64,000 bases of DNA. It comes from Ruania rhizosphaerae (lineage in GTDB: Bacteria; Actinomycetota; Actinomycetes; Actinomycetales; Beutenbergiaceae). Below the pieces are notes generated by a model. That model saw only the letters and a program-made list of their open reading frames with translations, was not told the origin of the DNA and did no database searches. The translations under genes were made by a program, and so were the position numbers. Below, piece by piece: positions 1 to 64,000 of the stretch. The stretch is taken from assembly GCF_009805705.1 (NCBI RefSeq), contig NZ_VSMB01000005.1:124001-188000 (forward strand). The letters run 5' to 3'. Every line of letters starts with the position of its first letter. Within the stretch, counting starts at the first letter, position 1.

Positions 1-1
1 G

Positions 2-544
2 GGCACGATGGTGGCCGTGGGTAGTGAGGGCAGGCTCCTCGACTCCGAGGGGCACCCGTACGGAACCCGGCGGATCCTGGTGGTGGACTCCCTGGCGGCT
101 GTGGCCGGTGGGGCAGGGTCGGTCTCGTCCAACACCTCCTACATCGAGTCCGCTGCCGGTGTGGGTGATGGGGCCCGCACCGGGTTGGCGTCGGTGGTGA
201 CCGGGGTGGCCTTCCTGCTGGCGACCTTCTTGGCCCCGGTGGTGGACATGGTGCCCTACGAGGCCGCCACCCCTGCGCTGGTGGTCGTCGGGTTCCTGAT
301 GATGACGCAGGTGAGCGGTATCGACTGGAAGAACGCCGAGGTGGCGATCCCGGCGTTCCTGACGATCGTGCTGATGCCCTTCACGTACTCGATCACGGCG
401 GGGATGGGTGCTGGTTTCATCACCTACGTCGTGATCAAGGTGGCGCTCGGGAAGGCGCGTGCGGTGCACCCGCTGATGTGGGTGACCGCGATGTTGTTCG
501 TCCTCTACTTCGTGCGGGGTCCGTTGCAGTCGTTGGCGGGCTGA
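2..544 (+). CDS. NCS2-family purine permease, C-terminal fragment
   Basis: The frame is open from the first base of the window, so this is the 3' part of a gene that begins upstream. The roughly 180 visible residues carry GSVSSNTSYIESAAGVGDGAR, the conserved segment near transmembrane helix 10 of AzgA/PbuG-type adenine-guanine-hypoxanthine permeases. Four hydrophobic helices follow, and the protein ends in SLAG. Members of this family take up purine bases by proton symport in the cytoplasmic membrane. The exact substrate cannot be read from this fragment. Confidence 0.88.
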   Translation, partial: GTMVAVGSEGRLLDSEGHPYGTRRILVVDSLAAVAGGAGSVSSNTSYIESAAGVGDGARTGLASVVTGVAFLLATFLAPVVDMVPYEAATPALVVVGFLMMTQVSGIDWKNAEVAIPAFLTIVLMPFTYSITAGMGAGFITYVVIKVALGKARAVHPLMWVTAMLFVLYFVRGPLQSLAG

Positions 545-554
545 GTGGGTGGGT

Positions 555-605
555 GGCTGGGTGAGGTGGCCGGCTGGGTGAGGTGCGCGGCTGGGTGAGG
601 TGCGC
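555..605. repeat. Three 17-bp tandem repeats
   Basis: Units start at 555, 572 and 589 with core GGCTGGGTGAGGTGCGC; the first unit ends GGCC instead of GCGC. A degenerate fourth copy begins at 606. The array starts 10 bp after the permease stop codon. No function is evident; it looks like replication-slippage sequence. Confidence 0.75.
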
Positions 606-625
606 GCTCGGTGAACTGCCGGACC

Positions 626-685
626 CACGAGGGCGGCCTGAGTGTCGCTCCCGGCCCGAGGAACCACACTCAGGCCGCCCTCGTG
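626..685. terminator. Perfect 20-bp inverted repeat, likely permease terminator
   Basis: Arms at 626-645 and 666-685 are exact reverse complements, separated by a 20-nt loop. An RNA hairpin with a 20-bp GC-rich stem would form. There is no T-run after it, as is usual for terminators in high-GC actinobacteria. It lies 81 bp after the permease stop codon. A protein-binding dyad or the scar of a small mobile repeat are alternatives. Confidence 0.55.
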
Positions 686-1152
686 CGCTTTCGAGCCCGG
701 ACTGGGCCGGCTCAAGCCGGGTGTGCGTCATGGACGTCGGTCTTCTGCGTTCTGGCAGGTAGGGCAGTCTCTGGTCTGCGGCCAACAACCAGATGGTCCT
801 CGTTCAGATGGTCCTCGTTCGCCTGGCGTGCTCTCTCGCGCAAACCTGACCAACTCGCCCGACCGGCCCGTGTGTCGCGATACTGACCAGGCAGGCCCTG
901 TGCCGTGGACTCGGTGTGTCACGTACACCGGATACACGGCGTCAGGAGAAGTGCTGATCGCGACCTCGCGGTGGACGCTGCCGGTGCTCAGGTTCCGGTG
1001 GTGCAGTTCGGTGCTGGTCAGCGCCGAACGTGCGTGGTCTGGTTGCGCCACCACCAACCTGACGCACTCAGTCCTGACCGGGGAATGTCACACCCTCGCG
1101 AGACGATGTGGTCATGACATCGAGCGAACCGGACAGCGGCCCGGACCAGGGG
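686..1152. other. Gene-poor intergenic stretch
   Basis: I see no credible gene here. The open frames have no ribosome binding site, no family resemblance and odd composition. The only structure is a 15-bp tandem duplication at 791-820, listed separately. The stretch ends at the promoter of the HNH endonuclease. Confidence 0.5.
791..820. repeat. 15-bp perfect tandem duplication
   Basis: AGATGGTCCTCGTTC at 791-805 is repeated exactly at 806-820. It is non-coding as far as can be judged. Confidence 0.7.
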
Positions 1153-1181
1153 TTGCCAGACACCCTGCGCTCGCCTAGAAT
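1153..1181 (+). promoter_or_regulatory. Sigma-A-type promoter of the HNH endonuclease
   Basis: TTGCCA at 1153-1158 and TAGAAT at 1176-1181 each match the consensus at 5 of 6 bases and are 17 bp apart. The expected transcription start is at about 1188-1189, which is the A of the ATG at 1189. The message would therefore be leaderless. Confidence 0.7.
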
Positions 1182-1196
1182 AGAACGCATGTTCGA
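1181..1196. promoter_or_regulatory. LexA (SOS) box over the start codon
   Basis: The site is TAGAACGCATGTTCGA: GAAC-N4-GTTC with an almost complete match to the actinobacterial SOS box TCGAAC-N4-GTTCGA (one mismatch, at 1182). It covers the end of the -10 element, the expected transcription start and the ATG. LexA bound here would block initiation, so induction by DNA damage is expected. Confidence 0.65.
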
Positions 1197-2865
1197 CAGA
1201 CGAGCGGTAGGCGAGGGCGCACGCGGCCCTGATGAGGCGTCGGTCGGCGCATCAGGGTCCGGTCGCTCGTCGATGCCGGTCACCGCTACGGTCTCGGCCG
1301 CTTCGCTGGAGGCACGGTGCCGCGAGATGGCGGCGGAGCACGAGCGGTTGCCGCTCGCCGAGCAACTCGCTGTGCAACTCCCTGGTGGAGCGTTGATGGA
1401 CCGGCTCGCGCTTCTGGATCTGGAGCAGGCCGACGATGCGGTTCTCGTAGAGGCAGTGGCCGCGGCTCGCCGGGTTGAGGCGCATGTGCAGGAGATCGCG
1501 CTCCGGGCTGCGGCAGAACTGGCTGATCGCCCCTCGATGAACCCGGAGGACTTCGACGAGCACACGCATGGGGCGAGCGAGGTGGTCGGTGATGAGCTCG
1601 CGCTGCGCTTGTGCAGCACCAAGCGGGAGGGGCATCGGCTGGTGCGGCGTGGCAGGTCGCTCCTGCGCACGCTGGAACGGACAGGTCTGGCGCTGAAGTG
1701 CGGCTGGATCGACCTTCAGCGAGCGGCAGTGATCGCCGACGGGCTCGAAGGCGTGCCCTGGCAGGTGGCAGTGGCCGTCGAAGATGCCGTGATCGAGCGA
1801 GCCCCCCGCCGCACCGTGGCCCAGTTGCGATCCGACGTGGCGAAGGCGCTGATCGCGGTGGATCCGGCTGAGGCTGAGGCGCGTGCGCAGGAGCGGCGTG
1901 CGGATCGGCACGTCAGCAGGCCACGGGCCCTTCCTGACGGCGTCGCCTCGATGCGTATGGAAGGTCCGGTTGCCGAGGTGCTTGCCTTGGACGTCGCCTT
2001 GGAGTCTGCGGCACGGTCCGCGAAGGCGCAAGGGGATTCGCGCACGCTGGATCAGCTCCGCTTCGATGCGCTGACCGGGCTCGGCTCGCGTGCCCTGGCT
2101 TCCGGGGTGTTCGGGGCGGATGACGGTTGTGATGCTGCGCGAGTTGATGGACGAAGCTCTGCGGGTGGGGCGCCGTCTGGCGCGAAGTTGGGAACGGTCG
2201 GCGGGCGGCGGCCTGAGATCCAGGTGGTTGTCACACTGGAACAGCTCCAGGGTGGCCCCTCGGGTGGTAGCCCGGACGGCCCCCTGGGCGTCGGCCGGGA
2301 CGGCCCGCTCGGCACCGGCCGGGACGGCTCCCTGGGTGGCGGCGAGTGCTCGTGTGCTGGCGATGGGTGCGCATGTGGCGGCGACACGAAGGCGATCCGG
2401 CTCGATGACGTTCCCATGCTCTCGGGCTACGGGCCCATCACCCCGGCCGCGGCGCGAGCGATCGCAGCCGGCGGCACCTGGCAGCGACTCGTGACTGATC
2501 CGATGAGCGGCGTGGTGGTCGACGTGGGGCGCACCCGGTACCGACCACCGGCTGGACTCGCCGAGTTGGTGCGTGCCCGAGATGGCACGTGCGTCCGGCC
2601 TGGCTGTGGGCATCAAGCCCGCCATTGTCAACTCGACCACACCGTCCCCTTCGACGCCGGTGGTCCCACCAGCGTGGCCAACCTCGGTCCACTCTGCGTG
2701 CGCGACCACCTCATCAAGACTCACGGCGACTTCACCGTGACGCAGCCGGAGCCGGGGCTGTTCGAGTGGGTCACGCCGACCGGGCATCGGTACCGGCGAG
2801 AACGCGACGGCACCACCACGCCGGTGGGGATCACGAATCCTGCCGGTGGCGATCCGCCGTTCTGA
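1189..2865 (+). CDS. DUF222 / HNH endonuclease signature protein
   Basis: This 558-residue protein has the DUF222 (13E12-repeat type) helical N-terminal region and a C-terminal HNH nuclease fold at about residues 457-511: CxxCxxxH-like CVRPGCGHQARHCQLDH, then a second metal/catalytic half ending CVRDHLIKTHG. A Gly/Asp-rich linker at about residues 345-395 has repeated GRDG-LG units. In-frame starts at 1108 (GTG) and 1114 (ATG) exist, but the promoter places the RNA start at 1188-1189, so I use the ATG at 1189. Such proteins are numerous in actinobacteria and several in Mycobacterium are reported to be LexA-controlled. The role is unknown; nicking or endonuclease activity in repair or mobility is inferred. 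Confidence 0.88.
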   Translation: MFDRRAVGEGARGPDEASVGASGSGRSSMPVTATVSAASLEARCREMAAEHERLPLAEQLAVQLPGGALMDRLALLDLEQADDAVLVEAVAAARRVEAHVQEIALRAAAELADRPSMNPEDFDEHTHGASEVVGDELALRLCSTKREGHRLVRRGRSLLRTLERTGLALKCGWIDLQRAAVIADGLEGVPWQVAVAVEDAVIERAPRRTVAQLRSDVAKALIAVDPAEAEARAQERRADRHVSRPRALPDGVASMRMEGPVAEVLALDVALESAARSAKAQGDSRTLDQLRFDALTGLGSRALASGVFGADDGCDAARVDGRSSAGGAPSGAKLGTVGGRRPEIQVVVTLEQLQGGPSGGSPDGPLGVGRDGPLGTGRDGSLGGGECSCAGDGCACGGDTKAIRLDDVPMLSGYGPITPAAARAIAAGGTWQRLVTDPMSGVVVDVGRTRYRPPAGLAELVRARDGTCVRPGCGHQARHCQLDHTVPFDAGGPTSVANLGPLCVRDHLIKTHGDFTVTQPEPGLFEWVTPTGHRYRRERDGTTTPVGITNPAGGDPPF

Positions 2866-2884
2866 GTCTGCGCTGGGCGTGCGT

Positions 2885-2954
2885 AGGGACGAGTGGGCCT
2901 GTGCGCAGGGACGAGTGGGCGCCTGCGTGCGGACGATCAGGCTGCGGACGATCA
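2885..2954. repeat. Short direct repeats in the HNH-MarR intergenic region
   Basis: AGGGACGAGTGGGC occurs at 2885-2898 and 2907-2920. TGCGGACGATCA occurs at 2928-2939 and 2943-2954. They fill part of the 290-bp gap before the MarR gene. No function is evident. Confidence 0.6.
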
Positions 2955-3116
2955 CGTCAGTGCTGGTGGGTGTGTGCGGGTGAGTCCCTGAACTCCGCGC
3001 GTCAGTGAGCCTGGAGCCTGGGGCGCTGCGCCGGCGCGTGAGTGCCCGGGCAGGCTGGGCGGAAGTGCACGAAACCGGGCCGGCCAGGCGGGTGTGAGTC
3101 GCACGGAACTCAGGTC

Positions 3117-3145
3117 TTTACTTAGCAAAAGTAACGAGTTATAGT
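3117..3145 (+). promoter_or_regulatory. MarR-type operator inside the marR-MFS promoter
   Basis: TTACTT-AGCAA-AAGTAA at 3118-3134 is a perfect 6-bp inverted repeat with a 5-bp centre, the usual form of a MarR operator. It overlaps a -35-like TTTACT (3117-3122) and the spacer. TATAGT at 3140-3145 is a good -10 at 17-bp spacing. The start codon follows at 3156, so the 5' leader is at most a few bases. The layout predicts autorepression. Confidence 0.72.
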
Positions 3146-3155
3146 AGGTGCCGCA

Positions 3156-3611
3156 ATGGGAACTGAGCGTGCACCAGACAGCGCCTGTGCGCCACGACCG
3201 CCGGGTGGTCTCGCCTCCCGGCTCCGGACGACGTTGCTGCGGACCTCCCGCAAGTTGCGGGCGGAGCACGCCGGAGATCTCAGCGAGGCCCAACGGGCGG
3301 TGCTGGGCGGTGTGGTCACGAACGGCCCCTTCACTCCCGGGGAGTTGGCCGCGCGCGAGCATGTCCAGCCTCCCTCGATGACCAGGATGATCCGCGGACT
3401 CGAGGAGTCGGGACTCCTGGCCCGTACGGCCCACCCCACCGATCGCCGCCAGGTGCTCGTGACCGCGACGGACGCCGGACGCGCCTATATCAAGGAGACC
3501 CGACGCCGTCGGGACGAATGGCTCTCGCGGCGGCTCGCCGCTCTGACACCCGCGGAACGACAGACCCTGTCCGATGCCGAAGAGATCCTGAGGAGGATCA
3601 CCACCCAGTGA
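3156..3611 (+). CDS. MarR-family transcriptional regulator
   Basis: The protein has 151 residues. A winged helix-turn-helix spans about residues 40-105: LSEAQRAVLGGV, the recognition helix region QPPSMTRMIRGLEESGLL, and the wing with the family signature TDRRQVLVTATDAG. Flanking helices would dimerise. MarR proteins are dimeric repressors released by small phenolic or drug-like ligands. The gene overlaps the following MFS transporter by 4 bp (GTGA), so the two are translationally coupled. It probably controls that exporter and itself through the palindrome at 3118-3134. Confidence 0.9.
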   Translation: MGTERAPDSACAPRPPGGLASRLRTTLLRTSRKLRAEHAGDLSEAQRAVLGGVVTNGPFTPGELAAREHVQPPSMTRMIRGLEESGLLARTAHPTDRRQVLVTATDAGRAYIKETRRRRDEWLSRRLAALTPAERQTLSDAEEILRRITTQ

Positions 3612-5266
3612 GCAGAATGTTCGCCTCGTTGCGCCTGTACAACTACCGACTCTGGTTCGCAGGCGCCCTCGTGGCGAACGTTGGCACCTGGATGCAGCGC
3701 ATCGCGCAGGACTGGCTCGTCCTCACCGAGCTTTCCGACAACTCCGGCATCGCCGTCGGTATCGTCACAGGCCTGCAGTTCGTACCCGCGGTCCTTCTGA
3801 CTCCCTATGCCGGCGTGCTGGCCGACCGGCTAGACAAGCGCAAGCTACTGCTGGCCACCCAAGGCGCGATGGGGCTGCTCGCCGCCGCGCTCGGCCTGCT
3901 GGTGCTGCTGGGTCACGCCGAGCTGTGGCATGTGTACGTCTTCGCGCTGCTGCTGGGTATCGCCAGTGCCTTCGATGTGCCAGCCCGTCAGACCTTTGTC
4001 GCTGAACTCGTGCCCCCCAGTGGCCTGCCCAACGCGGTCGCCCTGAACAGCGCCTCGTTCAACGCTGCCCGGATGATCGGCCCGGCGGTCGCCGGTCTGC
4101 TGATCGCCGTGGTGGGGCCAGGTTGGGTCTTCCTCATCAACGCGGTCTCCTTCGCGGCGACCATCGCGGCGATGCTCGTGATGCGCACGAGCGAGTTGCG
4201 CACCGTGCCCCGCACCCCGCGTGCCAAGGGGCAGTTGCGCGCAGGGGTCGCCTACGTGCGCCACCGCAGCGACATCGTTCTCATCATGATCGTCGTGTTC
4301 GTGGTGGGCGGCATCGGGTTGAACTTCCAGCTCACGTCCGCGGTGATGGCGAAGGTGGAGTTCGGCCGTGATGCCGGCGAGTACGGTCTGCTCGGATCGA
4401 TCCTCGCCCTCGGCTCCCTCGCCGGCGCCCTGGTTGCCGCTCGTCGCAAGCGCCCCCGGGTGCGCGTGGTGATCATGGCGGCCTTCGGGTACGCGATCTC
4501 GGCGACTCTGCTCGCGCTCGCACCCACCTACGAGCTGTTCGCACTCGCGTGCATCCCCGCCGGCTTCAGCTCGCTGACGATGCTCACCTCGGCGAACGCC
4601 GCAATCCAGGTCAGTACTGACCCCGCGTTCCGCGGCCGCGTCATGAGCCTCTACGTGGTGGTGCTCTTCGCAGGCAACCCGATCGGTTCACCGCTGGTCG
4701 GATGGATCGCCGACGCCTGGGGGCCGCGCTGGTCGATCGGGGTTGGTGCCATCGCCGCCTTCGTCGTGGCTGCCGGCGCCGCAGTGTGGGCTGGGCGCAA
4801 GTGGGAGGTCGAGGTGCGCTACCGGATCGGGAAGCGGCCGCACCTGCAGCTGACCAACGCCGACGAGCGGTCCAGCGCGAGAAGCCAGTCCCAGCCCGCC
4901 CACCAGTCCCAGCCCGCCCACCAGTCGCAGCCCGTCGAGTCAGAGCCCGTGACCGCCGCAACGGCGGCTGGTGCACCTGAGCCGGCGACTCCCGAACGAA
5001 GCACACAGGAGTCGGTCACTCCTGAACCAGCCCTACGGGAGCCTGCGCCTCCCGAACCAGTCAGGTCTCAACCGGCCGCGCCCGAAGCAGCCTCACTCGC
5101 CCCCGACATCCGTGGCCCGGAGCCGCTCACGCCGTCGGGAACTGATCCCGCCGATCCCGTCGAACCCGCCGCACCCGCCACACCCCCGGCCCGCGGGCCG
5201 GCTGACAGACCCGCGCGGCGCCGTCGGAGACCGGCGAGGCTGACGGGAACCACTCCGCGCCCCTGA
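3608..5266 (+). CDS. MFS exporter with long Pro/Ser/Glu-rich C-terminal tail
   Basis: The protein has 552 residues from the GTG at 3608, which overlaps the marR stop codon. Residues 1-397 form a 12-helix major facilitator of the DHA3/EntS-like type: LRLYNYRLWFAGALVANVG at the start, GVLADRLDKRKLLLA as the loop 2-3 motif. Residues from about 400 on are a low-complexity tail with three SQPAHQ-type repeats followed by PEPA/PEP repeats, ending in an Arg-rich stretch. The tail is unusual for the family and probably cytoplasmic. Efflux of a toxic compound sensed by MarR is the likely role; the substrate is unknown. Confidence 0.85.
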   Translation: MSRMFASLRLYNYRLWFAGALVANVGTWMQRIAQDWLVLTELSDNSGIAVGIVTGLQFVPAVLLTPYAGVLADRLDKRKLLLATQGAMGLLAAALGLLVLLGHAELWHVYVFALLLGIASAFDVPARQTFVAELVPPSGLPNAVALNSASFNAARMIGPAVAGLLIAVVGPGWVFLINAVSFAATIAAMLVMRTSELRTVPRTPRAKGQLRAGVAYVRHRSDIVLIMIVVFVVGGIGLNFQLTSAVMAKVEFGRDAGEYGLLGSILALGSLAGALVAARRKRPRVRVVIMAAFGYAISATLLALAPTYELFALACIPAGFSSLTMLTSANAAIQVSTDPAFRGRVMSLYVVVLFAGNPIGSPLVGWIADAWGPRWSIGVGAIAAFVVAAGAAVWAGRKWEVEVRYRIGKRPHLQLTNADERSSARSQSQPAHQSQPAHQSQPVESEPVTAATAAGAPEPATPERSTQESVTPEPALREPAPPEPVRSQPAAPEAASLAPDIRGPEPLTPSGTDPADPVEPAAPATPPARGPADRPARRRRRPARLTGTTPRP

Positions 5267-5349
5267 CCTGGTGCCGGCTCGGCCTGGTGACCACCCGATC
5301 GACACCGGTTCCTGACTGGTCGGTTGTGCACTAGGGTGGTCGGTGACAA

Positions 5350-5446
5350 GCCCCCGGGGAGCGCGTTGGCGCTGAGAGTGCGGTCGGTACACCGGCCGCA
5401 GACCCGAGGAACCTGACCCGGTTCGCACCGGCGTAGGGAGTTGGGC
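5350..5446 (+). promoter_or_regulatory. TPP riboswitch (THI element)
   Basis: The hallmark blocks are present in order: CTGAGAGT (about 5382), GACCC and GAACCTGACCCGG (5401-5420), then ACCGGCGTAGGGAG (5427-5440). Outer ends GCCC (5350) and GGGC (5443) can pair as P1. These are the conserved thiamine-pyrophosphate aptamer segments. It precedes the ykoFEDC thiamine-precursor transport operon, the expected target. Bound TPP should switch the operon off. Confidence 0.93.
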
Positions 5447-5496
5447 ACACAGATGGAGTACTGGCGCAGCCATGCGCGGGTAGTCACGCTGTCGCG

Positions 5497-5526
5497 TCCT
5501 CGGGGGTCCATCCACGAGGAGGACCC
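5497..5526 (+). promoter_or_regulatory. SD-sequestering hairpin, expression platform of the TPP riboswitch
   Basis: The ribosome binding site GAGGAGG is at 5516-5522, before the ATG at 5529. TCCTCG (5497-5502) can pair with CGAGGA (5515-5520), and GGGTCC (5504-5509) with GGACCC (5521-5526). Either pairing would mask the site, so translational control is likely. No terminator hairpin with a T-run is visible between aptamer and gene. Confidence 0.55.
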
Positions 5527-5528
5527 AC

Positions 5529-6185
5529 ATGTCCCATACGAGTACCCCTCCGGCCCCGGCAGCGGCGGCAGTGGCCGCGCCCGGCCCGGACGCCTACGGC
5601 ATCGGCGCCCGCTTCTCACTGCACCCGATGACCGACTCCTTCATCGACGTCATCCTCGGCGCCTTGGATGCCGCCGACTCCACCGACCTGACGATCACCA
5701 CCGACGACGTCTCCACCCACGTCCGCGGCCGTGAGGACCGCATCCTCGCCTACCTCACCGAGGCGATCGCGCACGCCGGCCGCACGGGCACGCACACGGT
5801 TGCCCACGTGCTGCTCTCCCGTGGCTGCCCCGGGGAGGTGGCCTGCGAGATCGCCGACGGCGCCGCGTACGCCCCGCAGGTGCCTCAGGTCCGGCGCAGC
5901 CTGCCCGCCACGGGTGTGCACGCCAGCGCGCACTGGGCGCTCTACCCGCTGGACGACGAGGGCACAGACCACATGGCCGGGATCTACGCCGCCATCGATT
6001 ACGCCAAGCAGCTGGGCGTCTTCACCGGCTCCGAGCACTACGTGACTCGCCTGGACGGAGATCTCGCCGATGTGCTGGGCGCCGTCGTCGCCGGCTGGCT
6101 CCTGGTGGGCGCCGACGTGCGGCACGTGACCACGCATGTGACCGTCTCCGTGAACTCCCCGAGCAGCCAGGCAGGTGCCCGATGA
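5529..6185 (+). CDS. ykoF: YkoF-type thiamine/HMP-binding protein
   Basis: The 218-residue protein has two tandem ferredoxin-like (ACT-like) repeats, about residues 25-105 (from GIGARFSLHPMTDSFIDVI) and 130-208 (from VHASAHWALYPLDDEGTDH). This is the layout of Bacillus YkoF, which binds thiamine or its pyrimidine moiety HMP. It is the first gene of a four-gene operon behind a TPP riboswitch and overlaps ykoE by 4 bp. The likely role is delivery or sensing of HMP/thiamine for the ECF importer encoded downstream. The N-terminal Ala/Pro stretch of about 20 residues has no recognisable domain. Confidence 0.9.
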   Translation: MSHTSTPPAPAAAAVAAPGPDAYGIGARFSLHPMTDSFIDVILGALDAADSTDLTITTDDVSTHVRGREDRILAYLTEAIAHAGRTGTHTVAHVLLSRGCPGEVACEIADGAAYAPQVPQVRRSLPATGVHASAHWALYPLDDEGTDHMAGIYAAIDYAKQLGVFTGSEHYVTRLDGDLADVLGAVVAGWLLVGADVRHVTTHVTVSVNSPSSQAGAR

Positions 6186-6979
6186 GCGCGAGGAGCCCCC
6201 ACGGAGTCGGTCCGAGGGACGAGGGTCGGCGGAGTGAGGCGCCGCAGGGCTCAGACCAGAAGGCACCGATGAGCGCCCGCGGAACAACCCCCGCCCGACG
6301 GCGTCCGGTCACCCTGCACGATCTGGTGCTGCTGGCCGTGTTGGCGGTGGTGTTCGGATTCCTCTACTGGGCCCTGGTGCAGGTGTGGGGCTGGATGCAG
6401 GTGGCCATGGGCCCGCTCGGCGACCTGGCACAGAACGTCCTCGTCGGCGGCTGGATGGTGGTGGCACCGCTGGCCCTGTACATCGTGCGCAAGCCCGGGT
6501 CCGGGATCGTGGTGGAGATCGTCGCCTCGATCGTGGAGGTCGTCTTCCTCGCCTCCCCGGTCGGGCCGATGCTGATCCTGGTCGGCCTCATCCAGGGTGC
6601 CGGTGCCGAGGTGGCCTTCACCGCCACCCGCTACCGGCGTTACGGCTGGTGGGTGTTCGTCGCTTCCGGCATCACGGCGGCGCTCGCGAACCTGGCGCTC
6701 GGGATGGTCCGGTTCGGATGGATGGGGCAGGACTTCTTCGCCCTCCGCGTCGGATTCCAGCTCGCCTCCGGCATCATCCTGTGCGGTCTGCTCGCCAAGG
6801 TCATCGGCGATGCGTTGCTACGCACCGGAGTGTTGGACAACTACGCCATCGGGCGTGCGGCGCGGGAGACCGAGCGCTCGGGCGGATCGAGCCCGGCGGA
6901 CCGGTCCACTGCGTCGGGTACCACAGTCTCCGGCACGCCCGGCACGCCCGGCACCTCCGGAACCTCTGAGACCACCTGA
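6182..6979 (+). CDS. ykoE: YkoE, substrate-binding S component of HMP/thiamine ECF transporter
   Basis: The protein is an integral membrane protein with about six helices beginning at RPVTLHDLVLLAVLAVVFGF and containing the conserved GLIQGAGAEVAFTATRYRRYG segment of YkoE S components. The ATG at 6182 overlaps the ykoF stop codon (ATGA). A second in-frame ATG at 6269 has a better Shine-Dalgarno (AGAAGG at about 6258), and the 29 residues between are hydrophilic and unlike the family, so the true start may be 6269 (236 residues). A Thr/Gly/Pro-rich tail follows the last helix. The protein captures HMP/thiamine and docks on the YkoC-YkoD module. Confidence 0.88.
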   Translation: MSARSPHGVGPRDEGRRSEAPQGSDQKAPMSARGTTPARRRPVTLHDLVLLAVLAVVFGFLYWALVQVWGWMQVAMGPLGDLAQNVLVGGWMVVAPLALYIVRKPGSGIVVEIVASIVEVVFLASPVGPMLILVGLIQGAGAEVAFTATRYRRYGWWVFVASGITAALANLALGMVRFGWMGQDFFALRVGFQLASGIILCGLLAKVIGDALLRTGVLDNYAIGRAARETERSGGSSPADRSTASGTTVSGTPGTPGTSGTSETT

Positions 6980-6982
6980 GCG

Positions 6983-8707
6983 ATGGTCCTTCAGCTGCGC
7001 GAGGCATCGGTGCGCTACCCACGCGCCGACGCACCCGTGCTCGACGGCATCGATCTGGACCTGGCCGCCGGCGAGCGGTTGCTCGTCCTCGGCCGGTCCG
7101 GATCGGGCAAGAGCTCGCTGCTGCGTGCACTGGCCGGGGTCGTGCCCGGCACGATCGAGGCCGACGTCACCGGGAGCTGGCAGGTGTGCGGTCAGGACCC
7201 GCGTACCACGCCGGTTCCCGAGTTGGCCCGTCACGTGGCGACCCTCACTCAGGATCCTGCCGACCAGCTGTGCCTGCCCACTGTGGTGGACGAGGTGGGC
7301 TTCGCGCTCGAGAACCGGGCGGTACCCCCCGGGGAGATCGGACCGCGAGTCGAGGCGGCGCTCGCAGCGGTGGGCGCCGGGCACCTCGCCGGTCGCCGCA
7401 CCAGCGAGCTCTCGGGAGGTGAGGGCCAACGGGTCGCGCTCGCGGCGGCCCTCGTCGCCCGCCCGGAGCTGCTGCTCCTGGATGAACCGACGGCACTGCT
7501 GGACCCGGTCGCGGCCCGCGACATCGGGCGGCTGCTCGCCGACCTCCCGGAGGCGAGTCTTGTGATCGAGCACCGCCTGGACGAGCTCGGCGCGCTCCCC
7601 GAGCGCAGCCTGCTGCTCGGACCTGATGGTGGTGTGGCCGCCCTCGGGCCAACGGTCGACCTGCTGGCCGCCGAAGATGTCGCTGGGACCGGCACGTGGG
7701 TACCGGCGGGCGTGGAGGTGGCGCGCGCCCTGCGCCGGCTCGTAGGTGCTCCCTTTCAGCCTGACGCGGCAGTCTCGGGTGAGTCGCTCGGGTACGGGCT
7801 GCGGGCCCTCGACGCGAGCCTCCCGCGGCCACGGTCGGGGCGCGCAGGTTCGGCTCCGGCTGGTTCGGCGCCGGCAGCGGGGTGCCGGGAGCCGGGTGAG
7901 GTGCTGCTGCGTGCCGACGACGTCACGGTCCGGCGAGGAGACCGTGCCGTGGTGCGGCGGGTGGATCTGCAGGTGCGGTCCGGCACCATCACGGCGGTGC
8001 TCGGCGCGAACGGCTCCGGCAAGAGCACGCTGCTGCTCGGCCTGGCGGGACTGCTCCCGGCCGACGGGGTGCGTGGTACGGGCCGGGTGGGCATGGTGTT
8101 CCAGAACCCCGAGCACCAGTTCCTCGCCCGATCCGCCCGAGGGGAGATCGAGATGGGACTGCAGCATGAGGCATCCGGGAACACGCGCGACGCTCGCGCC
8201 GATGCCATTCTCACCAGTTACGGTCTGTCCGAGGTGGCCGATCGTGACCCGTTCCGCCTCTCCGGTGGGCAGCAACGCCGTCTGTCTCTCGCCGCGATGG
8301 GCTCCATGGCCGATGACGTGCTGCTCGCCGATGAACCGACGTTCGGTCAGGACCGTCGCACCACGCTCGCCGTCGCGGACCAGCTGCGCCGCATCGCCGA
8401 CCGCGGGGGAGCGGTGGTCCTGGTCAGCCACGACCTGCGTCTGGTCGCCTCGCTGGCCGACCACGTGCTGCTGTTGGCCCACGGTGCGCCCGTGGCCGCC
8501 GGCCCCGCCGCCGACATCCTGACCCCGGATGTACTCGGCCGAGCCGGTCTGCGTCTCCCACCGCTGCTGGAGGCGTGGATCACGGACGCCCACGGCGACC
8601 CGCGTCGCCTGCCTGCACTGCTCGGTGCCCTCGACGAACTGGCCCTCGACGAACTGGCCCGTGACGAGACGTCGCATAACCCGGATCTGGCCCCGTCTGC
8701 GCGATGA
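6983..8707 (+). CDS. ykoD: YkoD, fused double ABC ATPase of ECF transporter
   Basis: The 574-residue protein holds two complete ABC ATPase domains in one chain. The first has Walker A GRSGSGKSS (about residues 37-45), LSGGE (about 143) and LLLDEPTALLD. The second has GANGSGKST (about 339-347), LSGGQQRR (about 426) and LLADEPTFGQD. A Gly/Ala/Ser linker joins them. This is the energising subunit that would normally be an EcfA1/EcfA2 pair. It starts 3 bp after the ykoE stop codon and precedes ykoC. Confidence 0.92.
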   Translation: MVLQLREASVRYPRADAPVLDGIDLDLAAGERLLVLGRSGSGKSSLLRALAGVVPGTIEADVTGSWQVCGQDPRTTPVPELARHVATLTQDPADQLCLPTVVDEVGFALENRAVPPGEIGPRVEAALAAVGAGHLAGRRTSELSGGEGQRVALAAALVARPELLLLDEPTALLDPVAARDIGRLLADLPEASLVIEHRLDELGALPERSLLLGPDGGVAALGPTVDLLAAEDVAGTGTWVPAGVEVARALRRLVGAPFQPDAAVSGESLGYGLRALDASLPRPRSGRAGSAPAGSAPAAGCREPGEVLLRADDVTVRRGDRAVVRRVDLQVRSGTITAVLGANGSGKSTLLLGLAGLLPADGVRGTGRVGMVFQNPEHQFLARSARGEIEMGLQHEASGNTRDARADAILTSYGLSEVADRDPFRLSGGQQRRLSLAAMGSMADDVLLADEPTFGQDRRTTLAVADQLRRIADRGGAVVLVSHDLRLVASLADHVLLLAHGAPVAAGPAADILTPDVLGRAGLRLPPLLEAWITDAHGDPRRLPALLGALDELALDELARDETSHNPDLAPSAR

Positions 8708-8720
8708 GGATGGTGCATCG

Positions 8721-9548
8721 ATGAGTACCCCCGCGTTCGGCCGCCCGCTGCCGGTCGACTCCCTGCTGCACCGGCGTGACCCCACCGTCAAGGTGCTCGT
8801 GGTGCTCGTGGTCTGCCTTGCGATCACCGCCGTCGTGGACCCTGTCACCCCGGCGGCGCTGTATCTGCTCGCCTGGCCCGCGGCGGTGCTCGCCGGCCGG
8901 ATCCCGCCCGCCACGCTGCTGCGGGCTCACGTGCCCTTCGTGGCATTCGCACTCAGCCTGCTGATGGTGAACGCAGCAACCCGGGACGGGGAGACGATCG
9001 CCCGGCTGCTCGCGGTCGACATCTCTGCCGAGGGCCTGACGATCGGTGCTGGTCTGGCGATGCGCACCCTGCTCATCGGGATCGTCTCGGTCACCTTCGT
9101 GCTCACCACCGACGGCGCCCGCCTGATGACCAGCCTGCACCAGCACCTGCGCCTCAGCGGCCGGTTCGCCTACGCCGTCCTCGCCGGATACCGGCTCCTC
9201 GAGCAGCTCCCCGAGACGTGGAGCACCATCCGCTCGGCTCAAGCCGCCCGTGACCCTCGCCGGCGGCTTCAGCACCCGGGCCACGCGCCGTCCGCCCGGC
9301 CGAAAGCGCTGGCTCAGGCCGCATTCGCGCTACTGGTGACCTCGTTACGCCGGGGTGAGCGGATGTCGATCGCCCTGGAGACCCGAGGACTCGGGGCGGG
9401 CCCGCGCACCATCGCTGCGCCGTCGGACCTTCGTTGGGCCGACGCCGTGGTGGCGTTCGTGGCGCTCGGTGTCACAGCCGCCGTGCTGCTGACCTCCTGG
9501 CGGCTGGGGCTGCTGCGGGGGCTGGGGGAGCTCGGCGTGTTCGGATGA
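8721..9548 (+). CDS. ykoC: YkoC, ECF transporter transmembrane T component
   Basis: The 275-residue protein has about five or six transmembrane helices and the cytoplasmic coupling helices of T components, with the two short Ala-Arg motifs SAQAARDP and ALETRGLG that contact the ATPases. I use the ATG at 8721, 13 bp after ykoD; the frame is open further upstream only because it shadows ykoD. It links the YkoD ATPase to the YkoE substrate subunit. It is the last gene of the riboswitch-controlled operon and converges with a minus-strand SDR gene 18 bp away. Confidence 0.9.
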   Translation: MSTPAFGRPLPVDSLLHRRDPTVKVLVVLVVCLAITAVVDPVTPAALYLLAWPAAVLAGRIPPATLLRAHVPFVAFALSLLMVNAATRDGETIARLLAVDISAEGLTIGAGLAMRTLLIGIVSVTFVLTTDGARLMTSLHQHLRLSGRFAYAVLAGYRLLEQLPETWSTIRSAQAARDPRRRLQHPGHAPSARPKALAQAAFALLVTSLRRGERMSIALETRGLGAGPRTIAAPSDLRWADAVVAFVALGVTAAVLLTSWRLGLLRGLGELGVFG

Positions 9549-9566
9549 GCCGGAGTCCCGGCGTGC

Positions 9567-10379
9567 TCAGCTCGGGTCAGGCCAGCCCATCTCGATCATG
9601 TGCGTCAACGGCCCGGTCATCAGCCCTCCGTCCACCGGCAGCGTCACCCCGGTGATCCAGGACGCCTCGTCCGAGGCGAGGAAGGCGACGGCGGCCGCCA
9701 CCTCCTCCGGCAGGCCCACCCGGCCCATGGGGTAGGCCGCCGTGATCCGCTCCAGCATGGCCTCCTGCGCCGGCCCCTGTTCGGTCCAGTTGCGGGTGAT
9801 GATGGTGCCGGGGGCCACGACGTTGGCGCGCACCCACCCGCGGTCGGCACCGGCCGTTCCCCGTGCCTGCGGCCCGTGCGAGACGGCGATGTTCGTGATC
9901 GCGTTGATCAGCCCGGCCTTGGCGGCCGAGTACGGGATGGTCCCGACGGCGCCCATCCCGTTCACCGACGCCGTCGCCACGATCCTGCCTCCCCCAGGCG
10001 CCTCCAGCAGTGCGGGCATCGCGGCCTGAATGGTGCGCACCGCCCCGTGCAGCGTGGGATCGACCTGGGCGTGCCATCCCTCCTCGTCCAGGGTTTCCAG
10101 GGAGTCGAGCGCCGCCACGCCCACGTTCGGGACCAGTACGTCCAGGCGCCCGTACGCGGTCAGCGTGGCCTCGACGGCGGCCTGCACATCCTCGCGCCGG
10201 GTCACATCGCACGTGACCGCCTGGCCGCCGATCCCGGACGCCGTCGAATCGGCGACGCAGGAGTCCACGTCGGCGACCATCACGCGGCAGCCCTCCTCGG
10301 CGAGGCGCACGCAGATCGCGCGCCCGATGCCGTGCGCACCGCCGGTGACCAGGGCGACCCGGTCGGTCAGTCCGCGCAT
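9567..10379 (-). CDS. Short-chain dehydrogenase/reductase
   Basis: This is a 270-residue classical SDR: cofactor motif TGGAHGIG (about residues 11-18), a PNVG segment in place of the usual NNAG, a catalytic Ser in the SVNGMG region, and catalytic YSAAKAG. The C-terminal GVTLPVDGGLMTG is typical. The start is the ATG at 10379, 7 bp after serC, so it probably shares the serC transcript. The substrate is not predictable. The Asn-to-Pro change in the NNAG position is mild and seen in other SDRs. Confidence 0.85.
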   Translation of the reverse strand: MRGLTDRVALVTGGAHGIGRAICVRLAEEGCRVMVADVDSCVADSTASGIGGQAVTCDVTRREDVQAAVEATLTAYGRLDVLVPNVGVAALDSLETLDEEGWHAQVDPTLHGAVRTIQAAMPALLEAPGGGRIVATASVNGMGAVGTIPYSAAKAGLINAITNIAVSHGPQARGTAGADRGWVRANVVAPGTIITRNWTEQGPAQEAMLERITAAYPMGRVGLPEEVAAAVAFLASDEASWITGVTLPVDGGLMTGPLTHMIEMGWPDPS

Positions 10380-10386
10380 CAGGGCC

Positions 10387-11505
10387 TCACAGGTTCTCGA
10401 CGACGTAGTCCACGCACGCGACCAGGGCCGCCACATCCTCGGGGTCGACCGAGGGATACATGCCCACCCGGATCTGGTTGCGGCCCAGCTTGCGGTAGGG
10501 CTCGATGTCGACCACCCCGTTCTCCCGGAGCACCGACGCCACCCGGGCGGCGTCGACCGTCTCCGCGAAGTCGACCGTGCCGACCACGGTCGAACGTGCC
10601 TGAGGGTCGGTGACGAAGGGCGTCGCATACTCGGATCGCTCCGCCCAGTCGTAGAGGATCGACGCGGACCGGGCGCTGCGGCTCGCAGCGAAGCTCATGC
10701 CGCCGCCCGCCAGCAGCCACTCCACCTGCTCGGCCATGAGCACCAGGGTGGCGATCGCCGGAGTGTTGAGGGTCTGCTCCTTGCGGGAGTTCTCCACGGC
10801 CGCCGTCAGTGAGAGGGATTCGGGAACCCACCGCTGGGCCAGCTCCTCGACTCGTGCCAGGGCCGCGGGGGAGAGTGCTGCCAGCCAGAGTCCGCCGTCG
10901 GACCCCAGTCCCTTCTGCGGGGCGAAGTAGTAGGCATCGCACTGGCTCAGGTCCACCGGGACCCCACCGGCCGCGGAGGTGCCATCCACGAGCATCAGTG
11001 CTTCGGCGTCCACTTGCCCGCCATCCACCCGCTCGACCGGGGCGACCACACCGGTCGAGGTCTCGTTGTGCGCCCACGCGTAGGCGTCGACACCCTCCTC
11101 GGCCCGGGGCCGGGCCAGCGTGCCGGGGTCACCGGTGATCACACTCGGGTCGGCGAGGAAGGGAGCCCGCCTGGCGGCCGTGGCGAACTTCGCCCCGAAC
11201 TCACCGGTGCTCACGTGCTGGGACCGCTCGCGGATCAGGCCGAACGTCGCGGCATCCCAGAAGAAGGTCGAGCCGCCGTTGCCGAGCACGATCTCGTAGT
11301 CGTCAGGGAGCTCGAGCAGTTCCCGTATCCCCTCGCGCACCCGCGCCACCAGCTGGCGCACCGGTGCCTGCCGGTGGGAGGTTCCCATCAGTGTCGTCCC
11401 CACCGCGGCGAGCGCATCGGACTGACCGGGACGGATCCGGCTCGGCCCACTGCCGAACCTTCCGTCGGCGGGCAGCATCTCGGTGGGCAGGGCCAGCGTC
11501 GTCAT
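10387..11505 (-). CDS. serC: Phosphoserine aminotransferase
   Basis: The 372-residue fold-type I aminotransferase matches actinobacterial SerC throughout: N-terminal FGSGPSRIRPGQ, MGTSHRQAPV, the PLP-lysine segment YYFAPQKGLGSDGG, and the RVGMYPSVDPEDV end. It converts 3-phosphohydroxypyruvate and glutamate to phosphoserine in serine synthesis. A Shine-Dalgarno AAGGGA precedes the ATG at 11505. It lies 26 bp after the citrate synthase gene and 7 bp before the SDR, all on the minus strand, so a three-gene transcript is likely. Confidence 0.95.
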   Translation of the reverse strand: MTTLALPTEMLPADGRFGSGPSRIRPGQSDALAAVGTTLMGTSHRQAPVRQLVARVREGIRELLELPDDYEIVLGNGGSTFFWDAATFGLIRERSQHVSTGEFGAKFATAARRAPFLADPSVITGDPGTLARPRAEEGVDAYAWAHNETSTGVVAPVERVDGGQVDAEALMLVDGTSAAGGVPVDLSQCDAYYFAPQKGLGSDGGLWLAALSPAALARVEELAQRWVPESLSLTAAVENSRKEQTLNTPAIATLVLMAEQVEWLLAGGGMSFAASRSARSASILYDWAERSEYATPFVTDPQARSTVVGTVDFAETVDAARVASVLRENGVVDIEPYRKLGRNQIRVGMYPSVDPEDVAALVACVDYVVENL

Positions 11506-11531
11506 GGAGATCCCTTCGTGCGGTGAGCCGA

Positions 11532-12527
11532 TTATCTCACCGTCGCCATCTCGTCATGTGCTTCCAAGATGTGGGCGCTCCACCCGGCCACGCGGCCACA
11601 GGCGATCATCGCGGTGAACATCGGAGGCGGCACCTGGGCGAGGTCGAGGAGCACACTCGCCCAGAACAGGGCGTGACCGCCGTAGGCGGCGGCGGGCCGG
11701 ATGCCACGCGCAGCGAGGGCCTGATACCCAGCGCGAGCGACGGCGTCGGCGATCTCCAGGCGCGGTGCCCCGAGGCTGCCGGCAACCTCCCGCAGCGCCT
11801 CCACCCGCGGATCGGTGCCGTGGTAGCCGTCCTGGTGGAACCCGTAGAGGGCACCGGCGTCCAGGGTCCGTTCCACCACGGCGCGCGGGTCACCGGTGTG
11901 TTCGGCCTCGCGGATCAACGCCAGTGCCCGGACGGCGGCTCCTCCGCCCCGCGGTCCACTCACCGCGGCCACGGCACCGGACAGGCACGCGGCCGCGTCG
12001 GCACCCGTGCGGGCGATCTGCCGAGCCACCGTGGTGGAGGAGGTGAGGCCGTGCTCGGCCAGCGCCACCCAGCACGCGTCGATCGCCCGGGCATGGGCGT
12101 CGTCGACCTCACCGCGCCAGCGCATCACGAACCTGCGCGCCGTGCCCTCGACCGTGTTCACCTGCCGCTGGCCGATCGCCGGCAGGTCGTCATTGCGTGC
12201 GGACTGGGCGACGAACGACAGCGCCATCACCGACGCACGCGCCAGATCGCTGCGCAGCTGAGCCCGATCGACCTCGCCGATCGGGCGGAATCCCCACACC
12301 GGGGCCAACTGTGCCAATGCGCTCTGCACGTCCACCCGGTGATCGCCGGTGCGCACGGTCAGCGGGAACGGTTCTGCGGGCGGGAGCGCGTGCCCCTCGG
12401 CCCCGTCGACGAGCAGCCCCCAGACGTCCTCGAACCCGCCGCGGGAAACGAGATCGCGCACGTCGCGGCCACGGAAATACAGGCCGCGCTCGGGGTCGAC
12501 CGAGGAGATCGGTGCGGGAGCCGTCAT
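11532..12527 (-). CDS. Citrate synthase family protein (CitA-like, short form)
   Basis: The 331-residue protein is shorter than the usual 370-430. It begins APAPISSVDPERGLYFRGRDV, the small N-terminal beta region of citrate/methylcitrate synthases. It retains LYGFHQDGYHGTDPRVEAL, the equivalent of the GFGHRVY-DPR active-site segment, and ends AYGGHALFWASVLLDLAQVPPPMF. Citrate synthases condense acetyl-CoA with oxaloacetate. The short actinobacterial paralogue often lies near serC, as here. The start is the ATG at 12527; longer open frame upstream shadows ideR. Whether it is fully active is uncertain. Confidence 0.82.
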   Translation of the reverse strand: MTAPAPISSVDPERGLYFRGRDVRDLVSRGGFEDVWGLLVDGAEGHALPPAEPFPLTVRTGDHRVDVQSALAQLAPVWGFRPIGEVDRAQLRSDLARASVMALSFVAQSARNDDLPAIGQRQVNTVEGTARRFVMRWRGEVDDAHARAIDACWVALAEHGLTSSTTVARQIARTGADAAACLSGAVAAVSGPRGGGAAVRALALIREAEHTGDPRAVVERTLDAGALYGFHQDGYHGTDPRVEALREVAGSLGAPRLEIADAVARAGYQALAARGIRPAAAYGGHALFWASVLLDLAQVPPPMFTAMIACGRVAGWSAHILEAHDEMATVR

Positions 12528-12641
12528 ACTGCTCAGGCTATCTGTGCCCCGGCGGTGGTCACGATCTGGTGTGGTCCAGGCCGGCTGGGACAGTAATGTG
12601 GCCTGCAGGACGTGTGGGCGCAGGCGATGGGGAGAAGGCTC

Positions 12642-13319
12642 GTGAGCGATCTGATCGACACCACGGAGATGTACCTGAAGACGGTTTACGAACTGATCGA
12701 AGAGGGCATCGTGCCGCTGCGAGCGCGTATTGCGGAGCGGCTGGGGCACTCGGGGCCGACGGTTTCCCAGACCGTCGCGCGGCTGGAGCGGGACGGTCTG
12801 ATGGTCGTGACCGGCGACCGGCACCTCGAACTCACCGATGAGGGCATGGCGCGGGCGACGCGGGTGATGCGCAAGCACCGGCTCGCTGAACGGCTGCTGA
12901 CTGACGTGATCGGGCTGGACTGGCCGCACGTGCACGAGGAGGCGTGCCGCTGGGAGCACGTGATGAGCCGGCAGGTGGAGGAGCGGCTGATCGCGTTGCT
13001 CGACCATCCGGGTTTCGACCCCTACGGCAACCCCATCCCGGGACTGGAAGAGTTCGGGGAGGCGCGCCCGGAGGCTGAGCTCGGCACCTGGCTGACCGAT
13101 GTGCCGGCCGGTGCGCAGTACGTGATCACCCGGCTCGGGGAGCCGCTGCAGGTGGACACCGAGATGCTCGCCGAACTGGAGAAGGCTGGTGTGGGACCCG
13201 GTGTACAGGTCTCGGTGGAGCGGGAGCGGGCGCTGGTGACCATCGCGCCGAACGGTTCTGATGTGGTGCTCGAGCTCGACGAGGACGTCGCCAAGCACGT
13301 CTTCGTCCGCCCGGTGTGA
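12642..13319 (+). CDS. ideR: DtxR/IdeR-type iron-dependent repressor
   Basis: The 225-residue protein begins SDLIDTTEMYLKTVYEL and follows mycobacterial IdeR closely. A winged HTH with SGPTVSQTVARLERDG is followed by the metal sites: Met10, His and Glu in HRLAERLL, and the His-Cys-Glu-His set in HVHEEACRWEHV. An SH3-like domain forms the last 70 residues. IdeR represses iron-uptake genes when iron-loaded. The GTG at 12642 has a strong Shine-Dalgarno GGAGAAGG. It is divergent from the citrate synthase across 114 bp. Manganese sensing (MntR) is less likely because the Cys ligand is kept. Confidence 0.9.
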   Translation: MSDLIDTTEMYLKTVYELIEEGIVPLRARIAERLGHSGPTVSQTVARLERDGLMVVTGDRHLELTDEGMARATRVMRKHRLAERLLTDVIGLDWPHVHEEACRWEHVMSRQVEERLIALLDHPGFDPYGNPIPGLEEFGEARPEAELGTWLTDVPAGAQYVITRLGEPLQVDTEMLAELEKAGVGPGVQVSVERERALVTIAPNGSDVVLELDEDVAKHVFVRPV

Positions 13320-13389
13320 GCACGTGAGCGAGCGTCTGATGCATTTCGCTGCGCGCCATTGATCTGTGGTCCATGTCACAATCGTGACC

Positions 13390-13424
13390 GGAATGTGACA
13401 TTCCCGTGATCATCGGGGTAGTGT
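13390..13424 (+). promoter_or_regulatory. Promoter with 15-bp palindrome over the -35, upstream of c-di-AMP riboswitch
   Basis: GGAATGT-G-ACATTCC (13390-13404) is a perfect odd palindrome. It contains GTGACA (13395-13400), a 5/6 match to the -35 consensus, followed 18 bp later by TAGTGT (13419-13424). TGTCACA at 13374-13380 and TGTGACA at 13394-13400 form a further dyad. A repressor or activator of the cell-wall hydrolase could bind here; which one is unknown. Confidence 0.5.
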
Positions 13425-13470
13425 GTGTCTCGCTCGACGAAACCCTCCTTCGACGAGCACCTCGGACAGA

Positions 13471-13626
13471 CGCCTAACCCTGTCACTGTCTGGGGTTACG
13501 ACATACCCGTGACAGGGGCGGGGGACCCACTTCCCGGTGCACCAGCACCTCGGGGTGAAGTCCACCGGTAAGACCGGCGGACCGGGTGTTACTCCCACCC
13601 GAACCCGACAGCTCACCTCGTAGGCA
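13471..13626 (+). promoter_or_regulatory. c-di-AMP riboswitch (ydaO-yuaA element)
   Basis: Conserved blocks are seen in order: CGCCTAACCCTGTC (13471), GACAGGGGCGGGGGACCCAC (from 13511), TCGGGGTGAAGTCC (about 13550), and CCCGAACCCGACAGCTCACC (13598) ending TCGTAGGC. GCCT (13472-13475) pairs with AGGC (13622-13625) as the closing helix. In actinobacteria this element sits before resuscitation-factor and NlpC/P60 wall-hydrolase genes, as here. Binding of c-di-AMP normally turns expression off. Confidence 0.9.
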
Positions 13627-13645
13627 GCAGGAGAGGCAAGCGAAA

Positions 13646-14452
13646 TTGACCCAGTGCACTGAACGCGCGCGGCACCGCGCAGCGCAGCGCCCCGTGACCC
13701 CCCTCACGACGTTCGGCCAGGCCGTCCGTGGCCCGGTGGGGCGGCGAACGGCAGCAGCCGTGGCTTCCTCCGGCGTGATCCTCGGACTGAGCGCCTCCGC
13801 AGCGATCGCCGGTCCGGTATCCCCCGGAAGTGTCCCGGTGCGAACCGCGAACCTCGCGTCGGCCGTCGTCGCCGACGATGATTCGATCGCCGTCTCCGAG
13901 GTTGTCACCGTCGCGGCTGACATCTCCTGGAGCCTCGGCACCGAGGTCGAGGTCTCCGCCGAGGCCCCGCCACCTCCGCCGCCCCCGGAGCCCGAGCCCG
14001 AGCCCGAGCCGGTCGTCACCTACGAGCGTGAGACGACCACGACGGCACAGGCATCCCGGAGCGCCGAGCGCACCGAGGCCGCCGAGGCTCCGGCGCCGAC
14101 GACCGATGTCTCGGGTGTCCGTGCGCAGATCGTCAACATCGCGCACCGCTACGTCGGAACCCCGTACGTCTACGGCGGCAGCACTCCCTCCGGCTTCGAC
14201 TGCTCGGGCTTCACGCAGTATGTCTACGCCCAGGTCGGCATCTCCCTGCCGCGTTCCTCCGGTGCGCAGGCCGGTGCCGGACAGCGCGTCTCGGCCTCCG
14301 AGGCACAGCCGGGAGACCTGGTCTGGTGGCCCGGTCACATCGGGATCTATCTCGGCGGAAACCAGCACATCGCGGCCCGGAACCCGGGCACGCCGCTGAC
14401 CGCCGGCCCGATCTACAACTCCAGCCCGACGTTCATCCGCGTCGTCGGCTGA
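13646..14452 (+). CDS. Secreted NlpC/P60 peptidoglycan endopeptidase (C40)
   Basis: The 268-residue protein is exported. A basic N-terminus and hydrophobic core ending SASAAIA are followed by a Pro/Glu-rich spacer at about residues 108-127 and a C-terminal NlpC/P60 domain. Catalytic Cys (about residue 185) lies in FDCSGFTQYVY, His in WPGHIGIYLGG, and the third polar residue in HIAARNPG. Such enzymes cleave the D-Glu/mDAP-type bond in stem peptides during growth. I place the start at TTG 13646, behind AGGAGAGG and after the riboswitch; GTG 13694 is the alternative. Control by c-di-AMP ties wall remodelling to osmotic signalling. Confidence 0.9.
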   Translation: MTQCTERARHRAAQRPVTPLTTFGQAVRGPVGRRTAAAVASSGVILGLSASAAIAGPVSPGSVPVRTANLASAVVADDDSIAVSEVVTVAADISWSLGTEVEVSAEAPPPPPPPEPEPEPEPVVTYERETTTTAQASRSAERTEAAEAPAPTTDVSGVRAQIVNIAHRYVGTPYVYGGSTPSGFDCSGFTQYVYAQVGISLPRSSGAQAGAGQRVSASEAQPGDLVWWPGHIGIYLGGNQHIAARNPGTPLTAGPIYNSSPTFIRVVG

Positions 14453-14465
14453 TCTGAACGTTCCC

Positions 14466-14505
14466 GAACGGGCCCGTTCCTGGACTTCCAGGGGCGGGCC
14501 CGTTC
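14466..14505 (+). terminator. Hairpin terminator after the NlpC/P60 gene
   Basis: Arms 14466-14476 (GAACGGGCCCG) and 14495-14505 (CGGGCCCGTTC) pair perfectly. An inner CCTGG/CCAGG extends the stem. It starts 13 bp after the stop codon and has no strong T-run. Confidence 0.7.
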
Positions 14506-14614
14506 GTCGTCGGTCCCAACTGGTGAGGGCGTGAGGAGCGTCGGAGGCGCAGCCCGGTCAGAGCGTGCACAATTGACCCACCAAGGTCCGCGAAGGTCGG
14601 GGGTGGAAGAGGTC

Positions 14615-15550
14615 ATGGAACACGAACAGGTCGTCCTCGTCGGCGTCGACGGCTCTGCTGCGAGCCTCAATGCCCTCGAATGGGCTGTGGCCCAGGCGCG
14701 ACGAGTGGGTTGGCGGCTGCACCTGGTGTGTGCCTACGCCCTGCCGACCTTCGCGGCTGCGTCGCTGGACGGTGGCTACGCCACGCTCGACGACACCGCG
14801 ATCCGCGACGGCGCCCAGGCTGCGCTCGACGAGGCCGTGGAGCTGGCGAGCGGGCGCGGTGTGGACGTCACCAGCTCCCTCGAGACCGGTGATCCGGCGG
14901 GTGTGCTCGTCGACCTCACCAAGCAGGTGTGCCTCGCCGTCGTCGGCACCCGCGGCAACAGCGGGTTCGCCGAGCGCATCCTCGGTACCGTCTCCTCAGC
15001 GTTGCCGGCACATGCCCACTGCCCCACCGTGGTGGTACCGCTGCACGAGGACGACGGCGAGCCCCCGCTGCCGATCCGGCGCATCGTCGTCGGGGTGGAC
15101 GGGTCGGACTCGGCGAAGGTGGCCCTCGACCGGGCGATCGAGCAGGCCGAGGTGTGGGATGCAGAGCTCACAGCGGTGGTCGGCGTGCCGATCGGCGCCG
15201 GTGCCGGACTGCTCGGCTGGCTCCCCGCCGCCGTCGACCGTGAGGTCGTGCTGGCCGACGTCACCGAGGGGCTGAACGTCACCGTGGACCGGGCGCTGGA
15301 AGGGCGCGAACTGACGGTCCGCCGGCACGCTCTTGACGGCTCCGGTGCGGAGCTGCTCTCGGAGTTCTCCACAGCCGTCGACCTGGTGGTGGTCGGCACC
15401 CGCGGGCGCGGCGGATTCGCCGGAATGCTGCTCGGCTCGACGTCCCAGCAAGTGCTGCACCACTCCGTCTGCCCGGTGCTAGTGGTGCCCACACGCATCC
15501 AGGACGAGGGGCTGCCGCCGATTGCCATGGGATGGAAGCGGCGGCCCTGA
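14615..15550 (+). CDS. Tandem-domain universal stress protein (UspA)
   Basis: The 311-residue protein has two Usp domains (about 5-150 and 158-300). Both keep the ATP-binding signature G-x2-G-x9-GS/T: GTRGNSGFAERILGTVS and GTRGRGGFAGMLLGSTS, and both begin with the VGVDGS strand. Two-domain, ATP-binding Usp proteins are typical of actinobacteria and are induced by hypoxia or stationary phase. The ATG at 14615 has GGAAGAGG upstream. It is monocistronic and converges with rocD. Confidence 0.9.
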   Translation: MEHEQVVLVGVDGSAASLNALEWAVAQARRVGWRLHLVCAYALPTFAAASLDGGYATLDDTAIRDGAQAALDEAVELASGRGVDVTSSLETGDPAGVLVDLTKQVCLAVVGTRGNSGFAERILGTVSSALPAHAHCPTVVVPLHEDDGEPPLPIRRIVVGVDGSDSAKVALDRAIEQAEVWDAELTAVVGVPIGAGAGLLGWLPAAVDREVVLADVTEGLNVTVDRALEGRELTVRRHALDGSGAELLSEFSTAVDLVVVGTRGRGGFAGMLLGSTSQQVLHHSVCPVLVVPTRIQDEGLPPIAMGWKRRP

Positions 15551-15559
15551 CCGACGCGG

Positions 15560-16726
15560 TCAGGGCGTGACCGCGAGCGCGAGCGCATCCATCATCAGGT
15601 GCAACTCCTCCTCGGTGACGCACAGTGGTGGTGCCAGCCGGATGGTGTGATCGTGGGTCTCCTTCGCGATCACGCCGTTCGCGGCCATCCGTTCGCTGAC
15701 CTCCCGCCCGGTGCGCGCGTTGACGTCCACACCGAGCCACAGCCCGATCTGGCGTACCGCCTGCACATGCCCGGAACTCAGCAGCTGGTCGGTGCGGGCC
15801 GCGAGCACTGGCGCCAGCGCGGCCACCCGCTCCTGGAAGAGGCCCGAGCGCAGCAGCTCGACCACGGCGATGCCGACGGCGCACGCCAGCGGGTTCCCCC
15901 CGAAGGTCGACCCGTGCGTGCCCGGTGTGAGCCCTCCGAGCACGTCGGCGCGTCCGACCACCGCCGAGACCGGGACGATCCCACCGCCGAGCGCCTTGCC
16001 CAGTGTGGTCAGGTCGGCCCGGACTCCCGCCAGATCCTGGGTGAGGATGGCCCCGGTGCGGCCGAGCCCGGACTGGATCTCGTCGAGAATGAGCAGCACG
16101 TTCTGCGCGTTGCACGTCTCTCGCACTGCCGCCAGGTAACCCTCCGGTGGCACGATCACGCCTGCCTCGCCCTGAACCGGCTCGAGAAGGACTGCGACCG
16201 TCGTCTCGTCGATCGCCGCGGCAAGGGCGCCAGCATCCCCGTACGGCACGATCCGGAAGCCCGGGGTGTACGGTCCGAACCCGGCGCGTGCCCCGGCATC
16301 GGATGAGAACGACACGATCGTGGTGGTGCGGCCGTGGAAGGAGCCCTCGGCGACGACGATGGTTGCGGTGTCGGCTGGAACGCCGCGCACGTCGTAACCC
16401 CACTTGCGGGCCGCCTTGATCGCCGTCTCCACCGCCTCGGCGCCGGTGTTCATGGGCAGGAGCATCTCGGTGCCGGTCAGTGAGGTCACGGCCTGCGCGA
16501 AAGGATCCAGCAATTCATGTCCGACAGCGCGCGAGGTGAGGGTGAGGCGGTCGAGCTGTGCGTGAGCAGCCGCGACCAGGGCCGGATGGCGGTGCCCGAA
16601 GTTCAGGGCCGAGAAGCCGGCGAGGCAGTCCAGGTACCGGACGCCTGCAGTGTCGGTCACCCACGCGCCCTCGGCGTGGGCGATCTCGATGTCCAGCGGG
16701 TGATAATTGGGTGCCAGGGTGGTCAT
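15560..16726 (-). CDS. rocD: Ornithine aminotransferase
   Basis: This is a 388-residue class III PLP aminotransferase. It begins NYHPLDIEIAHAEGAWV and has the glycine-rich MNTGAEAVETAIKAARKWGY, the aspartate-loop LILDEIQSGLGRTG, and the PLP lysine in LTTLGKALGGG. These match ornithine-oxo-acid transaminases, which make glutamate semialdehyde from ornithine. The start is the ATG at 16726, which overlaps the stop of the preceding SRPBCC gene by 4 bp. No arginase or dimethylargininase gene lies next to it. Confidence 0.9.
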   Translation of the reverse strand: MTTLAPNYHPLDIEIAHAEGAWVTDTAGVRYLDCLAGFSALNFGHRHPALVAAAHAQLDRLTLTSRAVGHELLDPFAQAVTSLTGTEMLLPMNTGAEAVETAIKAARKWGYDVRGVPADTATIVVAEGSFHGRTTTIVSFSSDAGARAGFGPYTPGFRIVPYGDAGALAAAIDETTVAVLLEPVQGEAGVIVPPEGYLAAVRETCNAQNVLLILDEIQSGLGRTGAILTQDLAGVRADLTTLGKALGGGIVPVSAVVGRADVLGGLTPGTHGSTFGGNPLACAVGIAVVELLRSGLFQERVAALAPVLAARTDQLLSSGHVQAVRQIGLWLGVDVNARTGREVSERMAANGVIAKETHDHTIRLAPPLCVTEEELHLMMDALALAVTP

Positions 16727-17175
16727 CTTGTCCTCCGTCCGACGGCGTCCTCGGCCAGCCGCAGCGCTCGAGCGGTCATCAGGTGCAGGGCGGGGGCGAG
16801 GAGCGGGTGCAGTAGGCGCAGCGGTCTGGCCAGGTGAACGTCTTCGGTCCAGTCGACCCGGCACGTGCGGGGACCCAGCGGGCTGACCTGGATCGTGGCC
16901 GAGCCCAGCAGCACCGGTCCGACCTTCTCGAAGACCGCCACACCGGGGCAGGGGTGAGGTGCGCCGTCGGGAGGGTCTGCCCGGGTGACCAGCATGACGT
17001 CTCGCAACCTCCGGCCGGTGACGGCCACGATCGTGTCACCGACCTCGGCCGGGCCGGGGCGGGCGGTGATCCGGGTGAACGGGATCAGCGATTCGTGCAG
17101 CGGGAGGGTGGTCAGGTGGTCGAAGACGGCGGTCGCGGACCCGGGGATCACCCGGGAGGCGGTGGTGCTGGTCAC
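16723..17175 (-). CDS. SRPBCC-family (polyketide cyclase/START-like) protein
   Basis: This 150-residue single-domain protein starts with a beta strand and helix VIPGSATAVFDHLTTLPLHES, continues with the curved sheet and ends with the long C-terminal helix (LMTARALRLAEDAV). That is the SRPBCC helix-grip fold, which encloses a hydrophobic ligand. It overlaps the rocD start by 4 bp, so the two are co-translated. No ligand or enzymatic role is evident; the link with ornithine catabolism is unexplained. Confidence 0.75.
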   Translation of the reverse strand: MTSTTASRVIPGSATAVFDHLTTLPLHESLIPFTRITARPGPAEVGDTIVAVTGRRLRDVMLVTRADPPDGAPHPCPGVAVFEKVGPVLLGSATIQVSPLGPRTCRVDWTEDVHLARPLRLLHPLLAPALHLMTARALRLAEDAVGRRTR

Positions 17176-17260
17176 GTGGCTACGCTCCCACAGCCGGTGC
17201 TGGACCGCGAGAGTGAGTTTCGCGCGCGGGCCTGCGGGGGAGGTAGTGTTTCGGTGGTCC

Positions 17261-17333
17261 GCCCCCGTAGCTCAGGGGATAGAGCAACCGCCTCCTAAGC
17301 GGTAGGTCGCGCGTTCGAATCGCGCCGGGGGCA
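17261..17333 (+). tRNA. tRNA-Arg (anticodon CCT)
   Basis: The acceptor stem GCCCCCG/CGGGGGC, D-arm GCTCAGGGGATAGAGC, anticodon arm ACCGC-CTCCTAA-GCGGT with anticodon CCT, and T-arm with GTTCGAAT all fold. The discriminator is A17333. The 3' CCA is not encoded. It reads the rare AGG codon. A TAGTGT hexamer at 17244-17249 may be the -10. Confidence 0.95.
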
Positions 17334-17485
17334 CCGAGGCGCTTGCGCCGGGCGGTGCCGTTCCGAGACCCGGGTGCGGTCGGCGTTCGCGTTCGAGGCG
17401 CCCCGGTGACCAGCGCACATCACGAGATGGGTGCCTAGCGGCGGGTCAGCACGGCGAACGCACGCATTCTCGTTAGCGTGGGGGC

Positions 17486-20400
17486 GTGAGGTCCGTCCGT
17501 CTGCCCCGACCCGGTGGCTCCCGTGCCACCGATGAACCGACCCCTGACACGGGCCAGCGGGACGCCTCGGAACCGCACGACACCCCACGTGAGCGGGAGG
17601 TCGCCGCTGCCGTGGCCGCATGGCGCGGCAGGCTCACGGACCTCGTTGGTGGCAGCGCGTTGTGGGATGTCAATGCCCTGGGGGAGGCGATGGTGGAACT
17701 CACCGCCGCCCACCCCTCCGGCATCGCCCAGCTGTATGCCGGTCGTAGCACCCCGCTGAGCAATCTGGTGCGGGAGGGGTCCGCTCTCACCCAGGCACGT
17801 CGCCGCGCTCGGGTGGTGGTGGCCCGTACCGAGGAGCTCGCGCAACGATTCGGGGTCGCCCCCACCTATGTGGCCATGGGCGTAGCGACGTGGGAGTCGA
17901 CCACCGCCGGGGAGCCTGCCGGTGCTGACGCCCCCCCGCTGGGCGCAGACGACCTGGAGCACCACCGCGCGGGTGCCGACGTCGATCTGCTCGACCCCGG
18001 CTCGGTGCCCGCGGTCCCGGCGCTGACCGCCGAGCCGGAGGACATCGTCCCGCGGACGGTGCACGCGCCGGTGCTGCTGCGTCCGGTCCGGGTGCGGGTG
18101 CACGGATCCGATGCGGAGATCGACCTGGAGATCGACCCGGCGGTGGAACTGAACAGCCTCCTCGTGCGAGACCTGCGGGCCGCCGGTGTCGACATCGACG
18201 CCGCCCAGGTCGCAGGGTCGACCACGACCGCGCACGGATTCTCCCCGCGCCCAGCGCTAGAGCGCATCGCCGAACTGGGCACCGCGTTGCCAGGGTTCCG
18301 TCTCGAGCCACGCATCGTGGTCGGAGCCTTCGTACACCCTGGGCAGGCGCTGGCCGACGATCTGGACACCCAGCAGCGTGAGCTGGCCACCCACGACGTG
18401 GTCGCGGCGCTCGCCGGGGTGGACGGTGCGCGGGCGGCCGTGGCGACCGATGTGCCCGAGCCCGACCCCCAGGATCGTGATCCGGACGACGAAGCCGGGG
18501 TAGGCGATCTCGATCCCGGTCAGCAGGACGTGCTCGACGCTGTCGCCGTGGGCGGTCACCTGCTCGTCGACGCTCCGCCCGGGACCGACAGCGCCGCCAC
18601 GATGGCCGCCGTCGTCGCGCAGGCTGCCGCCGACGGGCGTCGTGTGCTCTACGTGCCCGGGACCCGGCGCGCGGGACAGGCGCTCCTGGACGCGATGCGT
18701 GGCGCCGGGGTGAGTGACCTGGCGCTGGACCTGAGCAATGACCCGCGCTGGCCGAGCACCGCGGCGGCACGCCTGATCGACGGGCTGAATCCGCCCGAGC
18801 CGGAGATCGACACCGAGACGCGTGCCGCCGAGCGGGCCCGGCTGCGCCAGGCGCGCAGGGATCTCAGCGACCATCTGACCGCCCTGCACGCACCCCGGGC
18901 GCCGTGGGACGCCTCCGCCTACGATGCGCTGCAGGCGCTCGCCGAGCTCACCTCCCAGCGTCCGGGCCCACGCACCCAGGTGCGGGTGGCGACGCGGGCG
19001 GTTCGGTCCATGTCCGAGCAGGACCGCCAGCACGCCCGCGAAGAGCTGGCCCGGGCTGCCGCACTCGGTGCGTTCCGCCTCCGCGCGGCTGACACCCCCT
19101 GGTTCGGTGCGCGACTGGCGTCCGCGGAGCACGCCACCGTCACGCTGGAGCGCGTGCGGGAGCTCGGTGAGCTGCTGCCCGAGCTCCGGGCCCAGATCGC
19201 CCGGACTGCTGCTCAGACCGGGCTCGACGAGGCGACCACCCTGGAGCAGTGGGCCGAGCAATTGCTGCTGCTGGACGGTATCCGTTCCTCGCTGGATGTC
19301 TTCACCCCGCACGTGTTCGAACGGTCGGCCTCCGATATGGTCGCCGCCACCGGAACCCGTTCCTGGCGGGCGCAGCACGATATCGCCATGAGCTGGGGCG
19401 TGCGGCGTCGGCTGAAGAAGCAGGCACGCGACCTGCTACGCCCCGGCGGATCCGTCGGTGACCTCCACGCCGAACTCATCGACGTCCAGGAGCGGCGCGA
19501 TCTGTGGCGCCGGCACTGCGCGGGTGGCGGGTGGCCCCGGTTGCCCGAGGGGATGCCCGAGATCACCCGGACCGAGGCGAAGGTCGCCGGCCTCGTGAAC
19601 GACCTCGATCCGGTCCTGAGCGCCACGCTGGGCGGCCGCACCCTCACCGAGGTGCCGTTGGAGGAGCTGGCCACCAGGATTGCTCGTCTGGGCGCCGACG
19701 ACGTCGCACTGCGGCAGCTTCCGGAACGGGCCGCCGTCCTGGCGCACCTGAGCGACCTGGGCCTGGACGACCTGCTCGCCGACCTCACCCAGCGCCGGGT
19801 GCCCACCTCGCTCGTGGGTGCGGAGTTCGACCTCGCCTGGTGGTCGAGCGTGCTTGAGGAGATCCTCGCCGAGGACCCGGCATTGGCAGGTCTGGAGACG
19901 TCCGTGCTGGAGGAGGCCGCCCTCACCCTGCGGGAGGCGGACCGGCAGCAGATCGCCTCCCTGACGGCGCCTGTGCTCGCGACAGTGCGGGAGCGGGTCC
20001 GCTCCGCCATCGCTCACGACCGGGCGCGGGCACAAGAGTTCTACCGCGCCGTGCGGGGTGGAGCCACCGACCTGAAAGACCTGCTGGAGGCCTACTGCGA
20101 GGTCGTCTGGGCGCCGCGTCCGGTGTGGGTGGTTCCGCCGATGGTGGTGCCACAGGTGCTGCCGCCGGAGCGCACTGTCGACCTGGTGGTGCTCGATGCC
20201 GTGCAGCACGTACCCACCGAACAGGTCATCTCGGCGATCGCGCGGGCTCAGCAGGTCGTCGTGGTCGGCGACTCGCGCCGCGGGGGTGCCGGTGGCGTGA
20301 TCTCGCAGCTGTCGTGGCTGCCGACCCTGGCCCTGCACCCCGGCCGCGGCCGGCAGGACCCCGACGTCGCAGCATTCCTGTCCGCTCACGGATACGACGA

Positions 20401-21841
20401 GGCCGTCCGTCCACTGCCGACCCCTCCCGGTCACAGTGGCGTGCGGCTGGAGCTCGTGGACGGCACCGGGATGCCGGTGCCGGGTGCCGACGTGGTCGAG
20501 AGCGTGCAGGCCGAGGTGGACCGGGTGGTCGACCTCGTGATCGACCACGCACTGAGCCGGCCGGAGGAGTCCCTGGCCGTCGTCGCACTCAACACCCGTC
20601 ACGCGGACCGCGTGCGGGAGGCGGTGCTCTCGGTCGCCGCAGGCAGCGCCAGCATGTCGGCGTTCTTCGACCAGTCCCGCCCGGAGGCATTCACCGTGGT
20701 GGACGTGGAGTCCGCGGCAGGGATGCGACGTGACGCCATCGTGCTCACCCTCGGGTTCGGCAAGACTCCGCACGGCCGGGTACTGCACCGGTTCGGTGCC
20801 ATCTCCGGGCCCGACGGCGTCGCATTCCTCGTGGACGCCATGGATGCCGTCCGTAGCCGGTTGACAGTGGTCAGCTGCCTGGCACCGGAGGACCTCGATC
20901 CGGAGCGGGTACGTGCCCCCGGCTCGCAGATGCTCCTGGACCTGCTGCAGATGGCTTCCGCCGGGCAGGTGCAGCGTCCGCAGGAGGACCCCGAGCTCGG
21001 GGTGGACCGGCTGCTGCTCGACCTGGCCGAGCGGTTGTGGCGGCGCGGGCTCACCGTGGTACCGCGCTACGGGATCCCCGGCGGGATCCGCATCCCGCTG
21101 GCCGTCGGGCACCCGGCGCTGCCCGAGGAACTCCTGCTCGCCGTACTCACCGACGACGAGGACTACATGGCCGAGCCCAGCCTGCGCCGCCGTGACCGGC
21201 ACTGGGTGGAACGCCTCGTCGATCGTGGGTGGCAGGTGCGCACCGTGTACTCCTCCGCCGTGTTCATGGATCCGCAAGGTGAGGCGGAGAAGATCGCCGA
21301 CGAGCTGGAGCGGATCGTCTCCGAGCGCACCGGGATCCCACCTGAGGAGCGGCCGGCACCACCGCGGCGCTGGGACGACTCCAGCGACGACGGCAGTGCC
21401 CCCGCGACCACCAGCTCAGCAGCAGCCCCTTCGGCGGCGACGACGTCGGCCGTGACGACCTCGGCCAGGGGTGTGGCGATGGTCGGCCAGGCTACGACGT
21501 CAGAGGCGCCCGCGCATGTGCAGGCAGGAGCCGCCCCCGGAGGATCCGGGCACGCGGACGGCAGTGCACACGAACGCGGCGAACGCCCCGACGTCCCGGT
21601 GGGGCAACCGTTGAGTCGCTATGGCGACGACGAGCTCGACGCCCTCGTGGCGTGGATATCCTCCGACGCGAAGCCGCGGACGGTTGAGGAGTTGCGGGAG
21701 GACCTGCGTAGCGAGCTCGGGATCGCCAAGCGTGGCACCCACGTCGATGCCGTACTCTCGGCGGCGGCGCGCCGATCCGGGCTCGCCCGGGAGGAGCCAG
21801 CCGGTGACGAGTCGGTCCAGCACAGCGAGGGCAAGGACTGA
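17486..21841 (+). CDS. DUF4011-type helicase/nuclease homologue with degenerate motifs
   Basis: The protein has 1451 residues. The N-terminal third resembles DUF4011 (WRGRLTDLVGGSALWD; FRLEPRIVVGAFVH). A superfamily-1 helicase core follows, entered by LDPGQQDVLDAV. Its Walker A is APPGTDSAAT (about residues 364-373), lacking the GK[S/T] lysine. Its Walker B is VVLDAV (about 899-904) instead of DEA. The helicase C-lobe segment AVRSRLTVVSCLAPEDLDPE is kept. The C-terminal nuclease-like domain (about 1175-1285) has IRIPLAVGHP where a catalytic Asp is expected and no ExK. A Ser/Ala-rich linker and a final helical domain end the protein. TAGCGT at 17474-17479 suggests a leaderless GTG start. It is probably a non-catalytic member. 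Confidence 0.75.
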   Translation: MRSVRLPRPGGSRATDEPTPDTGQRDASEPHDTPREREVAAAVAAWRGRLTDLVGGSALWDVNALGEAMVELTAAHPSGIAQLYAGRSTPLSNLVREGSALTQARRRARVVVARTEELAQRFGVAPTYVAMGVATWESTTAGEPAGADAPPLGADDLEHHRAGADVDLLDPGSVPAVPALTAEPEDIVPRTVHAPVLLRPVRVRVHGSDAEIDLEIDPAVELNSLLVRDLRAAGVDIDAAQVAGSTTTAHGFSPRPALERIAELGTALPGFRLEPRIVVGAFVHPGQALADDLDTQQRELATHDVVAALAGVDGARAAVATDVPEPDPQDRDPDDEAGVGDLDPGQQDVLDAVAVGGHLLVDAPPGTDSAATMAAVVAQAAADGRRVLYVPGTRRAGQALLDAMRGAGVSDLALDLSNDPRWPSTAAARLIDGLNPPEPEIDTETRAAERARLRQARRDLSDHLTALHAPRAPWDASAYDALQALAELTSQRPGPRTQVRVATRAVRSMSEQDRQHAREELARAAALGAFRLRAADTPWFGARLASAEHATVTLERVRELGELLPELRAQIARTAAQTGLDEATTLEQWAEQLLLLDGIRSSLDVFTPHVFERSASDMVAATGTRSWRAQHDIAMSWGVRRRLKKQARDLLRPGGSVGDLHAELIDVQERRDLWRRHCAGGGWPRLPEGMPEITRTEAKVAGLVNDLDPVLSATLGGRTLTEVPLEELATRIARLGADDVALRQLPERAAVLAHLSDLGLDDLLADLTQRRVPTSLVGAEFDLAWWSSVLEEILAEDPALAGLETSVLEEAALTLREADRQQIASLTAPVLATVRERVRSAIAHDRARAQEFYRAVRGGATDLKDLLEAYCEVVWAPRPVWVVPPMVVPQVLPPERTVDLVVLDAVQHVPTEQVISAIARAQQVVVVGDSRRGGAGGVISQLSWLPTLALHPGRGRQDPDVAAFLSAHGYDEAVRPLPTPPGHSGVRLELVDGTGMPVPGADVVESVQAEVDRVVDLVIDHALSRPEESLAVVALNTRHADRVREAVLSVAAGSASMSAFFDQSRPEAFTVVDVESAAGMRRDAIVLTLGFGKTPHGRVLHRFGAISGPDGVAFLVDAMDAVRSRLTVVSCLAPEDLDPERVRAPGSQMLLDLLQMASAGQVQRPQEDPELGVDRLLLDLAERLWRRGLTVVPRYGIPGGIRIPLAVGHPALPEELLLAVLTDDEDYMAEPSLRRRDRHWVERLVDRGWQVRTVYSSAVFMDPQGEAEKIADELERIVSERTGIPPEERPAPPRRWDDSSDDGSAPATTSSAAAPSAATTSAVTTSARGVAMVGQATTSEAPAHVQAGAAPGGSGHADGSAHERGERPDVPVGQPLSRYGDDELDALVAWISSDAKPRTVEELREDLRSELGIAKRGTHVDAVLSAAARRSGLAREEPAGDESVQHSEGKD

Positions 21842-21843
21842 AC

Positions 21844-22071
21844 GTGCCCGAGTGTGAGCCCCCGGAAGGGGGCGACATCACGAACGGGCGGCCACGGCGG
21901 CGCCATCGTCGCGCAGTTCACCCCGGCACGGGTCCCGAACCGCTGGTGGACCGGCGGCTTGTCGAATCCGGTGAGGACCGTGCCCGGCGCGGCGATGACG
22001 GAAACGGCGGGACACCGGACAGCTCGGACGACGAGCGTTTCCTGCGCGACGTGCCGCCGCACTGGTCCTGA
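21844..22071 (+). CDS. Small hydrophilic protein ending in FLRDVPPHW
   Basis: This 75-residue open frame starts with GTG 2 bp after the helicase-like gene, so it is likely translated from the same message. It is very rich in Arg, Gly, Asp and Pro, has no membrane segment and ends DDERFLRDVPPHWS. Short actinobacterial proteins with a similar C-terminal sequence exist as far as I recall, which favours a real gene. Function is unknown. It could be a partner of the upstream protein. Confidence 0.5.
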   Translation: MPECEPPEGGDITNGRPRRRHRRAVHPGTGPEPLVDRRLVESGEDRARRGDDGNGGTPDSSDDERFLRDVPPHWS

Positions 22072-22145
22072 CGCGCGTCGCTGCAGGCGGCGGGTCAGAT
22101 TGCCCTGCTCGCGAGGGCGCCCGATGCACTGTTCGCAAGGACCGA

Positions 22146-22535
22146 TCAGGAGGCTTTCGTCGCCAGCAGGTCCCGGATCTCGGTGAGGAGCGCAACGTCC
22201 TCCGCGGGGGCGACCGGTTCCGGTTCCTCGCCACGGGCGCGCCGCTCGGCGAGCTTGTTCATGGGCAGCACCACGGCGAAGTAGATCGCGGCGGCGACCA
22301 GGAGGAAGTTGATCAGCGCCGTCAGAACCAGACCGGGCTGGATCGTCGAGCCGTTGATCGTGAACGCCAGCAAGCTGTCGAGATTCGGATGGCCGAAAAT
22401 GGCCGCGATCAGTGGGTTGAGCACGCCTTCGACCAACGCCGTGACCACGGCACCGAAGGCGGCACCGATGACGACGCCGACGGCGAGATCGATGACGCTC
22501 CCGCGTGCGATGAAGTCCTTGAATCCCTGCAGCAT
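22146..22535 (-). CDS. mscL: Large-conductance mechanosensitive channel
   Basis: The 129-residue protein has the family length. It begins MLQGFKDFIARGSVIDLAV, with the pore-lining first helix VVIGAAFGAVVTALV, a periplasmic loop, the second helix LVLTALINFLLVAAAIYF and a charged cytoplasmic helix (LLTEIRDLLA). MscL homopentamers open under extreme membrane tension and release solutes on osmotic downshock. It converges with the preceding small gene and lies 27 bp after the SAF gene on the same strand. Confidence 0.96.
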   Translation of the reverse strand: MLQGFKDFIARGSVIDLAVGVVIGAAFGAVVTALVEGVLNPLIAAIFGHPNLDSLLAFTINGSTIQPGLVLTALINFLLVAAAIYFAVVLPMNKLAERRARGEEPEPVAPAEDVALLTEIRDLLATKAS

Positions 22536-22562
22536 GGCGAGCTCCCAGTCTGTTCAGTGTTG

Positions 22563-23234
22563 CTATGGCTGATCCCCCGGTATCAGCACCGCTCGCACAG
22601 GAGCGAGAGCACTGGCACCGGACAGCACAGTAGCCGCCTCGGGATCGATGGCCACCACAACGACACCAGAGGAGTCCGAAGCCGGCAGCTCCAGCAATCC
22701 GTTCGCGTCGCCGGACTCGTCCAGGCGCGCCAGCACGAGCGCGTCGTCTGCGACGAGGTCGGCGCCAGGGTCGGCGCCGGTGCCATCCGGGATCTGCGAC
22801 GACGACTGCCAGGAGGATGACTGGTACAGCCGCAGCCGGTCGCCGACCCGCACCAGTGCCATCAATTGCGGATCGGCCAGCGTCACCGGCACCACCACCG
22901 TTCCTGCGGGGGCGGCATCCGCCAGGCCAGGGGAGACCAGCAGAGTCTCGGCCATGGGCATTCCTTCCGGTACCCCGGCGACCAGGGTGGTACCGATGAG
23001 CGCCTCGGCCGGGAGCGCGGCCGACGGTGGATCGAATGCGGGAGTGGAGCGCAGGTCGGCGGCCGTGAGCACGCTCCCGGCCGGAAGATCCCGGGCGGCA
23101 ACCGTCACCGTGGCCGTCGGCTGCGCGGGCCGGAGCTCGGCCACTACGAGCAGACCGGCTGCGGTGAGGCAAACGGCAGCCAGCACGAAACGGAAGCGCC
23201 ACAGCGCTCCGGTCAGGCGAGGGGACGTCGTCAT
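22563..23234 (-). CDS. Membrane-anchored SAF-domain protein
   Basis: The 223-residue protein has one N-terminal transmembrane helix (FRFVLAAVCLTAAGLLVVAE) followed by a SAF domain at about residues 42-105 (VTVAARDLPAGSVLTAADL) and an extracytoplasmic region. This is the layout of CpaB/RcpC-like pilus-assembly proteins and of many actinobacterial SAF proteins of unknown role. No pilus genes are nearby. Its position next to fmdB and mscL is conserved in several actinobacteria, as far as I recall. Confidence 0.82.
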   Translation of the reverse strand: MTTSPRLTGALWRFRFVLAAVCLTAAGLLVVAELRPAQPTATVTVAARDLPAGSVLTAADLRSTPAFDPPSAALPAEALIGTTLVAGVPEGMPMAETLLVSPGLADAAPAGTVVVPVTLADPQLMALVRVGDRLRLYQSSSWQSSSQIPDGTGADPGADLVADDALVLARLDESGDANGLLELPASDSSGVVVVAIDPEAATVLSGASALAPVRAVLIPGDQP

Positions 23235-23339
23235 GGGCCGACGCTAGGACGCTGGAGCCGGCAGTGACGGCCGCCGGGACCCGGGCTGTGGACAAGGCCG
23301 CAGCGGGCTGACATCGCGAGCGGGACGCGCCCGCTCGCC

Positions 23340-23678
23340 TCACGACGAGGTGGAGGCGGCCTTCGACGGGGTGGACGAACTCGAGGACTTCTCGGAACTT
23401 GAGCCCGACGAACTCGAGCCCGACGAGCCGGAATCCGAGGATCCTGACGAACCGGAACTGGAGGAGTTGGACTTTGCGCTCCCGGACTTCTCACTGCCGG
23501 ACCGGGAGTCGTTGCGGTAGAAGCCCGACCCCTTGAACACCACGCCGACAGCAGAGAACTGCTTGCGCAGGGTCGGCTCATTGCATGACGGGCACACGGT
23601 CAGCGCATCATCACTGAACGACTGGTAGATGTCGAAAGCGTGCGAACAGGACGAGCACGCGTAGGCGTAGGTGGGCAC
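23340..23678 (-). CDS. FmdB-family zinc-ribbon protein with Ser-rich tail (Ruc-like)
   Basis: The 112-residue protein begins PTYAYACSSCSHAF with a second pair CPSC, giving a CxxC...CxxC zinc ribbon in the first 40 residues. A hinge VGVVFKGSGFYRNDSR follows, and then about 50 residues of Ser/Gly/Lys-rich disorder. The Mycobacterium homologue Rv0991c is reported to be Ruc, a redox-regulated chaperone whose zinc cysteines are oxidised to activate it, and that gene also lies beside the 5-FTHF ligase gene. I use the GTG at 23678; the upstream open frame shadows the acylase gene. Confidence 0.85.
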   Translation of the reverse strand: MPTYAYACSSCSHAFDIYQSFSDDALTVCPSCNEPTLRKQFSAVGVVFKGSGFYRNDSRSGSEKSGSAKSNSSSSGSSGSSDSGSSGSSSSGSSSEKSSSSSTPSKAASTSS

Positions 23679-23843
23679 CTGGTCCTCCGGGACTCGAGCG
23701 GGGCCGGCCCAAGATGGCCGACGCCATAGTCTACGCCGAACCGTCACTGTGCTCGACCGTGCCGTTGGCCGACGTGCTACCGGCTCGCCCTCCACCCCCG
23801 CGCCTCGGCGCGGATCGAGGTTCCGGCGGCTACCCTCGGGAGG

Positions 23844-26525
23844 GTGTCTGGGACAACAGTGCTCCGCCGAGCAGGGCTCGGCCTGGCAGTCGTGCTCGTG
23901 ATCGCACTGGTCGTCGCCACGGTGGCCACCTTCACCTTCGTGCGCCGCCCGCTGCCCGACCACGGGGGCACCGCCTCCCTGCCCGGGCTCGGTAGCGCCG
24001 TCGAAGTGATCCGGGACGAACGCGGCATCCCGCACCTGTACGCCGACACTGCGACCGACCTGTTCATGGCCCAGGGGTACGTCCACGCCCAGGACCGGTT
24101 CTTCGAGATGGACTACCGGCGTCACCTGACGGCAGGGCGCCTGGCCGAGCTCGTGGGCCCGGACGAGAGTGCGATTACTGCCGATCAGGTCATCCGCACG
24201 ATGGGATGGCGGCGGGTGGCCGAACAGGAATGGGACCTGCTCGAACCCGAGACCCGCACCTACCTCACCGCCTACGCCGACGGGGTGAACGCCTACCTTG
24301 CCGAGCGCTCGCCCAGCAGCCTCGCCCTCGAGTACACCGTGCTCGGTCTCCAGGTCGAGGTCGAGGACATCGAACCATGGCACCCGGTGGACTCCCTCGC
24401 CTGGCTCAAGGCCATGGCCTGGGACCTGGTGGGCAACTACGGTGACGAGCTCGAACGGGCCGCCGCGTACGGGCAGACCGGTGACGTGGACATGGTCGCC
24501 CAGCTTTTCCCGGAGTATCCGGCCGAACGGAACCTTCCCATCCTGCCGACCGCTGCCGAGACCGAGGCGAATGCTCAACTCGCCGCGGACGCCGATGACA
24601 CAGCGAACACCGGTACCGACGCCGATGCCTCGTCGCCCGGAGGGGCGAGCGGCACCGAGGTGTTCACCACCGACGCCACCGCGGCCTTGGAGTCCACGCT
24701 CTCGGCGCTCGCTGCCGTTCCGCACCCGCTCGGCAGCGGCGACGGTATCGGCTCCAACTCCTGGGTGGTCTCCGGCGAACACACCGAGTCCGGGTTACCG
24801 CTGCTGGCCAACGACCCGCACCTGAGCCCGTCCGTCCCGGGCATCTGGTACCAGGCCGGTCTGCACTGCCGCAGCACCGGCCCGGAGTGCCCCTTCGACG
24901 TCAGCGGATTCACCTTCGCCGGAATGCCCGGGGTGATCATCGGCCACAACGCGGATCTCTCCTGGGGGCTGACGAACCTGACTGCCGACACCAGCGACTT
25001 CTTCCTCGAACGCACCTACCCGGACGGCACCTACCTCTACGACGGCGGTCGTGAGCGGCTCACCGAACGGGTCGAGACCATCGAGGTCAACGGGGGTGAG
25101 CCGATCGAGCTGACCATCCGATCCACCGAACACGGTCCGATCGTCTCCGACGTACTCACCTCGACCCGTGAAGCCGGCCAGATGCCGCTCCCGGAGATCT
25201 CGCCACCGCCCGGCAGTGGCGGTTTCGCTGTGGCGCTCTCCTGGACGGCGCTGGAACCGGGCCGCACCATGGACGCGGTGTTCGCGATCAACACCTCTTC
25301 TGATTCCGATGACATCGCAGCCGCGGCCGCACTGTTCGAGGTGCCGACGCAGAACATCGTGTTCGCCACGACCGCCGGCGACATCGGCTATCAGGCGCCG
25401 GGTCGCATCCCCGTGCGCGAGGAGGAAGTGCGTGACGCGGTCGTGCCCTCCGACGGGTCGTGGCCGCGACCGGGCTGGCACCCGCGCTACGACTGGCAGG
25501 GGTACCTGGACCCCGCCGATCTGCCCTCTGCACTCAACCCGGACTCGGGTGTGATCGTGGCCGCCAACCAGCCGGTGCTCACCCCCGAGCGGTATCCTGA
25601 CTTCGGAAGCGATTTCGCCTACGGCTACCGGGCGCAGCAGATCTACGACCGGATCTCCGCGATGGTGGAGACCGGTCCTGTCGGCGTCGAGGACATGGCG
25701 CTCATCCAGGCCGACGAGACCGACCCCGCGGCCGAGATGCTGGTACCGGTGCTGCGTGAGATCGAGTTCGCCGACGAGGACTTCGCTGACTCCGAGCTCG
25801 ATGCAGAGTTCGTGAACGAGGCGCTGGAGCTGTTCGAGGACTGGGACCACGTCAACGACACCGACTCCGCCGCCGCTGCCTACTTCGCCTCCGTCTGGAC
25901 CAACCTGCTGCGGCTGACGTTCTGGGATCAGCTCCCCGCTGACCACCGTCCCAGTGGCGGCAGCCGGTGGATCGAGGCAGTCCGCGGTCTCCTTGCGGAC
26001 GAGGACAGTCCGTGGTGGGACGACCGGGCGACGCTGAACGTGGTGGAGCAGCGCGACGAGATCCTGGGTGAGGCGCTCATCGATGCCCGGGTCCAGCTGA
26101 CCGTCTCCCTGGGCAAGGACCCGCAGGACTGGCGCTGGGGCGGGGTCCACACATTGACTCCCACCCACGAGGTGCTCGGAGGCGATGCCGCCCCCGCGAT
26201 CGTGGCCGACTACATGAACCTCCCCGACGCCGGGCTCGGTGGCGGGCCATCGATCGTCAACGCCAACGGCTGGCGTGCCGACGCCTGGACCGAGGGCTAC
26301 CCGGACTTTGCCGTGACCGCGGTTCCTTCCATGCGGATGGTGGTCGACCTGGCGGATCTGGACGCCTCGACGTGGGTGAACCTCACCGGCAGCTCCGGGC
26401 ATCGGGCGTCAGGACACTACGGCGACCAGTACGAGGCCTGGGCAGCTGGGGAGACGTATCCCTGGCCCTTCAGCAGGAGCGCGGTCGAAGCGGCAGAACA
26501 GCAGCGGCTGACGCTGCAGCCCTGA
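23844..26525 (+). CDS. Penicillin acylase family protein (Ntn hydrolase)
   Basis: The 893-residue precursor has an N-terminal membrane anchor or signal (LGLAVVLVIALVVATVATFTF), an alpha chain beginning VEVIRDERGIPHLYADT, an acidic spacer at about residues 235-280 that would be excised, and the beta-chain N-terminal nucleophile Ser304 in G-SNSWVVSGEH. The AANQPVL segment of the active site is also kept. The family cleaves amide bonds of acylated amines, such as penicillins or acyl-homoserine lactones. The GTG at 23844 is divergent from fmdB; a TACCCT hexamer just upstream suggests a short or absent leader. The substrate is unknown. Confidence 0.9.
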   Translation: MSGTTVLRRAGLGLAVVLVIALVVATVATFTFVRRPLPDHGGTASLPGLGSAVEVIRDERGIPHLYADTATDLFMAQGYVHAQDRFFEMDYRRHLTAGRLAELVGPDESAITADQVIRTMGWRRVAEQEWDLLEPETRTYLTAYADGVNAYLAERSPSSLALEYTVLGLQVEVEDIEPWHPVDSLAWLKAMAWDLVGNYGDELERAAAYGQTGDVDMVAQLFPEYPAERNLPILPTAAETEANAQLAADADDTANTGTDADASSPGGASGTEVFTTDATAALESTLSALAAVPHPLGSGDGIGSNSWVVSGEHTESGLPLLANDPHLSPSVPGIWYQAGLHCRSTGPECPFDVSGFTFAGMPGVIIGHNADLSWGLTNLTADTSDFFLERTYPDGTYLYDGGRERLTERVETIEVNGGEPIELTIRSTEHGPIVSDVLTSTREAGQMPLPEISPPPGSGGFAVALSWTALEPGRTMDAVFAINTSSDSDDIAAAAALFEVPTQNIVFATTAGDIGYQAPGRIPVREEEVRDAVVPSDGSWPRPGWHPRYDWQGYLDPADLPSALNPDSGVIVAANQPVLTPERYPDFGSDFAYGYRAQQIYDRISAMVETGPVGVEDMALIQADETDPAAEMLVPVLREIEFADEDFADSELDAEFVNEALELFEDWDHVNDTDSAAAAYFASVWTNLLRLTFWDQLPADHRPSGGSRWIEAVRGLLADEDSPWWDDRATLNVVEQRDEILGEALIDARVQLTVSLGKDPQDWRWGGVHTLTPTHEVLGGDAAPAIVADYMNLPDAGLGGGPSIVNANGWRADAWTEGYPDFAVTAVPSMRMVVDLADLDASTWVNLTGSSGHRASGHYGDQYEAWAAGETYPWPFSRSAVEAAEQQRLTLQP

Positions 26526-26527
26526 GG

Positions 26528-26546
26528 CACGGCAGTGACTGCCGTG
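26528..26546. terminator. Bidirectional hairpin between convergent genes
   Basis: CACGGCAGT (26528-26536) and ACTGCCGTG (26538-26546) are perfect inverted repeats around one base. The repeat sits between the acylase stop codon and the 5-FTHF ligase stop codon, so it can serve both strands. Confidence 0.65.
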
Positions 26547-26561
26547 GTGCTGCCGAGTAGC

Positions 26562-27182
26562 TCAGGGACGCAGCCACTCCACGCCCGAGGGCGTCAGGAC
26601 GCCGTCCACGGGGCGATCGTGCGGAGCTGATGGCAACGGGTCGGAGCACCGTTCGTCGTCGAAGACCACCGCGATGACCGGCGTGCCGGGGCGTGCGTGG
26701 GTGAGTACGCGGTCATACCAGCCGCCCCCCTGCCCGAGCCGGACGCCACGGTCGTCGACCCCGAGAGCGGGGGCGAATACCAGGTCCGCCTGGGCGATCG
26801 CCGCCTCACCGAGGCCGGGACCGTCCGGCTCCGGCGGACGGCCGGGTGCACGCTCGGCGAGCGGGTCCCCGACCCGGTAGGTGGCCCAGTCCCGGGTCAG
26901 TCCCGGACCGAGGACCGGCAGCAGGATCTCCACACCGGCCTCGCCCAGTACCTCCAGCAACGGCCCGGTGTCGGGCTCGGCAGGCCGGGCAGCATAGGCG
27001 GCCACGGTCGTGACGCCGTCCAGCAGGGCGTGGGCGTGGACGGCGATCGCATCCGCTGCCTCTCGGCGCTCGCGCTCAGGGCGGTCACGACGGTGACGGC
27101 GTACCTCCTCCCGGACGAGCTGTTTTGCATCCTCGAGCTCCAGTCCGGCCGCGTCGGGGAGGCTGGGTGAGAGGGTCCACAT
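26562..27182 (-). CDS. 5-formyltetrahydrofolate cyclo-ligase
   Basis: The 206-residue protein has N-terminal ELEDAKQLVREEVRRHRRDR, the nucleotide-binding loop LVFAPALGVDDRGVRLGQGGGWYDRVL, and VFDDERCSDPLP-PVDGVLTP at the end. These are the folate ligase (MTHFS) hallmarks. It converts 5-formyl-THF to 5,10-methenyl-THF with ATP. It is divergent from galU across 92 bp, the same arrangement as in Mycobacterium (Rv0992c/Rv0993). Confidence 0.93.
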   Translation of the reverse strand: MWTLSPSLPDAAGLELEDAKQLVREEVRRHRRDRPERERREAADAIAVHAHALLDGVTTVAAYAARPAEPDTGPLLEVLGEAGVEILLPVLGPGLTRDWATYRVGDPLAERAPGRPPEPDGPGLGEAAIAQADLVFAPALGVDDRGVRLGQGGGWYDRVLTHARPGTPVIAVVFDDERCSDPLPSAPHDRPVDGVLTPSGVEWLRP

Positions 27183-27274
27183 ATCTCTACCTTCGCACCC
27201 TCGGACCGCGTTCGCCAGGGACCAGCGAGCAGAGGCTGACACATCTCGCCAGACGGACCGATACCGTGGGCCCC

Positions 27275-28195
27275 ATGAGCGCAGTGACAAAGGCAGTGGT
27301 TCCCGTGGCAGGCCTCGGCACCCGGTTCGTGCCGGCGACGAAGGCGATCCCGAAGGTCATGTTGCCGGTGGTCGATACGCCCTCGATCCAATACGTGGTG
27401 GAGGAAGCCGCGGCCGCCGGACTCACCGATGTGGTGCTCGTGACCGGACGTGGGCAGTCCTCAGTGGGTGACCACTTCGACTCCGCGCCCGAGTTGGAAC
27501 GCGTGCTCGAAGCCAAGGGTGACCAGGCGCGGCTGGAGGCCGTGCGGGCCTCCTCCGAGCTTGCGCAGGTGCACCTGGTGCGCCAGGGAGCCCCGCTCGG
27601 ACTCGGCCACGCCGTGCTCACCGCCGCCGCGCATGTCGGCGACGAACCCTTCGCCGTCCAGCTCGGGGACGACCTCATCGACGCCCGCGACCCGATCCTG
27701 CCGACGATGATCGCCGCCCAGGAAGCCCTCGGCGGGTCGGTCATCGCGCTGATGGAGGTCGAGCCGAGCCAGATCCATCTGTACGGGTGCGCCGCCGTCG
27801 AGCCGGTCGACCTCTCGGCCCTCACCGGCGACCTCGCTTCCCGCAGCGAGGACATCGTGCGCGTGCAGCACATGGTCGAGAAACCCGACGCCGCCGACGC
27901 CCCCTCCAACCTGGCGATGATCGGCCGCTACGTGCTCCACCCCGAGGTCTTCGACGTGCTGCGCACCACCGAACCCGGCCGCGGCGGGGAGATCCAGCTC
28001 ACCGACGCCCTCGCCGAGCTCGCCGGACGGCCCGGACCCGGCGGCGGTGTGCACGGCGTGATCTTCCGCGGACGGCGCTATGACACCGGCGACCGGCTCG
28101 ACTACCTCAAGGCTGTCGTCCAGCTGGGAGCCGACCACCAGGATCTGGGTGAGGACTTCCTGAACTGGTTGCGCGGGTACGTGGCATCGCGATGA
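27275..28195 (+). CDS. galU: UTP-glucose-1-phosphate uridylyltransferase
   Basis: The 306-residue nucleotidyltransferase has the sugar-nucleotide signature GLGTRFVPATKAIPKVMLPV, then IQYVVEEA, the GLGHAVL segment, LGDDLID as metal-binding acidic pair and MVEKPDAADAPSNLAMIGRYVL. It makes UDP-glucose for polysaccharide and trehalose synthesis. A TACCGT hexamer at 27262-27267 places the transcript start right at the ATG. It heads a co-directional run with moeA, rimJ and a membrane protein. Confidence 0.95.
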   Translation: MSAVTKAVVPVAGLGTRFVPATKAIPKVMLPVVDTPSIQYVVEEAAAAGLTDVVLVTGRGQSSVGDHFDSAPELERVLEAKGDQARLEAVRASSELAQVHLVRQGAPLGLGHAVLTAAAHVGDEPFAVQLGDDLIDARDPILPTMIAAQEALGGSVIALMEVEPSQIHLYGCAAVEPVDLSALTGDLASRSEDIVRVQHMVEKPDAADAPSNLAMIGRYVLHPEVFDVLRTTEPGRGGEIQLTDALAELAGRPGPGGGVHGVIFRGRRYDTGDRLDYLKAVVQLGADHQDLGEDFLNWLRGYVASR

Positions 28196-28208
28196 CGACG
28201 GTTCAGCG

Positions 28209-29438
28209 ATGAAGTCTGTCTCGGAGCACCTCGGTGCGGTGCTGGACCTCCTGCAGCCGCTTCCGCCGCTCGACGTGGTGCTCCACGATGCCGTGGGATG
28301 TGTGCTCGCTGAGGACGTCCTGGCCGGTGACGACCTACCCGAGCGCGACCTCGCCGGGATCGACGGATATGCCGTCATCAGCCGGGACGTCGATGGGGCC
28401 ACGCCGCAGTCGCAGGTCACCTTGCGTGTGCTCGACGAGATCGTCGCCGGATCGGTGGATGACCACCGCGTGGTGACGGGATCGGCGTTGAAGGTGGCCT
28501 CTGGGGCGCCGCTGCCCGGCGGGGCCGATGCTGTGGTCCCGCTGGAGGACACCGACGGCGGTCGTGCGGCCGTGCACGTGCGCTCCGGTCCCGTACCGGG
28601 TTCGTTCGTGCGCAGGCAAGGGGAGGACCTGCGCACCGGGGAGATCGCGCTCGCGGCGGGGGAGCGTATCGGTGCACGGCAGATCGCCCTGCTCGCTGCG
28701 CTGGGCCGGGCCCGGGTTGGCGTCCACCCGCGCCCACGGGTGGTGCTGGTCTCCGTGGGTGATGAGCTCGCCGAACCGGGACGGCGGGCCAGCGCCGGGC
28801 AGGTGTTCGATGCCAACGGCCACGCACTCGCCACCGCCGTGCAGGATGCCGGCGGTGCGACATTCCGGGTGGCGGCCGTACCGGACGCGCGCACCCACCT
28901 GGCCGAGACGCTGGAGGATCAACTCGTGCGGGCCGATGTGGTCATCACCACCGGGGGGCTGAGCTACGGCGGGAACGACACCGTGAAGGAGGTCCTCGCG
29001 CAGCTCGGGCAGGTGCGTTTCGACAACGTCGCCATTGCGCCTGGGCGGCAGTTCGGCGTCGGGGTGATCGGAGGTCAGACCAGCGGGACGCCGACCCCGA
29101 TCGTATGCCTGCCTGGAGACCCTGCGGCCGCGCAGGTGGGCTACGAGGTGTTCGTTCGCCCGGCGCTGCTTGCGATGGCCGGGCACAGCGAGCGATACCG
29201 CCCGACGGTACCGGCCGCCGTCACGCGGGCCTGGGACTCCCCAGCCGGGCGGCGCCAGTTTGTCCCGGTCACGGTGCTCGGAAGCCCGGACGCCGGCTAC
29301 CGGGCGACCCCGGTGGGAGTCCCCGGCCGGCTATCGGTCAGCGCGATGTCGCGGGCGAACGGACTGGCGGTCGTGCCGGAGGGCGTCACGACGGTCGAGG
29401 CAGGGGCCCAGCTGCACTGCCTGGTGCTGGAGAGCTGA
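28209..29438 (+). CDS. moeA: Molybdopterin molybdenumtransferase
   Basis: The 409-residue protein has the MoeA/gephyrin layout: N-terminal domain with LPERDLAGIDGYAV, GSALKVASGAPLPGGADAVV, the MoCF domain with VVLVSVGDELAEPG and ITTGGLSYGGNDTVKEVL, and a C-terminal beta domain. MoeA inserts molybdate into adenylylated molybdopterin. Actinobacteria keep a paralogue between galU and rimJ even without local molybdenum-cofactor genes. It is 13 bp after galU, and the next gene starts 1 bp after its stop codon. Confidence 0.93.
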   Translation: MKSVSEHLGAVLDLLQPLPPLDVVLHDAVGCVLAEDVLAGDDLPERDLAGIDGYAVISRDVDGATPQSQVTLRVLDEIVAGSVDDHRVVTGSALKVASGAPLPGGADAVVPLEDTDGGRAAVHVRSGPVPGSFVRRQGEDLRTGEIALAAGERIGARQIALLAALGRARVGVHPRPRVVLVSVGDELAEPGRRASAGQVFDANGHALATAVQDAGGATFRVAAVPDARTHLAETLEDQLVRADVVITTGGLSYGGNDTVKEVLAQLGQVRFDNVAIAPGRQFGVGVIGGQTSGTPTPIVCLPGDPAAAQVGYEVFVRPALLAMAGHSERYRPTVPAAVTRAWDSPAGRRQFVPVTVLGSPDAGYRATPVGVPGRLSVSAMSRANGLAVVPEGVTTVEAGAQLHCLVLES

Positions 29439-29439
29439 G

Positions 29440-30015
29440 GTGGAGCTGGAACTGGTGGCCCGGGAGTTGCGGCTCCGGCCACTGCGCCGGGGTGACCGGC
29501 GCGCATGGGAGGCGCTGCGCCGTCGTAACGCCGCGTGGCTGGCGCCCTGGGAGGCCACCTCCCCGGAGCCGGCCACCTATCGCCCCACGTTCCGGCAATA
29601 CGTGCGCGACCAGGCGCGGGCCGCGAAAGAAGGCAGCGGCTACGCCTTCGTCATGGAGTACCGGGGCGAGATCGTCGGCCAGGTGACCATCGCCGGCGTG
29701 GTGCGTGGCTCGTTGCAGGCGGCCACCATCGGGTACTGGATCTCCGAGCACGTGGCCGGGCGGGGGATCACCCCGATGGCGGTGGCGATGGCGGCAGACT
29801 TCTGCTGGTTCCGGCTCGGGCTGCACCGGGTGGAGATCAATGTTCGGCCCGAGAACGCCGCCAGTCTGCGCGTGGTCGCCAAGCTCGGGTTCCGGGAAGA
29901 AGGGCTGCGGCCGGGGTATCTGCACATCCAGGGCCGGTGGGCCGATCACCGGAGTTTCGCGCTCAACCGGGACGAGATTGGGGAGGGGTTGGTGGCCCGG
30001 TTGCGGGGTCGCTGA
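29440..30015 (+). CDS. RimJ/RimL-family GNAT N-acetyltransferase
   Basis: The 191-residue protein begins with GTG one base after moeA. GNAT signatures run in order: LRPLRRGDRRAWEALR, GYAFVMEYRGEIVGQVTI, the acetyl-CoA loop YWISEHVAGRGITPMAV, and INVRPENAASLRVVAKLGF. It corresponds to the gene called rimJ after moeA1 in Mycobacterium. Proteins of this type acetylate N-termini, often of ribosomal proteins. The true substrate is unproven. Confidence 0.9.
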   Translation: MELELVARELRLRPLRRGDRRAWEALRRRNAAWLAPWEATSPEPATYRPTFRQYVRDQARAAKEGSGYAFVMEYRGEIVGQVTIAGVVRGSLQAATIGYWISEHVAGRGITPMAVAMAADFCWFRLGLHRVEINVRPENAASLRVVAKLGFREEGLRPGYLHIQGRWADHRSFALNRDEIGEGLVARLRGR

Positions 30016-30166
30016 GGCGGCACCGACACGGGTGGACCAGCACGGCGCAGGATGCGCCCCAGCCCGACGCATGCGTGTCGATGCGGTCAGCCATTGTGCG
30101 CTTGCAGAGGCGACACGCCGCGGCTGATCAGCGGATCGGGGCCGCGCTGGACATACCGTTCAGATC

Positions 30167-31129
30167 GTGGAGTTCGCCGGATGGGTCGCCCTGGCGATCG
30201 CGGTGATGATCTTCGGATACTTGCTTCCGACCGCGATCCGTTCCAGGCAGGTCGTCGTGGACTCGCGGGTGACCGACAGGTTCTCCGGGGGGCTGCGAGT
30301 GCTGGCCCGTACCGGTGAGGCTCCACCCACACCGACACCTATGAGCACGAGCCGCGGATTCCTGCACCGCACCGCGGCCGAGGAGGACAGACCGATGCAC
30401 TCGCCCGTCGCTGCGCGGCCCGCTGCCGCGGATGTGCGCCGTGCGGCTGCAGCCCGCGCCGCGCGCGCCGCTGCCGCCAGCCGTCGTGCTGCCGCGGCGA
30501 AGCGCCGGCTCGTGCTCACCCTCACACTGCTCGCCCTGACCGCCGCCGGCTGGACCGTGGTGGGCATGACGCCGGTGAACGTGGTCGCCGGGATCGTGCC
30601 CACGGTCGCGTTCGGTGGCGTGCTCGTCCTCGGACGGCGTGCCGCCGCCCAGGCGAAGATCGCCGACGCCCGGTGGGCTGCCGAGATCGAACGTGCCCGG
30701 AAGGCCGAGCAGACCCGCGCCGCCCGGCGCCCCAAGCAGCCCGAGGCCAAGCCCTCCAGCCTGCGGATCGAGCTAGATCCCGGTGCGCTGATGGCCGAGC
30801 ACGCCCCTGAAGCCGAGGAACTTCGGGTAGAGATCCCCGCCGGGGAGGGGTGGACCCCTGTGCCCGTGCCGGCGCCCATGTACACGATGAAGCCGGTCGC
30901 GCGCCGGCGTGAGCCCGTGGTCGAGGACTTCACGGCTCAGCCCGCTGCTGGGCAGCAGTCCCCGACGGCGGAGGGTCCCGTTCCCGCGGACGACCCTGCT
31001 GCCGAGGCCGGTTCCGGCGGTGGTTCAGCTGCAGGTGGTTCGGCTGCCGGCGGGGCCGGCCGGGCTGTGCCTGCGCCGTCGGTGGACCTGCAGGCCGTGC
31101 TGGAGCGGCGACGGGCTGTGGGGCAGTAG
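30167..31129 (+). CDS. Conserved membrane protein after the galU-moeA-rimJ run
   Basis: The 320-residue protein has one N-terminal helix (FAGWVALAIAVMIFGYLL), an Ala/Arg-rich charged helix that may be a coiled coil (about residues 85-112), two further helices (about 115-160), and a Pro/Gly/Ala-rich cytoplasmic tail. It occupies the place of Rv0996 in Mycobacterium, which also has this pattern. Function is unknown. A hairpin follows immediately. The start is GTG 30167, with 151 bp of gene-free sequence before it. Confidence 0.75.
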   Translation: MEFAGWVALAIAVMIFGYLLPTAIRSRQVVVDSRVTDRFSGGLRVLARTGEAPPTPTPMSTSRGFLHRTAAEEDRPMHSPVAARPAAADVRRAAAARAARAAAASRRAAAAKRRLVLTLTLLALTAAGWTVVGMTPVNVVAGIVPTVAFGGVLVLGRRAAAQAKIADARWAAEIERARKAEQTRAARRPKQPEAKPSSLRIELDPGALMAEHAPEAEELRVEIPAGEGWTPVPVPAPMYTMKPVARRREPVVEDFTAQPAAGQQSPTAEGPVPADDPAAEAGSGGGSAAGGSAAGGAGRAVPAPSVDLQAVLERRRAVGQ

Positions 31130-31149
31130 GGCACGCGAGGAGCGTGCCC
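31129..31149 (+). terminator. 8-bp stem hairpin terminator
   Basis: GGGCACGC (31129-31136) and GCGTGCCC (31142-31149) form a perfect stem with a 5-nt loop, starting on the last base of the stop codon. It separates this operon from the convergent beta-helix gene. Confidence 0.75.
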
Positions 31150-31156
31150 CTACCCC

Positions 31157-32746
31157 TCAGGCGGGGGAGCCTGAAGCATCGCGCCAGGTGGAGCCATCAG
31201 ACCACAACGGAGAGTTCGTCGTGGTGTCGAAGATGGACGATCCGGGCGGGAACGCACTCGCGGCGGGCCGGGATGCGCTCGAATGCACTGGTGCTGGAAA
31301 GCCCTCGGGAGTTGTTTGCGCGGCACCCTCGATCACGTTCCCGGCGATCATGCCGGTGGATGGCTGGCGAGGAATGATCCCGTACGTCATGACGCCGCCA
31401 CGGCTGTCCGTGATCTGATTCGTCATGATGGTGGTGTTGGTGCTGCTGCCTGCTGCAGGCGCGAACGCACCGATGCCGACATTGCGGTAGGTGGCGTCGT
31501 CAGGGATGGGCGTGACGCCGTCGATGTAGTACTCGGAGCCGGCGTTGTGCACACCGTTTCCGAGCACCGTGAGGTGGTCCGTCCCATGGAAGAGGATCCC
31601 GCAGCGCTCCGCGTTCCGGACGAGGTTTCCCACGATCACATTGCGTTCAGCCAGTTGCTCGTAGTCGCCCTGATCTCCGGAGGAAAAGGACGAACTGTGG
31701 TTGAGCGGCATCCCGGAGATCATGATGCCCACGCCATACCACGGGCCGTTTCCATCGCTGTTCCAGGTGCCGACGCCACGCAGCACCCCCTCGACCACAT
31801 TGCCTTGGACGAGGGTGTCGCACGTGCCACGGGTCAGCTCGATGCCGCCGATTCCGGAGTCGCTGACGGTATTGCCGACGATGGCGAGATGACTCGGTCC
31901 GATGTCGTCGCCGAAGCCGCCTGCGAAGACCCCGGAGAAGAACGATCCGGCAATCGTGTTGCCCGAGCACGTCACCTCGCGGCAACCGCGCGAGAGTGAG
32001 ACTCCGTTGTCCGCTGACCACTCGATGCGGTTGTGGTGAAACTGGACCGAGTGACAGAACGTGAACCCGACGTCTTTGCATCGGCGGAAGTAGGTGTCTC
32101 GGACGACGACGTTGCGGGCACCGTTGACATGCACTGGAAGGTGTTCGAGACCGTAGAACCGGCATCGGTCAACAGTGATCCCGTCGATTTCACCAAGCGC
32201 CGGAGTATCCGGATCCAGCGGCCCCTGCGCGAAGATGCCGGTGCGTAGGTAGCCCTCCGATGGAAACGGACGTGGCTGAGCGCCGTCCCGTGCGTGACCG
32301 ACTGGTTCGCTGGTCATTCCTCCGTCGAACCCGAGACCACGGAATGTGATGTTTCGGGTGTCGCTCGATCCGCCGATCTTGAAGATGCGGGAGAGGGAGC
32401 CAGACATTGCCGGGTCCGCACGCAGGAGCGTGGCGTCCGCACCTAGGCCCTCGATGGTCACGTTCGTGAGCCCGGTGAGGTCGATCGGCGCCGTGAAGTC
32501 GTAGGCGGGTGCACTGGCGATCAGGTGCGCTCCGCCTGTGAGGGCGTGGCACGCTGCCACGGCGTCCTCCCACGCTTGCTGGTCGGAGGTAGTCCGGAAA
32601 TCCTCGACGAAGAGTCGCCGCGTGAGCGGATCAGCGGCTGCCTCGGCGGCTGGAGTGGCGAGCAGGGCGGCGAGCCCGCCGGTCGCTGCGAGGCCTGCGA
32701 CCAGGGACCGGCGGGATGGTGATCGTGGGGTGTCGTCGTGACTCAT
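31157..32746 (-). CDS. Secreted right-handed parallel beta-helix protein
   Basis: The 529-residue protein has a Tat signal with RRSLVAGLAATGG and a probable cleavage after AEAAA. The body is built of short beta coils: NVTIEGLGAD, NITFRGLGFDG, NVVVRDTYFRR, VTCSGNTIAGS, LVQGNVVEGV, NVIVGNLVRNA, LTVLGNGVHNA. This is the pectate-lyase/NosD-like fold of polysaccharide lyases and epimerases. The first 50 residues of the mature part (DFRTTSDQQAWEDAVAACHA) match the usual cap of such enzymes. No catalytic residues can be assigned. Its neighbours suggest action on an extracellular uronic-acid polymer. Confidence 0.82.
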   Translation of the reverse strand: MSHDDTPRSPSRRSLVAGLAATGGLAALLATPAAEAAADPLTRRLFVEDFRTTSDQQAWEDAVAACHALTGGAHLIASAPAYDFTAPIDLTGLTNVTIEGLGADATLLRADPAMSGSLSRIFKIGGSSDTRNITFRGLGFDGGMTSEPVGHARDGAQPRPFPSEGYLRTGIFAQGPLDPDTPALGEIDGITVDRCRFYGLEHLPVHVNGARNVVVRDTYFRRCKDVGFTFCHSVQFHHNRIEWSADNGVSLSRGCREVTCSGNTIAGSFFSGVFAGGFGDDIGPSHLAIVGNTVSDSGIGGIELTRGTCDTLVQGNVVEGVLRGVGTWNSDGNGPWYGVGIMISGMPLNHSSSFSSGDQGDYEQLAERNVIVGNLVRNAERCGILFHGTDHLTVLGNGVHNAGSEYYIDGVTPIPDDATYRNVGIGAFAPAAGSSTNTTIMTNQITDSRGGVMTYGIIPRQPSTGMIAGNVIEGAAQTTPEGFPAPVHSSASRPAASAFPPGSSIFDTTTNSPLWSDGSTWRDASGSPA

Positions 32747-32874
32747 CAGATCCGTCCTTGGTTCTGTGAAGGGTTCAACAGGTGATGTGATGTCCGCGCT
32801 GTGCGTCAGCGTGGAGCGCCCAACCCGGGCTCGAGATGACCGTGCGCGATGTGAGCAGGGTGCCCGGGAAGTGC

Positions 32875-32880
32875 TATTCT
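32875..32880 (+). promoter_or_regulatory. -10 element of tRNA-Ala
   Basis: TATTCT lies 12 bp before the tRNA 5' end, so the primary transcript would start about 5 bases upstream of the tRNA. The -35 (TGAGCA at 32852-32857) is poor. Confidence 0.45.
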
Positions 32881-32892
32881 GGGCACTGCCTT

Positions 32893-32968
32893 GGGGCTAT
32901 GGCGCAGTTGGTAGCGCGTCTCGTTCGCAATGAGAAGGTCGGGGGTTCGAATCCCCCTAGCTCCACCA
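32893..32968 (+). tRNA. tRNA-Ala (anticodon CGC)
   Basis: The acceptor GGGGCTA/TAGCTCC (one G-T pair), anticodon arm TCTCG-TTCGCAA-TGAGA with anticodon CGC, and T-arm GGGGG-TTCGAAT-CCCCC fold well. The CCA end is encoded (32966-32968). The last 17 bases recur at 33067-33083. Confidence 0.96.
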
Positions 32969-33013
32969 CATGTCTGTAGGGTCGGCATGCTTTTCGCCGG
33001 GCCTGCAGACATG
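32969..33013 (+). terminator. Hairpin directly after tRNA-Ala
   Basis: CATGTCTGTAG (32969-32979) pairs with CTGCAGACATG (33003-33013), 11 bp with one G-T pair, over a 23-nt loop that contains a T-rich patch. It begins on the base after the CCA end. Confidence 0.65.
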
Positions 33014-33066
33014 ATGAAGGCAGAGTGGATTCGGGAGCCTGCCGCAGCGGAGCGAGGACAGGCGGT

Positions 33067-33083
33067 TCCCCCTAGCTCCACCA
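33067..33083. repeat. Duplicated tRNA-Ala 3' end (att-like)
   Basis: TCCCCCTAGCTCCACCA here is an exact copy of the tRNA-Ala 3' end at 32952-32968. Duplication of a tRNA 3' end is the mark left by tRNA-targeting integrases. Only 98 bp separate the copies and there is no integrase gene, so this would be a remnant or a second-element scar at the edge of the catabolic block. Confidence 0.6.
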
Positions 33084-33098
33084 GTGGTGGTCGTCGGC

Positions 33099-39144
<6,046 letters not shown>

Positions 39145-39244
39145 GTCAGTGGTCCTCTCGGTCGTCAGTGACCGTTGCGCCGTCGTAGTGAATGCGGAGT
39201 CAACCGCGCATCCAAGATGCGTGATCCACAATCAGCTATCTAAG

Positions 39245-39270
39245 CATCATGATGTGGATGTAGCAACCAA
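39245..39270. promoter_or_regulatory. Palindrome and CAACCAA motif in the 280-bp divergent intergenic region
   Basis: CATCATGATG (39245-39254) is a perfect 10-bp palindrome, and CAACCAA lies at 39264-39270. The CAACCA core recurs twice before the ABC-transporter operon (42639, 42659). GCATATGC at 39356-39363 is another palindrome nearer the IclR gene. These are candidate binding sites of the IclR protein. The region is clearly richer in A+T than its surroundings. Confidence 0.35.
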
Positions 39271-39424
39271 TCACGTGAGAAGCGATTCTGTGGTGACTGC
39301 TGGCAGGCGCTTCGTGACGCACGTGTCGCCATGAGCCCAAATGCGAATGGTGAATGCATATGCTGAATGTTCGAACTCAGCGAGTGCTAGCGTGGCTGCG
39401 TACGCGCGAACGAAGGAGGGCGTG

Positions 39425-40219
39425 ATGGCGAAGACGACTGACCGCGACAAGATGCCAGGGGCTCAGAGCATCGACCGTGCGCTTTCACTGCTCTCGGCCT
39501 TCACTCCGCAACATCCGCAACAGCGGATCGCGGACTTGGTCGCGAGCAGCGGGCTGGGCCAGTCCACGGTCTCGCGCATGGTGTCGGCGATGCTCAGCCT
39601 CGGCTTCCTCAGCCACGACACCCGGAGCGGTCTCTACTCACTCGGCCCGCAGGTGGTGAACCTCGCAGCGGTTGCTCTCAACCAGAATGTCGTCCACCAT
39701 CAGGCACGGCCGGTGGCGCAACGGCTGGCAGCCGAACTCGGCCTCGGTGTGAATGTGGCCCAGCGTTACGACGACCGGCTGTTCTACCTGTGCAACTTCG
39801 AGGGGGAGGCGGCACCGCGATCGGCCACGCTGATCGGCCGAGGCGGTCCGCTGCACGCGACCGCGCTCGGCAAGTGCCTCCTGCTCGACGATTCACCTGA
39901 AGAGATCGGCCAGGCGCTCGGCAGCTCGTTCGAGAAGTACACCGCCAGCACGATCACCACGCTCTCTGCTCTGCTCGAGGAACTGGAGCGCGTCCGGGAG
40001 CAGGGGTACTCGGTGGAGCACGAGGAGCTGGCGCTTCGACGTGCCTGCGTAGCGGTGCCGATCCGCGACAGAGGGGGGAACGTGGTGGCAGCGATGTCGG
40101 TATCAGGCCCGCTCTCGGCCATTCGGCTGCCCGAGCGGGCAGATGAGCTCTCCGCGTTGCTTATCGAGCAGGCAGACCACGTCTCGACAGGGTTGGGGTT
40201 CTCGGCGCTCAGCGCGTGA
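39425..40219 (+). CDS. IclR-family transcriptional regulator
   Basis: The 264-residue protein has an N-terminal winged HTH at about residues 15-75 (QSIDRALSLLSAFTP; LADLVASSGLGQSTVSRMVSAMLSLGFL). The C-terminal effector domain has RPVAQRLAAELGLGVNVAQ, HATALGKCLLL and SVEHEELALRRACVAVPI. IclR proteins often control sugar-acid and aromatic catabolism. The start is the ATG at 39425 behind GGAGGG. Divergent from the giant secreted protein and flanked by the uptake operon, it is the likely regulator of the whole block. Confidence 0.92.
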   Translation: MAKTTDRDKMPGAQSIDRALSLLSAFTPQHPQQRIADLVASSGLGQSTVSRMVSAMLSLGFLSHDTRSGLYSLGPQVVNLAAVALNQNVVHHQARPVAQRLAAELGLGVNVAQRYDDRLFYLCNFEGEAAPRSATLIGRGGPLHATALGKCLLLDDSPEEIGQALGSSFEKYTASTITTLSALLEELERVREQGYSVEHEELALRRACVAVPIRDRGGNVVAAMSVSGPLSAIRLPERADELSALLIEQADHVSTGLGFSALSA

Positions 40220-40287
40220 TCCAGGCGGCTGACCCCAGCCTCGGCCGGGTCGCAGTGATCGGTGGGTTTCGCCTCTCAGGAGCGGCC

Positions 40288-40935
40288 TCAGTGTGTCCGC
40301 CCGAGGCGCCCCGCACGTTCCATGGCGCGCTGTGCCGCGATACTGGCCAACGTGGCGATGCCCGCCGGCGCCACGAGCGGAACGACCACGGGGACGTACC
40401 AGATCAGCAGCGCTGTTGCTCCGGCGGCGACAGCGGCCGCCACGAGGCACGGCAGCGCGCCGATCGCCACGAGCTGCCATGCCCGGCCCCAGGAGGTGGT
40501 GACGCCCATCTGCCCGGCGTGAGGGACGCCGTCGGCAATCATCCAGGCCGGCAGCATCATGAGCCATGCCAGATACACCGCGCTCACGACAGTGACAGGA
40601 GCGGCGACCGGAGTGCCAGCGGCCAGCCGGAGATAGAACAGGAGCACCACCACGGTCACCAGGGGAAGGAGCAGGTGCTTCTGTGCGGCGAGGAAGTGCC
40701 TGCGCCAGTAGAGCCACGAACGACGGTAGTAGCCCGGCAGTACCTGATCGTCCAGGCCCAGGCGCACCTGGTGGTACAGCGTGAGCGTGGCTGGGGCGAT
40801 GCCGGCGACGACAGCGCCGGCGAGCACCTGGGCAAACCACATGAGGCTGAGTGCCACGAGGCGGCACACCCAGGTCGTGACGAGCCCGATCAGGCCCGGA
40901 GACGAACTGCCGCGGCCGTGGCCGTCTGTGGCCAT
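40288..40935 (-). CDS. YesL/DUF624-family membrane protein
   Basis: The 215-residue protein has about six transmembrane helices. It starts WVCRLVALSLMWFAQVLAGAVVAGIAPATLTLYH and has the RRHFLAAQKHLLLPL segment of the DUF624 (YesL) family. In Bacillus, yesL lies in the rhamnogalacturonan gene cluster, and DUF624 genes regularly accompany carbohydrate ABC transporters. The ATG overlaps the SDR stop codon by 1 bp (TGATG). The function of the family is unknown. Confidence 0.78.
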   Translation of the reverse strand: MATDGHGRGSSSPGLIGLVTTWVCRLVALSLMWFAQVLAGAVVAGIAPATLTLYHQVRLGLDDQVLPGYYRRSWLYWRRHFLAAQKHLLLPLVTVVVLLFYLRLAAGTPVAAPVTVVSAVYLAWLMMLPAWMIADGVPHAGQMGVTTSWGRAWQLVAIGALPCLVAAAVAAGATALLIWYVPVVVPLVAPAGIATLASIAAQRAMERAGRLGRTH

Positions 40936-41663
40936 CAGTCGTTCTCCAGCCAGCGCGTGCGCATCCCTTCCCGCAGGAAGGCTGAGGGCGAGGCGATGGA
41001 CAAGCCGGCATCGACGGGGAGAACCACGCCCGTGATGCCCGAAGCGGCCGGCGAGAGGAGGAAGCAGGTGGCAGCCGCCACCTCCGCTGCGGTGACGATC
41101 CGGCCCATCGGGTACCCGGCCGCGACGTCGTCGGGCAGGTTCTCATCCCGTTCGATGAAGGCCGGTGCCACCACGTTGAACCGGATGCCGCGCGGGGCGT
41201 ACTCCAGCGCGGCCTGGCGCATCATCGTGGTCACGCCTCCCTTGGCGGTGGCATAGGCCGAGTTGCCCGGGTGCGCCACCGTAGCGTTCACCGACGAGAT
41301 GGCGACGACGGAGCTCGACTGTCGTAGGTGGGGGATGGCTGCCTGCAGAGTGAAGAAGGTGGCGTCCAGCGTCCCTGTACGGACCGCACGCCAGCGTTCC
41401 GCGCTCGTCTGGTGGAGTTTGCCGCCACGCTGGAAGGCGAGCCCGGTGACGACGCCGTCGATCCCACCGAGGATCCGGGCTGCTTGGGAGAAGGCGTCGA
41501 CGGCTTGCTCAGGATCTGACATGTCGGCCGTCACCGACGCCGTCAGCGACGGCCGATCGTAGGGATCCTTGTTGATCCCGACAACCTGGGCCCCGTTGGC
41601 GGCGAGCTGATCGGCGATCTGTTGCGCGGTGTCCGAGCTCGATCCGACGACGACTGCGCGCAT
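40935..41663 (-). CDS. SDR-family oxidoreductase of the catabolic operon
   Basis: The 242-residue SDR has an N-terminal cofactor loop of variant form (VVVGSSSDTAQQIADQLAANGA) in place of TGxxxGxG, AISSVNATVAHPG with the catalytic Ser, YATAKGG with Tyr/Lys, and GVVLPVDAGLSIASP at the end. The variant glycine loop is unusual and may change NAD/NADP preference. It lies 5 bp after the DHDPS-family gene and overlaps the yesL-like gene. Oxidation of a sugar or sugar acid intermediate is the likely role. Confidence 0.82.
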   Translation of the reverse strand: MRAVVVGSSSDTAQQIADQLAANGAQVVGINKDPYDRPSLTASVTADMSDPEQAVDAFSQAARILGGIDGVVTGLAFQRGGKLHQTSAERWRAVRTGTLDATFFTLQAAIPHLRQSSSVVAISSVNATVAHPGNSAYATAKGGVTTMMRQAALEYAPRGIRFNVVAPAFIERDENLPDDVAAGYPMGRIVTAAEVAAATCFLLSPAASGITGVVLPVDAGLSIASPSAFLREGMRTRWLEND

Positions 41664-41668
41664 GGACG

Positions 41669-42583
41669 TTAATTCCTGACTGGTGTGAGGGGGAGCGGGG
41701 CGAGGATCTCGTGCAGCAGCGTACGCATCTGTGGGTGCAGCGTGCGTGCCGGGGCACGAACGGTCGCTGCGCTGATGATGCCGCGCTCGAGGAGCACTTC
41801 CTTGTGGATGGCCCAGGCCGGCCCGGACTGGAGCCCCCAGACGATGAGGGGAAGGAGGAGGGCGAAGTGGGACCGTGCTCGTGCACGTTCTCCCTGCGTC
41901 CAGGCCCGGTAGATCTCGACGAGGAGGTCGGTGAACTCGCATGCCGGCATCGTCCCGGCGGCACCGCAGGCGAGCTCGTCGAGGAAGAACTGGGCATTCT
42001 GACCGCCCATCACGGTGATCGGTTCGACGGGCATCGCGCGCTGAACATCGAGCAGCTTCGGCAGGGTGGGCGATGCCTCGACCTTGACGCTGGTGATGGC
42101 GGGTAGCTGGGCCAGGTCGGCGATCAGTTCGGCCGACATGGCGACGCCGGTGGCGCCAGGTGCGTCCTGAACCATGATCTCGATACCTGCGGCCTGGGCG
42201 TCGGTGGCGAGAGCGCCGTAGAAGTCCAGGAGCTGTGTGCTCGAGGGAGTCACCATGAACGGTGGCAGGACCATGGCCACGTGTGCGCCCTGGTCTGCCA
42301 CGTCGCGCAGCTGTTCGCGGGCTTGTGACAGGCCGGTCGCGCCTACTCCGGCCACGATCGGGAGCTCACCAGCGCTCGCGACGACGTCGCCGAGTATCTG
42401 TCGGCGCTCGGTCGCCGTCAGCGTGAAGGTCTCGCTGGCCATCCCGAAGGTGGCCACGCCAGCTGCCCCGGAGTCGACCTGGAACTCGACCAGCCGGGTC
42501 AGCGACCTGCGATCCAGGCTGCCATCGGGATGGAAGGGGGTAGCTAGCACCGGGATCACGCCGGCCATGGACTGAGAGTGCAT
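41669..42583 (-). CDS. DHDPS-family aldolase/dehydratase with altered tyrosine site
   Basis: The 304-residue TIM-barrel protein of the DapA/NanA/KDG-aldolase family has GVIPVLATPFHPDGSLD and GVATFGMASETFTLTATER (the GTTGE-type carboxylate loop). The Schiff-base lysine is in ITSVKVEAS. The usual YNxPxRTG segment reads VQDAPGATG, so the general catalytic Tyr is replaced by Gln. That variant occurs in a subfamily linked to sugar-acid catabolism. It is the first gene of a DHDPS-SDR-YesL operon, divergent from the uptake operon. Cleavage or dehydration of a 2-keto-3-deoxy sugar acid is inferred. Confidence 0.85.
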   Translation of the reverse strand: MHSQSMAGVIPVLATPFHPDGSLDRRSLTRLVEFQVDSGAAGVATFGMASETFTLTATERRQILGDVVASAGELPIVAGVGATGLSQAREQLRDVADQGAHVAMVLPPFMVTPSSTQLLDFYGALATDAQAAGIEIMVQDAPGATGVAMSAELIADLAQLPAITSVKVEASPTLPKLLDVQRAMPVEPITVMGGQNAQFFLDELACGAAGTMPACEFTDLLVEIYRAWTQGERARARSHFALLLPLIVWGLQSGPAWAIHKEVLLERGIISAATVRAPARTLHPQMRTLLHEILAPLPLTPVRN

Positions 42584-42630
42584 CTCGTCTCCTCATTGAC
42601 GGGAGTATGCGCATCGAAGAACGCTCACTA

Positions 42631-42664
42631 GGTTGTCTCAACCATATAGTAGATACTCCAACCA
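42631..42664. promoter_or_regulatory. Operator-like dyad between the divergent catabolic operons
   Basis: GGTTG-TCT-CAACC at 42631-42643 is a perfect inverted repeat. CAACCA occurs at 42639 and again at 42659, 20 bp apart (two helical turns), and TATAGT at 42645-42650 may be a -10. The motif shares CAACCA with the region before the IclR gene. Regulation by that IclR protein is inferred. Confidence 0.45.
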
Positions 42665-42742
42665 AAGTATGTGTACGATGATCACAACATCCCGAATCGG
42701 GAGCGTCTGAACGTGGACTCGCGACAACAGAGAGGTTGTGTG

Positions 42743-44200
42743 ATGAACAAGAAGCATGGAGCGGGTGACCTGACTCGGCGCTCGGTTCTCCTGGGAACGG
42801 GGGTTGTGGCCACGACGGCAGGCTGCAACCTGATCGGTGGCTCAGATCCGGAGCCCACGTCGAGCGGCAGCGGCACTGGCGGCTCTGGTGTCGAGTTGAC
42901 CCTCGCCCTGGTTCCGGATCCACCAGGAGCCTCGGAGTTCTACCGGGCGCAGATGGATCTCTTCGAAGAAGCCAACTCAGGGATCACGGTGAACGTGATC
43001 GAGAACCCGGCCGACCAGCAGCTGAACGCGCTGGAGCTGATGTTCCAGCAGGGTGAGGCCCCCGATGTATTCCGCTGCCAGGGCACGCCTGCGCTGACGC
43101 GGTTTGCTGAGCGCGGCTGGACGGCGCCACTCGATGACCTCGTCACCGACGAGTTCACCGCCCGGTTCGCGGAGGGTTCACTCGCGCCCGCGTCCTCGGG
43201 TCTGCACTACGACGGCCATCTCATGAGCGTGCCGCTCGTGTGGGGTGACTGGGGCCCGACCGCCCTGTGGATGTACAACGCCGACATCCTCGCCGAGTAC
43301 GGCTTCGACGCCCCGCCGGCCACCTGGAGTGAGATGGAGGAGATGGCCCGTGCGATCACGGAGGAGGGCAACGGCCAGGTGTTCGGGCTCCACCCCGATC
43401 GCCTGGACCTGATGATGTACGGCTCCGCTCCGTACGGCACGCTGCCCAACCTCGATCTGACGACCGGGAGCCCGCATCTGGCCGATGACACGCTGGTGGA
43501 GCTGGTGGAGATGTTCCGGCGGTTGCAGTCCGAGGGCGTCATCATCCCGGGCTGGGAGGTCGACGGCGCCAGCCCCGCGTTCAGCGACTTCGCCGCGGGG
43601 CGGTTCGCCATGTACCCATCGGCCACCTGGCATGTGGCCGAAGCGCGCAAACTGGCTCCGGACATGAACCTCAAACTTGCTCCGATCCCGGTACCGGACA
43701 GTGGCCGCCGCGCCTACTCGCCTCGGAGTGCGGCCTTCCAGCCCATCTGGAGCATGTCCTCGGAGTCGGCGCACCCGGAGGAGTCGTTGCTGCTGATGGA
43801 CTTCCTGGCCTCCATCGACTTCTACCGCGCCTACTACGAGGAGTTCGGCTCCTTCACCGCATCCCAGATCGCCTGGGAGGACCAAGCCCGGGAGAACCCC
43901 GACCAGGCGGGTATCCTCGACGTGTCCGCGGAGACGCTGAGGACCGTCCCCAACCCGCAGCTCCTGGCTGAGGGTGCCGAGGACTTCTGGGCGGCGATCA
44001 CCGGGGACCCCGAGCTTCGGGCGATCGACGTGGCTAAGGACGCGGTCATCAACGACGTCGACTTCCGGCCGCTGGCCGAGGGGATCGACCAGCGCGTGGA
44101 GGAGCTGCTCGTCGATGCGGAAGCGGACGTCCCGAACATTCGCGACCTGCTGACCTTCGAGGACTACGACCCGCTGGCCGACTGGACCCGGAGCCAATGA
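42743..44200 (+). CDS. ABC transporter solute-binding lipoprotein, sugar type
   Basis: The 485-residue protein has a Tat-type lipoprotein signal (TRRSVLLGTGVV) with lipobox TTAGC and acylated Cys28. The mature part is a family-1 extracellular binding protein: NSGITVNVIENPADQQ, PDVFRCQGTPALTRFAERGW, FAAGRFAMYPSATWHV. The start is the ATG at 42743 with AGAGAGG upstream. It is the first gene of a transporter operon and passes its ligand to the two permeases downstream. No ATPase gene is present, so a shared MsmK-type ATPase elsewhere is needed. A carbohydrate ligand is inferred. Confidence 0.92.
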   Translation: MNKKHGAGDLTRRSVLLGTGVVATTAGCNLIGGSDPEPTSSGSGTGGSGVELTLALVPDPPGASEFYRAQMDLFEEANSGITVNVIENPADQQLNALELMFQQGEAPDVFRCQGTPALTRFAERGWTAPLDDLVTDEFTARFAEGSLAPASSGLHYDGHLMSVPLVWGDWGPTALWMYNADILAEYGFDAPPATWSEMEEMARAITEEGNGQVFGLHPDRLDLMMYGSAPYGTLPNLDLTTGSPHLADDTLVELVEMFRRLQSEGVIIPGWEVDGASPAFSDFAAGRFAMYPSATWHVAEARKLAPDMNLKLAPIPVPDSGRRAYSPRSAAFQPIWSMSSESAHPEESLLLMDFLASIDFYRAYYEEFGSFTASQIAWEDQARENPDQAGILDVSAETLRTVPNPQLLAEGAEDFWAAITGDPELRAIDVAKDAVINDVDFRPLAEGIDQRVEELLVDAEADVPNIRDLLTFEDYDPLADWTRSQ

Positions 44201-44213
44201 TCAGGTGCGATCG

Positions 44214-45155
44214 ATGACAGCAGCGCCGGCCCAGCGCACACCGTCGTGGCGGCGCAGACGCCGCCGCGCGGTGCTGTGGGGGTGGCTGTTCCTCACACCG
44301 CTGGTCGTGCTCTTCACTGCCTTCAGCCTTTGGCCCATCGTGGCATCGTGGTGGTATTCCTTCTTCGCTTGGGACGGGGTGGGCCCACCCGAGGTGTGGG
44401 TTGGCCTGGGGAACTTCGCCGAGGCACTGCAGGCGAGCTCCTTCTGGAACGCCTTCTGGAACTCGTTCGTGTTCTCCTTGGGCGCCCTGCTGGTGGAGTT
44501 CCCGCTCGCGCTGTGCTTCGCTCTCCTGCTGAACAGCGTGTTGCTACGCGGGCGCAACCTGTACCGGTTGGCCCTGTTCCTGCCGGTGGTCGCCACGACG
44601 GCGGTGATCGGTCTCGTTCTCGCGATCATGCTCGCGCCGGTCGGGGGCGTGGTGAACGAAGCGCTGCTGACCCTCGGCATCGTCGATCGACCGATCAACT
44701 TCCTGGGTGATCCGGATATCGCCCTGCCCACGCTTGTGGGGATCGACATCTGGAAGGGCTTCGGGATCACCTTGATCTACTGGTTGGCGGCGATCCAGAC
44801 CGTGCCGAAGGATCTCTATGAGGCGGCCCGGCTCGACGGTGCGGGCGCGCGGCAACAGTTGGTCAATGTCACCCTTCCGGTTGTCATGCCGATCGCCGTG
44901 GTGATCTTCCTGCTCACCTTCCAGCGCAGCCTGAACACGTTCGAACTGGTCCAAGCGGTCACCGGCGGCGGACCGGTGTTCGCCACCGACGTGCTGCCGA
45001 CCTACATCTACCGCTACGCCTTCGACGCAGAGATGGCGGCACCGCGATACGGCTTCGCCTGTGCCGTGGGCGTGCTCTTCGGCCTGTTCACGCTGATCAT
45101 CACCTTGATGCAGAGCCCGGCTCTGGCCGGGCGACTGAGGAGGAGCGCGTCGTGA
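44214..45155 (+). CDS. ABC transporter permease (MalF/UgpA type)
   Basis: The 313-residue protein has six transmembrane helices and the cytoplasmic EAA loop EAARLDGAGARQQLVNVTLP that binds the ATPase. I prefer the ATG at 44214, which leaves AGGTG as Shine-Dalgarno; the GTG at 44205 is possible. It lies 13 bp after the binding-protein gene and overlaps the second permease by 4 bp. Confidence 0.92.
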   Translation: MTAAPAQRTPSWRRRRRRAVLWGWLFLTPLVVLFTAFSLWPIVASWWYSFFAWDGVGPPEVWVGLGNFAEALQASSFWNAFWNSFVFSLGALLVEFPLALCFALLLNSVLLRGRNLYRLALFLPVVATTAVIGLVLAIMLAPVGGVVNEALLTLGIVDRPINFLGDPDIALPTLVGIDIWKGFGITLIYWLAAIQTVPKDLYEAARLDGAGARQQLVNVTLPVVMPIAVVIFLLTFQRSLNTFELVQAVTGGGPVFATDVLPTYIYRYAFDAEMAAPRYGFACAVGVLFGLFTLIITLMQSPALAGRLRRSAS

Positions 45156-46057
45156 CCATCGTGAGTCCTAGCACGACCGTCCGCACCGATCCGACGGCGC
45201 CCCCGTCACGACCGAACCGGGGGCGAGCCAGTGGGGACCGGCGCCGGATCCGTTGGTGGCACCTGTTCCTCCTGCCGTTCTGTTTCCTGTGGGTCTACCC
45301 GTTCCTGTGGATGATCTCGGCGTCGTTCAAGTCACGTCAGGAGATGCTCATCGGTGGTCTCCACCTGTGGCCGCAGGACTGGACGTTCGACAATTTCCGG
45401 CGGGCCTGGACCATCGGTCGCTTCGGCGAGTACACGGGCAACACGTTCACGTTCGCGATCACCGCGTTGGTGATCACCGTCGTCACGGCCTCGCTCGCCG
45501 GGTACGCACTCTCTGCCAAGGACCTGCCCGGCCGCAAGATCGTGATGGGAGTGCTAGTGGCCGCGATGTTCATCCCGCACGGCTACACGATCATCCCGGT
45601 CTTTGAGCTGGTCAACGCGCTCGGGCTGCAGAATGGTCTGCTCGGGGCCGCGCTCGCGCAGGCAGCACCCGGATTAGTGGTGCCCGTCCTGCTGTACGTC
45701 GGGTTCTTCGGCGGCGTCCCCAAAGAACTGGGTGAGGCGGCGCGGGTCGACGGCGCGGGGTACCTGCGGACGTTCGTCTCCGTGATGGCACCACTGGCCA
45801 AGCCAGTGACCGGGACAGTGGTGCTCATGAGCTTCATCGGTTCCTGGAACGCCTTCTTCGTTCCGCTGGTCTTCACCCTCGGCCGTCCCGACCTGCGTAC
45901 CCTCGGTGTGGGGATGTACAACTTCTTCGGAACTGACACCACGGACTGGACGGGTCTCGCAGCAGGTGCCTCGATCAGCGTGATTCCGATCGTGATTCTC
46001 TTCCTCTTCCTGCAACGGACGTTCGTCGAAGGGATCGCCGGTGCCGTCAAGAGCTGA
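45152..46057 (+). CDS. ABC transporter permease (MalG/UgpE type)
   Basis: The 301-residue protein has six helices with YPFLWMISASFKSRQEM near the start and the EAA loop EAARVDGAGYLRTFVSVMAPL. The GTG start overlaps the previous gene (GTGA). It forms the membrane heterodimer with the MalF-like permease. Its last 17 bases overlap the enolase-superfamily gene, which ties uptake to catabolism. Confidence 0.92.
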   Translation: MTIVSPSTTVRTDPTAPPSRPNRGRASGDRRRIRWWHLFLLPFCFLWVYPFLWMISASFKSRQEMLIGGLHLWPQDWTFDNFRRAWTIGRFGEYTGNTFTFAITALVITVVTASLAGYALSAKDLPGRKIVMGVLVAAMFIPHGYTIIPVFELVNALGLQNGLLGAALAQAAPGLVVPVLLYVGFFGGVPKELGEAARVDGAGYLRTFVSVMAPLAKPVTGTVVLMSFIGSWNAFFVPLVFTLGRPDLRTLGVGMYNFFGTDTTDWTGLAAGASISVIPIVILFLFLQRTFVEGIAGAVKS

Positions 46058-47195
46058 CACCATTCGTTCCGTGGAGGCGTTCATCCTCCGCCTACCGAAG
46101 GAGGGAGCTCCCCCGGAGCGCTACCGCACTGCCCCGCATGTGCGCAGCATCTACCCCTCCCACGACGAGATCCTTCTCGTGCGGATCGCCACAGACAACG
46201 CCGTGGGCTGGGGTGAGGCGCTGACCCCCGTGACGCCTGAGGCGCCCGCGGCCATCGTGACCGAGCTGCTCGCCGGGATGGTGATCGGCACGGTTGCCGG
46301 CCCGCCAGCTCCGCTGACCTTCCGGATGCAGGAGACGATGCGCGAGCGCGGCCACATGTCCGGCCACCACATGGATGCGGTGGCAGCGGTGGACATCGCG
46401 CTGTGGGACCTGTGGGGCCGGACCCTCGGTCAACCCGTGCACGCGCTCCTGGGCGGCGCCTATCGTGACGCCGTCCCGGTCTACCTGACCTCCGTGCCCG
46501 GTGACACCCCTGAGGAGAAGGCGAGGGGCGCCGTCATGGGCTATCGCGACGGACACCGGCGGATGAAGCTGCACCTGAGCATGGAACCTGCTGGAGTGCT
46601 CGCCACGGTCGATGCGGTGCAGAGTGCGCTCGATGGGTCGGTGCAGGTGGCCGTGGACACCCACTGGGTGCACGACGTGGCGACGGCGCGGCCGCTGGGC
46701 CGGGCCTTCGACGAGCGCGGCGTCTGGTTCTTCGAGGCGCCTCTGGCCCCCGAGGACATCGACGGGCACCAGGTCCTGGCCGCGGGAATGGCGACGCCGG
46801 TGGCGGTCGGGGAAGCCATGCGGAACCGATTCGAGTTCGCACACTGGGCCACCAGGAACGCCATGCAGATCGCCCAGCCCGACATCGGCCGTACCGGGAT
46901 CAGCGAAGGCACCGCCATCGCCACGGCCCTGGCGGCGCACCACGTGCCGATCGCACCCCATCACTCGATGGCGACCTCGCTCGCCTACGCTGCAGGGCTG
47001 CACGTCGCAGCCAGCGCCGAGCGCGTGCTGGCGATGGAGTTCGGACCGGGGACGGTGGAGAAGTCCAGGCCGCTGATGGACGCGTGGTTCATGGACGCGC
47101 CGGTCACCGATGGGGCGATCGCGCTCTCGGACCGCCCGGGACTCGGGGTCGAGGTCGACGAGGCTGCTGTGCGGGCGCTGGCCGGGGAGGGCTGA
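46041..47195 (+). CDS. Enolase-superfamily (mandelate racemase/dehydratase type) enzyme
   Basis: The 384-residue protein has a capping domain and a TIM barrel with AVDIALWDLWGRTLGQPV. The three metal carboxylates lie in VAVDTHW, WFFEAPL and VAVGEAM. The His-Asp dyad is QPDIGRTG plus IAPHHS. The second-strand lysine motif is MKLH rather than KxK, so one base position is His. Family members dehydrate or epimerise sugar acids. The GTG at 46041 overlaps the permease gene by 17 bp, and the next gene starts on its stop codon (TGATG). With the DHDPS and SDR homologues it suggests a sugar-acid pathway. Confidence 0.9.
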   Translation: MPSRADTIRSVEAFILRLPKEGAPPERYRTAPHVRSIYPSHDEILLVRIATDNAVGWGEALTPVTPEAPAAIVTELLAGMVIGTVAGPPAPLTFRMQETMRERGHMSGHHMDAVAAVDIALWDLWGRTLGQPVHALLGGAYRDAVPVYLTSVPGDTPEEKARGAVMGYRDGHRRMKLHLSMEPAGVLATVDAVQSALDGSVQVAVDTHWVHDVATARPLGRAFDERGVWFFEAPLAPEDIDGHQVLAAGMATPVAVGEAMRNRFEFAHWATRNAMQIAQPDIGRTGISEGTAIATALAAHHVPIAPHHSMATSLAYAAGLHVAASAERVLAMEFGPGTVEKSRPLMDAWFMDAPVTDGAIALSDRPGLGVEVDEAAVRALAGEG

Positions 47196-48436
47196 TGCCG
47201 GCGAAGGTCCTGCTCCGTTCGGGATGGCAGACCGTGAACATCGGCGATGTGGCGCACTCACCCGGGACATTGCGGGCATTCCAGCACGCGGCGCCTGATG
47301 CAGAGCTGGTGTTCTGGCCCCGGGTGCTGGGGGAGCGCGAGCGGGAGATGTTCCGCCGGCACTTCCCAGATGTGCAGGTGGTGGACGGTGCGCTGGACGA
47401 GGCGGGCCGACCGGACACTGCGGAACTGGCCCACGCCTGGGACACAGCTGACGTCCTCGTCCACGGGTCGGGACCTGGGCCGGTGTGCCGCGCGGATCTG
47501 CGCGCCTGGCAGCGTGAGAGCGAGCGACCGAGTGGGTTCTTCGGAATCACGGTCGATCCGTGGGAGGCTCCCGAGCCGGCCACGCTGGATGAGCAGGCGG
47601 TGATGATCGATACCTTGCCCGAGTCGTATCTGGGTGCCGAGCGCGACGTCTTCGACCACTCGGCGTTCATGTACTGCCGCGACTCGCTCTCCGCGCGCTT
47701 CCTGCGGCGGCAGAACGTCGCGAGCCCGGTGCTGGGATTCGGCCCCGATGCGACGTTGGTGCACGATCGCCACGACGAGGACGCGGCCAGTGACGTGAGC
47801 GCCGCCTATGGCCTGAGGGAGGGCGACTTTCTCTGCGTCCTTCCGCGGTTGCGGTTCACCCCGTATCACCGGATCCCGGAGAAGGGTGTCGCGGCGCGTC
47901 CGGAGAACTGGCGGCGTGACGCGGTGAATGCACTGCACACCGAAGCCGACATGCTGCCGCTGCGGTCGGCGATTACCGCTTGGGTGCGCGACGGCGGCGG
48001 ACAGGTACTCATCTGCCCCGAGATGATCCACGAGGTCGAGGTGGGGGAGCGATACCTGGCCCACGGCTACCCGCCCGATGTGCAACGCCATGTGCACCAC
48101 CTCGACCGGTACTGGGAGCTGACCGAAGCGGCAGCTGTCTACGCCCGCGCCGCGGGGGTGCTGTCGGCAGAGTGCCACTCGCCGCTGCTGGCCGCCGTGT
48201 GCGGCACGCCGGCGCTGTACGTGCGCCAGCCCACCGACACGATCAAGGGGCAGATGTATCCCGACCTCGGCCTGCCGATGGTGGAGCTGGAGCGCGACGG
48301 TACACCTGCGATCCTGTCGTGGTTACGCGAGCTCTGCGAACGTCCCGATGACCTGCGAGTTGACACTGTGCGGGCGCAGCTGCGGGCACGGAGCGTCATC
48401 GAGGAGATGGCACGTACAGTGCTGGCGACGGTGTGA
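47195..48436 (+). CDS. Polysaccharide pyruvyl transferase family protein
   Basis: The 413-residue protein begins AKVLLRSGWQTVNIGDVAH, the NxGD start of PS_pyruv_trans (WcaK/CsaB) proteins. It has VLVHGSGPGP, a central Rossmann-type half and a C-terminal half with AECHSPLLAAVCGTPALYV, the conserved His/Ser-Pro region of the second half. Known members add pyruvate from PEP to glycans. It starts on the stop codon of the sugar-acid dehydratase gene, so it is part of the catabolic operon. A biosynthetic enzyme is unexpected there; the protein may have another role, such as hydrolysis or sensing. Confidence 0.8.
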   Translation: MPAKVLLRSGWQTVNIGDVAHSPGTLRAFQHAAPDAELVFWPRVLGEREREMFRRHFPDVQVVDGALDEAGRPDTAELAHAWDTADVLVHGSGPGPVCRADLRAWQRESERPSGFFGITVDPWEAPEPATLDEQAVMIDTLPESYLGAERDVFDHSAFMYCRDSLSARFLRRQNVASPVLGFGPDATLVHDRHDEDAASDVSAAYGLREGDFLCVLPRLRFTPYHRIPEKGVAARPENWRRDAVNALHTEADMLPLRSAITAWVRDGGGQVLICPEMIHEVEVGERYLAHGYPPDVQRHVHHLDRYWELTEAAAVYARAAGVLSAECHSPLLAAVCGTPALYVRQPTDTIKGQMYPDLGLPMVELERDGTPAILSWLRELCERPDDLRVDTVRAQLRARSVIEEMARTVLATV

Positions 48437-48558
48437 CATCCGCGAGTGCGGTACTGCGAGCCATTGCCCGCCGGTCCCGCGAATGGTTCGATGGATGTGA
48501 CGCCGCTCACGCAGCCGCGTCGACTCCGAACCGATCGACCGAAAGCACCGGTGCCACG

Positions 48559-49173
48559 ATGTCCGATCAGCTCACTCTCGACCCTGCGACCACGGCCGTT
48601 GTCCTCATCGAGTACCAGAATGAGTTCACCTCGCCTGGCGGCGTGCTGCACGAGGCCGTCTCGGCAGTCATGGACAAGACCGAGATGCTCCCGAAGACCA
48701 CGGCTTTCGTGGAGGCCGCCCGGAAGGCCGGCTGCACGATCATGCACGCCCCGATCACGTTCGCACCCGGCTACGGGGAGCTGACGAAGCACCCCTACGG
48801 GATCCTCGCCGGAGTGGTTGACGGCAACGCCTTCGTCAAGGGCACCTGGGGTGCCGCGATCGTCGACGACCTCACGCCGGCTGAGGGTGACATCCTCATC
48901 GAGGGCAAGCGCGGGCTCGACACCTTCGCCAGCACCAACCTCGACTTCATCCTGCGCAGCAAGGGAATCACCACCGTGATCCTCGGCGGATTCCTCACCA
49001 ACTGCTGTGTGGAGTCGACCATGCGGTCCGCCTACGAGAACGGCTACCGGGTGATCACCCTGACCGACTGCGTGGCAGCCACCTCGGTGGAAGAGCACGA
49101 CAACGCCATCACCTACGACTTCCCGATGTTCTCCCAGCCGATGGAATCGGCCGAGGTGGCCAAGGCGTTCTGA
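48559..49173 (+). CDS. Isochorismatase-family cysteine hydrolase
   Basis: The 204-residue protein has the catalytic triad of the family: Asp replaced by Glu in VVLIEYQNEFTSP (usually DxQ), Lys in LIEGKRGLDTFASTNL, and the nucleophile Cys in GGFLTNCCVESTMRSA. The cis-peptide before the Cys loop is VILGGF. Such enzymes hydrolyse amides, nicotinamide or biuret-like substrates. The Asp-to-Glu change is notable. The ATG at 48559 has a weak ribosome site. A 122-bp gap separates it from the catabolic operon, so membership is uncertain. It converges with the desaturase gene. Confidence 0.85.
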   Translation: MSDQLTLDPATTAVVLIEYQNEFTSPGGVLHEAVSAVMDKTEMLPKTTAFVEAARKAGCTIMHAPITFAPGYGELTKHPYGILAGVVDGNAFVKGTWGAAIVDDLTPAEGDILIEGKRGLDTFASTNLDFILRSKGITTVILGGFLTNCCVESTMRSAYENGYRVITLTDCVAATSVEEHDNAITYDFPMFSQPMESAEVAKAF

Positions 49174-49183
49174 TCCTCGCTCC

Positions 49184-50284
49184 TCAGAACGGCCGGTACC
49201 GCGAGGTCAGCGGGCACTCGAACGGGTCTGCCTCCCCGAGACCGACCCGGTTGAGGTACCGGATGACGATCCCGTAGGACTCGAACAGACCTGCCTCGGT
49301 GTACGGGATGTTCTTCTCGGCGCAGTACTCACGCACCATCGGCTGCACCAGCGGAAGGTTCACGCTCGGCATCCGCGGGAAGAGGTGGTGCTCGATCTGG
49401 TGGTTCAGCCCGCCCATGGCCCAGAAGACCGGACGGCCCCCACGGATGTTGCGGGAAGTGAGCACTTGACGGCGCAGGAAGTCGATCGTCTCGCGCTCGG
49501 CCAGTAGCGGCATGCCCTTGTGGTTCGGGGCGAAGCTGGCGCCCATGTACACCCCGAAGACCATGAGCTGGACTGCGAGGAACGCCAGTCCCCACCACGG
49601 TCCCAGCGTCACGATCACCAGGGCCGGGAATCCGAGCAGCCGGATCGCCAGGAACAGCGCCTCGACCCGGCGGTAGCTCAGGTCTCGCTCCTCGACCAGC
49701 GTGCGCACGGCGCTGACATGCAGGTTGAGCCCCTCCAGCGTCAGCATCGGAAAGAACAGCCACCCTTGCCGCCGGGTGATCCACCCGATGATCCCCGTAC
49801 GTCCGGGCGCATCCTGCGGGTCGAAGACCAGGGCGCCAGTGGCGATGTCCCCATCCTTGCCGATCGTGTTGGGGCGGTCGTGGTGCTTGCCGTGCTTGCG
49901 TGCCCACCAGCCATGACTGAGCCCGACCACCAGGTTCGCGATGACCCGCGAGAGCCACTCGTTGCGGCTGGAGGAACTGAACACCTGCTGGTGCGCCGCA
50001 TCGTGACCGAAGAACGCGGCCTGAGTCAGCAGCACACCGAACAGTCCGGCCACGGCGAACTGCCATGGGCTCTGTCCCAGCGTCAGCAGCAACGCAACGG
50101 CGCCCGCGAAGGCAGACGCCAGCACGACGGCCCGGAGTATGTACCAGCCTGGCCGGCGGCGCATCAGACCCGAAGCCTTCACCCGGCGGGACAACTCCAG
50201 GAAGTCCTTCGCGGGGTTCACGCGCGCTGCCCGGCGTGGGGCAGCCTGGGCCGGTGGGGGCGCGAGGGTGTCGATCGTCGTCAT
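49184..50284 (-). CDS. Acyl-lipid fatty acid desaturase
   Basis: The 366-residue membrane di-iron protein has the three His boxes HDAAHQ, KHGKHH and NHQIEHHLF. The last one, with Q before xxHH, belongs to front-end/acyl-lipid desaturases, such as Delta-5/Delta-6 type or DesA3-like. Four hydrophobic helices frame them. An ATG at 50293 (MPDMTT) is possible, but TAACGT at 50297-50292 puts a leaderless start at 50284, which I use. The neighbouring histidine kinase and response regulator suggest control by membrane state. Confidence 0.9.
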   Translation of the reverse strand: MTTIDTLAPPPAQAAPRRAARVNPAKDFLELSRRVKASGLMRRRPGWYILRAVVLASAFAGAVALLLTLGQSPWQFAVAGLFGVLLTQAAFFGHDAAHQQVFSSSSRNEWLSRVIANLVVGLSHGWWARKHGKHHDRPNTIGKDGDIATGALVFDPQDAPGRTGIIGWITRRQGWLFFPMLTLEGLNLHVSAVRTLVEERDLSYRRVEALFLAIRLLGFPALVIVTLGPWWGLAFLAVQLMVFGVYMGASFAPNHKGMPLLAERETIDFLRRQVLTSRNIRGGRPVFWAMGGLNHQIEHHLFPRMPSVNLPLVQPMVREYCAEKNIPYTEAGLFESYGIVIRYLNRVGLGEADPFECPLTSRYRPF

Positions 50285-50344
50285 GTCTGGCACGTTAGGA
50301 ACGAGGTTCGACCCGGCGCGTCACCCGCACGAGCCATTCTGATG

Positions 50345-50362
50345 CCCCTACTCAGGTAGGGG
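50345..50362. promoter_or_regulatory. Perfect dyad upstream of the desaturase, candidate response-regulator site
   Basis: CCCCTAC-TCAG-GTAGGGG is a 7-bp perfect inverted repeat centred about 69 bp before the expected desaturase transcript start. CCCCTACT recurs between the kinase and regulator genes. It also lies 14 bp after the kinase stop codon and could act as a terminator hairpin; both readings are possible. Confidence 0.55.
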
Positions 50363-50376
50363 AGTGCCGTGGTCCG

Positions 50377-52245
50377 TCAGCCGCCGTCGACCGGGATCCG
50401 TGCATACAGCCGGTATCCGCCCTCGGCGCGTGGCCCCGCCTCGACCGTGCCACCCACCGTGGTGACGCGTTCACGGATGCCTGCCAGTCCCAACCCTGAG
50501 CCTGGCGCGTTCTCCTCATCGGAGACCGGCGCCGAGTTCAGCACCTGCACCGTGACCGCGCCCGCCTCGGTCGCCACTGTGACGTCCACCGTGGACCCGG
50601 GAGAGTGCCGAAGGGCGTTGCTCAGCCCCTCCTGGACCACCCGGAACGCCGTCAGCCCGACCGCCGGGGAAACCGTGGTGTCGGGGCCGGAATAGCTGAT
50701 CTGTGCGCCGGAGGCACGGGTGGCCTCAATGAGGTCAGGGATGTCAGCCACGGTGGGGACCGGAGCGGTGGGGACCTCGCCGGTGCGTAGCAACGCCAGC
50801 AGGGCGCGCATCTCGTTCAGCGCTTGGCGGGAGGATTCCGCGATGTCGTCGAACTCCTGCTGGATCTCCGGTGGGATACCGGGTTTGCGGTACCGCGCCG
50901 TCGTGGATTGGACGTTGATGACGGACATGCTGTGTGCGACCACGTCGTGCAGCTCGCGTGCGATCCGGTTGCGTTCCTCGAGGTCGCGGCGGCGCTGCAA
51001 TTCCTCGGCGCTGACCCGCTCAGCCCGCTCGGCCCGGCCCAGATTACGCATCCACAAGCGCCCGAGAATCGCCAACATCCCCAGGCCGGCGCTGACCGAG
51101 GCGAGCACGATGGCGTTGGCCAGTCCGCCGTCGGGAATCTCCCCGGCGATCACCAGGAAGGCGCCTACGGTCAGCACGGCTCCGGCAGACCAGACCGCGG
51201 CGGCCCAGAGCCAGTGGTGGCGCAGCGCGATCACCACGATCACCAGGCAGTAGGCGATCACGGTCGTCACCGGCCACGGCCAGGGGCCGTGGGGAGCGAC
51301 GTCTGCTCCGGTGAGATTCGCCGTGGCGAGCATCGTGCCCAGCGCCGAGAGCAGGATCACCGAACCCGCACCACCTGCCCAGCGCACCGCGAGCACGAGG
51401 GCGGCGCTCTGGGTCAGCGCCAGGACCATCGCGATCGCCGGCTGAACGCCGTGCACGCTGGCCAGCACCGGCCAGGTGACGGCGAGCAGGATCACCGCGG
51501 TGAAGCCGGTGCTGACCCATGCCCACCCGTTGGCGCCCATCACCAACGACGGGGCTGAGTACGGGCTGTCGGAGGGCCGCCCCGAACCGGCCGCCGATGG
51601 TGCTCCGCCCAGCAGGGCCTGGGTGATCACCCCATCCACCCGGGCGAGTCCGCGAATCACCCACGGCAGGCTGATCAGCGCACCCGCGCCGATCAGCAGG
51701 TTGATGACGGAATCGAGGACATACATCCCCCGTGCGCTCTGTGGGGCGAGTTCCGGGGCAATGAGCTCCAGCAGCAGTGGCCAACCGGTGCCCTCGCTCT
51801 GCTCACCGGGAATGAAGAGCTTCCAGAACCAGGAGGTCAGGCCGCCCAGGGCCACACCAAGCCAGGTCACCGCGAGCACGAAGGTGATCAATCGCATCGG
51901 GAAGGCGATGACCGTTTCGAACACCAAGTCGAGCCAGCGGCGTGGATCGGTCATCACCCGCATCAGACCGGTCACGCTCTTCTGGATCGGCCGGTAGCGC
52001 GGTCGTGCCACCGGCCGGCCCCAGGACCGCAGCCGGCTCCGGGAGAGGTCGGCCATGCTGGTTCCGAGCAACAACGTCATCGGCATGAGCAGCGCACCCA
52101 ACCAGATCACGAAGGTGCCGATCGACAGCGCGCTCAACGGCACCAAGAAGCCGAAGCTCACCACGGCCAACGGCAGCCCGGGCAAGATGTAGCGGTAGTC
52201 CCGTGCCAGTCGAGCGAGCCGGGCGGATGATGCCTGCACGTCCAT
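50377..52245 (-). CDS. Sensor histidine kinase, HisKA_3 (DesK/NarX-like)
   Basis: The 622-residue protein has a long membrane region of about 10-12 helices (residues 1-395), a linker helix (RAERAERVSAEELQRRRDLEER), the HisKA_3 dimer helix with the phospho-His in ARELHDVVAHSMSV (about residue 430), and an HATPase domain with FRVVQEGLSNALRHS and GSGLGLAGIRERVTTVGG. The start at ATG 52245 is supported by TAGCGT at 52258-52253, which gives a leaderless mRNA. It is divergent from its response regulator. Many helices and the adjacent desaturase suggest sensing of the bilayer. Confidence 0.9.
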   Translation of the reverse strand: MDVQASSARLARLARDYRYILPGLPLAVVSFGFLVPLSALSIGTFVIWLGALLMPMTLLLGTSMADLSRSRLRSWGRPVARPRYRPIQKSVTGLMRVMTDPRRWLDLVFETVIAFPMRLITFVLAVTWLGVALGGLTSWFWKLFIPGEQSEGTGWPLLLELIAPELAPQSARGMYVLDSVINLLIGAGALISLPWVIRGLARVDGVITQALLGGAPSAAGSGRPSDSPYSAPSLVMGANGWAWVSTGFTAVILLAVTWPVLASVHGVQPAIAMVLALTQSAALVLAVRWAGGAGSVILLSALGTMLATANLTGADVAPHGPWPWPVTTVIAYCLVIVVIALRHHWLWAAAVWSAGAVLTVGAFLVIAGEIPDGGLANAIVLASVSAGLGMLAILGRLWMRNLGRAERAERVSAEELQRRRDLEERNRIARELHDVVAHSMSVINVQSTTARYRKPGIPPEIQQEFDDIAESSRQALNEMRALLALLRTGEVPTAPVPTVADIPDLIEATRASGAQISYSGPDTTVSPAVGLTAFRVVQEGLSNALRHSPGSTVDVTVATEAGAVTVQVLNSAPVSDEENAPGSGLGLAGIRERVTTVGGTVEAGPRAEGGYRLYARIPVDGG

Positions 52246-52302
52246 TCTCGGCACGCTATGGTCACCCCGTCTCACGTCGCGTCCCTCGTGGGAGCCAAAC
52301 CG

Positions 52303-52320
52303 CCCCTACTTGCGAGGGAT
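52303..52320. promoter_or_regulatory. CCCCTACT half-site between kinase and regulator genes
   Basis: CCCCTACTTGCGAGGGAT shares the first eight bases with the dyad before the desaturase and keeps a partial AGGG second arm (11 of 18 identical). It sits about 60-66 bp from both expected divergent transcript starts, a suitable place for a LuxR-type activator. Confidence 0.4.
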
Positions 52321-52370
52321 TTCTGCTCCGGTCGACGCACGCCGTCCGGTGCGCCGATAGTTTGGGACCC

Positions 52371-53075
52371 ATGGTCCCTCATTCCACCCCCGGTACGTCG
52401 ACGGACGAGCAGCGCGACATCCGGGTGGCGATCGTTGACGATCAGTCCATGATTCGTGCGGGATTCGCCGCACTGCTCGACGCTCAGCCGGGTATGACCG
52501 TGGTGGGAACCGCCGAGGACGGGCTCGGCATCACCGATCTGGTGCGCCGTACCCAACCGGACGTGGTGCTGATGGACATCCGCATGCCGAAGGTCAGTGG
52601 CCTCGACGCCACTCGTGCCATTGGTGCGATGCCCGGCACGCCGCCGCGCGTGGTCATCCTCACCACCTTCGACGCTGACGAGTACATCTTCTCCGCCCTG
52701 CGCGCCGGTGCCAGCGGCTTCCTGCTCAAGGACTCCCCTCCCGAAGAGCTGATCCACGCCGTGCGGGTGGTTGCCTCAGGCGAGGCGCTGCTCTCGCCGA
52801 GAGTGACCCGCTCGTTGATCGCCGACTACGCGGCACGGCCGCACCGCCCCTCCGGGCCGGGCCCGGAGCTGGGCGACCTCACCGAACGCGAGCTCGAGGT
52901 GATGGGCGCCGTGGCCCGTGGCTACTCCAACGCCGAGATCGCGAATGAGCTCTTCGTCTCCGAACAGACCGTCAAGACCCATGTCAGCCGCATCCTGAGC
53001 AAGCTGGCACTGCGCGACCGCACCCAGATGGTCATCACCGCCTATGAGTCCGGACTGGTCCGCCCAGAACGGTGA
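52371..53075 (+). CDS. NarL/LuxR-family response regulator
   Basis: The 234-residue protein has a receiver domain with the acidic pair in VAIVDDQSMIR, phospho-acceptor Asp69 in VLMDIRMPKVSG, and Lys in FLLKDSPPEE. The C-terminal LuxR HTH is LTERELEVMGAVARGYSNAEIANELFVSEQTVKTHVSRIL. GATAGT at 52356-52361 gives a start right at the ATG. It pairs with the divergent kinase and probably controls the desaturase. Confidence 0.92.
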   Translation: MVPHSTPGTSTDEQRDIRVAIVDDQSMIRAGFAALLDAQPGMTVVGTAEDGLGITDLVRRTQPDVVLMDIRMPKVSGLDATRAIGAMPGTPPRVVILTTFDADEYIFSALRAGASGFLLKDSPPEELIHAVRVVASGEALLSPRVTRSLIADYAARPHRPSGPGPELGDLTERELEVMGAVARGYSNAEIANELFVSEQTVKTHVSRILSKLALRDRTQMVITAYESGLVRPER

Positions 53076-53234
53076 GCGCCCGGAACGCCCTCGACCTCGG
53101 CGTTGCGTCAGCGATCCGGCGGGGATCTACCTCGCGGTCGGCGGTGCGTAGGCAACGGCACCTGCGCGCATCAGCCACTCGCCACCGGCGGATTGTGAGA
53201 TAGCTGGCCGCCAGTTTGTTAGATAGAAACGCGA

Positions 53235-53249
53235 CAATTTGTTAAATTG
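53235..53249. promoter_or_regulatory. AT-rich inverted repeat before the DUF4143 gene
   Basis: CAATTT-GTT-AAATTG is a perfect inverted repeat 7 bp before the ATG. TTTGTTA occurs at 53215-53221 and 53238-53244. The patch of about 50 bp is much richer in A+T than the rest of the window and probably holds the promoter and an operator. Confidence 0.5.
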
Positions 53250-53255
53250 GTTGGC

Positions 53256-54530
53256 ATGGCGTACCGGGCGCGTGTGCTGGACCAGGTCCTCGACGAGTTG
53301 TTCCCGCATCTGGCGGCGATCGCGATCGAGGGCGCCAAGGGCGTGGGGAAGACCGCGACGGCCTCCGAGCGTGTCGAACGGGTGCTCGATCTCTCGCGTG
53401 AGTTCGTGCGGGATCGGGTCGCGGCACAGCCCGATGCGGAGGTTGCACGTGCCGGTCCGGTCCTGATCGACGAGTGGCAGCTGTACCCCCCGGTGTGGGA
53501 CGCGGTGAAGCGGGCCGTCGACGCAGACCCGACCGGTGGCCGGATCCTGCTTGCCGGATCGGCCGGCGTGCCGTCCGGGGTGCGGATACATTCGGGTGCA
53601 GGGCGCATCGTCAGCGTGACCATGCGTCCGATGTCGATGGTCGAGCGTGGTGCCGCATCGCCTTCTGTGTCGTTGGCGGGTCTGCTCACCGGCGGACGCC
53701 AACGCGTGGGTGGGGACACCTCGTTCGGCGTGGCTGAGTATGCCGAGGAGATCGTCCGGTCAGGATTTCCGGCGATCCGCGCGTTGCCGCCGCGCGCTCG
53801 GGACGCCCAGCTGGACAGCTACCTCAGCCGGCTGGTCGAGCGTGAGCTCCCCGAGAGCGGGGCCGTCATCCGCCGGCCGGATTCGCTTCGGAAGTGGCTC
53901 AGCGCCTATGGGGCCGCCACGTCCACCACAGCGTCCTACACGACCATTCTCGACGCCGCGACACCCGGTGAGGATGACAAGCCGGTCCGCCAGACGGCGA
54001 CCACCTACCGGGAACATCTGCTGCGCCTCTACATCCTTGACCCGGTCGAGGCCTGGCTGCCGATGTTCTCGCCGCTGAAGAGGCTGGGGGCGGCACCGAA
54101 GCATCACCTTGTTGACCCGGCCCTAGCAGCCCGCCTCCTCACGCTGGGTGGCGGTGATCTGTTGAGCGGAGCGGGCGACCGCGTCGCCGAGCGGACGGGA
54201 AGCATGTTCGGGGCACTCTTCGAGTCACTGGTGACTCAGTCCGTGCGGGTGTACGCGGACGCGGTCGGGGCGAACGTCGGTCATCTGCGCACTCGCGGCG
54301 GCGAACGCGAAGTCGACCTGATTGTCGAGGGCCCGGGAAATCGCGTTGTCGCCATCGAGGTCAAGCTGGCCGGCGGTCCGCCGCAAGACCGAGACGTTCG
54401 GCACCTGAACTGGCTTGAGGGACAACTCGGCGATCGGCTGGCGGACAAGGTGATCGTGACGACAGGTCCAGCTGCTTATCGGCGCCGCGACGGTGTCGCC
54501 GTGGTGCCGCTCTCCCTCCTTGGCCCGTGA
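53256..54530 (+). CDS. AAA ATPase with DUF4143 C-terminal domain
   Basis: The 424-residue protein has an N-terminal AAA_14 ATPase core with Walker A IEGAKGVGKTATA (about residues 26-38), Walker B VLIDEWQL, and sensor LLAGSAG. The C-terminal DUF4143 nuclease-like half has FGALFESLVTQSVRVYAD, HLRTRGGEREVDLIVE and VVAIEVKLAGG, giving the PD-(D/E)XK-type E...D...ExK set. These proteins are widespread in bacteria and archaea, often horizontally transferred; their role is unclear. Single gene, with an AT-rich promoter unlike its surroundings. Confidence 0.87.
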   Translation: MAYRARVLDQVLDELFPHLAAIAIEGAKGVGKTATASERVERVLDLSREFVRDRVAAQPDAEVARAGPVLIDEWQLYPPVWDAVKRAVDADPTGGRILLAGSAGVPSGVRIHSGAGRIVSVTMRPMSMVERGAASPSVSLAGLLTGGRQRVGGDTSFGVAEYAEEIVRSGFPAIRALPPRARDAQLDSYLSRLVERELPESGAVIRRPDSLRKWLSAYGAATSTTASYTTILDAATPGEDDKPVRQTATTYREHLLRLYILDPVEAWLPMFSPLKRLGAAPKHHLVDPALAARLLTLGGGDLLSGAGDRVAERTGSMFGALFESLVTQSVRVYADAVGANVGHLRTRGGEREVDLIVEGPGNRVVAIEVKLAGGPPQDRDVRHLNWLEGQLGDRLADKVIVTTGPAAYRRRDGVAVVPLSLLGP

Positions 54531-54549
54531 TATCCGGCGCGGTGATGCC

Positions 54550-55251
54550 CTACGCCCGGGTGCGCAGCGGGGAGAGCTGCCGGCCGCCGTCGTCGGCATT
54601 GCCCGGGTCGAGCCACGCCTCGAAGCCGGCGCGCACACCCGGCCACTCGCCGTCGGTGAGAGAAAACCACGCCGTATCCCGGCTACGCCCCTTCACCACG
54701 ACCGCCTGCCGGAACGTGCCCTCGTAGCTGAAGCCGAGGCGGGCAGCGGCCTTGCGCGAGGGAGCATTCAGACTGTCGCACTTCCACTCGTAACGGCGAT
54801 AGCCGAGCTCGTCGAAGACGTACCGCATCAGGAGGTAGTGCGCCTCGGTGGACGCCCAGGTGCGCTGTAACGCACGGGAGAAGGTGACCCACCCCACCTC
54901 GATCACGCCGTTGGTGGGGTCCTGGCGCATCAGCGCCAGCGTGCCCAGGGCACGCCCGGTGGAGTTGTCCACGACGGCGTAGTGCCAGGGGTCCATACTG
55001 CTCGCCGCGCCCTGTGCCCAGTCGCGATAGTCCTCCCGAGCGGTGAACGGGCCGACTCCGAGGTAGGTCCAGTCCCGAGCGTCGGGGGCAGCGGCGTACG
55101 CGTCATACAGATCGTCGGCGTGCCGGGCAGGCTCGAGGTGTTCCAGCGTGCAGTACCGGCCGCGGAGGGTCCCGGCCGCCGGGCGTTGCGCCGGACTCCA
55201 GTCCCGGACCACGTCGCCCACTGGCTGGCCGAACTCGTTCACCTCGGTCAC
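54550..55251 (-). CDS. RimJ/RimL-like GNAT acetyltransferase
   Basis: The 233-residue protein has a long N-terminal extension (EFGQPVGDVVRDWSPAQRP) that is common in this GNAT subgroup, then the GNAT core: YAVVDNSTGRALGTLALMR, VIEVGWVTFSRALQRTWASTEA as the acetyl-CoA region, and WKCDSLNAPSRKAAARLGF. It is divergent from the DsbA-family gene across 84 bp. The substrate is unknown. Confidence 0.88.
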   Translation of the reverse strand: MTEVNEFGQPVGDVVRDWSPAQRPAAGTLRGRYCTLEHLEPARHADDLYDAYAAAPDARDWTYLGVGPFTAREDYRDWAQGAASSMDPWHYAVVDNSTGRALGTLALMRQDPTNGVIEVGWVTFSRALQRTWASTEAHYLLMRYVFDELGYRRYEWKCDSLNAPSRKAAARLGFSYEGTFRQAVVVKGRSRDTAWFSLTDGEWPGVRAGFEAWLDPGNADDGGRQLSPLRTRA

Positions 55252-55335
55252 GCTGCTCCTCTCATGCCTGCCATGTACGCGGGCGGCGGACCGATCATGT
55301 CAGAGTGGCCTCATGACTCGAGGAAGGCGGGGCAG

Positions 55336-56028
55336 ATGAGCGCGGGAGACGACCACGGCCCGACGGGCGGCTTCACGGTGGACGTGTGGAGCGACGTCAT
55401 GTGCCCGTTCTGCTACATGGGCGATGCGCTGCTCACGCAGGCGCTGGAGCAGTTCGGCCGGCCGGTCCAGGTGCGGTATCACAGCTTCCTCCTCATGCCC
55501 GACCTGACCAGCGATGTCCCGGTCTCCGTCGACGAGTTGCTCTCGAGCAAGCACGGCATCCCCCGCGAGCAGGCGGCCGCGATGAACGAGCAGGTGGCGG
55601 CGCGGGGGCGGGAGCTCGGACTCGACTACCGCTTCGACCGTGCGGCGGCGGTCACCACCCGGAAGGCGCACGAACTCAGTCATCATGCCGCCGGCCACGG
55701 CAGGCAGCGCGAGATGATCCAGCGCCTGTTCCGGGCCTACTTCACCGACGGGCTCAACATCGCCGACCCGCAGGTGCTCGGTGACCTCGCCGCCGAGACC
55801 GGGCTGGACCGGGAGGCCGCGCTCGCCGCGTTGGCCAGTGGCGAACATGCCGATGCCGTCGAGGAGGACCGGCGGCAGGCGCAGGAGATCGGCGTCACGG
55901 GCGTGCCGTTCTTCGTTTTCGCCGGCCGGTACGCCGTCTCGGGTGCTCAGCCGCTGGAGGTCTTCGTGCAGGCGCTGCAGACGAGCTGGGACGAGACCCG
56001 AGCCGCCGGTGCGCAGGCCCGGGCCTAG
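55336..56028 (+). CDS. DsbA-family oxidoreductase (FrnE-like)
   Basis: The 230-residue cytoplasmic thioredoxin-fold protein has the active-site CPFC in DVWSDVMCPFCYMGD, an inserted helical domain, and the cis-Pro loop GVTGVPFFVFAGRYAVSGAQ. FrnE-type proteins act in the cytoplasm, not the periplasm, and fit the absence of a signal peptide. It is followed 9 bp later by the histidine phosphatase gene, so it may be the first gene of that operon. Role in thiol redox balance is inferred. Confidence 0.9.
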   Translation: MSAGDDHGPTGGFTVDVWSDVMCPFCYMGDALLTQALEQFGRPVQVRYHSFLLMPDLTSDVPVSVDELLSSKHGIPREQAAAMNEQVAARGRELGLDYRFDRAAAVTTRKAHELSHHAAGHGRQREMIQRLFRAYFTDGLNIADPQVLGDLAAETGLDREAALAALASGEHADAVEEDRRQAQEIGVTGVPFFVFAGRYAVSGAQPLEVFVQALQTSWDETRAAGAQARA

Positions 56029-56037
56029 GCTGCATCT

Positions 56038-56757
56038 ATGGCCACCGTCATCCTCGTCCGGCACGGACGTTCGACCGCCAACGTCGACGGCGTCCTCGCA
56101 GGGCGCACGCCAGGTGTACTGCTCGACGATCTCGGCCGGGAGCAGGCCGAGCGCACCGCGCAGCGACTCGCCGTGGTTCCCCTGGTGGAGGTGGTCTCCA
56201 GTCCGATCGAGCGGTGCGTGCAGACCGCCCGGACTCTCCTGGAGCAGCAGGACGATCTCGACTTGAGGCTGGATGAGGCCCTCACCGAGTGCGACTACGG
56301 GCGCTGGCAGGGCCTGTCGCTGGGCGACCTCGTCAAGGAGCCGCTGTGGCCGGTGGTCCAGAGCCAGCCCTCCGCGGTCGTCTTCCCCGGGGGTGAGTCG
56401 CTCGCGGCGATGCAGGCGCGCGCGGTGGGCGCCATCCGGCGCCGTGATGCTGAGATCGAGGCGAAGCACGGCGCGGGCGCGGTCTGGGCTGTGGTCAGCC
56501 ACGGTGACATCATCAAGTCCGTCCTCGCCGATGCGCTGGGTATGCACCTCGACCTCTTCCAGCGTCTCAACGTGGGCCCGGCGTCCATCTCCGTGATCCG
56601 CTATGGCACCTCCAGGCCGGATGTGATCTCGACCAACACCGAGTTCGGTGACCTGACGTGGTTGCGTTCGGCCGCACCTGCGGCGGATGCGCCGGTCGGG
56701 GGCGGGGCCGGGCGCGAGAGCGCAGGCCTTCACGACGGCGGAGGTTCCGCCTCGTAG
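56038..56757 (+). CDS. Histidine phosphatase of the MSMEG_4193 type
   Basis: The 239-residue phosphoglycerate-mutase-like enzyme has the RHG phosphate pocket (LVRHGRSTANVDGVLAGRTPG), second Arg/Glu in SSPIERCVQTARTL and ECDYGRWQG, and the second catalytic His in AVVSHGDIIKSVLADALG. In many actinobacteria it is found with DUF3090 and SCO1664 genes, and often mshC; the first two lie directly downstream here. The physiological substrate is not known. Confidence 0.9.
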   Translation: MATVILVRHGRSTANVDGVLAGRTPGVLLDDLGREQAERTAQRLAVVPLVEVVSSPIERCVQTARTLLEQQDDLDLRLDEALTECDYGRWQGLSLGDLVKEPLWPVVQSQPSAVVFPGGESLAAMQARAVGAIRRRDAEIEAKHGAGAVWAVVSHGDIIKSVLADALGMHLDLFQRLNVGPASISVIRYGTSRPDVISTNTEFGDLTWLRSAAPAADAPVGGGAGRESAGLHDGGGSAS

Positions 56758-56767
56758 ACTGGTCGCC

Positions 56768-57328
56768 ATGCCGACCCTCGTCCATGAGTACGACTGGCCC
56801 GATCGTGTGATCGTCGGGACCGTCGGTCGTCCCGGTGAACGTACCTTCTACCTGCAGGTCCGACACGGCGCCCGCTCCACCAGCGTGGCGCTCGAGAAGG
56901 AGCAGTCCGTCCTGCTCGCCGAGAAGATGGACCAGTTGCTGGACGAGGTGTCGCAGAACCCTGACCACCCGGCCAGCGCCCCGAAGGGTGTACCGGCCGA
57001 ACTGGTCGACACCGACCCCCTGGAGCAGCCGATCGAGGAGGACTTCCGCTCCGGTGCGCTGGGCCTGGGCTGGGATCCCCGGACGGCGCAGATCGTCATC
57101 GAAGCGTTTGCCCTGGAGGCCTCACAGGAGGGCGACGTGGACGGCCCGGATGAGGACGCCAGGTACGAGCCGAGCGAGGTGCTTCGCGTGCGGATCCCGG
57201 TCGGCACCGCACGCGCGTTCGCGCAGCGCACGCGCGAGGTCGCGCTCGCCGGACGCCCCATCTGCCCGCTCTGCGCCCGCCCCGTCGACCCGGACGGACA
57301 CGTCTGCAACCTGCTCGATGACCAGTGA
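56768..57328 (+). CDS. DUF3090 family protein
   Basis: The 186-residue protein begins PTLVHEYDWPDRVIVGTVG and has RTFYLQVRHGARSTSVALEKEQ and a C-terminal zinc-ribbon-like CPLCARPVDPDGHVC. This is the family conserved across mycothiol-producing actinobacteria. It overlaps the SCO1664 gene by 11 bp. Biochemical function is unknown. The ATG at 56768 is the start; the longer frame upstream runs into the phosphatase gene. Confidence 0.9.
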   Translation: MPTLVHEYDWPDRVIVGTVGRPGERTFYLQVRHGARSTSVALEKEQSVLLAEKMDQLLDEVSQNPDHPASAPKGVPAELVDTDPLEQPIEEDFRSGALGLGWDPRTAQIVIEAFALEASQEGDVDGPDEDARYEPSEVLRVRIPVGTARAFAQRTREVALAGRPICPLCARPVDPDGHVCNLLDDQ

Positions 57329-58106
57329 GAGACCGATCGCACTCGACGAGCAGGACCTGCAGGCCGGGGAACTGACGCTCGAGGGGCGGATCACCGTCGC
57401 CTCCAACGCGACGTTCGTCGGCAGGATCGGTGACGTCCGCGTCGTCTACAAACCAACTGCCGGCGAGCGGCCGCTGTGGGACTTCCCGGACCAGACTCTC
57501 GCACCTCGCGAGGTGGCCGCCTCCCTCGTCTCCGAGGCCCTTGACTGGCGGATCGTCCCCCGCACGTGGGTGCGTGACGGACCGCTCGGGCCCGGCATGG
57601 TGCAACTGTGGCAGGAGCCGGATGCGGAGCAGGATCCGGTGGACGTCGTCCGCTCGACCGCGGTGCCGCAGGGCTGGCGCACCGTGCTCGAAGGGCACGA
57701 CGAGGGCGGTCAGACCGTCGCCGTCATCCACGAGGACTCTCCGGCCCTGCGCCGCATCGCCGTCTTCGACGTGCTCGTCAACAATGCCGACCGCAAGGGC
57801 AGCCACATCCTGCCGGCGACCGACGGTCACCGCTACGGCGTGGACCACGGAGTCAGCTTCCACACCGAGCCCAAGCTGCGGACGGTGCTGTGGGGATGGA
57901 TCGGCGAAGCCCTCGATTCCGGCGAGATCGCCGGGGTGGAGCGGGTGGTCTCGGGGCTGAGCGGCGATCTCGGACAGCGGCTTTGTGCCTTGCTGAGCCA
58001 GCCGGAGGTCGAGGCCCTCGCCGCGCGATGCGACCATCTCCTCGCTACGGGGGTGTTTCCTCAGCCTGACGGGCATGCCCCAGCGGTTCCCTGGCCCTTG
58101 TTCTGA
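57318..58106 (+). CDS. SCO1664-family protein (kinase-like fold)
   Basis: The 262-residue protein has a nucleotide-binding Lys in VRVVYKPTAGERPLWDF, and a catalytic-loop-like FDVLVNNADRKGSHIL followed by HRYGVDHGVSFH, the DxxxxN/D-like pair of PI3/4-kinase-related folds. The family belongs to the mshC-linked trio. Translational overlap with DUF3090 suggests a complex. The substrate is unknown. It converges with the alpha/beta hydrolase gene. Confidence 0.88.
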   Translation: MTSERPIALDEQDLQAGELTLEGRITVASNATFVGRIGDVRVVYKPTAGERPLWDFPDQTLAPREVAASLVSEALDWRIVPRTWVRDGPLGPGMVQLWQEPDAEQDPVDVVRSTAVPQGWRTVLEGHDEGGQTVAVIHEDSPALRRIAVFDVLVNNADRKGSHILPATDGHRYGVDHGVSFHTEPKLRTVLWGWIGEALDSGEIAGVERVVSGLSGDLGQRLCALLSQPEVEALAARCDHLLATGVFPQPDGHAPAVPWPLF

Positions 58107-58137
58107 TGGGCTCGGGAGAACCTCACGTGATCGCGGG

Positions 58138-58890
58138 CTACCGCAGGTACGGCTCCACCCAGGCCGACGCGATCCGCGCCGCGCGCTGAGCCTGCCCGGG
58201 CTCGGTCAGCAGGTGATCGGCCCCCTCCAGCGAGACGAAGCTGCGCGGATGGCGGGCCATCCGGAAGATCTCGCTGGCGTTGTCGATGCCGACGGTGTTG
58301 TCGATGGGGGAGTGCATGATGAGCAGTGGCCGGTCCAGGGTGCTGACCTTGTCCGTCAGGTCCGCGCTCCGCACATCCTCCACGAAGGCACGCTTGAGGG
58401 TCAGTGCCCGGCCGCCGACCAGCCACTCGGCGCTGCCGTCCTGGCAGGCGCGGCCGACCACCGCGTCGTAGTGACGTTCCACATTGCTCGGGTCCGAAGG
58501 TGCCCCGATGCTGACGACGGCGCCCACGTCGGCATCCCGGCCGGCGGCGATCGCGGCCGCACCACCCCAGGAGTGGCCTACCAGGACGGAGACGGGCATA
58601 CCGCGCTCGGCCATGAATCGCGCGGCGGCCACCGTGTCGTGAACCTTCACGGTGAACGAGCCATCACCCCAGTCGCCGTCGGAGTCGGAGAGCCCCAGGG
58701 CGTCGAAGCGGAGCATCCCGATGCCCTCGGCGGCCAACTGCTTGCAGATACGCACAGCCGCGGGGGAGTCCTTGCCGAGGGTGAAGCCGTGCACGAAGAT
58801 CCCCCATCCTCGTGTCGCGCCCTCGGGCACGTCGAGCACACCCGCGAGTGTCGGTCCCGTTGAGCTCGGGAAGCGCACCCGTTCGGCCAT
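58138..58890 (-). CDS. Alpha/beta hydrolase (OsmC-linked type)
   Basis: The 250-residue protein has the oxyanion region FVHGFTLGKDSPAAVRICKQLA and nucleophile elbow VLVGHSWGGAAAIAA (Ser in GHSWGG). The Asp is in IMHSPIDNTVGIDNA and the His in LEGADHLLT. It resembles the hydrolase domain of bifunctional hydrolase/OsmC proteins, but no OsmC domain is present. The start is ATG 58890, seven bases after GGAGGG; 58908 is possible. Confidence 0.88.
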   Translation of the reverse strand: MAERVRFPSSTGPTLAGVLDVPEGATRGWGIFVHGFTLGKDSPAAVRICKQLAAEGIGMLRFDALGLSDSDGDWGDGSFTVKVHDTVAAARFMAERGMPVSVLVGHSWGGAAAIAAGRDADVGAVVSIGAPSDPSNVERHYDAVVGRACQDGSAEWLVGGRALTLKRAFVEDVRSADLTDKVSTLDRPLLIMHSPIDNTVGIDNASEIFRMARHPRSFVSLEGADHLLTEPGQAQRAARIASAWVEPYLR

Positions 58891-59073
58891 TCGTGATCCC
58901 TCCAGCATGAGTCCTCGGACGGACACCGTACCGCCTGCCACCGCGCCGACCCGGTGGTGGCCCGACATAGCCCAGAAGCCGAGAAGATCGGTCGCAGATG
59001 CGCGAATCCGCAGTCGCGCTAGGCTGCGGATGAGGGTCTGGGTGCACCCGGACCCGGCTGCAAGGAGCAGGCC

Positions 59074-60462
59074 ATGGGCAAGGTGGACAGCGACTACCTG
59101 GTCGTCGGCGCCGGCGCCGCGGGTATGGCATTCACCGATGCGCTGATCGATCACAGTGACGCGAGCGTCACGCTGGTGGACCGGCGCCCTGGCCCGGGCG
59201 GGCACTGGCTGGACGCCTACCCGTTCGTACGCCTGCATCAGGCCTCCTCGTTCTACGGGGTGGCCTCGACGCTGCTCGGTGAGGGACGCCGTCAGACGCA
59301 GGGACCCGAAGCGGGACTGCACGAACGGGCAGACCGTGAGCAGATCTGCGCCTACTACCAGTCAGTACTGAACAATCGCCTCGTCGCGTCCGGGCAGGTG
59401 CGGTTCCTCCCGCGTAGCCACTACGACTGGGACCGGCGCGTACTCACGTGCGACGGCGCCCGGTACGAGGTGTCGCAGCGTTGCCGGATCGTGGACGCGC
59501 AGTACCTTGCCCCCGAGATCCCGGCGACGACCCCGCCGCCCTTCGAGGTCGCCGACCGGGCGCGCGTCGTGGCCGTCAACGATCTCCCGCGAGTGGACGA
59601 TGCCCCGAGCCAGTACGTCATCGTGGGGTCGGGGAAGACCGCCACCGATGCTGTGATCTGGTTGCTCGGCCACGGCGTCGACCCGGAGGGGATCTGCTGG
59701 GTGCGGCCGCGTGAACCGTGGATGCTCAACCGCGCCAAGGTGCAGCCCGATCCGGACGTGTTCCTGGATATGGCGGCCGACATCTTCGAGAGTGCGGTGG
59801 CCGCGCGGTCGGTCGACGACCTGTTCCTCCGACTCGAAGAGGCCGGCGTGATGATGCGCATCAACCGGGCACTCACGCCCACGATGGCGCGGGCTCCCAC
59901 ACTGGCCACGTGGGAGCTGGACTCGCTGCGCAGTATCGAGAACGTGGTTCGACGTGGGCGCCTGCGGCGCGTGGAGCGAGGGCGGCTGATCCTCGACGGC
60001 GGCGCTGTGGACGTCCACGACGACGCTCTGATCGTGCACTGCGCAGCGCACGGGCTGCGCCATGAATCGTCGGTCCCGATCTGGGGGCGTGATGCGATCA
60101 CGGTTCAGCCGACCCGGGCCGGGTTCCCGTGCTTCGGGGCAGCGCTCATCGGCTACATCGAAGCCACCCGGGCCGGCGACGATGCGAAGCACGATGATGC
60201 GAAGAACCGGGTGTGCCCCTCCTCGCCCTACCCGAGCACACCGGCGGACTGGGTAAGAACGAACATTCATGGAACGAGGTCGGCGATGGCGTTCGGTGCG
60301 GAGCCGGACATTGCCGCCTGGGCGCACACCGTGGCACTGAACCCAGCCCGCGTACCCGCTGGACTCAGCTCGCCGGCGTTGCAGGCCGTGCAGCACAGAC
60401 TGGCCATACAGACCGGTCCGGGCCTGGCTGCGCTCGTCCGGCTCCACGATCGAGCGGTGTGA
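59074..60462 (+). CDS. NAD(P)/FAD-binding monooxygenase-like flavoprotein
   Basis: The 462-residue protein has a first dinucleotide fold YLVVGAGAAGMAFTDALI with PGPGGHWLDAYPFVRLHQ, typical of FMO/BVMO-like flavoproteins, and a second fold YVIVGSGKTATDAVIWLLGHG that would bind NAD(P)H. The C-terminal region is helical. The classical FxGxxxHxxxW/P fingerprint is not evident, so I do not call it a monooxygenase with confidence. Homologues are common in actinobacteria. It is a single gene, divergent from the hydrolase. Confidence 0.83.
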   Translation: MGKVDSDYLVVGAGAAGMAFTDALIDHSDASVTLVDRRPGPGGHWLDAYPFVRLHQASSFYGVASTLLGEGRRQTQGPEAGLHERADREQICAYYQSVLNNRLVASGQVRFLPRSHYDWDRRVLTCDGARYEVSQRCRIVDAQYLAPEIPATTPPPFEVADRARVVAVNDLPRVDDAPSQYVIVGSGKTATDAVIWLLGHGVDPEGICWVRPREPWMLNRAKVQPDPDVFLDMAADIFESAVAARSVDDLFLRLEEAGVMMRINRALTPTMARAPTLATWELDSLRSIENVVRRGRLRRVERGRLILDGGAVDVHDDALIVHCAAHGLRHESSVPIWGRDAITVQPTRAGFPCFGAALIGYIEATRAGDDAKHDDAKNRVCPSSPYPSTPADWVRTNIHGTRSAMAFGAEPDIAAWAHTVALNPARVPAGLSSPALQAVQHRLAIQTGPGLAALVRLHDRAV

Positions 60463-60578
60463 GGCTGCCGGAGCGCACAGGATGCTGGCCGAGGAGTCGA
60501 TCAGATCTGCTAGCCTGCGGGAAGCCCAGCCTCCTTCGACCCGAAGAGATCCTGGGCAGACGCAACCGCGTCGGGCGT

Positions 60579-60617
60579 GTGGCCGGACTTCGTTTCCGAG
60601 TCGTGCGCCAGCGGTGA
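60579..60617 (+). CDS. Possible leader peptide of ilvB
   Basis: A GTG-initiated 12-codon frame reads AGLRFRVVRQR after the start and stops at TGA 60615-60617, 105 bp before ilvB. It includes adjacent Val codons and a Leu, as expected for a branched-chain attenuator, but no ribosome binding site is clear. It could be chance. Confidence 0.35.
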   Translation: MAGLRFRVVRQR

Positions 60618-60662
60618 GGGCCGTTCCTATCCGGATCACTCTGAGCCCAGCGACCGTCCATG

Positions 60663-60705
60663 GTCTCGTGCGGACTCCCTGCCAGCGCGAGACGTGTGCC
60701 TCTCG
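60663..60705 (+). promoter_or_regulatory. Alternative hairpins before ilvB (candidate attenuator)
   Basis: GTCTCGTGC (60663-60671) pairs with GCGCGAGAC (60685-60693). CGAGA (60688-60692) can instead pair with TCTCG (60701-60705) downstream. Mutually exclusive pairing is the basis of attenuation. There is no T-run; the second hairpin would end just before the ilvB ribosome site. Confidence 0.4.
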
Positions 60706-60722
60706 TGTCCAGGAGTGTTCTC

Positions 60723-62537
60723 GTGTCCGTGCCCCTGTCTGCATCCTTACGCTCGACCCGGCGTCGGCCGGCCCTCCTTCCTCCCGGCGTCCCCGACGGG
60801 ACGATGATGACAGGCGCCGAAGCGGTGGTGCGCTCCCTGGAGCGACTCGGGGTGCGCGACGTCTTCGGGATTCCCGGCGGATCCATCCTCCCCACCTACG
60901 ACGCGTTGCTCTCCTCGACCCGGATCCGGCACGTGCTCGTCCGCCACGAGCAGGGTGCCGGGCATGCGGCCGAGGGCTACGCATGCACCACCGGTCAGGT
61001 CGGTGTCGCGATGGCAACCAGCGGCCCCGGCGCGACGAATCTCGTCACGGCACTCTTGGATGCCCAGCTGGACTCGGTGCCGCTGCTGGTGATCACCGGT
61101 CAGGTCTCCTCCCATGTGCTCGGAACAGACGCCTTTCAGGAAGCCGATATCGTCGGCATGACGCTCTCGGTGACCAAGCACTCCTTCCTGGTGACTGATC
61201 CTGCGGACATCCCCGCTGTTCTCGCGCACGCACACGCGCTGGCCACCTCCGGCCGGCCCGGGCCGGTGCTCGTGGACATCACCAAGGATGCGCAGCAGGA
61301 GACCGCGCCGTTCGTGTGGCCGACGTCGAACCCGCCCGGCGATCCCGAGCGAGCCGCCGGCCGCGTCCGCCACTCCCAGGTGCGACGGGCTGCGCAGGAG
61401 ATCGCCGGAGCGCACCGGCCCGTGCTGTACGTGGGCGGGGGCGTGGTCCGTGGACGGGCCGCGGACGAGCTGCGCGAGCTGGCCGAGGTGGTGGGTGCCC
61501 CGGTGGTGACGACGCTCAATGCCCGTGGTGCCTTCCCCGATTCCCATCCGCTGGCACTGGGAATGCCCGGTATGCACGGAACGGTCCCCGCCGTGCTGGG
61601 AATGCAGCGCGCTGACCTGCTGATCGCCGTCGGTGCACGATTCGACGAGCGGGTCACCGGCGTCCGGAGTGGCTTCGCACCGCAGGCGCGCGTGGTCCAT
61701 CTGGACGTCGACCCCGCCGAGATCTCCAAGGTTCGCCATGCCGATATCCCCATCGTTGCTCACGTGCGCTCGGCACTGCCTCAGCTGGCACAGGCTGTTC
61801 GGAGCATCGACCCGGCCGACCGAGCCAGCCTGGAGTCGTGGTGGGGCGAGTTGAACCGGCTCCGTCGTGACTTTCCACTCGGCTACCCGCCCGCCAGTGA
61901 CGGACGGATCCCTGCCCAGCAGGTGATCCAGCAGCTCGGCCACCTCACCGGCCCGGAGGCCATCTACGCGACCGGCGTCGGGCAGCACCAGATGTGGGCC
62001 GCGCAGTTCCTGCCGTTCGAGCGCCCCTATGCGTGGCTCAGTTCAGGTGGCGCCGGGACGATGGGCTATGCCATCCCCGCGGCCATGGGTGCGAAGGTCG
62101 CCGCACCGGGGCGGGTGGTGTGGGCCATCGACGGTGACGGGTCGTTCCAGATGACGAACCAGGAACTGGCGACCTGCGCCATCGAAGGCATCCCCCTCAA
62201 AGTTGCCGTGATCAACAACTCCTGGCTCGGGATGATCCGGCAGTGGCAGACGTTGTTCTACGGGCAGCGGTACTCCCACAGTGACCTGGGGCCGCAGCGG
62301 CAGGCTCCGATCCCGGACGTGGTGGGTCTGGCCGAAGCGTACGGGTGCGTGGGAATGCGGGTGGAGCGTGAGGCCCAGATCGACGCCGCGATCGAGACGG
62401 CACTCGGGATCCATGACCGGCCAGTGGTCATCGACTTCGTGGTCAGTCGCGACTCGATGGTGTGGCCGATGGTGCCGCAGGGCGTCAGCAACGATCAGAT
62501 TCGCTACGCGCACGAGCGTTCGTTCGGCGAGGAGTGA
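60723..62537 (+). CDS. ilvB: Acetolactate synthase large subunit
   Basis: The 604-residue ThDP enzyme has [25 protein letters not shown] at the start of the Pyr domain with the catalytic Glu in [14 protein letters not shown], the FAD/middle domain, and the ThDP/Mg motif in [48 protein letters not shown] is the herbicide-site region. It makes acetolactate or acetohydroxybutyrate in branched-chain amino acid synthesis. I use GTG 60723 with AGGAG upstream. The next gene is on the opposite strand; no ilvN or ilvC follows, which is unusual. Confidence 0.92.
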
Positions 62538-62564
62538 CGGCCGCCTTCAGGCAGTTGCTCCGTG

Positions 62565-63677
62565 TCACGCCTTGGTCTGGTGTGGCCATTGCTCGATCGC
62601 CGCATCGATCCGCGCCCGGGTGCCCCGGTTGACCTGCTCCACCAGTTCTACGACGGTGCCGCCTGACATCCGAGCACCACCCGACTTCCGAGCCGACTTC
62701 CGAGGCGGCTTCCACGTGCCCACCACGACGCCGTCGACGAGTACCGCTGGCCGGAACACCCCGTTGCCGCCCGGCACGAGCGCACGCAGCGCCTCCGGGC
62801 TCGCGACCAGGGACCGGTCGGCGTAGCCGAGGATCCACTCGTCGAAACCGGGGACCAGGTCGATCTGCGGAGTCTCGTTCGCGGGCAGTCCGGACCCAGG
62901 CGCGTCGCTGTCTGGCTCCTGATCATCGGCGAGTATCCAGGAGGCGGTGCTGTCCACGCTCACCTCCACCAGGTCCTCGATCGTGGCCGCGGCCTTCCGC
63001 AGCTGTGTCTTCGGCAGTTTGGTCCACCACGCGAGGTCGGCGAGCGTCACCGGTCCGCGGGCGGCAACGTAGCTCCGGATCACCTGGGCCAGTGCCGCGT
63101 CCGGATCCGCTTCCGGGGAGGTGGTGGTCAGCTCGAGGAGTTGGTCGCCGGTCTCGGCGAATCGACCCCAGTGGATCAGTGCGTCCACCGCCAGATGCAT
63201 CAGCAGGTGGTAGCCGCGCCCGTTCGCGGTAGCGATCCCCGCCGTGTCCCACAGCTCCAACGCCTCGCCACGGGTGCGTGGACGCTCCTGCAGCGCCTCG
63301 GCCAGCAGATCGCGTGCCCTCCCGATCGTGTGATCGTCCAAACCGAGTTGTTCCCGACGGCGGGTGGTCGCCCTGTGCGTCCGCTCCGCCGTGAGGGACA
63401 GCAGGGTGGCCAGGTGCCCTGGTGTGGTGGCGAACAGGGTGCCTCGCATCGGCCAGGACCGCACCAGGTGACCGGTATCGAAAGCCCGCCGGACGTCGTC
63501 GACGGTGGTGCCCGGACGCGAGCGGATCGCGATAGCCCGCAGCACAGCGGGCAGATCCTGACCCTGGAGCGCGACAGCGCGCTCGACCACCTCGCCCGGA
63601 CTCAGACGGGATCCGCCCAGCAACTGCCGCTGCCGGCGCCGTCCACGCGCCAGCGGTACCGGGATCTCACGGCTCAT
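62565..63677 (-). CDS. Winged-helix DNA-binding domain protein (HTH_42)
   Basis: The 370-residue protein matches the HTH_42 (YcaQ/AlkX-like) family: VVERAVALQGQDLPAVLRAIAIRSR, HLVRSWPMRGTLFATTPGHLATL, and the C-terminal FDEWILGYADRSLV and GNGVFRPAVLVDGVVVGTWK. Family members, such as E. coli YcaQ, are glycosylases for crosslinked DNA; this gives a possible repair role. It overlaps the following acetyltransferase by 4 bp (ATGA on the minus strand). Confidence 0.88.
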   Translation of the reverse strand: MSREIPVPLARGRRRQRQLLGGSRLSPGEVVERAVALQGQDLPAVLRAIAIRSRPGTTVDDVRRAFDTGHLVRSWPMRGTLFATTPGHLATLLSLTAERTHRATTRRREQLGLDDHTIGRARDLLAEALQERPRTRGEALELWDTAGIATANGRGYHLLMHLAVDALIHWGRFAETGDQLLELTTTSPEADPDAALAQVIRSYVAARGPVTLADLAWWTKLPKTQLRKAAATIEDLVEVSVDSTASWILADDQEPDSDAPGSGLPANETPQIDLVPGFDEWILGYADRSLVASPEALRALVPGGNGVFRPAVLVDGVVVGTWKPPRKSARKSGGARMSGGTVVELVEQVNRGTRARIDAAIEQWPHQTKA

Positions 63678-64000
63678 GGCTGCACCCTCCGGCGGACCAT
63701 GATGCGGTGCCGCCTGTCGTCGACGGGATTGTCCGGGTCGAGCTCACCATCCGCGGCGTGGCTGAACCCGGCCTTCTCCAGCGCCCGCCAGGAGCGCGTG
63801 TTGTCGGCATGGACTGCCACGACGACGTCACCGGAATCAGCGTGGACCGCCCACTGCTGACGCACGAGCCGGTCGATCATCTCCGGCCCGACGCCGCGAC
63901 CGAGCGCCGACTCCTCCCCGATGAGGTAGTCGATGGACACGGCGTCCCCGGGTACGGGAAGGATCTGCCGCATCTGGGTGAGGTACTCGCGCTCATCGGA
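63674..64000 (-). CDS. GNAT acetyltransferase of AAC(6') type, C-terminal part
   Basis: The frame runs off the end of the window, so the N-terminus is missing. The visible 108 residues contain VSIDYLIGEESALGRGVGPEMIDRLV (acetyl-CoA loop) and HADNTRSWRALEKAGF, as in aminoglycoside 6'-N-acetyltransferases and IucA-like GNATs. It lies just upstream of the HTH_42 gene and overlaps its start. Drug resistance cannot be claimed from this fragment. Confidence 0.8.
   Translation of the reverse strand, partial: SDEREYLTQMRQILPVPGDAVSIDYLIGEESALGRGVGPEMIDRLVRQQWAVHADSGDVVVAVHADNTRSWRALEKAGFSHAADGELDPDNPVDDRRHRIMVRRRVQP

Follow-up and report, generated by a model that had tools for sequence, protein, structure and literature searches.

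The window, a 64,000-nucleotide stretch of Ruania rhizosphaerae DNA, encodes a full-length protein of the helicase-nuclease type that is catalytically dead, as judged by its residues. With a probability of about one half, we propose that this conserved DUF4011/Upf1-like SF1 pseudohelicase-nuclease, together with a small protein ending in PPHW, constitutes a non-catalytic complex, most likely a nucleic-acid-binding scaffold or scanner. The two reading frames and their parts are arranged as follows:

17486 to 21841, + strand: pseudohelicase-nuclease coding sequence, 1451 amino acids, GTG start (open reading frame and orthologues)
17606 to 18475, + strand: N-terminal region, residues 41-330, DUF4011-like by its orthologues, with an AHPSGxAQLxAGR stretch inside (alignment; Pfam DUF4011 in orthologues L059 and L138)
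18572 to 18601, + strand: degenerate P-loop APPGTDSAAT, residues 363-372 (alignment, AF2 model)
20177 to 20203, + strand: degenerate motif II VDLVVLDAV, residues 898-906, Walker B Asp kept and Glu gone (alignment; AF2 strand 898-904)
20363 to 20905, + strand: second RecA-like domain, residues 960-1140, its motifs V and VI degenerate (alignment, AF2 model, fold comparison)
21023 to 21307, + strand: degenerate MTES_1575 (Vsr-like) nuclease domain, residues 1180-1274 (PF18741 match; residue losses)
21641 to 21799, + strand: C-terminal domain, residues 1386-1438, conserved only among nearer relatives (alignment; NF058533 match reaches residue 1438)
21833 to 21837, + strand: AAGGA, Shine-Dalgarno-like, 6 nt ahead of the GTG of the next frame (sequence)
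21844 to 22071, + strand: small PPHW protein, 75 amino acids, GTG 2 nt past the pseudohelicase stop, with a basic N-part, an acidic region and the C-terminus SSDDERFLRDVPPHWS (C-terminal conservation)
22054 to 22065, + strand: PPHW motif (conservation, pattern scan)

The frame runs from its GTG start with zero internal stops, and an earlier sequence-only reading was right to describe an intact 1451-residue protein whose Walker A has lost its lysine: the P-loop position reads APPGTDSAAT against GPPGTGKSQT in active relatives, with S369 at the lysine position. Its broader claim, that all catalytic motifs are degraded, stands for Walker A, motifs II, III and V, and the nuclease, but R1123 of motif VI, D904 and D1223 remain. 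Motif II, which had been read as LDAV replacing DEA, has indeed lost the Glu (A905) but retains the Walker B Asp (D904), and further losses comprise the Gln of motif III as well as the Gln and Glu of motif V. The nuclease, described as lacking its Asp and ExK, has lost two of the three acids in the I-D ... E-x-D pattern of intact-motif relatives (Asp to P1204, Glu to L1221), but D1223 stays. Neither the Walker A lysine nor the complete DE pair of motif II, both expected of an active SF1 helicase, is present here (S369, A905). PF18741 (MTES_1575 REase) scores 44.2 bits on the window protein, above the gathering cut-off of 38.2, and PF13195 (DUF4011) gives no match up to an E-value of 1. Since its orthologues L059 and L138 match DUF4011 (29.0 and 47.5 bits, cut-off 22.2), the window protein is a diverged DUF4011 member by descent only. 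A protein search of the source genome for a second close copy returned this gene alone.

Structurally, the AF2 model of residues 335-1285 (pLDDT 83.3, pTM 0.63) follows the tandem RecA fold of Upf1-like SF1 helicases, its core matching IGHMBP2 best (4b3g_B, Z 18.5 over 345 residues). A strand (359-362) precedes and a helix (369-382) succeeds the degenerate P-loop, which identifies the true P-loop site, and strand 898-904 falls within motif II. Because of this strand-loop-helix arrangement and the SF1 match, the motif alignment is not misplaced, and alignment error is ruled out as the origin of the motif loss. Structure prediction, proposed as a check in the sequence-only reading, places the dead P-loop at the active-site position. 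Sequence identity to the structural neighbours is 11-18 % among the matches listed. IGHMBP2, Upf1, Senataxin, Aquarius and Dna2, which share the Upf1-like fold, are ATPases. Many of the best neighbours are RNA helicases (IGHMBP2, Upf1, Setx, Aquarius), and Mycobacterium smegmatis HelD is matched at Z 15.5, so that a dead scaffold serving RNA processes or transcription is conceivable, though rather unlikely; it would bind RNA, RNA polymerase or ribosomes like Aquarius, Upf1 and HelD, with the PPHW tail recruiting a factor. UvrD (Z 17.5) and Dna2 (Z 16.9), however, score less than 2 Z units below the best match, so the fold does not separate RNA from DNA, and the degenerate nuclease is of the Vsr REase kind described in the accessible text of PMC3710099.

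The reading as a scaffold or scanner finds its parallel in RecC and AddB. The nuclease fold of RecC is also dead. In the accessible part of one paper, RecC and AddB carry inactivated helicase domains and are proposed as Chi scanners, the fold being kept and reused after loss of the motifs (PMC4824097); the window protein likewise has an inactivated SF1 helicase domain. RecC and AddB differ in being UvrD-like and complexed with active subunits, whereas no resection partner or active helicase-nuclease subunit occurs among the neighbours scanned. A Foldseek search with the structure of orthologue L012 yielded weak matches to 4cej_A and 3k70_D, which we take to be AddA and RecD, not AddB or RecC. 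Utp25, a eukaryotic pseudohelicase with a conserved non-catalytic helicase fold according to the available portion of its source (PMC9539457), is a ribosome-assembly factor and resembles the window protein in being a pseudohelicase.

Among 79 genomes sampled from the window's order, 76 contain a verified orthologous frame; one of these genomes measures 0.8 Mb (G053). The Walker A Lys is absent from 94 of 99 readable orthologue rows, and the motif II DEA is kept only in the five rows that keep the Lys, which is to say that the motif loss is not a private decay of the window gene. The residue at the lost Lys differs by family (A, V, R, S, G and others), and the conserved trait is therefore the loss and not one substitution. 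The sequence-only reading had asked whether the same substitutions recur in relatives: the loss does, but the replacing residue varies. Of the 88 rows that are both full and dead, 39 keep the Walker B Asp, 78 keep R1123, 85 keep D1223 and 8 have the whole set of three nuclease acids. These remnants would fit an ATPase or nuclease still working through unusual residues, as would the Arg found at the Lys position in ten rows, eight from family f38 and two from elsewhere. We consider this very unlikely, as the same 88 rows lose the motif II Glu in 87, the motif III Gln in 85 and the motif V Gln in 75, and the residue at the Lys position varies.

The catalytic columns drift and the protein evolves fast. 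The gene tree largely tracks families and has long branches; drifting columns and long branches could also reflect a gene that is decaying neutrally towards loss. Calculated by NG86 over 17 pairs (YN00 failed for 10 of them), dN/dS lies between 0.06 and 0.35 in all 17, well below 1, which rules out random decay. Against two congeners, the window protein yields 0.12 and 0.145 at dS values near saturation (0.80 and 1.12), and for the closer of these two pairs the dead nuclease stands at 0.067 and the dead P-loop domain at 0.086; the purifying selection that the sequence-only reading had proposed to look for is present. Frames of 1192-1731 amino acids are open in every row not cut by a contig end, the partner ORF is conserved, and the 0.8-Mb genome retains the gene, leaving neutral decay with hardly any credibility. 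The structural or sensing role suggested at the outset gains support from the full length, the dead residues, the purifying selection and the loss shared by homologues.

The orthologues often have downstream neighbours in common, namely mscL, 5-FCL, galU and moeA, and of six downstream markers, 75 of 99 other rows share one or more, as against none of five distant DUF4011 loci. Four intact-motif orthologues sit at the same locus as the dead versions, which indicates that catalysis was lost in place, at an ancestral chromosomal locus. In one Actinomyces oris record, the gene is annotated merely as 'DNA helicase'. As far as the accessible text of one study extends, a DUF4011 gene lies beside defence hotspot cDHS1 in every Pseudomonas aeruginosa isolate looked at, adjoining a conserved small hypothetical gene (PMC10250203); it belongs to another phylum and resembles ours in its core status and small neighbour gene.

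Several known relatives belong to anti-phage systems, and a defence protein turned non-catalytic, sensing or decoying phage factors, was accordingly weighed. Hhe (NF042953, PADLOC PDLC02194) resembles the window protein in its DUF4011-like N-part, SF1 helicase and MTES_1575 nuclease, but scores 154.8 bits against a curated cut-off of 2000 (intact-motif L138, 643.8). The best named relatives are ProA (NF058533, 304.6 bits) and the PADLOC candidate PDC-S37 (335.8 bits). The ProA profile match extends into the C-terminal domain and lies far under its cut-off of 1500 bits (intact-motif L059 and L138, 801 and 869). Compared to Hhe, the window protein is catalytically dead, occurs in nearly every sampled genome of the order and has a PPHW partner. 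Defence genes are usually patchy in distribution. Here, presence in 76 of 79 genomes, a tree largely ordered by family, purifying selection and housekeeping neighbours with no defence island make a defence role unlikely and speak against the decoy that the sequence-only reading had entertained.

A small co-translated protein had also been claimed. One does follow, but it is not the longest small ORF (21854-22186), which was rejected as the partner because the conserved C-terminus sits in another frame, that of the 75-residue ORF 21844-22071. The small protein matched no Pfam or NCBIfam family. Out of 100 orthologue rows, 84 carry a PPHW tail, 64 of them as a separate ORF and 20 fused in frame; seven of the 100 have no downstream sequence, and five with downstream sequence gave no tail. 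Three controls returned none (0/61, 0/100 and 0/5). A start was found for 63 of the 64 separate ORFs, at most 60 nt from the stop in 54 and at -4 in 26, and these ORFs usually overlap or abut the pseudohelicase stop codon. Because four of the five intact-motif orthologues have the tail, it is not peculiar to dead versions. In the window's genome, PPHW-x-stop matches only the small ORF at this locus, and a looser pattern matches twice, once inside another reading frame. Over the 79 genomes, PPHW-x-stop gave 57 hits among the matches listed, 23 at this locus by coordinates and perhaps one more in G014, and a reversed control pattern gave 16; in view of the matches beyond this locus and the reversed-pattern matches, other proteins may share the tail.

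PPHW lies at the extreme C-terminus in most rows (57 further residues follow it in L071), the remainder of the small protein varies, and disorder is predicted for the tail of L012, a natural fusion (pLDDT about 30-37). This would suit a degradation or localisation tag, the small ORF only setting the level of the complex, a reading we hold improbable: an acidic stretch and, in many rows, an upstream W-G motif are conserved too, and fission and fusion both leave the tail with the same protein. From the L012 model, of modest quality (overall pLDDT 74.6), no docking of the disordered tail could be demonstrated.

For the scaffold or scanner complex, we postulate that ATPase residues and part of the nuclease residues were lost at the ancestral locus while the fold was retained. 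The pseudohelicase would then act, most likely by binding nucleic acid, much like RecC and AddB within break-resection complexes; both this binding and the scanner function are what we infer. Its partner would be a small, probably disordered protein whose [DE]xxLxx[DE]xPPHW-like C-terminal tail could serve as a docking peptide, either tethering the complex to another partner or binding the pseudohelicase itself. More tentatively, the pair may represent an undescribed two-component core machine of Actinobacteria. In it, an SF1 helicase-nuclease would have turned into a scaffold or scanner without leaving its locus, probably on two or three occasions, and would almost always be accompanied by a PPHW-tailed adaptor that is older than the loss and docks the helicase-nuclease to a conserved hub; this would be a RecC-like protein outside RecBCD, retained across almost all genomes of one order. 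A literature search with most subscription journals outside its coverage returned, among the matches listed, no paper on the pseudohelicase family or the PPHW tail, and the accessible part of a Micrococcus luteus paper refers to Walker A only in connection with an FtsK/SpoIIIE protein (PMC8467076).

A doubly dead helicase-nuclease is thus retained by nearly a whole order, beside a partner without a Pfam or NCBIfam family. To our knowledge, few bacterial proteins have both helicase and nuclease dead, RecC being a known case. That one locus carries intact versions in some genomes and dead ones in others provides a natural experiment on the helicase fold without ATP, and names taken from the superfamily, be it 'helicase' or 'anti-phage', can be misleading for such genes. 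The conserved pseudohelicase complex most likely works as a scaffold or scanner and not as a phage decoy. As a whole, the conserved dead helicase-nuclease and its PPHW partner point to an undescribed non-catalytic machine of the cell.

The pseudohelicase, a catalytically dead DUF4011/Upf1-like SF1 helicase-nuclease, is encoded by an intact frame of 1451 residues, as the sequence-only reading had claimed. A protein search found a single copy in its own genome.

17486-21841, + strand: pseudohelicase ORF, 1451 aa, uninterrupted
21844-22071, + strand: ORF of the PPHW protein, named after its C-terminal tail, 75 aa; AAGGA 6 nt ahead of the start
15560-16864, - strand: class-III aminotransferase, between Usp and the pseudohelicase
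23844-26525, + strand: penicillin amidase family protein, 893 aa, 755.9 bits
31157-32746, - strand: right-handed beta-helix / NosD-like protein, 529 aa

Pfam places the MTES_1575 nuclease (PF18741) above cut-off at residues 1180-1274, and P-loop families at residues 342-405 below threshold. The anti-phage NCBIfam families ProA and Hhe score 304.6 bits (cut-off 1500) and 154.8 bits (cut-off 2000); PADLOC gives 335.8 bits for the candidate PDC-S37 and 102.4 bits for Hhe. No PDB chain matches by sequence up to E 1. A long antisense ORF inside the gene (19436-21277, - strand, 613 aa) is of a kind to be expected in G+C-rich DNA, and nothing marks it as a gene.

The missing Walker A lysine was borne out: the window protein reads APPGTDSAAT, compared to GPPGTGKSQT in the intact references of the larger motif alignment (Rhizobium and distant DUF4011 proteins). 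Likewise, VDLVVLDAV replaces FDVVIFDEA at motif II, GDSRR replaces GDPKQ, SAAGMRRD replaces NVQGDERD, and the nuclease reads RIPLAV...AVLTDD instead of RIDFGI...GVECDG. The proposed Walker B degeneration holds for the DE pair, which is gone (LDAV), but not for the Walker B aspartate (D904), which is kept, as is R1123 of motif VI. The lysine and the DE pair are also absent from all 13 homologues found by scanning genome contigs (L002-L014, 28-70% identity).

Across 100 orthologue rows (L004 and L087 identical; L005, L008 and L093 more than 93% alike), the lysine column is a gap in one row and holds Lys in 5 of the other 99 (L058-L061, L138), the same five that retain DEA. Arg occupies it in 10 rows, and A, V, S, G, P, Q, T and others elsewhere. 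The loss is conserved across families; the replacement residue is not. With 12 rows set aside (5 intact, 7 partial or duplicate), Lys is lost in 88/88 and the motif II Glu in 87/88; 39 rows retain the Walker B Asp, 3 the motif III Gln, 13 the motif V Gln and 78 R1123. Among the nuclease acids, D1204 is kept in 16 rows, E1221 in 25, D1223 in 85 and all three in 8. The ATPase residues have thus disappeared from almost all rows, the nuclease residues from fewer, from which we infer that the ATPase was lost first. Judged by their motifs, L058-L061, at the same locus, and L138, outside the order, would be natural active counterparts.

An AF2 model of residues 335-1285 (pLDDT 83.3, pTM 0.63; shallow alignment of 14 sequences) sets the degenerate P-loop after the first strand (359-362) and before the helix that follows (369-382), the expected site; the structural check that the sequence-only reading had named as able to refute the loss thus leaves it standing. 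With Foldseek and VIA-align, the model matches IGHMBP2 (Z 18.5, 345 residues, rmsd 3.5), Upf1 (Z 18.0), UvrD (17.5) and Dna2 (16.9); the predicted core groups with SF1 helicases, mostly Upf1-like. Because many of the nearest folds are RNA helicases, a scaffold linked to RNA or polymerase is the main rival to the scanning role considered below.

In the order sample, 79 genomes out of a larger group, 76 have some PF18741 match. As this family is larger than that of the pseudohelicase, candidates were fetched and whole ORFs scored with family profiles. A first set of 71 sources gave 65 rows scoring 561-2017 bits, from the window, 14 named loci and 50 sample genomes; five distant proteins scored 62-84 and 301 bits, and one source had no match. 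A search of 148 genomes of the class with the 384-position profile A2 added 15 rows, five within the order and ten outside, and a third, covering 23 order genomes not yet verified, added 20. An orthologous ORF is verified in 76/79 order genomes; six rows among the 100 are truncated or incomplete. As to the remaining genomes, G030 has a fragment of 121 bits close to the beginning of a contig, no orthologue was found in G056 (62% complete), and the sole match in G070 is a P-loop (E 1.9e-4). Outside the order, full-length matches occur in ten genomes of family f38 (eight fetched), one of f45 and one of f25. Elsewhere in the class, the matches listed for most families are weak ones to the P-loop, or are longer proteins of a different kind. 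One order genome of 0.8 Mb (G053, row L101) retains the dead gene. Several genomes (L042, L045, L047 and other sample loci) carry beside the orthologue a much longer MTES_1575 protein (about 2000-2300 aa) with FDEAS and GDSKQ; these would constitute a separate, intact DUF4011-type family.

A tree of 66 rows built without the motif columns clusters largely by family of the genomes, as does one of 85 rows, the latter with exceptions including L094, L095 and a split f8. The dead/intact label changes twice on the first and three times on the second (two forced by well-supported branches), counts that come from short searches with some long branches and two long outgroup rows. The change probably happened in place, since intact L058-L061 have mscL or 5-FCL downstream like dead rows. 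Purifying selection is evident from dN/dS (NG86) of 0.12 and 0.145 against two congeners. For the closer pair, values are 0.086 in the P-loop domain, 0.063 in RecA2, 0.067 in the nuclease, 0.157 in the motif II/III stretch and 0.2-0.3 in linkers. The only intact-motif pair (L060-L061) gives 0.26; 16 dead pairs span 0.057-0.349, 13 under that value and 3 over.

In the window, Pfam identifies a DtxR-type regulator, NlpC/P60, Usp and the aminotransferase before the pseudohelicase, and MscL, an SAF protein, penicillin amidase, 5-FCL, a nucleotidyl transferase (which we name GalU), MoeA and GNAT after it. With one threshold for all loci, at least one of six downstream markers (MscL, SAF, 5-FCL, GalU, MoeA, GNAT) is present in 75/99 rows other than the window (54/64, 12/15 and 9/20 by batch) compared to 0/5 distant DUF4011 loci; several of the 24 rows without a marker are cut by a contig end. 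The setting is one of housekeeping genes rather than a defence island. Occultella (L004, L008) shares the aminotransferase frame at about 72-73% identity, and a penicillin amidase homologue lies downstream in several relatives. In Actinomyces oris WVU627 (L015, NZ_CP116225.1, 371716-393720), the block (metal-dependent regulator, C40 peptidase, Usp, helicase, small ORF, mscL, SAF, 5-FCL, Glp, GNAT) sits on a 415-kb record, "plasmid unnamed1", either a chromid or a mislabelled chromosome piece.

The small co-translated protein claimed downstream is upheld in part, as a conserved small ORF, that of the PPHW protein, with its GTG 2 nt past the pseudohelicase stop. Its C-terminus, SSDDERFLRDVPPHWS, reappears on a stand-alone small ORF in Ruania, Paraoerskovia, Buchananella, Kocuria, Rothia and Actinomyces, and is fused in frame to the pseudohelicase end in Occultella and Kineosporia. 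Scanning for PP[HYF][WYFH] no more than 20 residues from a stop, fused or up to 1.5 kb downstream, found the tail in 84/100 rows (64 separate, 20 fused). Weaker cases among these are L101, whose match looks like chance (the better candidate being a PPHF end at 97 nt downstream), L105, partly masked, and L070 and L180, with tails more than 1.1 kb away. Of the 16 other rows, seven have less than 400 nt of downstream sequence; L071 has PPHW followed by 57 more residues, L141, L151 and L152 have the tail 1.9-4.4 kb away, and none was found within the scanned range in L076, L103, L138, L139 and L190. The same pattern gave 0/61 in upstream stretches, 0/100 in antisense stretches and 0/5 in distant DUF4011 genes, and in the window's own genome PPHW-x-stop occurs in the PPHW protein only. 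All but one of the 64 separate ORFs could be given a start; by mechanical choice, scanning from 60 nt before the pseudohelicase stop, the first in-frame ATG or GTG lies within 60 nt of that stop in 54, with a 4-nt overlap in 26. Many fused and separate forms share an acidic W-G stretch upstream of the tail, which the window copy has lost. Searches of Pfam and NCBIfam with the window PPHW protein and two others gave no family match.

There are strong grounds for regarding the pseudohelicase and the PPHW protein as one functional unit: their fusion and fission, the start-stop overlap, and their occurrence both in the order and in one family beyond it. The pairing probably predates the catalytic loss, because four of the five intact orthologues also carry the tail. 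In Pseudomonas aeruginosa cDHS1, as described in PMC10250203, a core DUF4011 gene likewise adjoins a conserved small hypothetical gene, which may be a parallel to this pair.

Taken together, catalytic loss, conservation and partnership are very probable. We tentatively postulate that the pseudohelicase may act as a scanner, a mechanism we consider possible though somewhat doubtful. Its best mechanistic precedent, by analogy and not by membership, would be RecC/AddB, whose inactivated helicase domains are proposed to search DNA for Chi (PMC4824097). At a probability of about 0.5, the family would thus combine catalytic loss, conservation and partnership with a role as a scanner.
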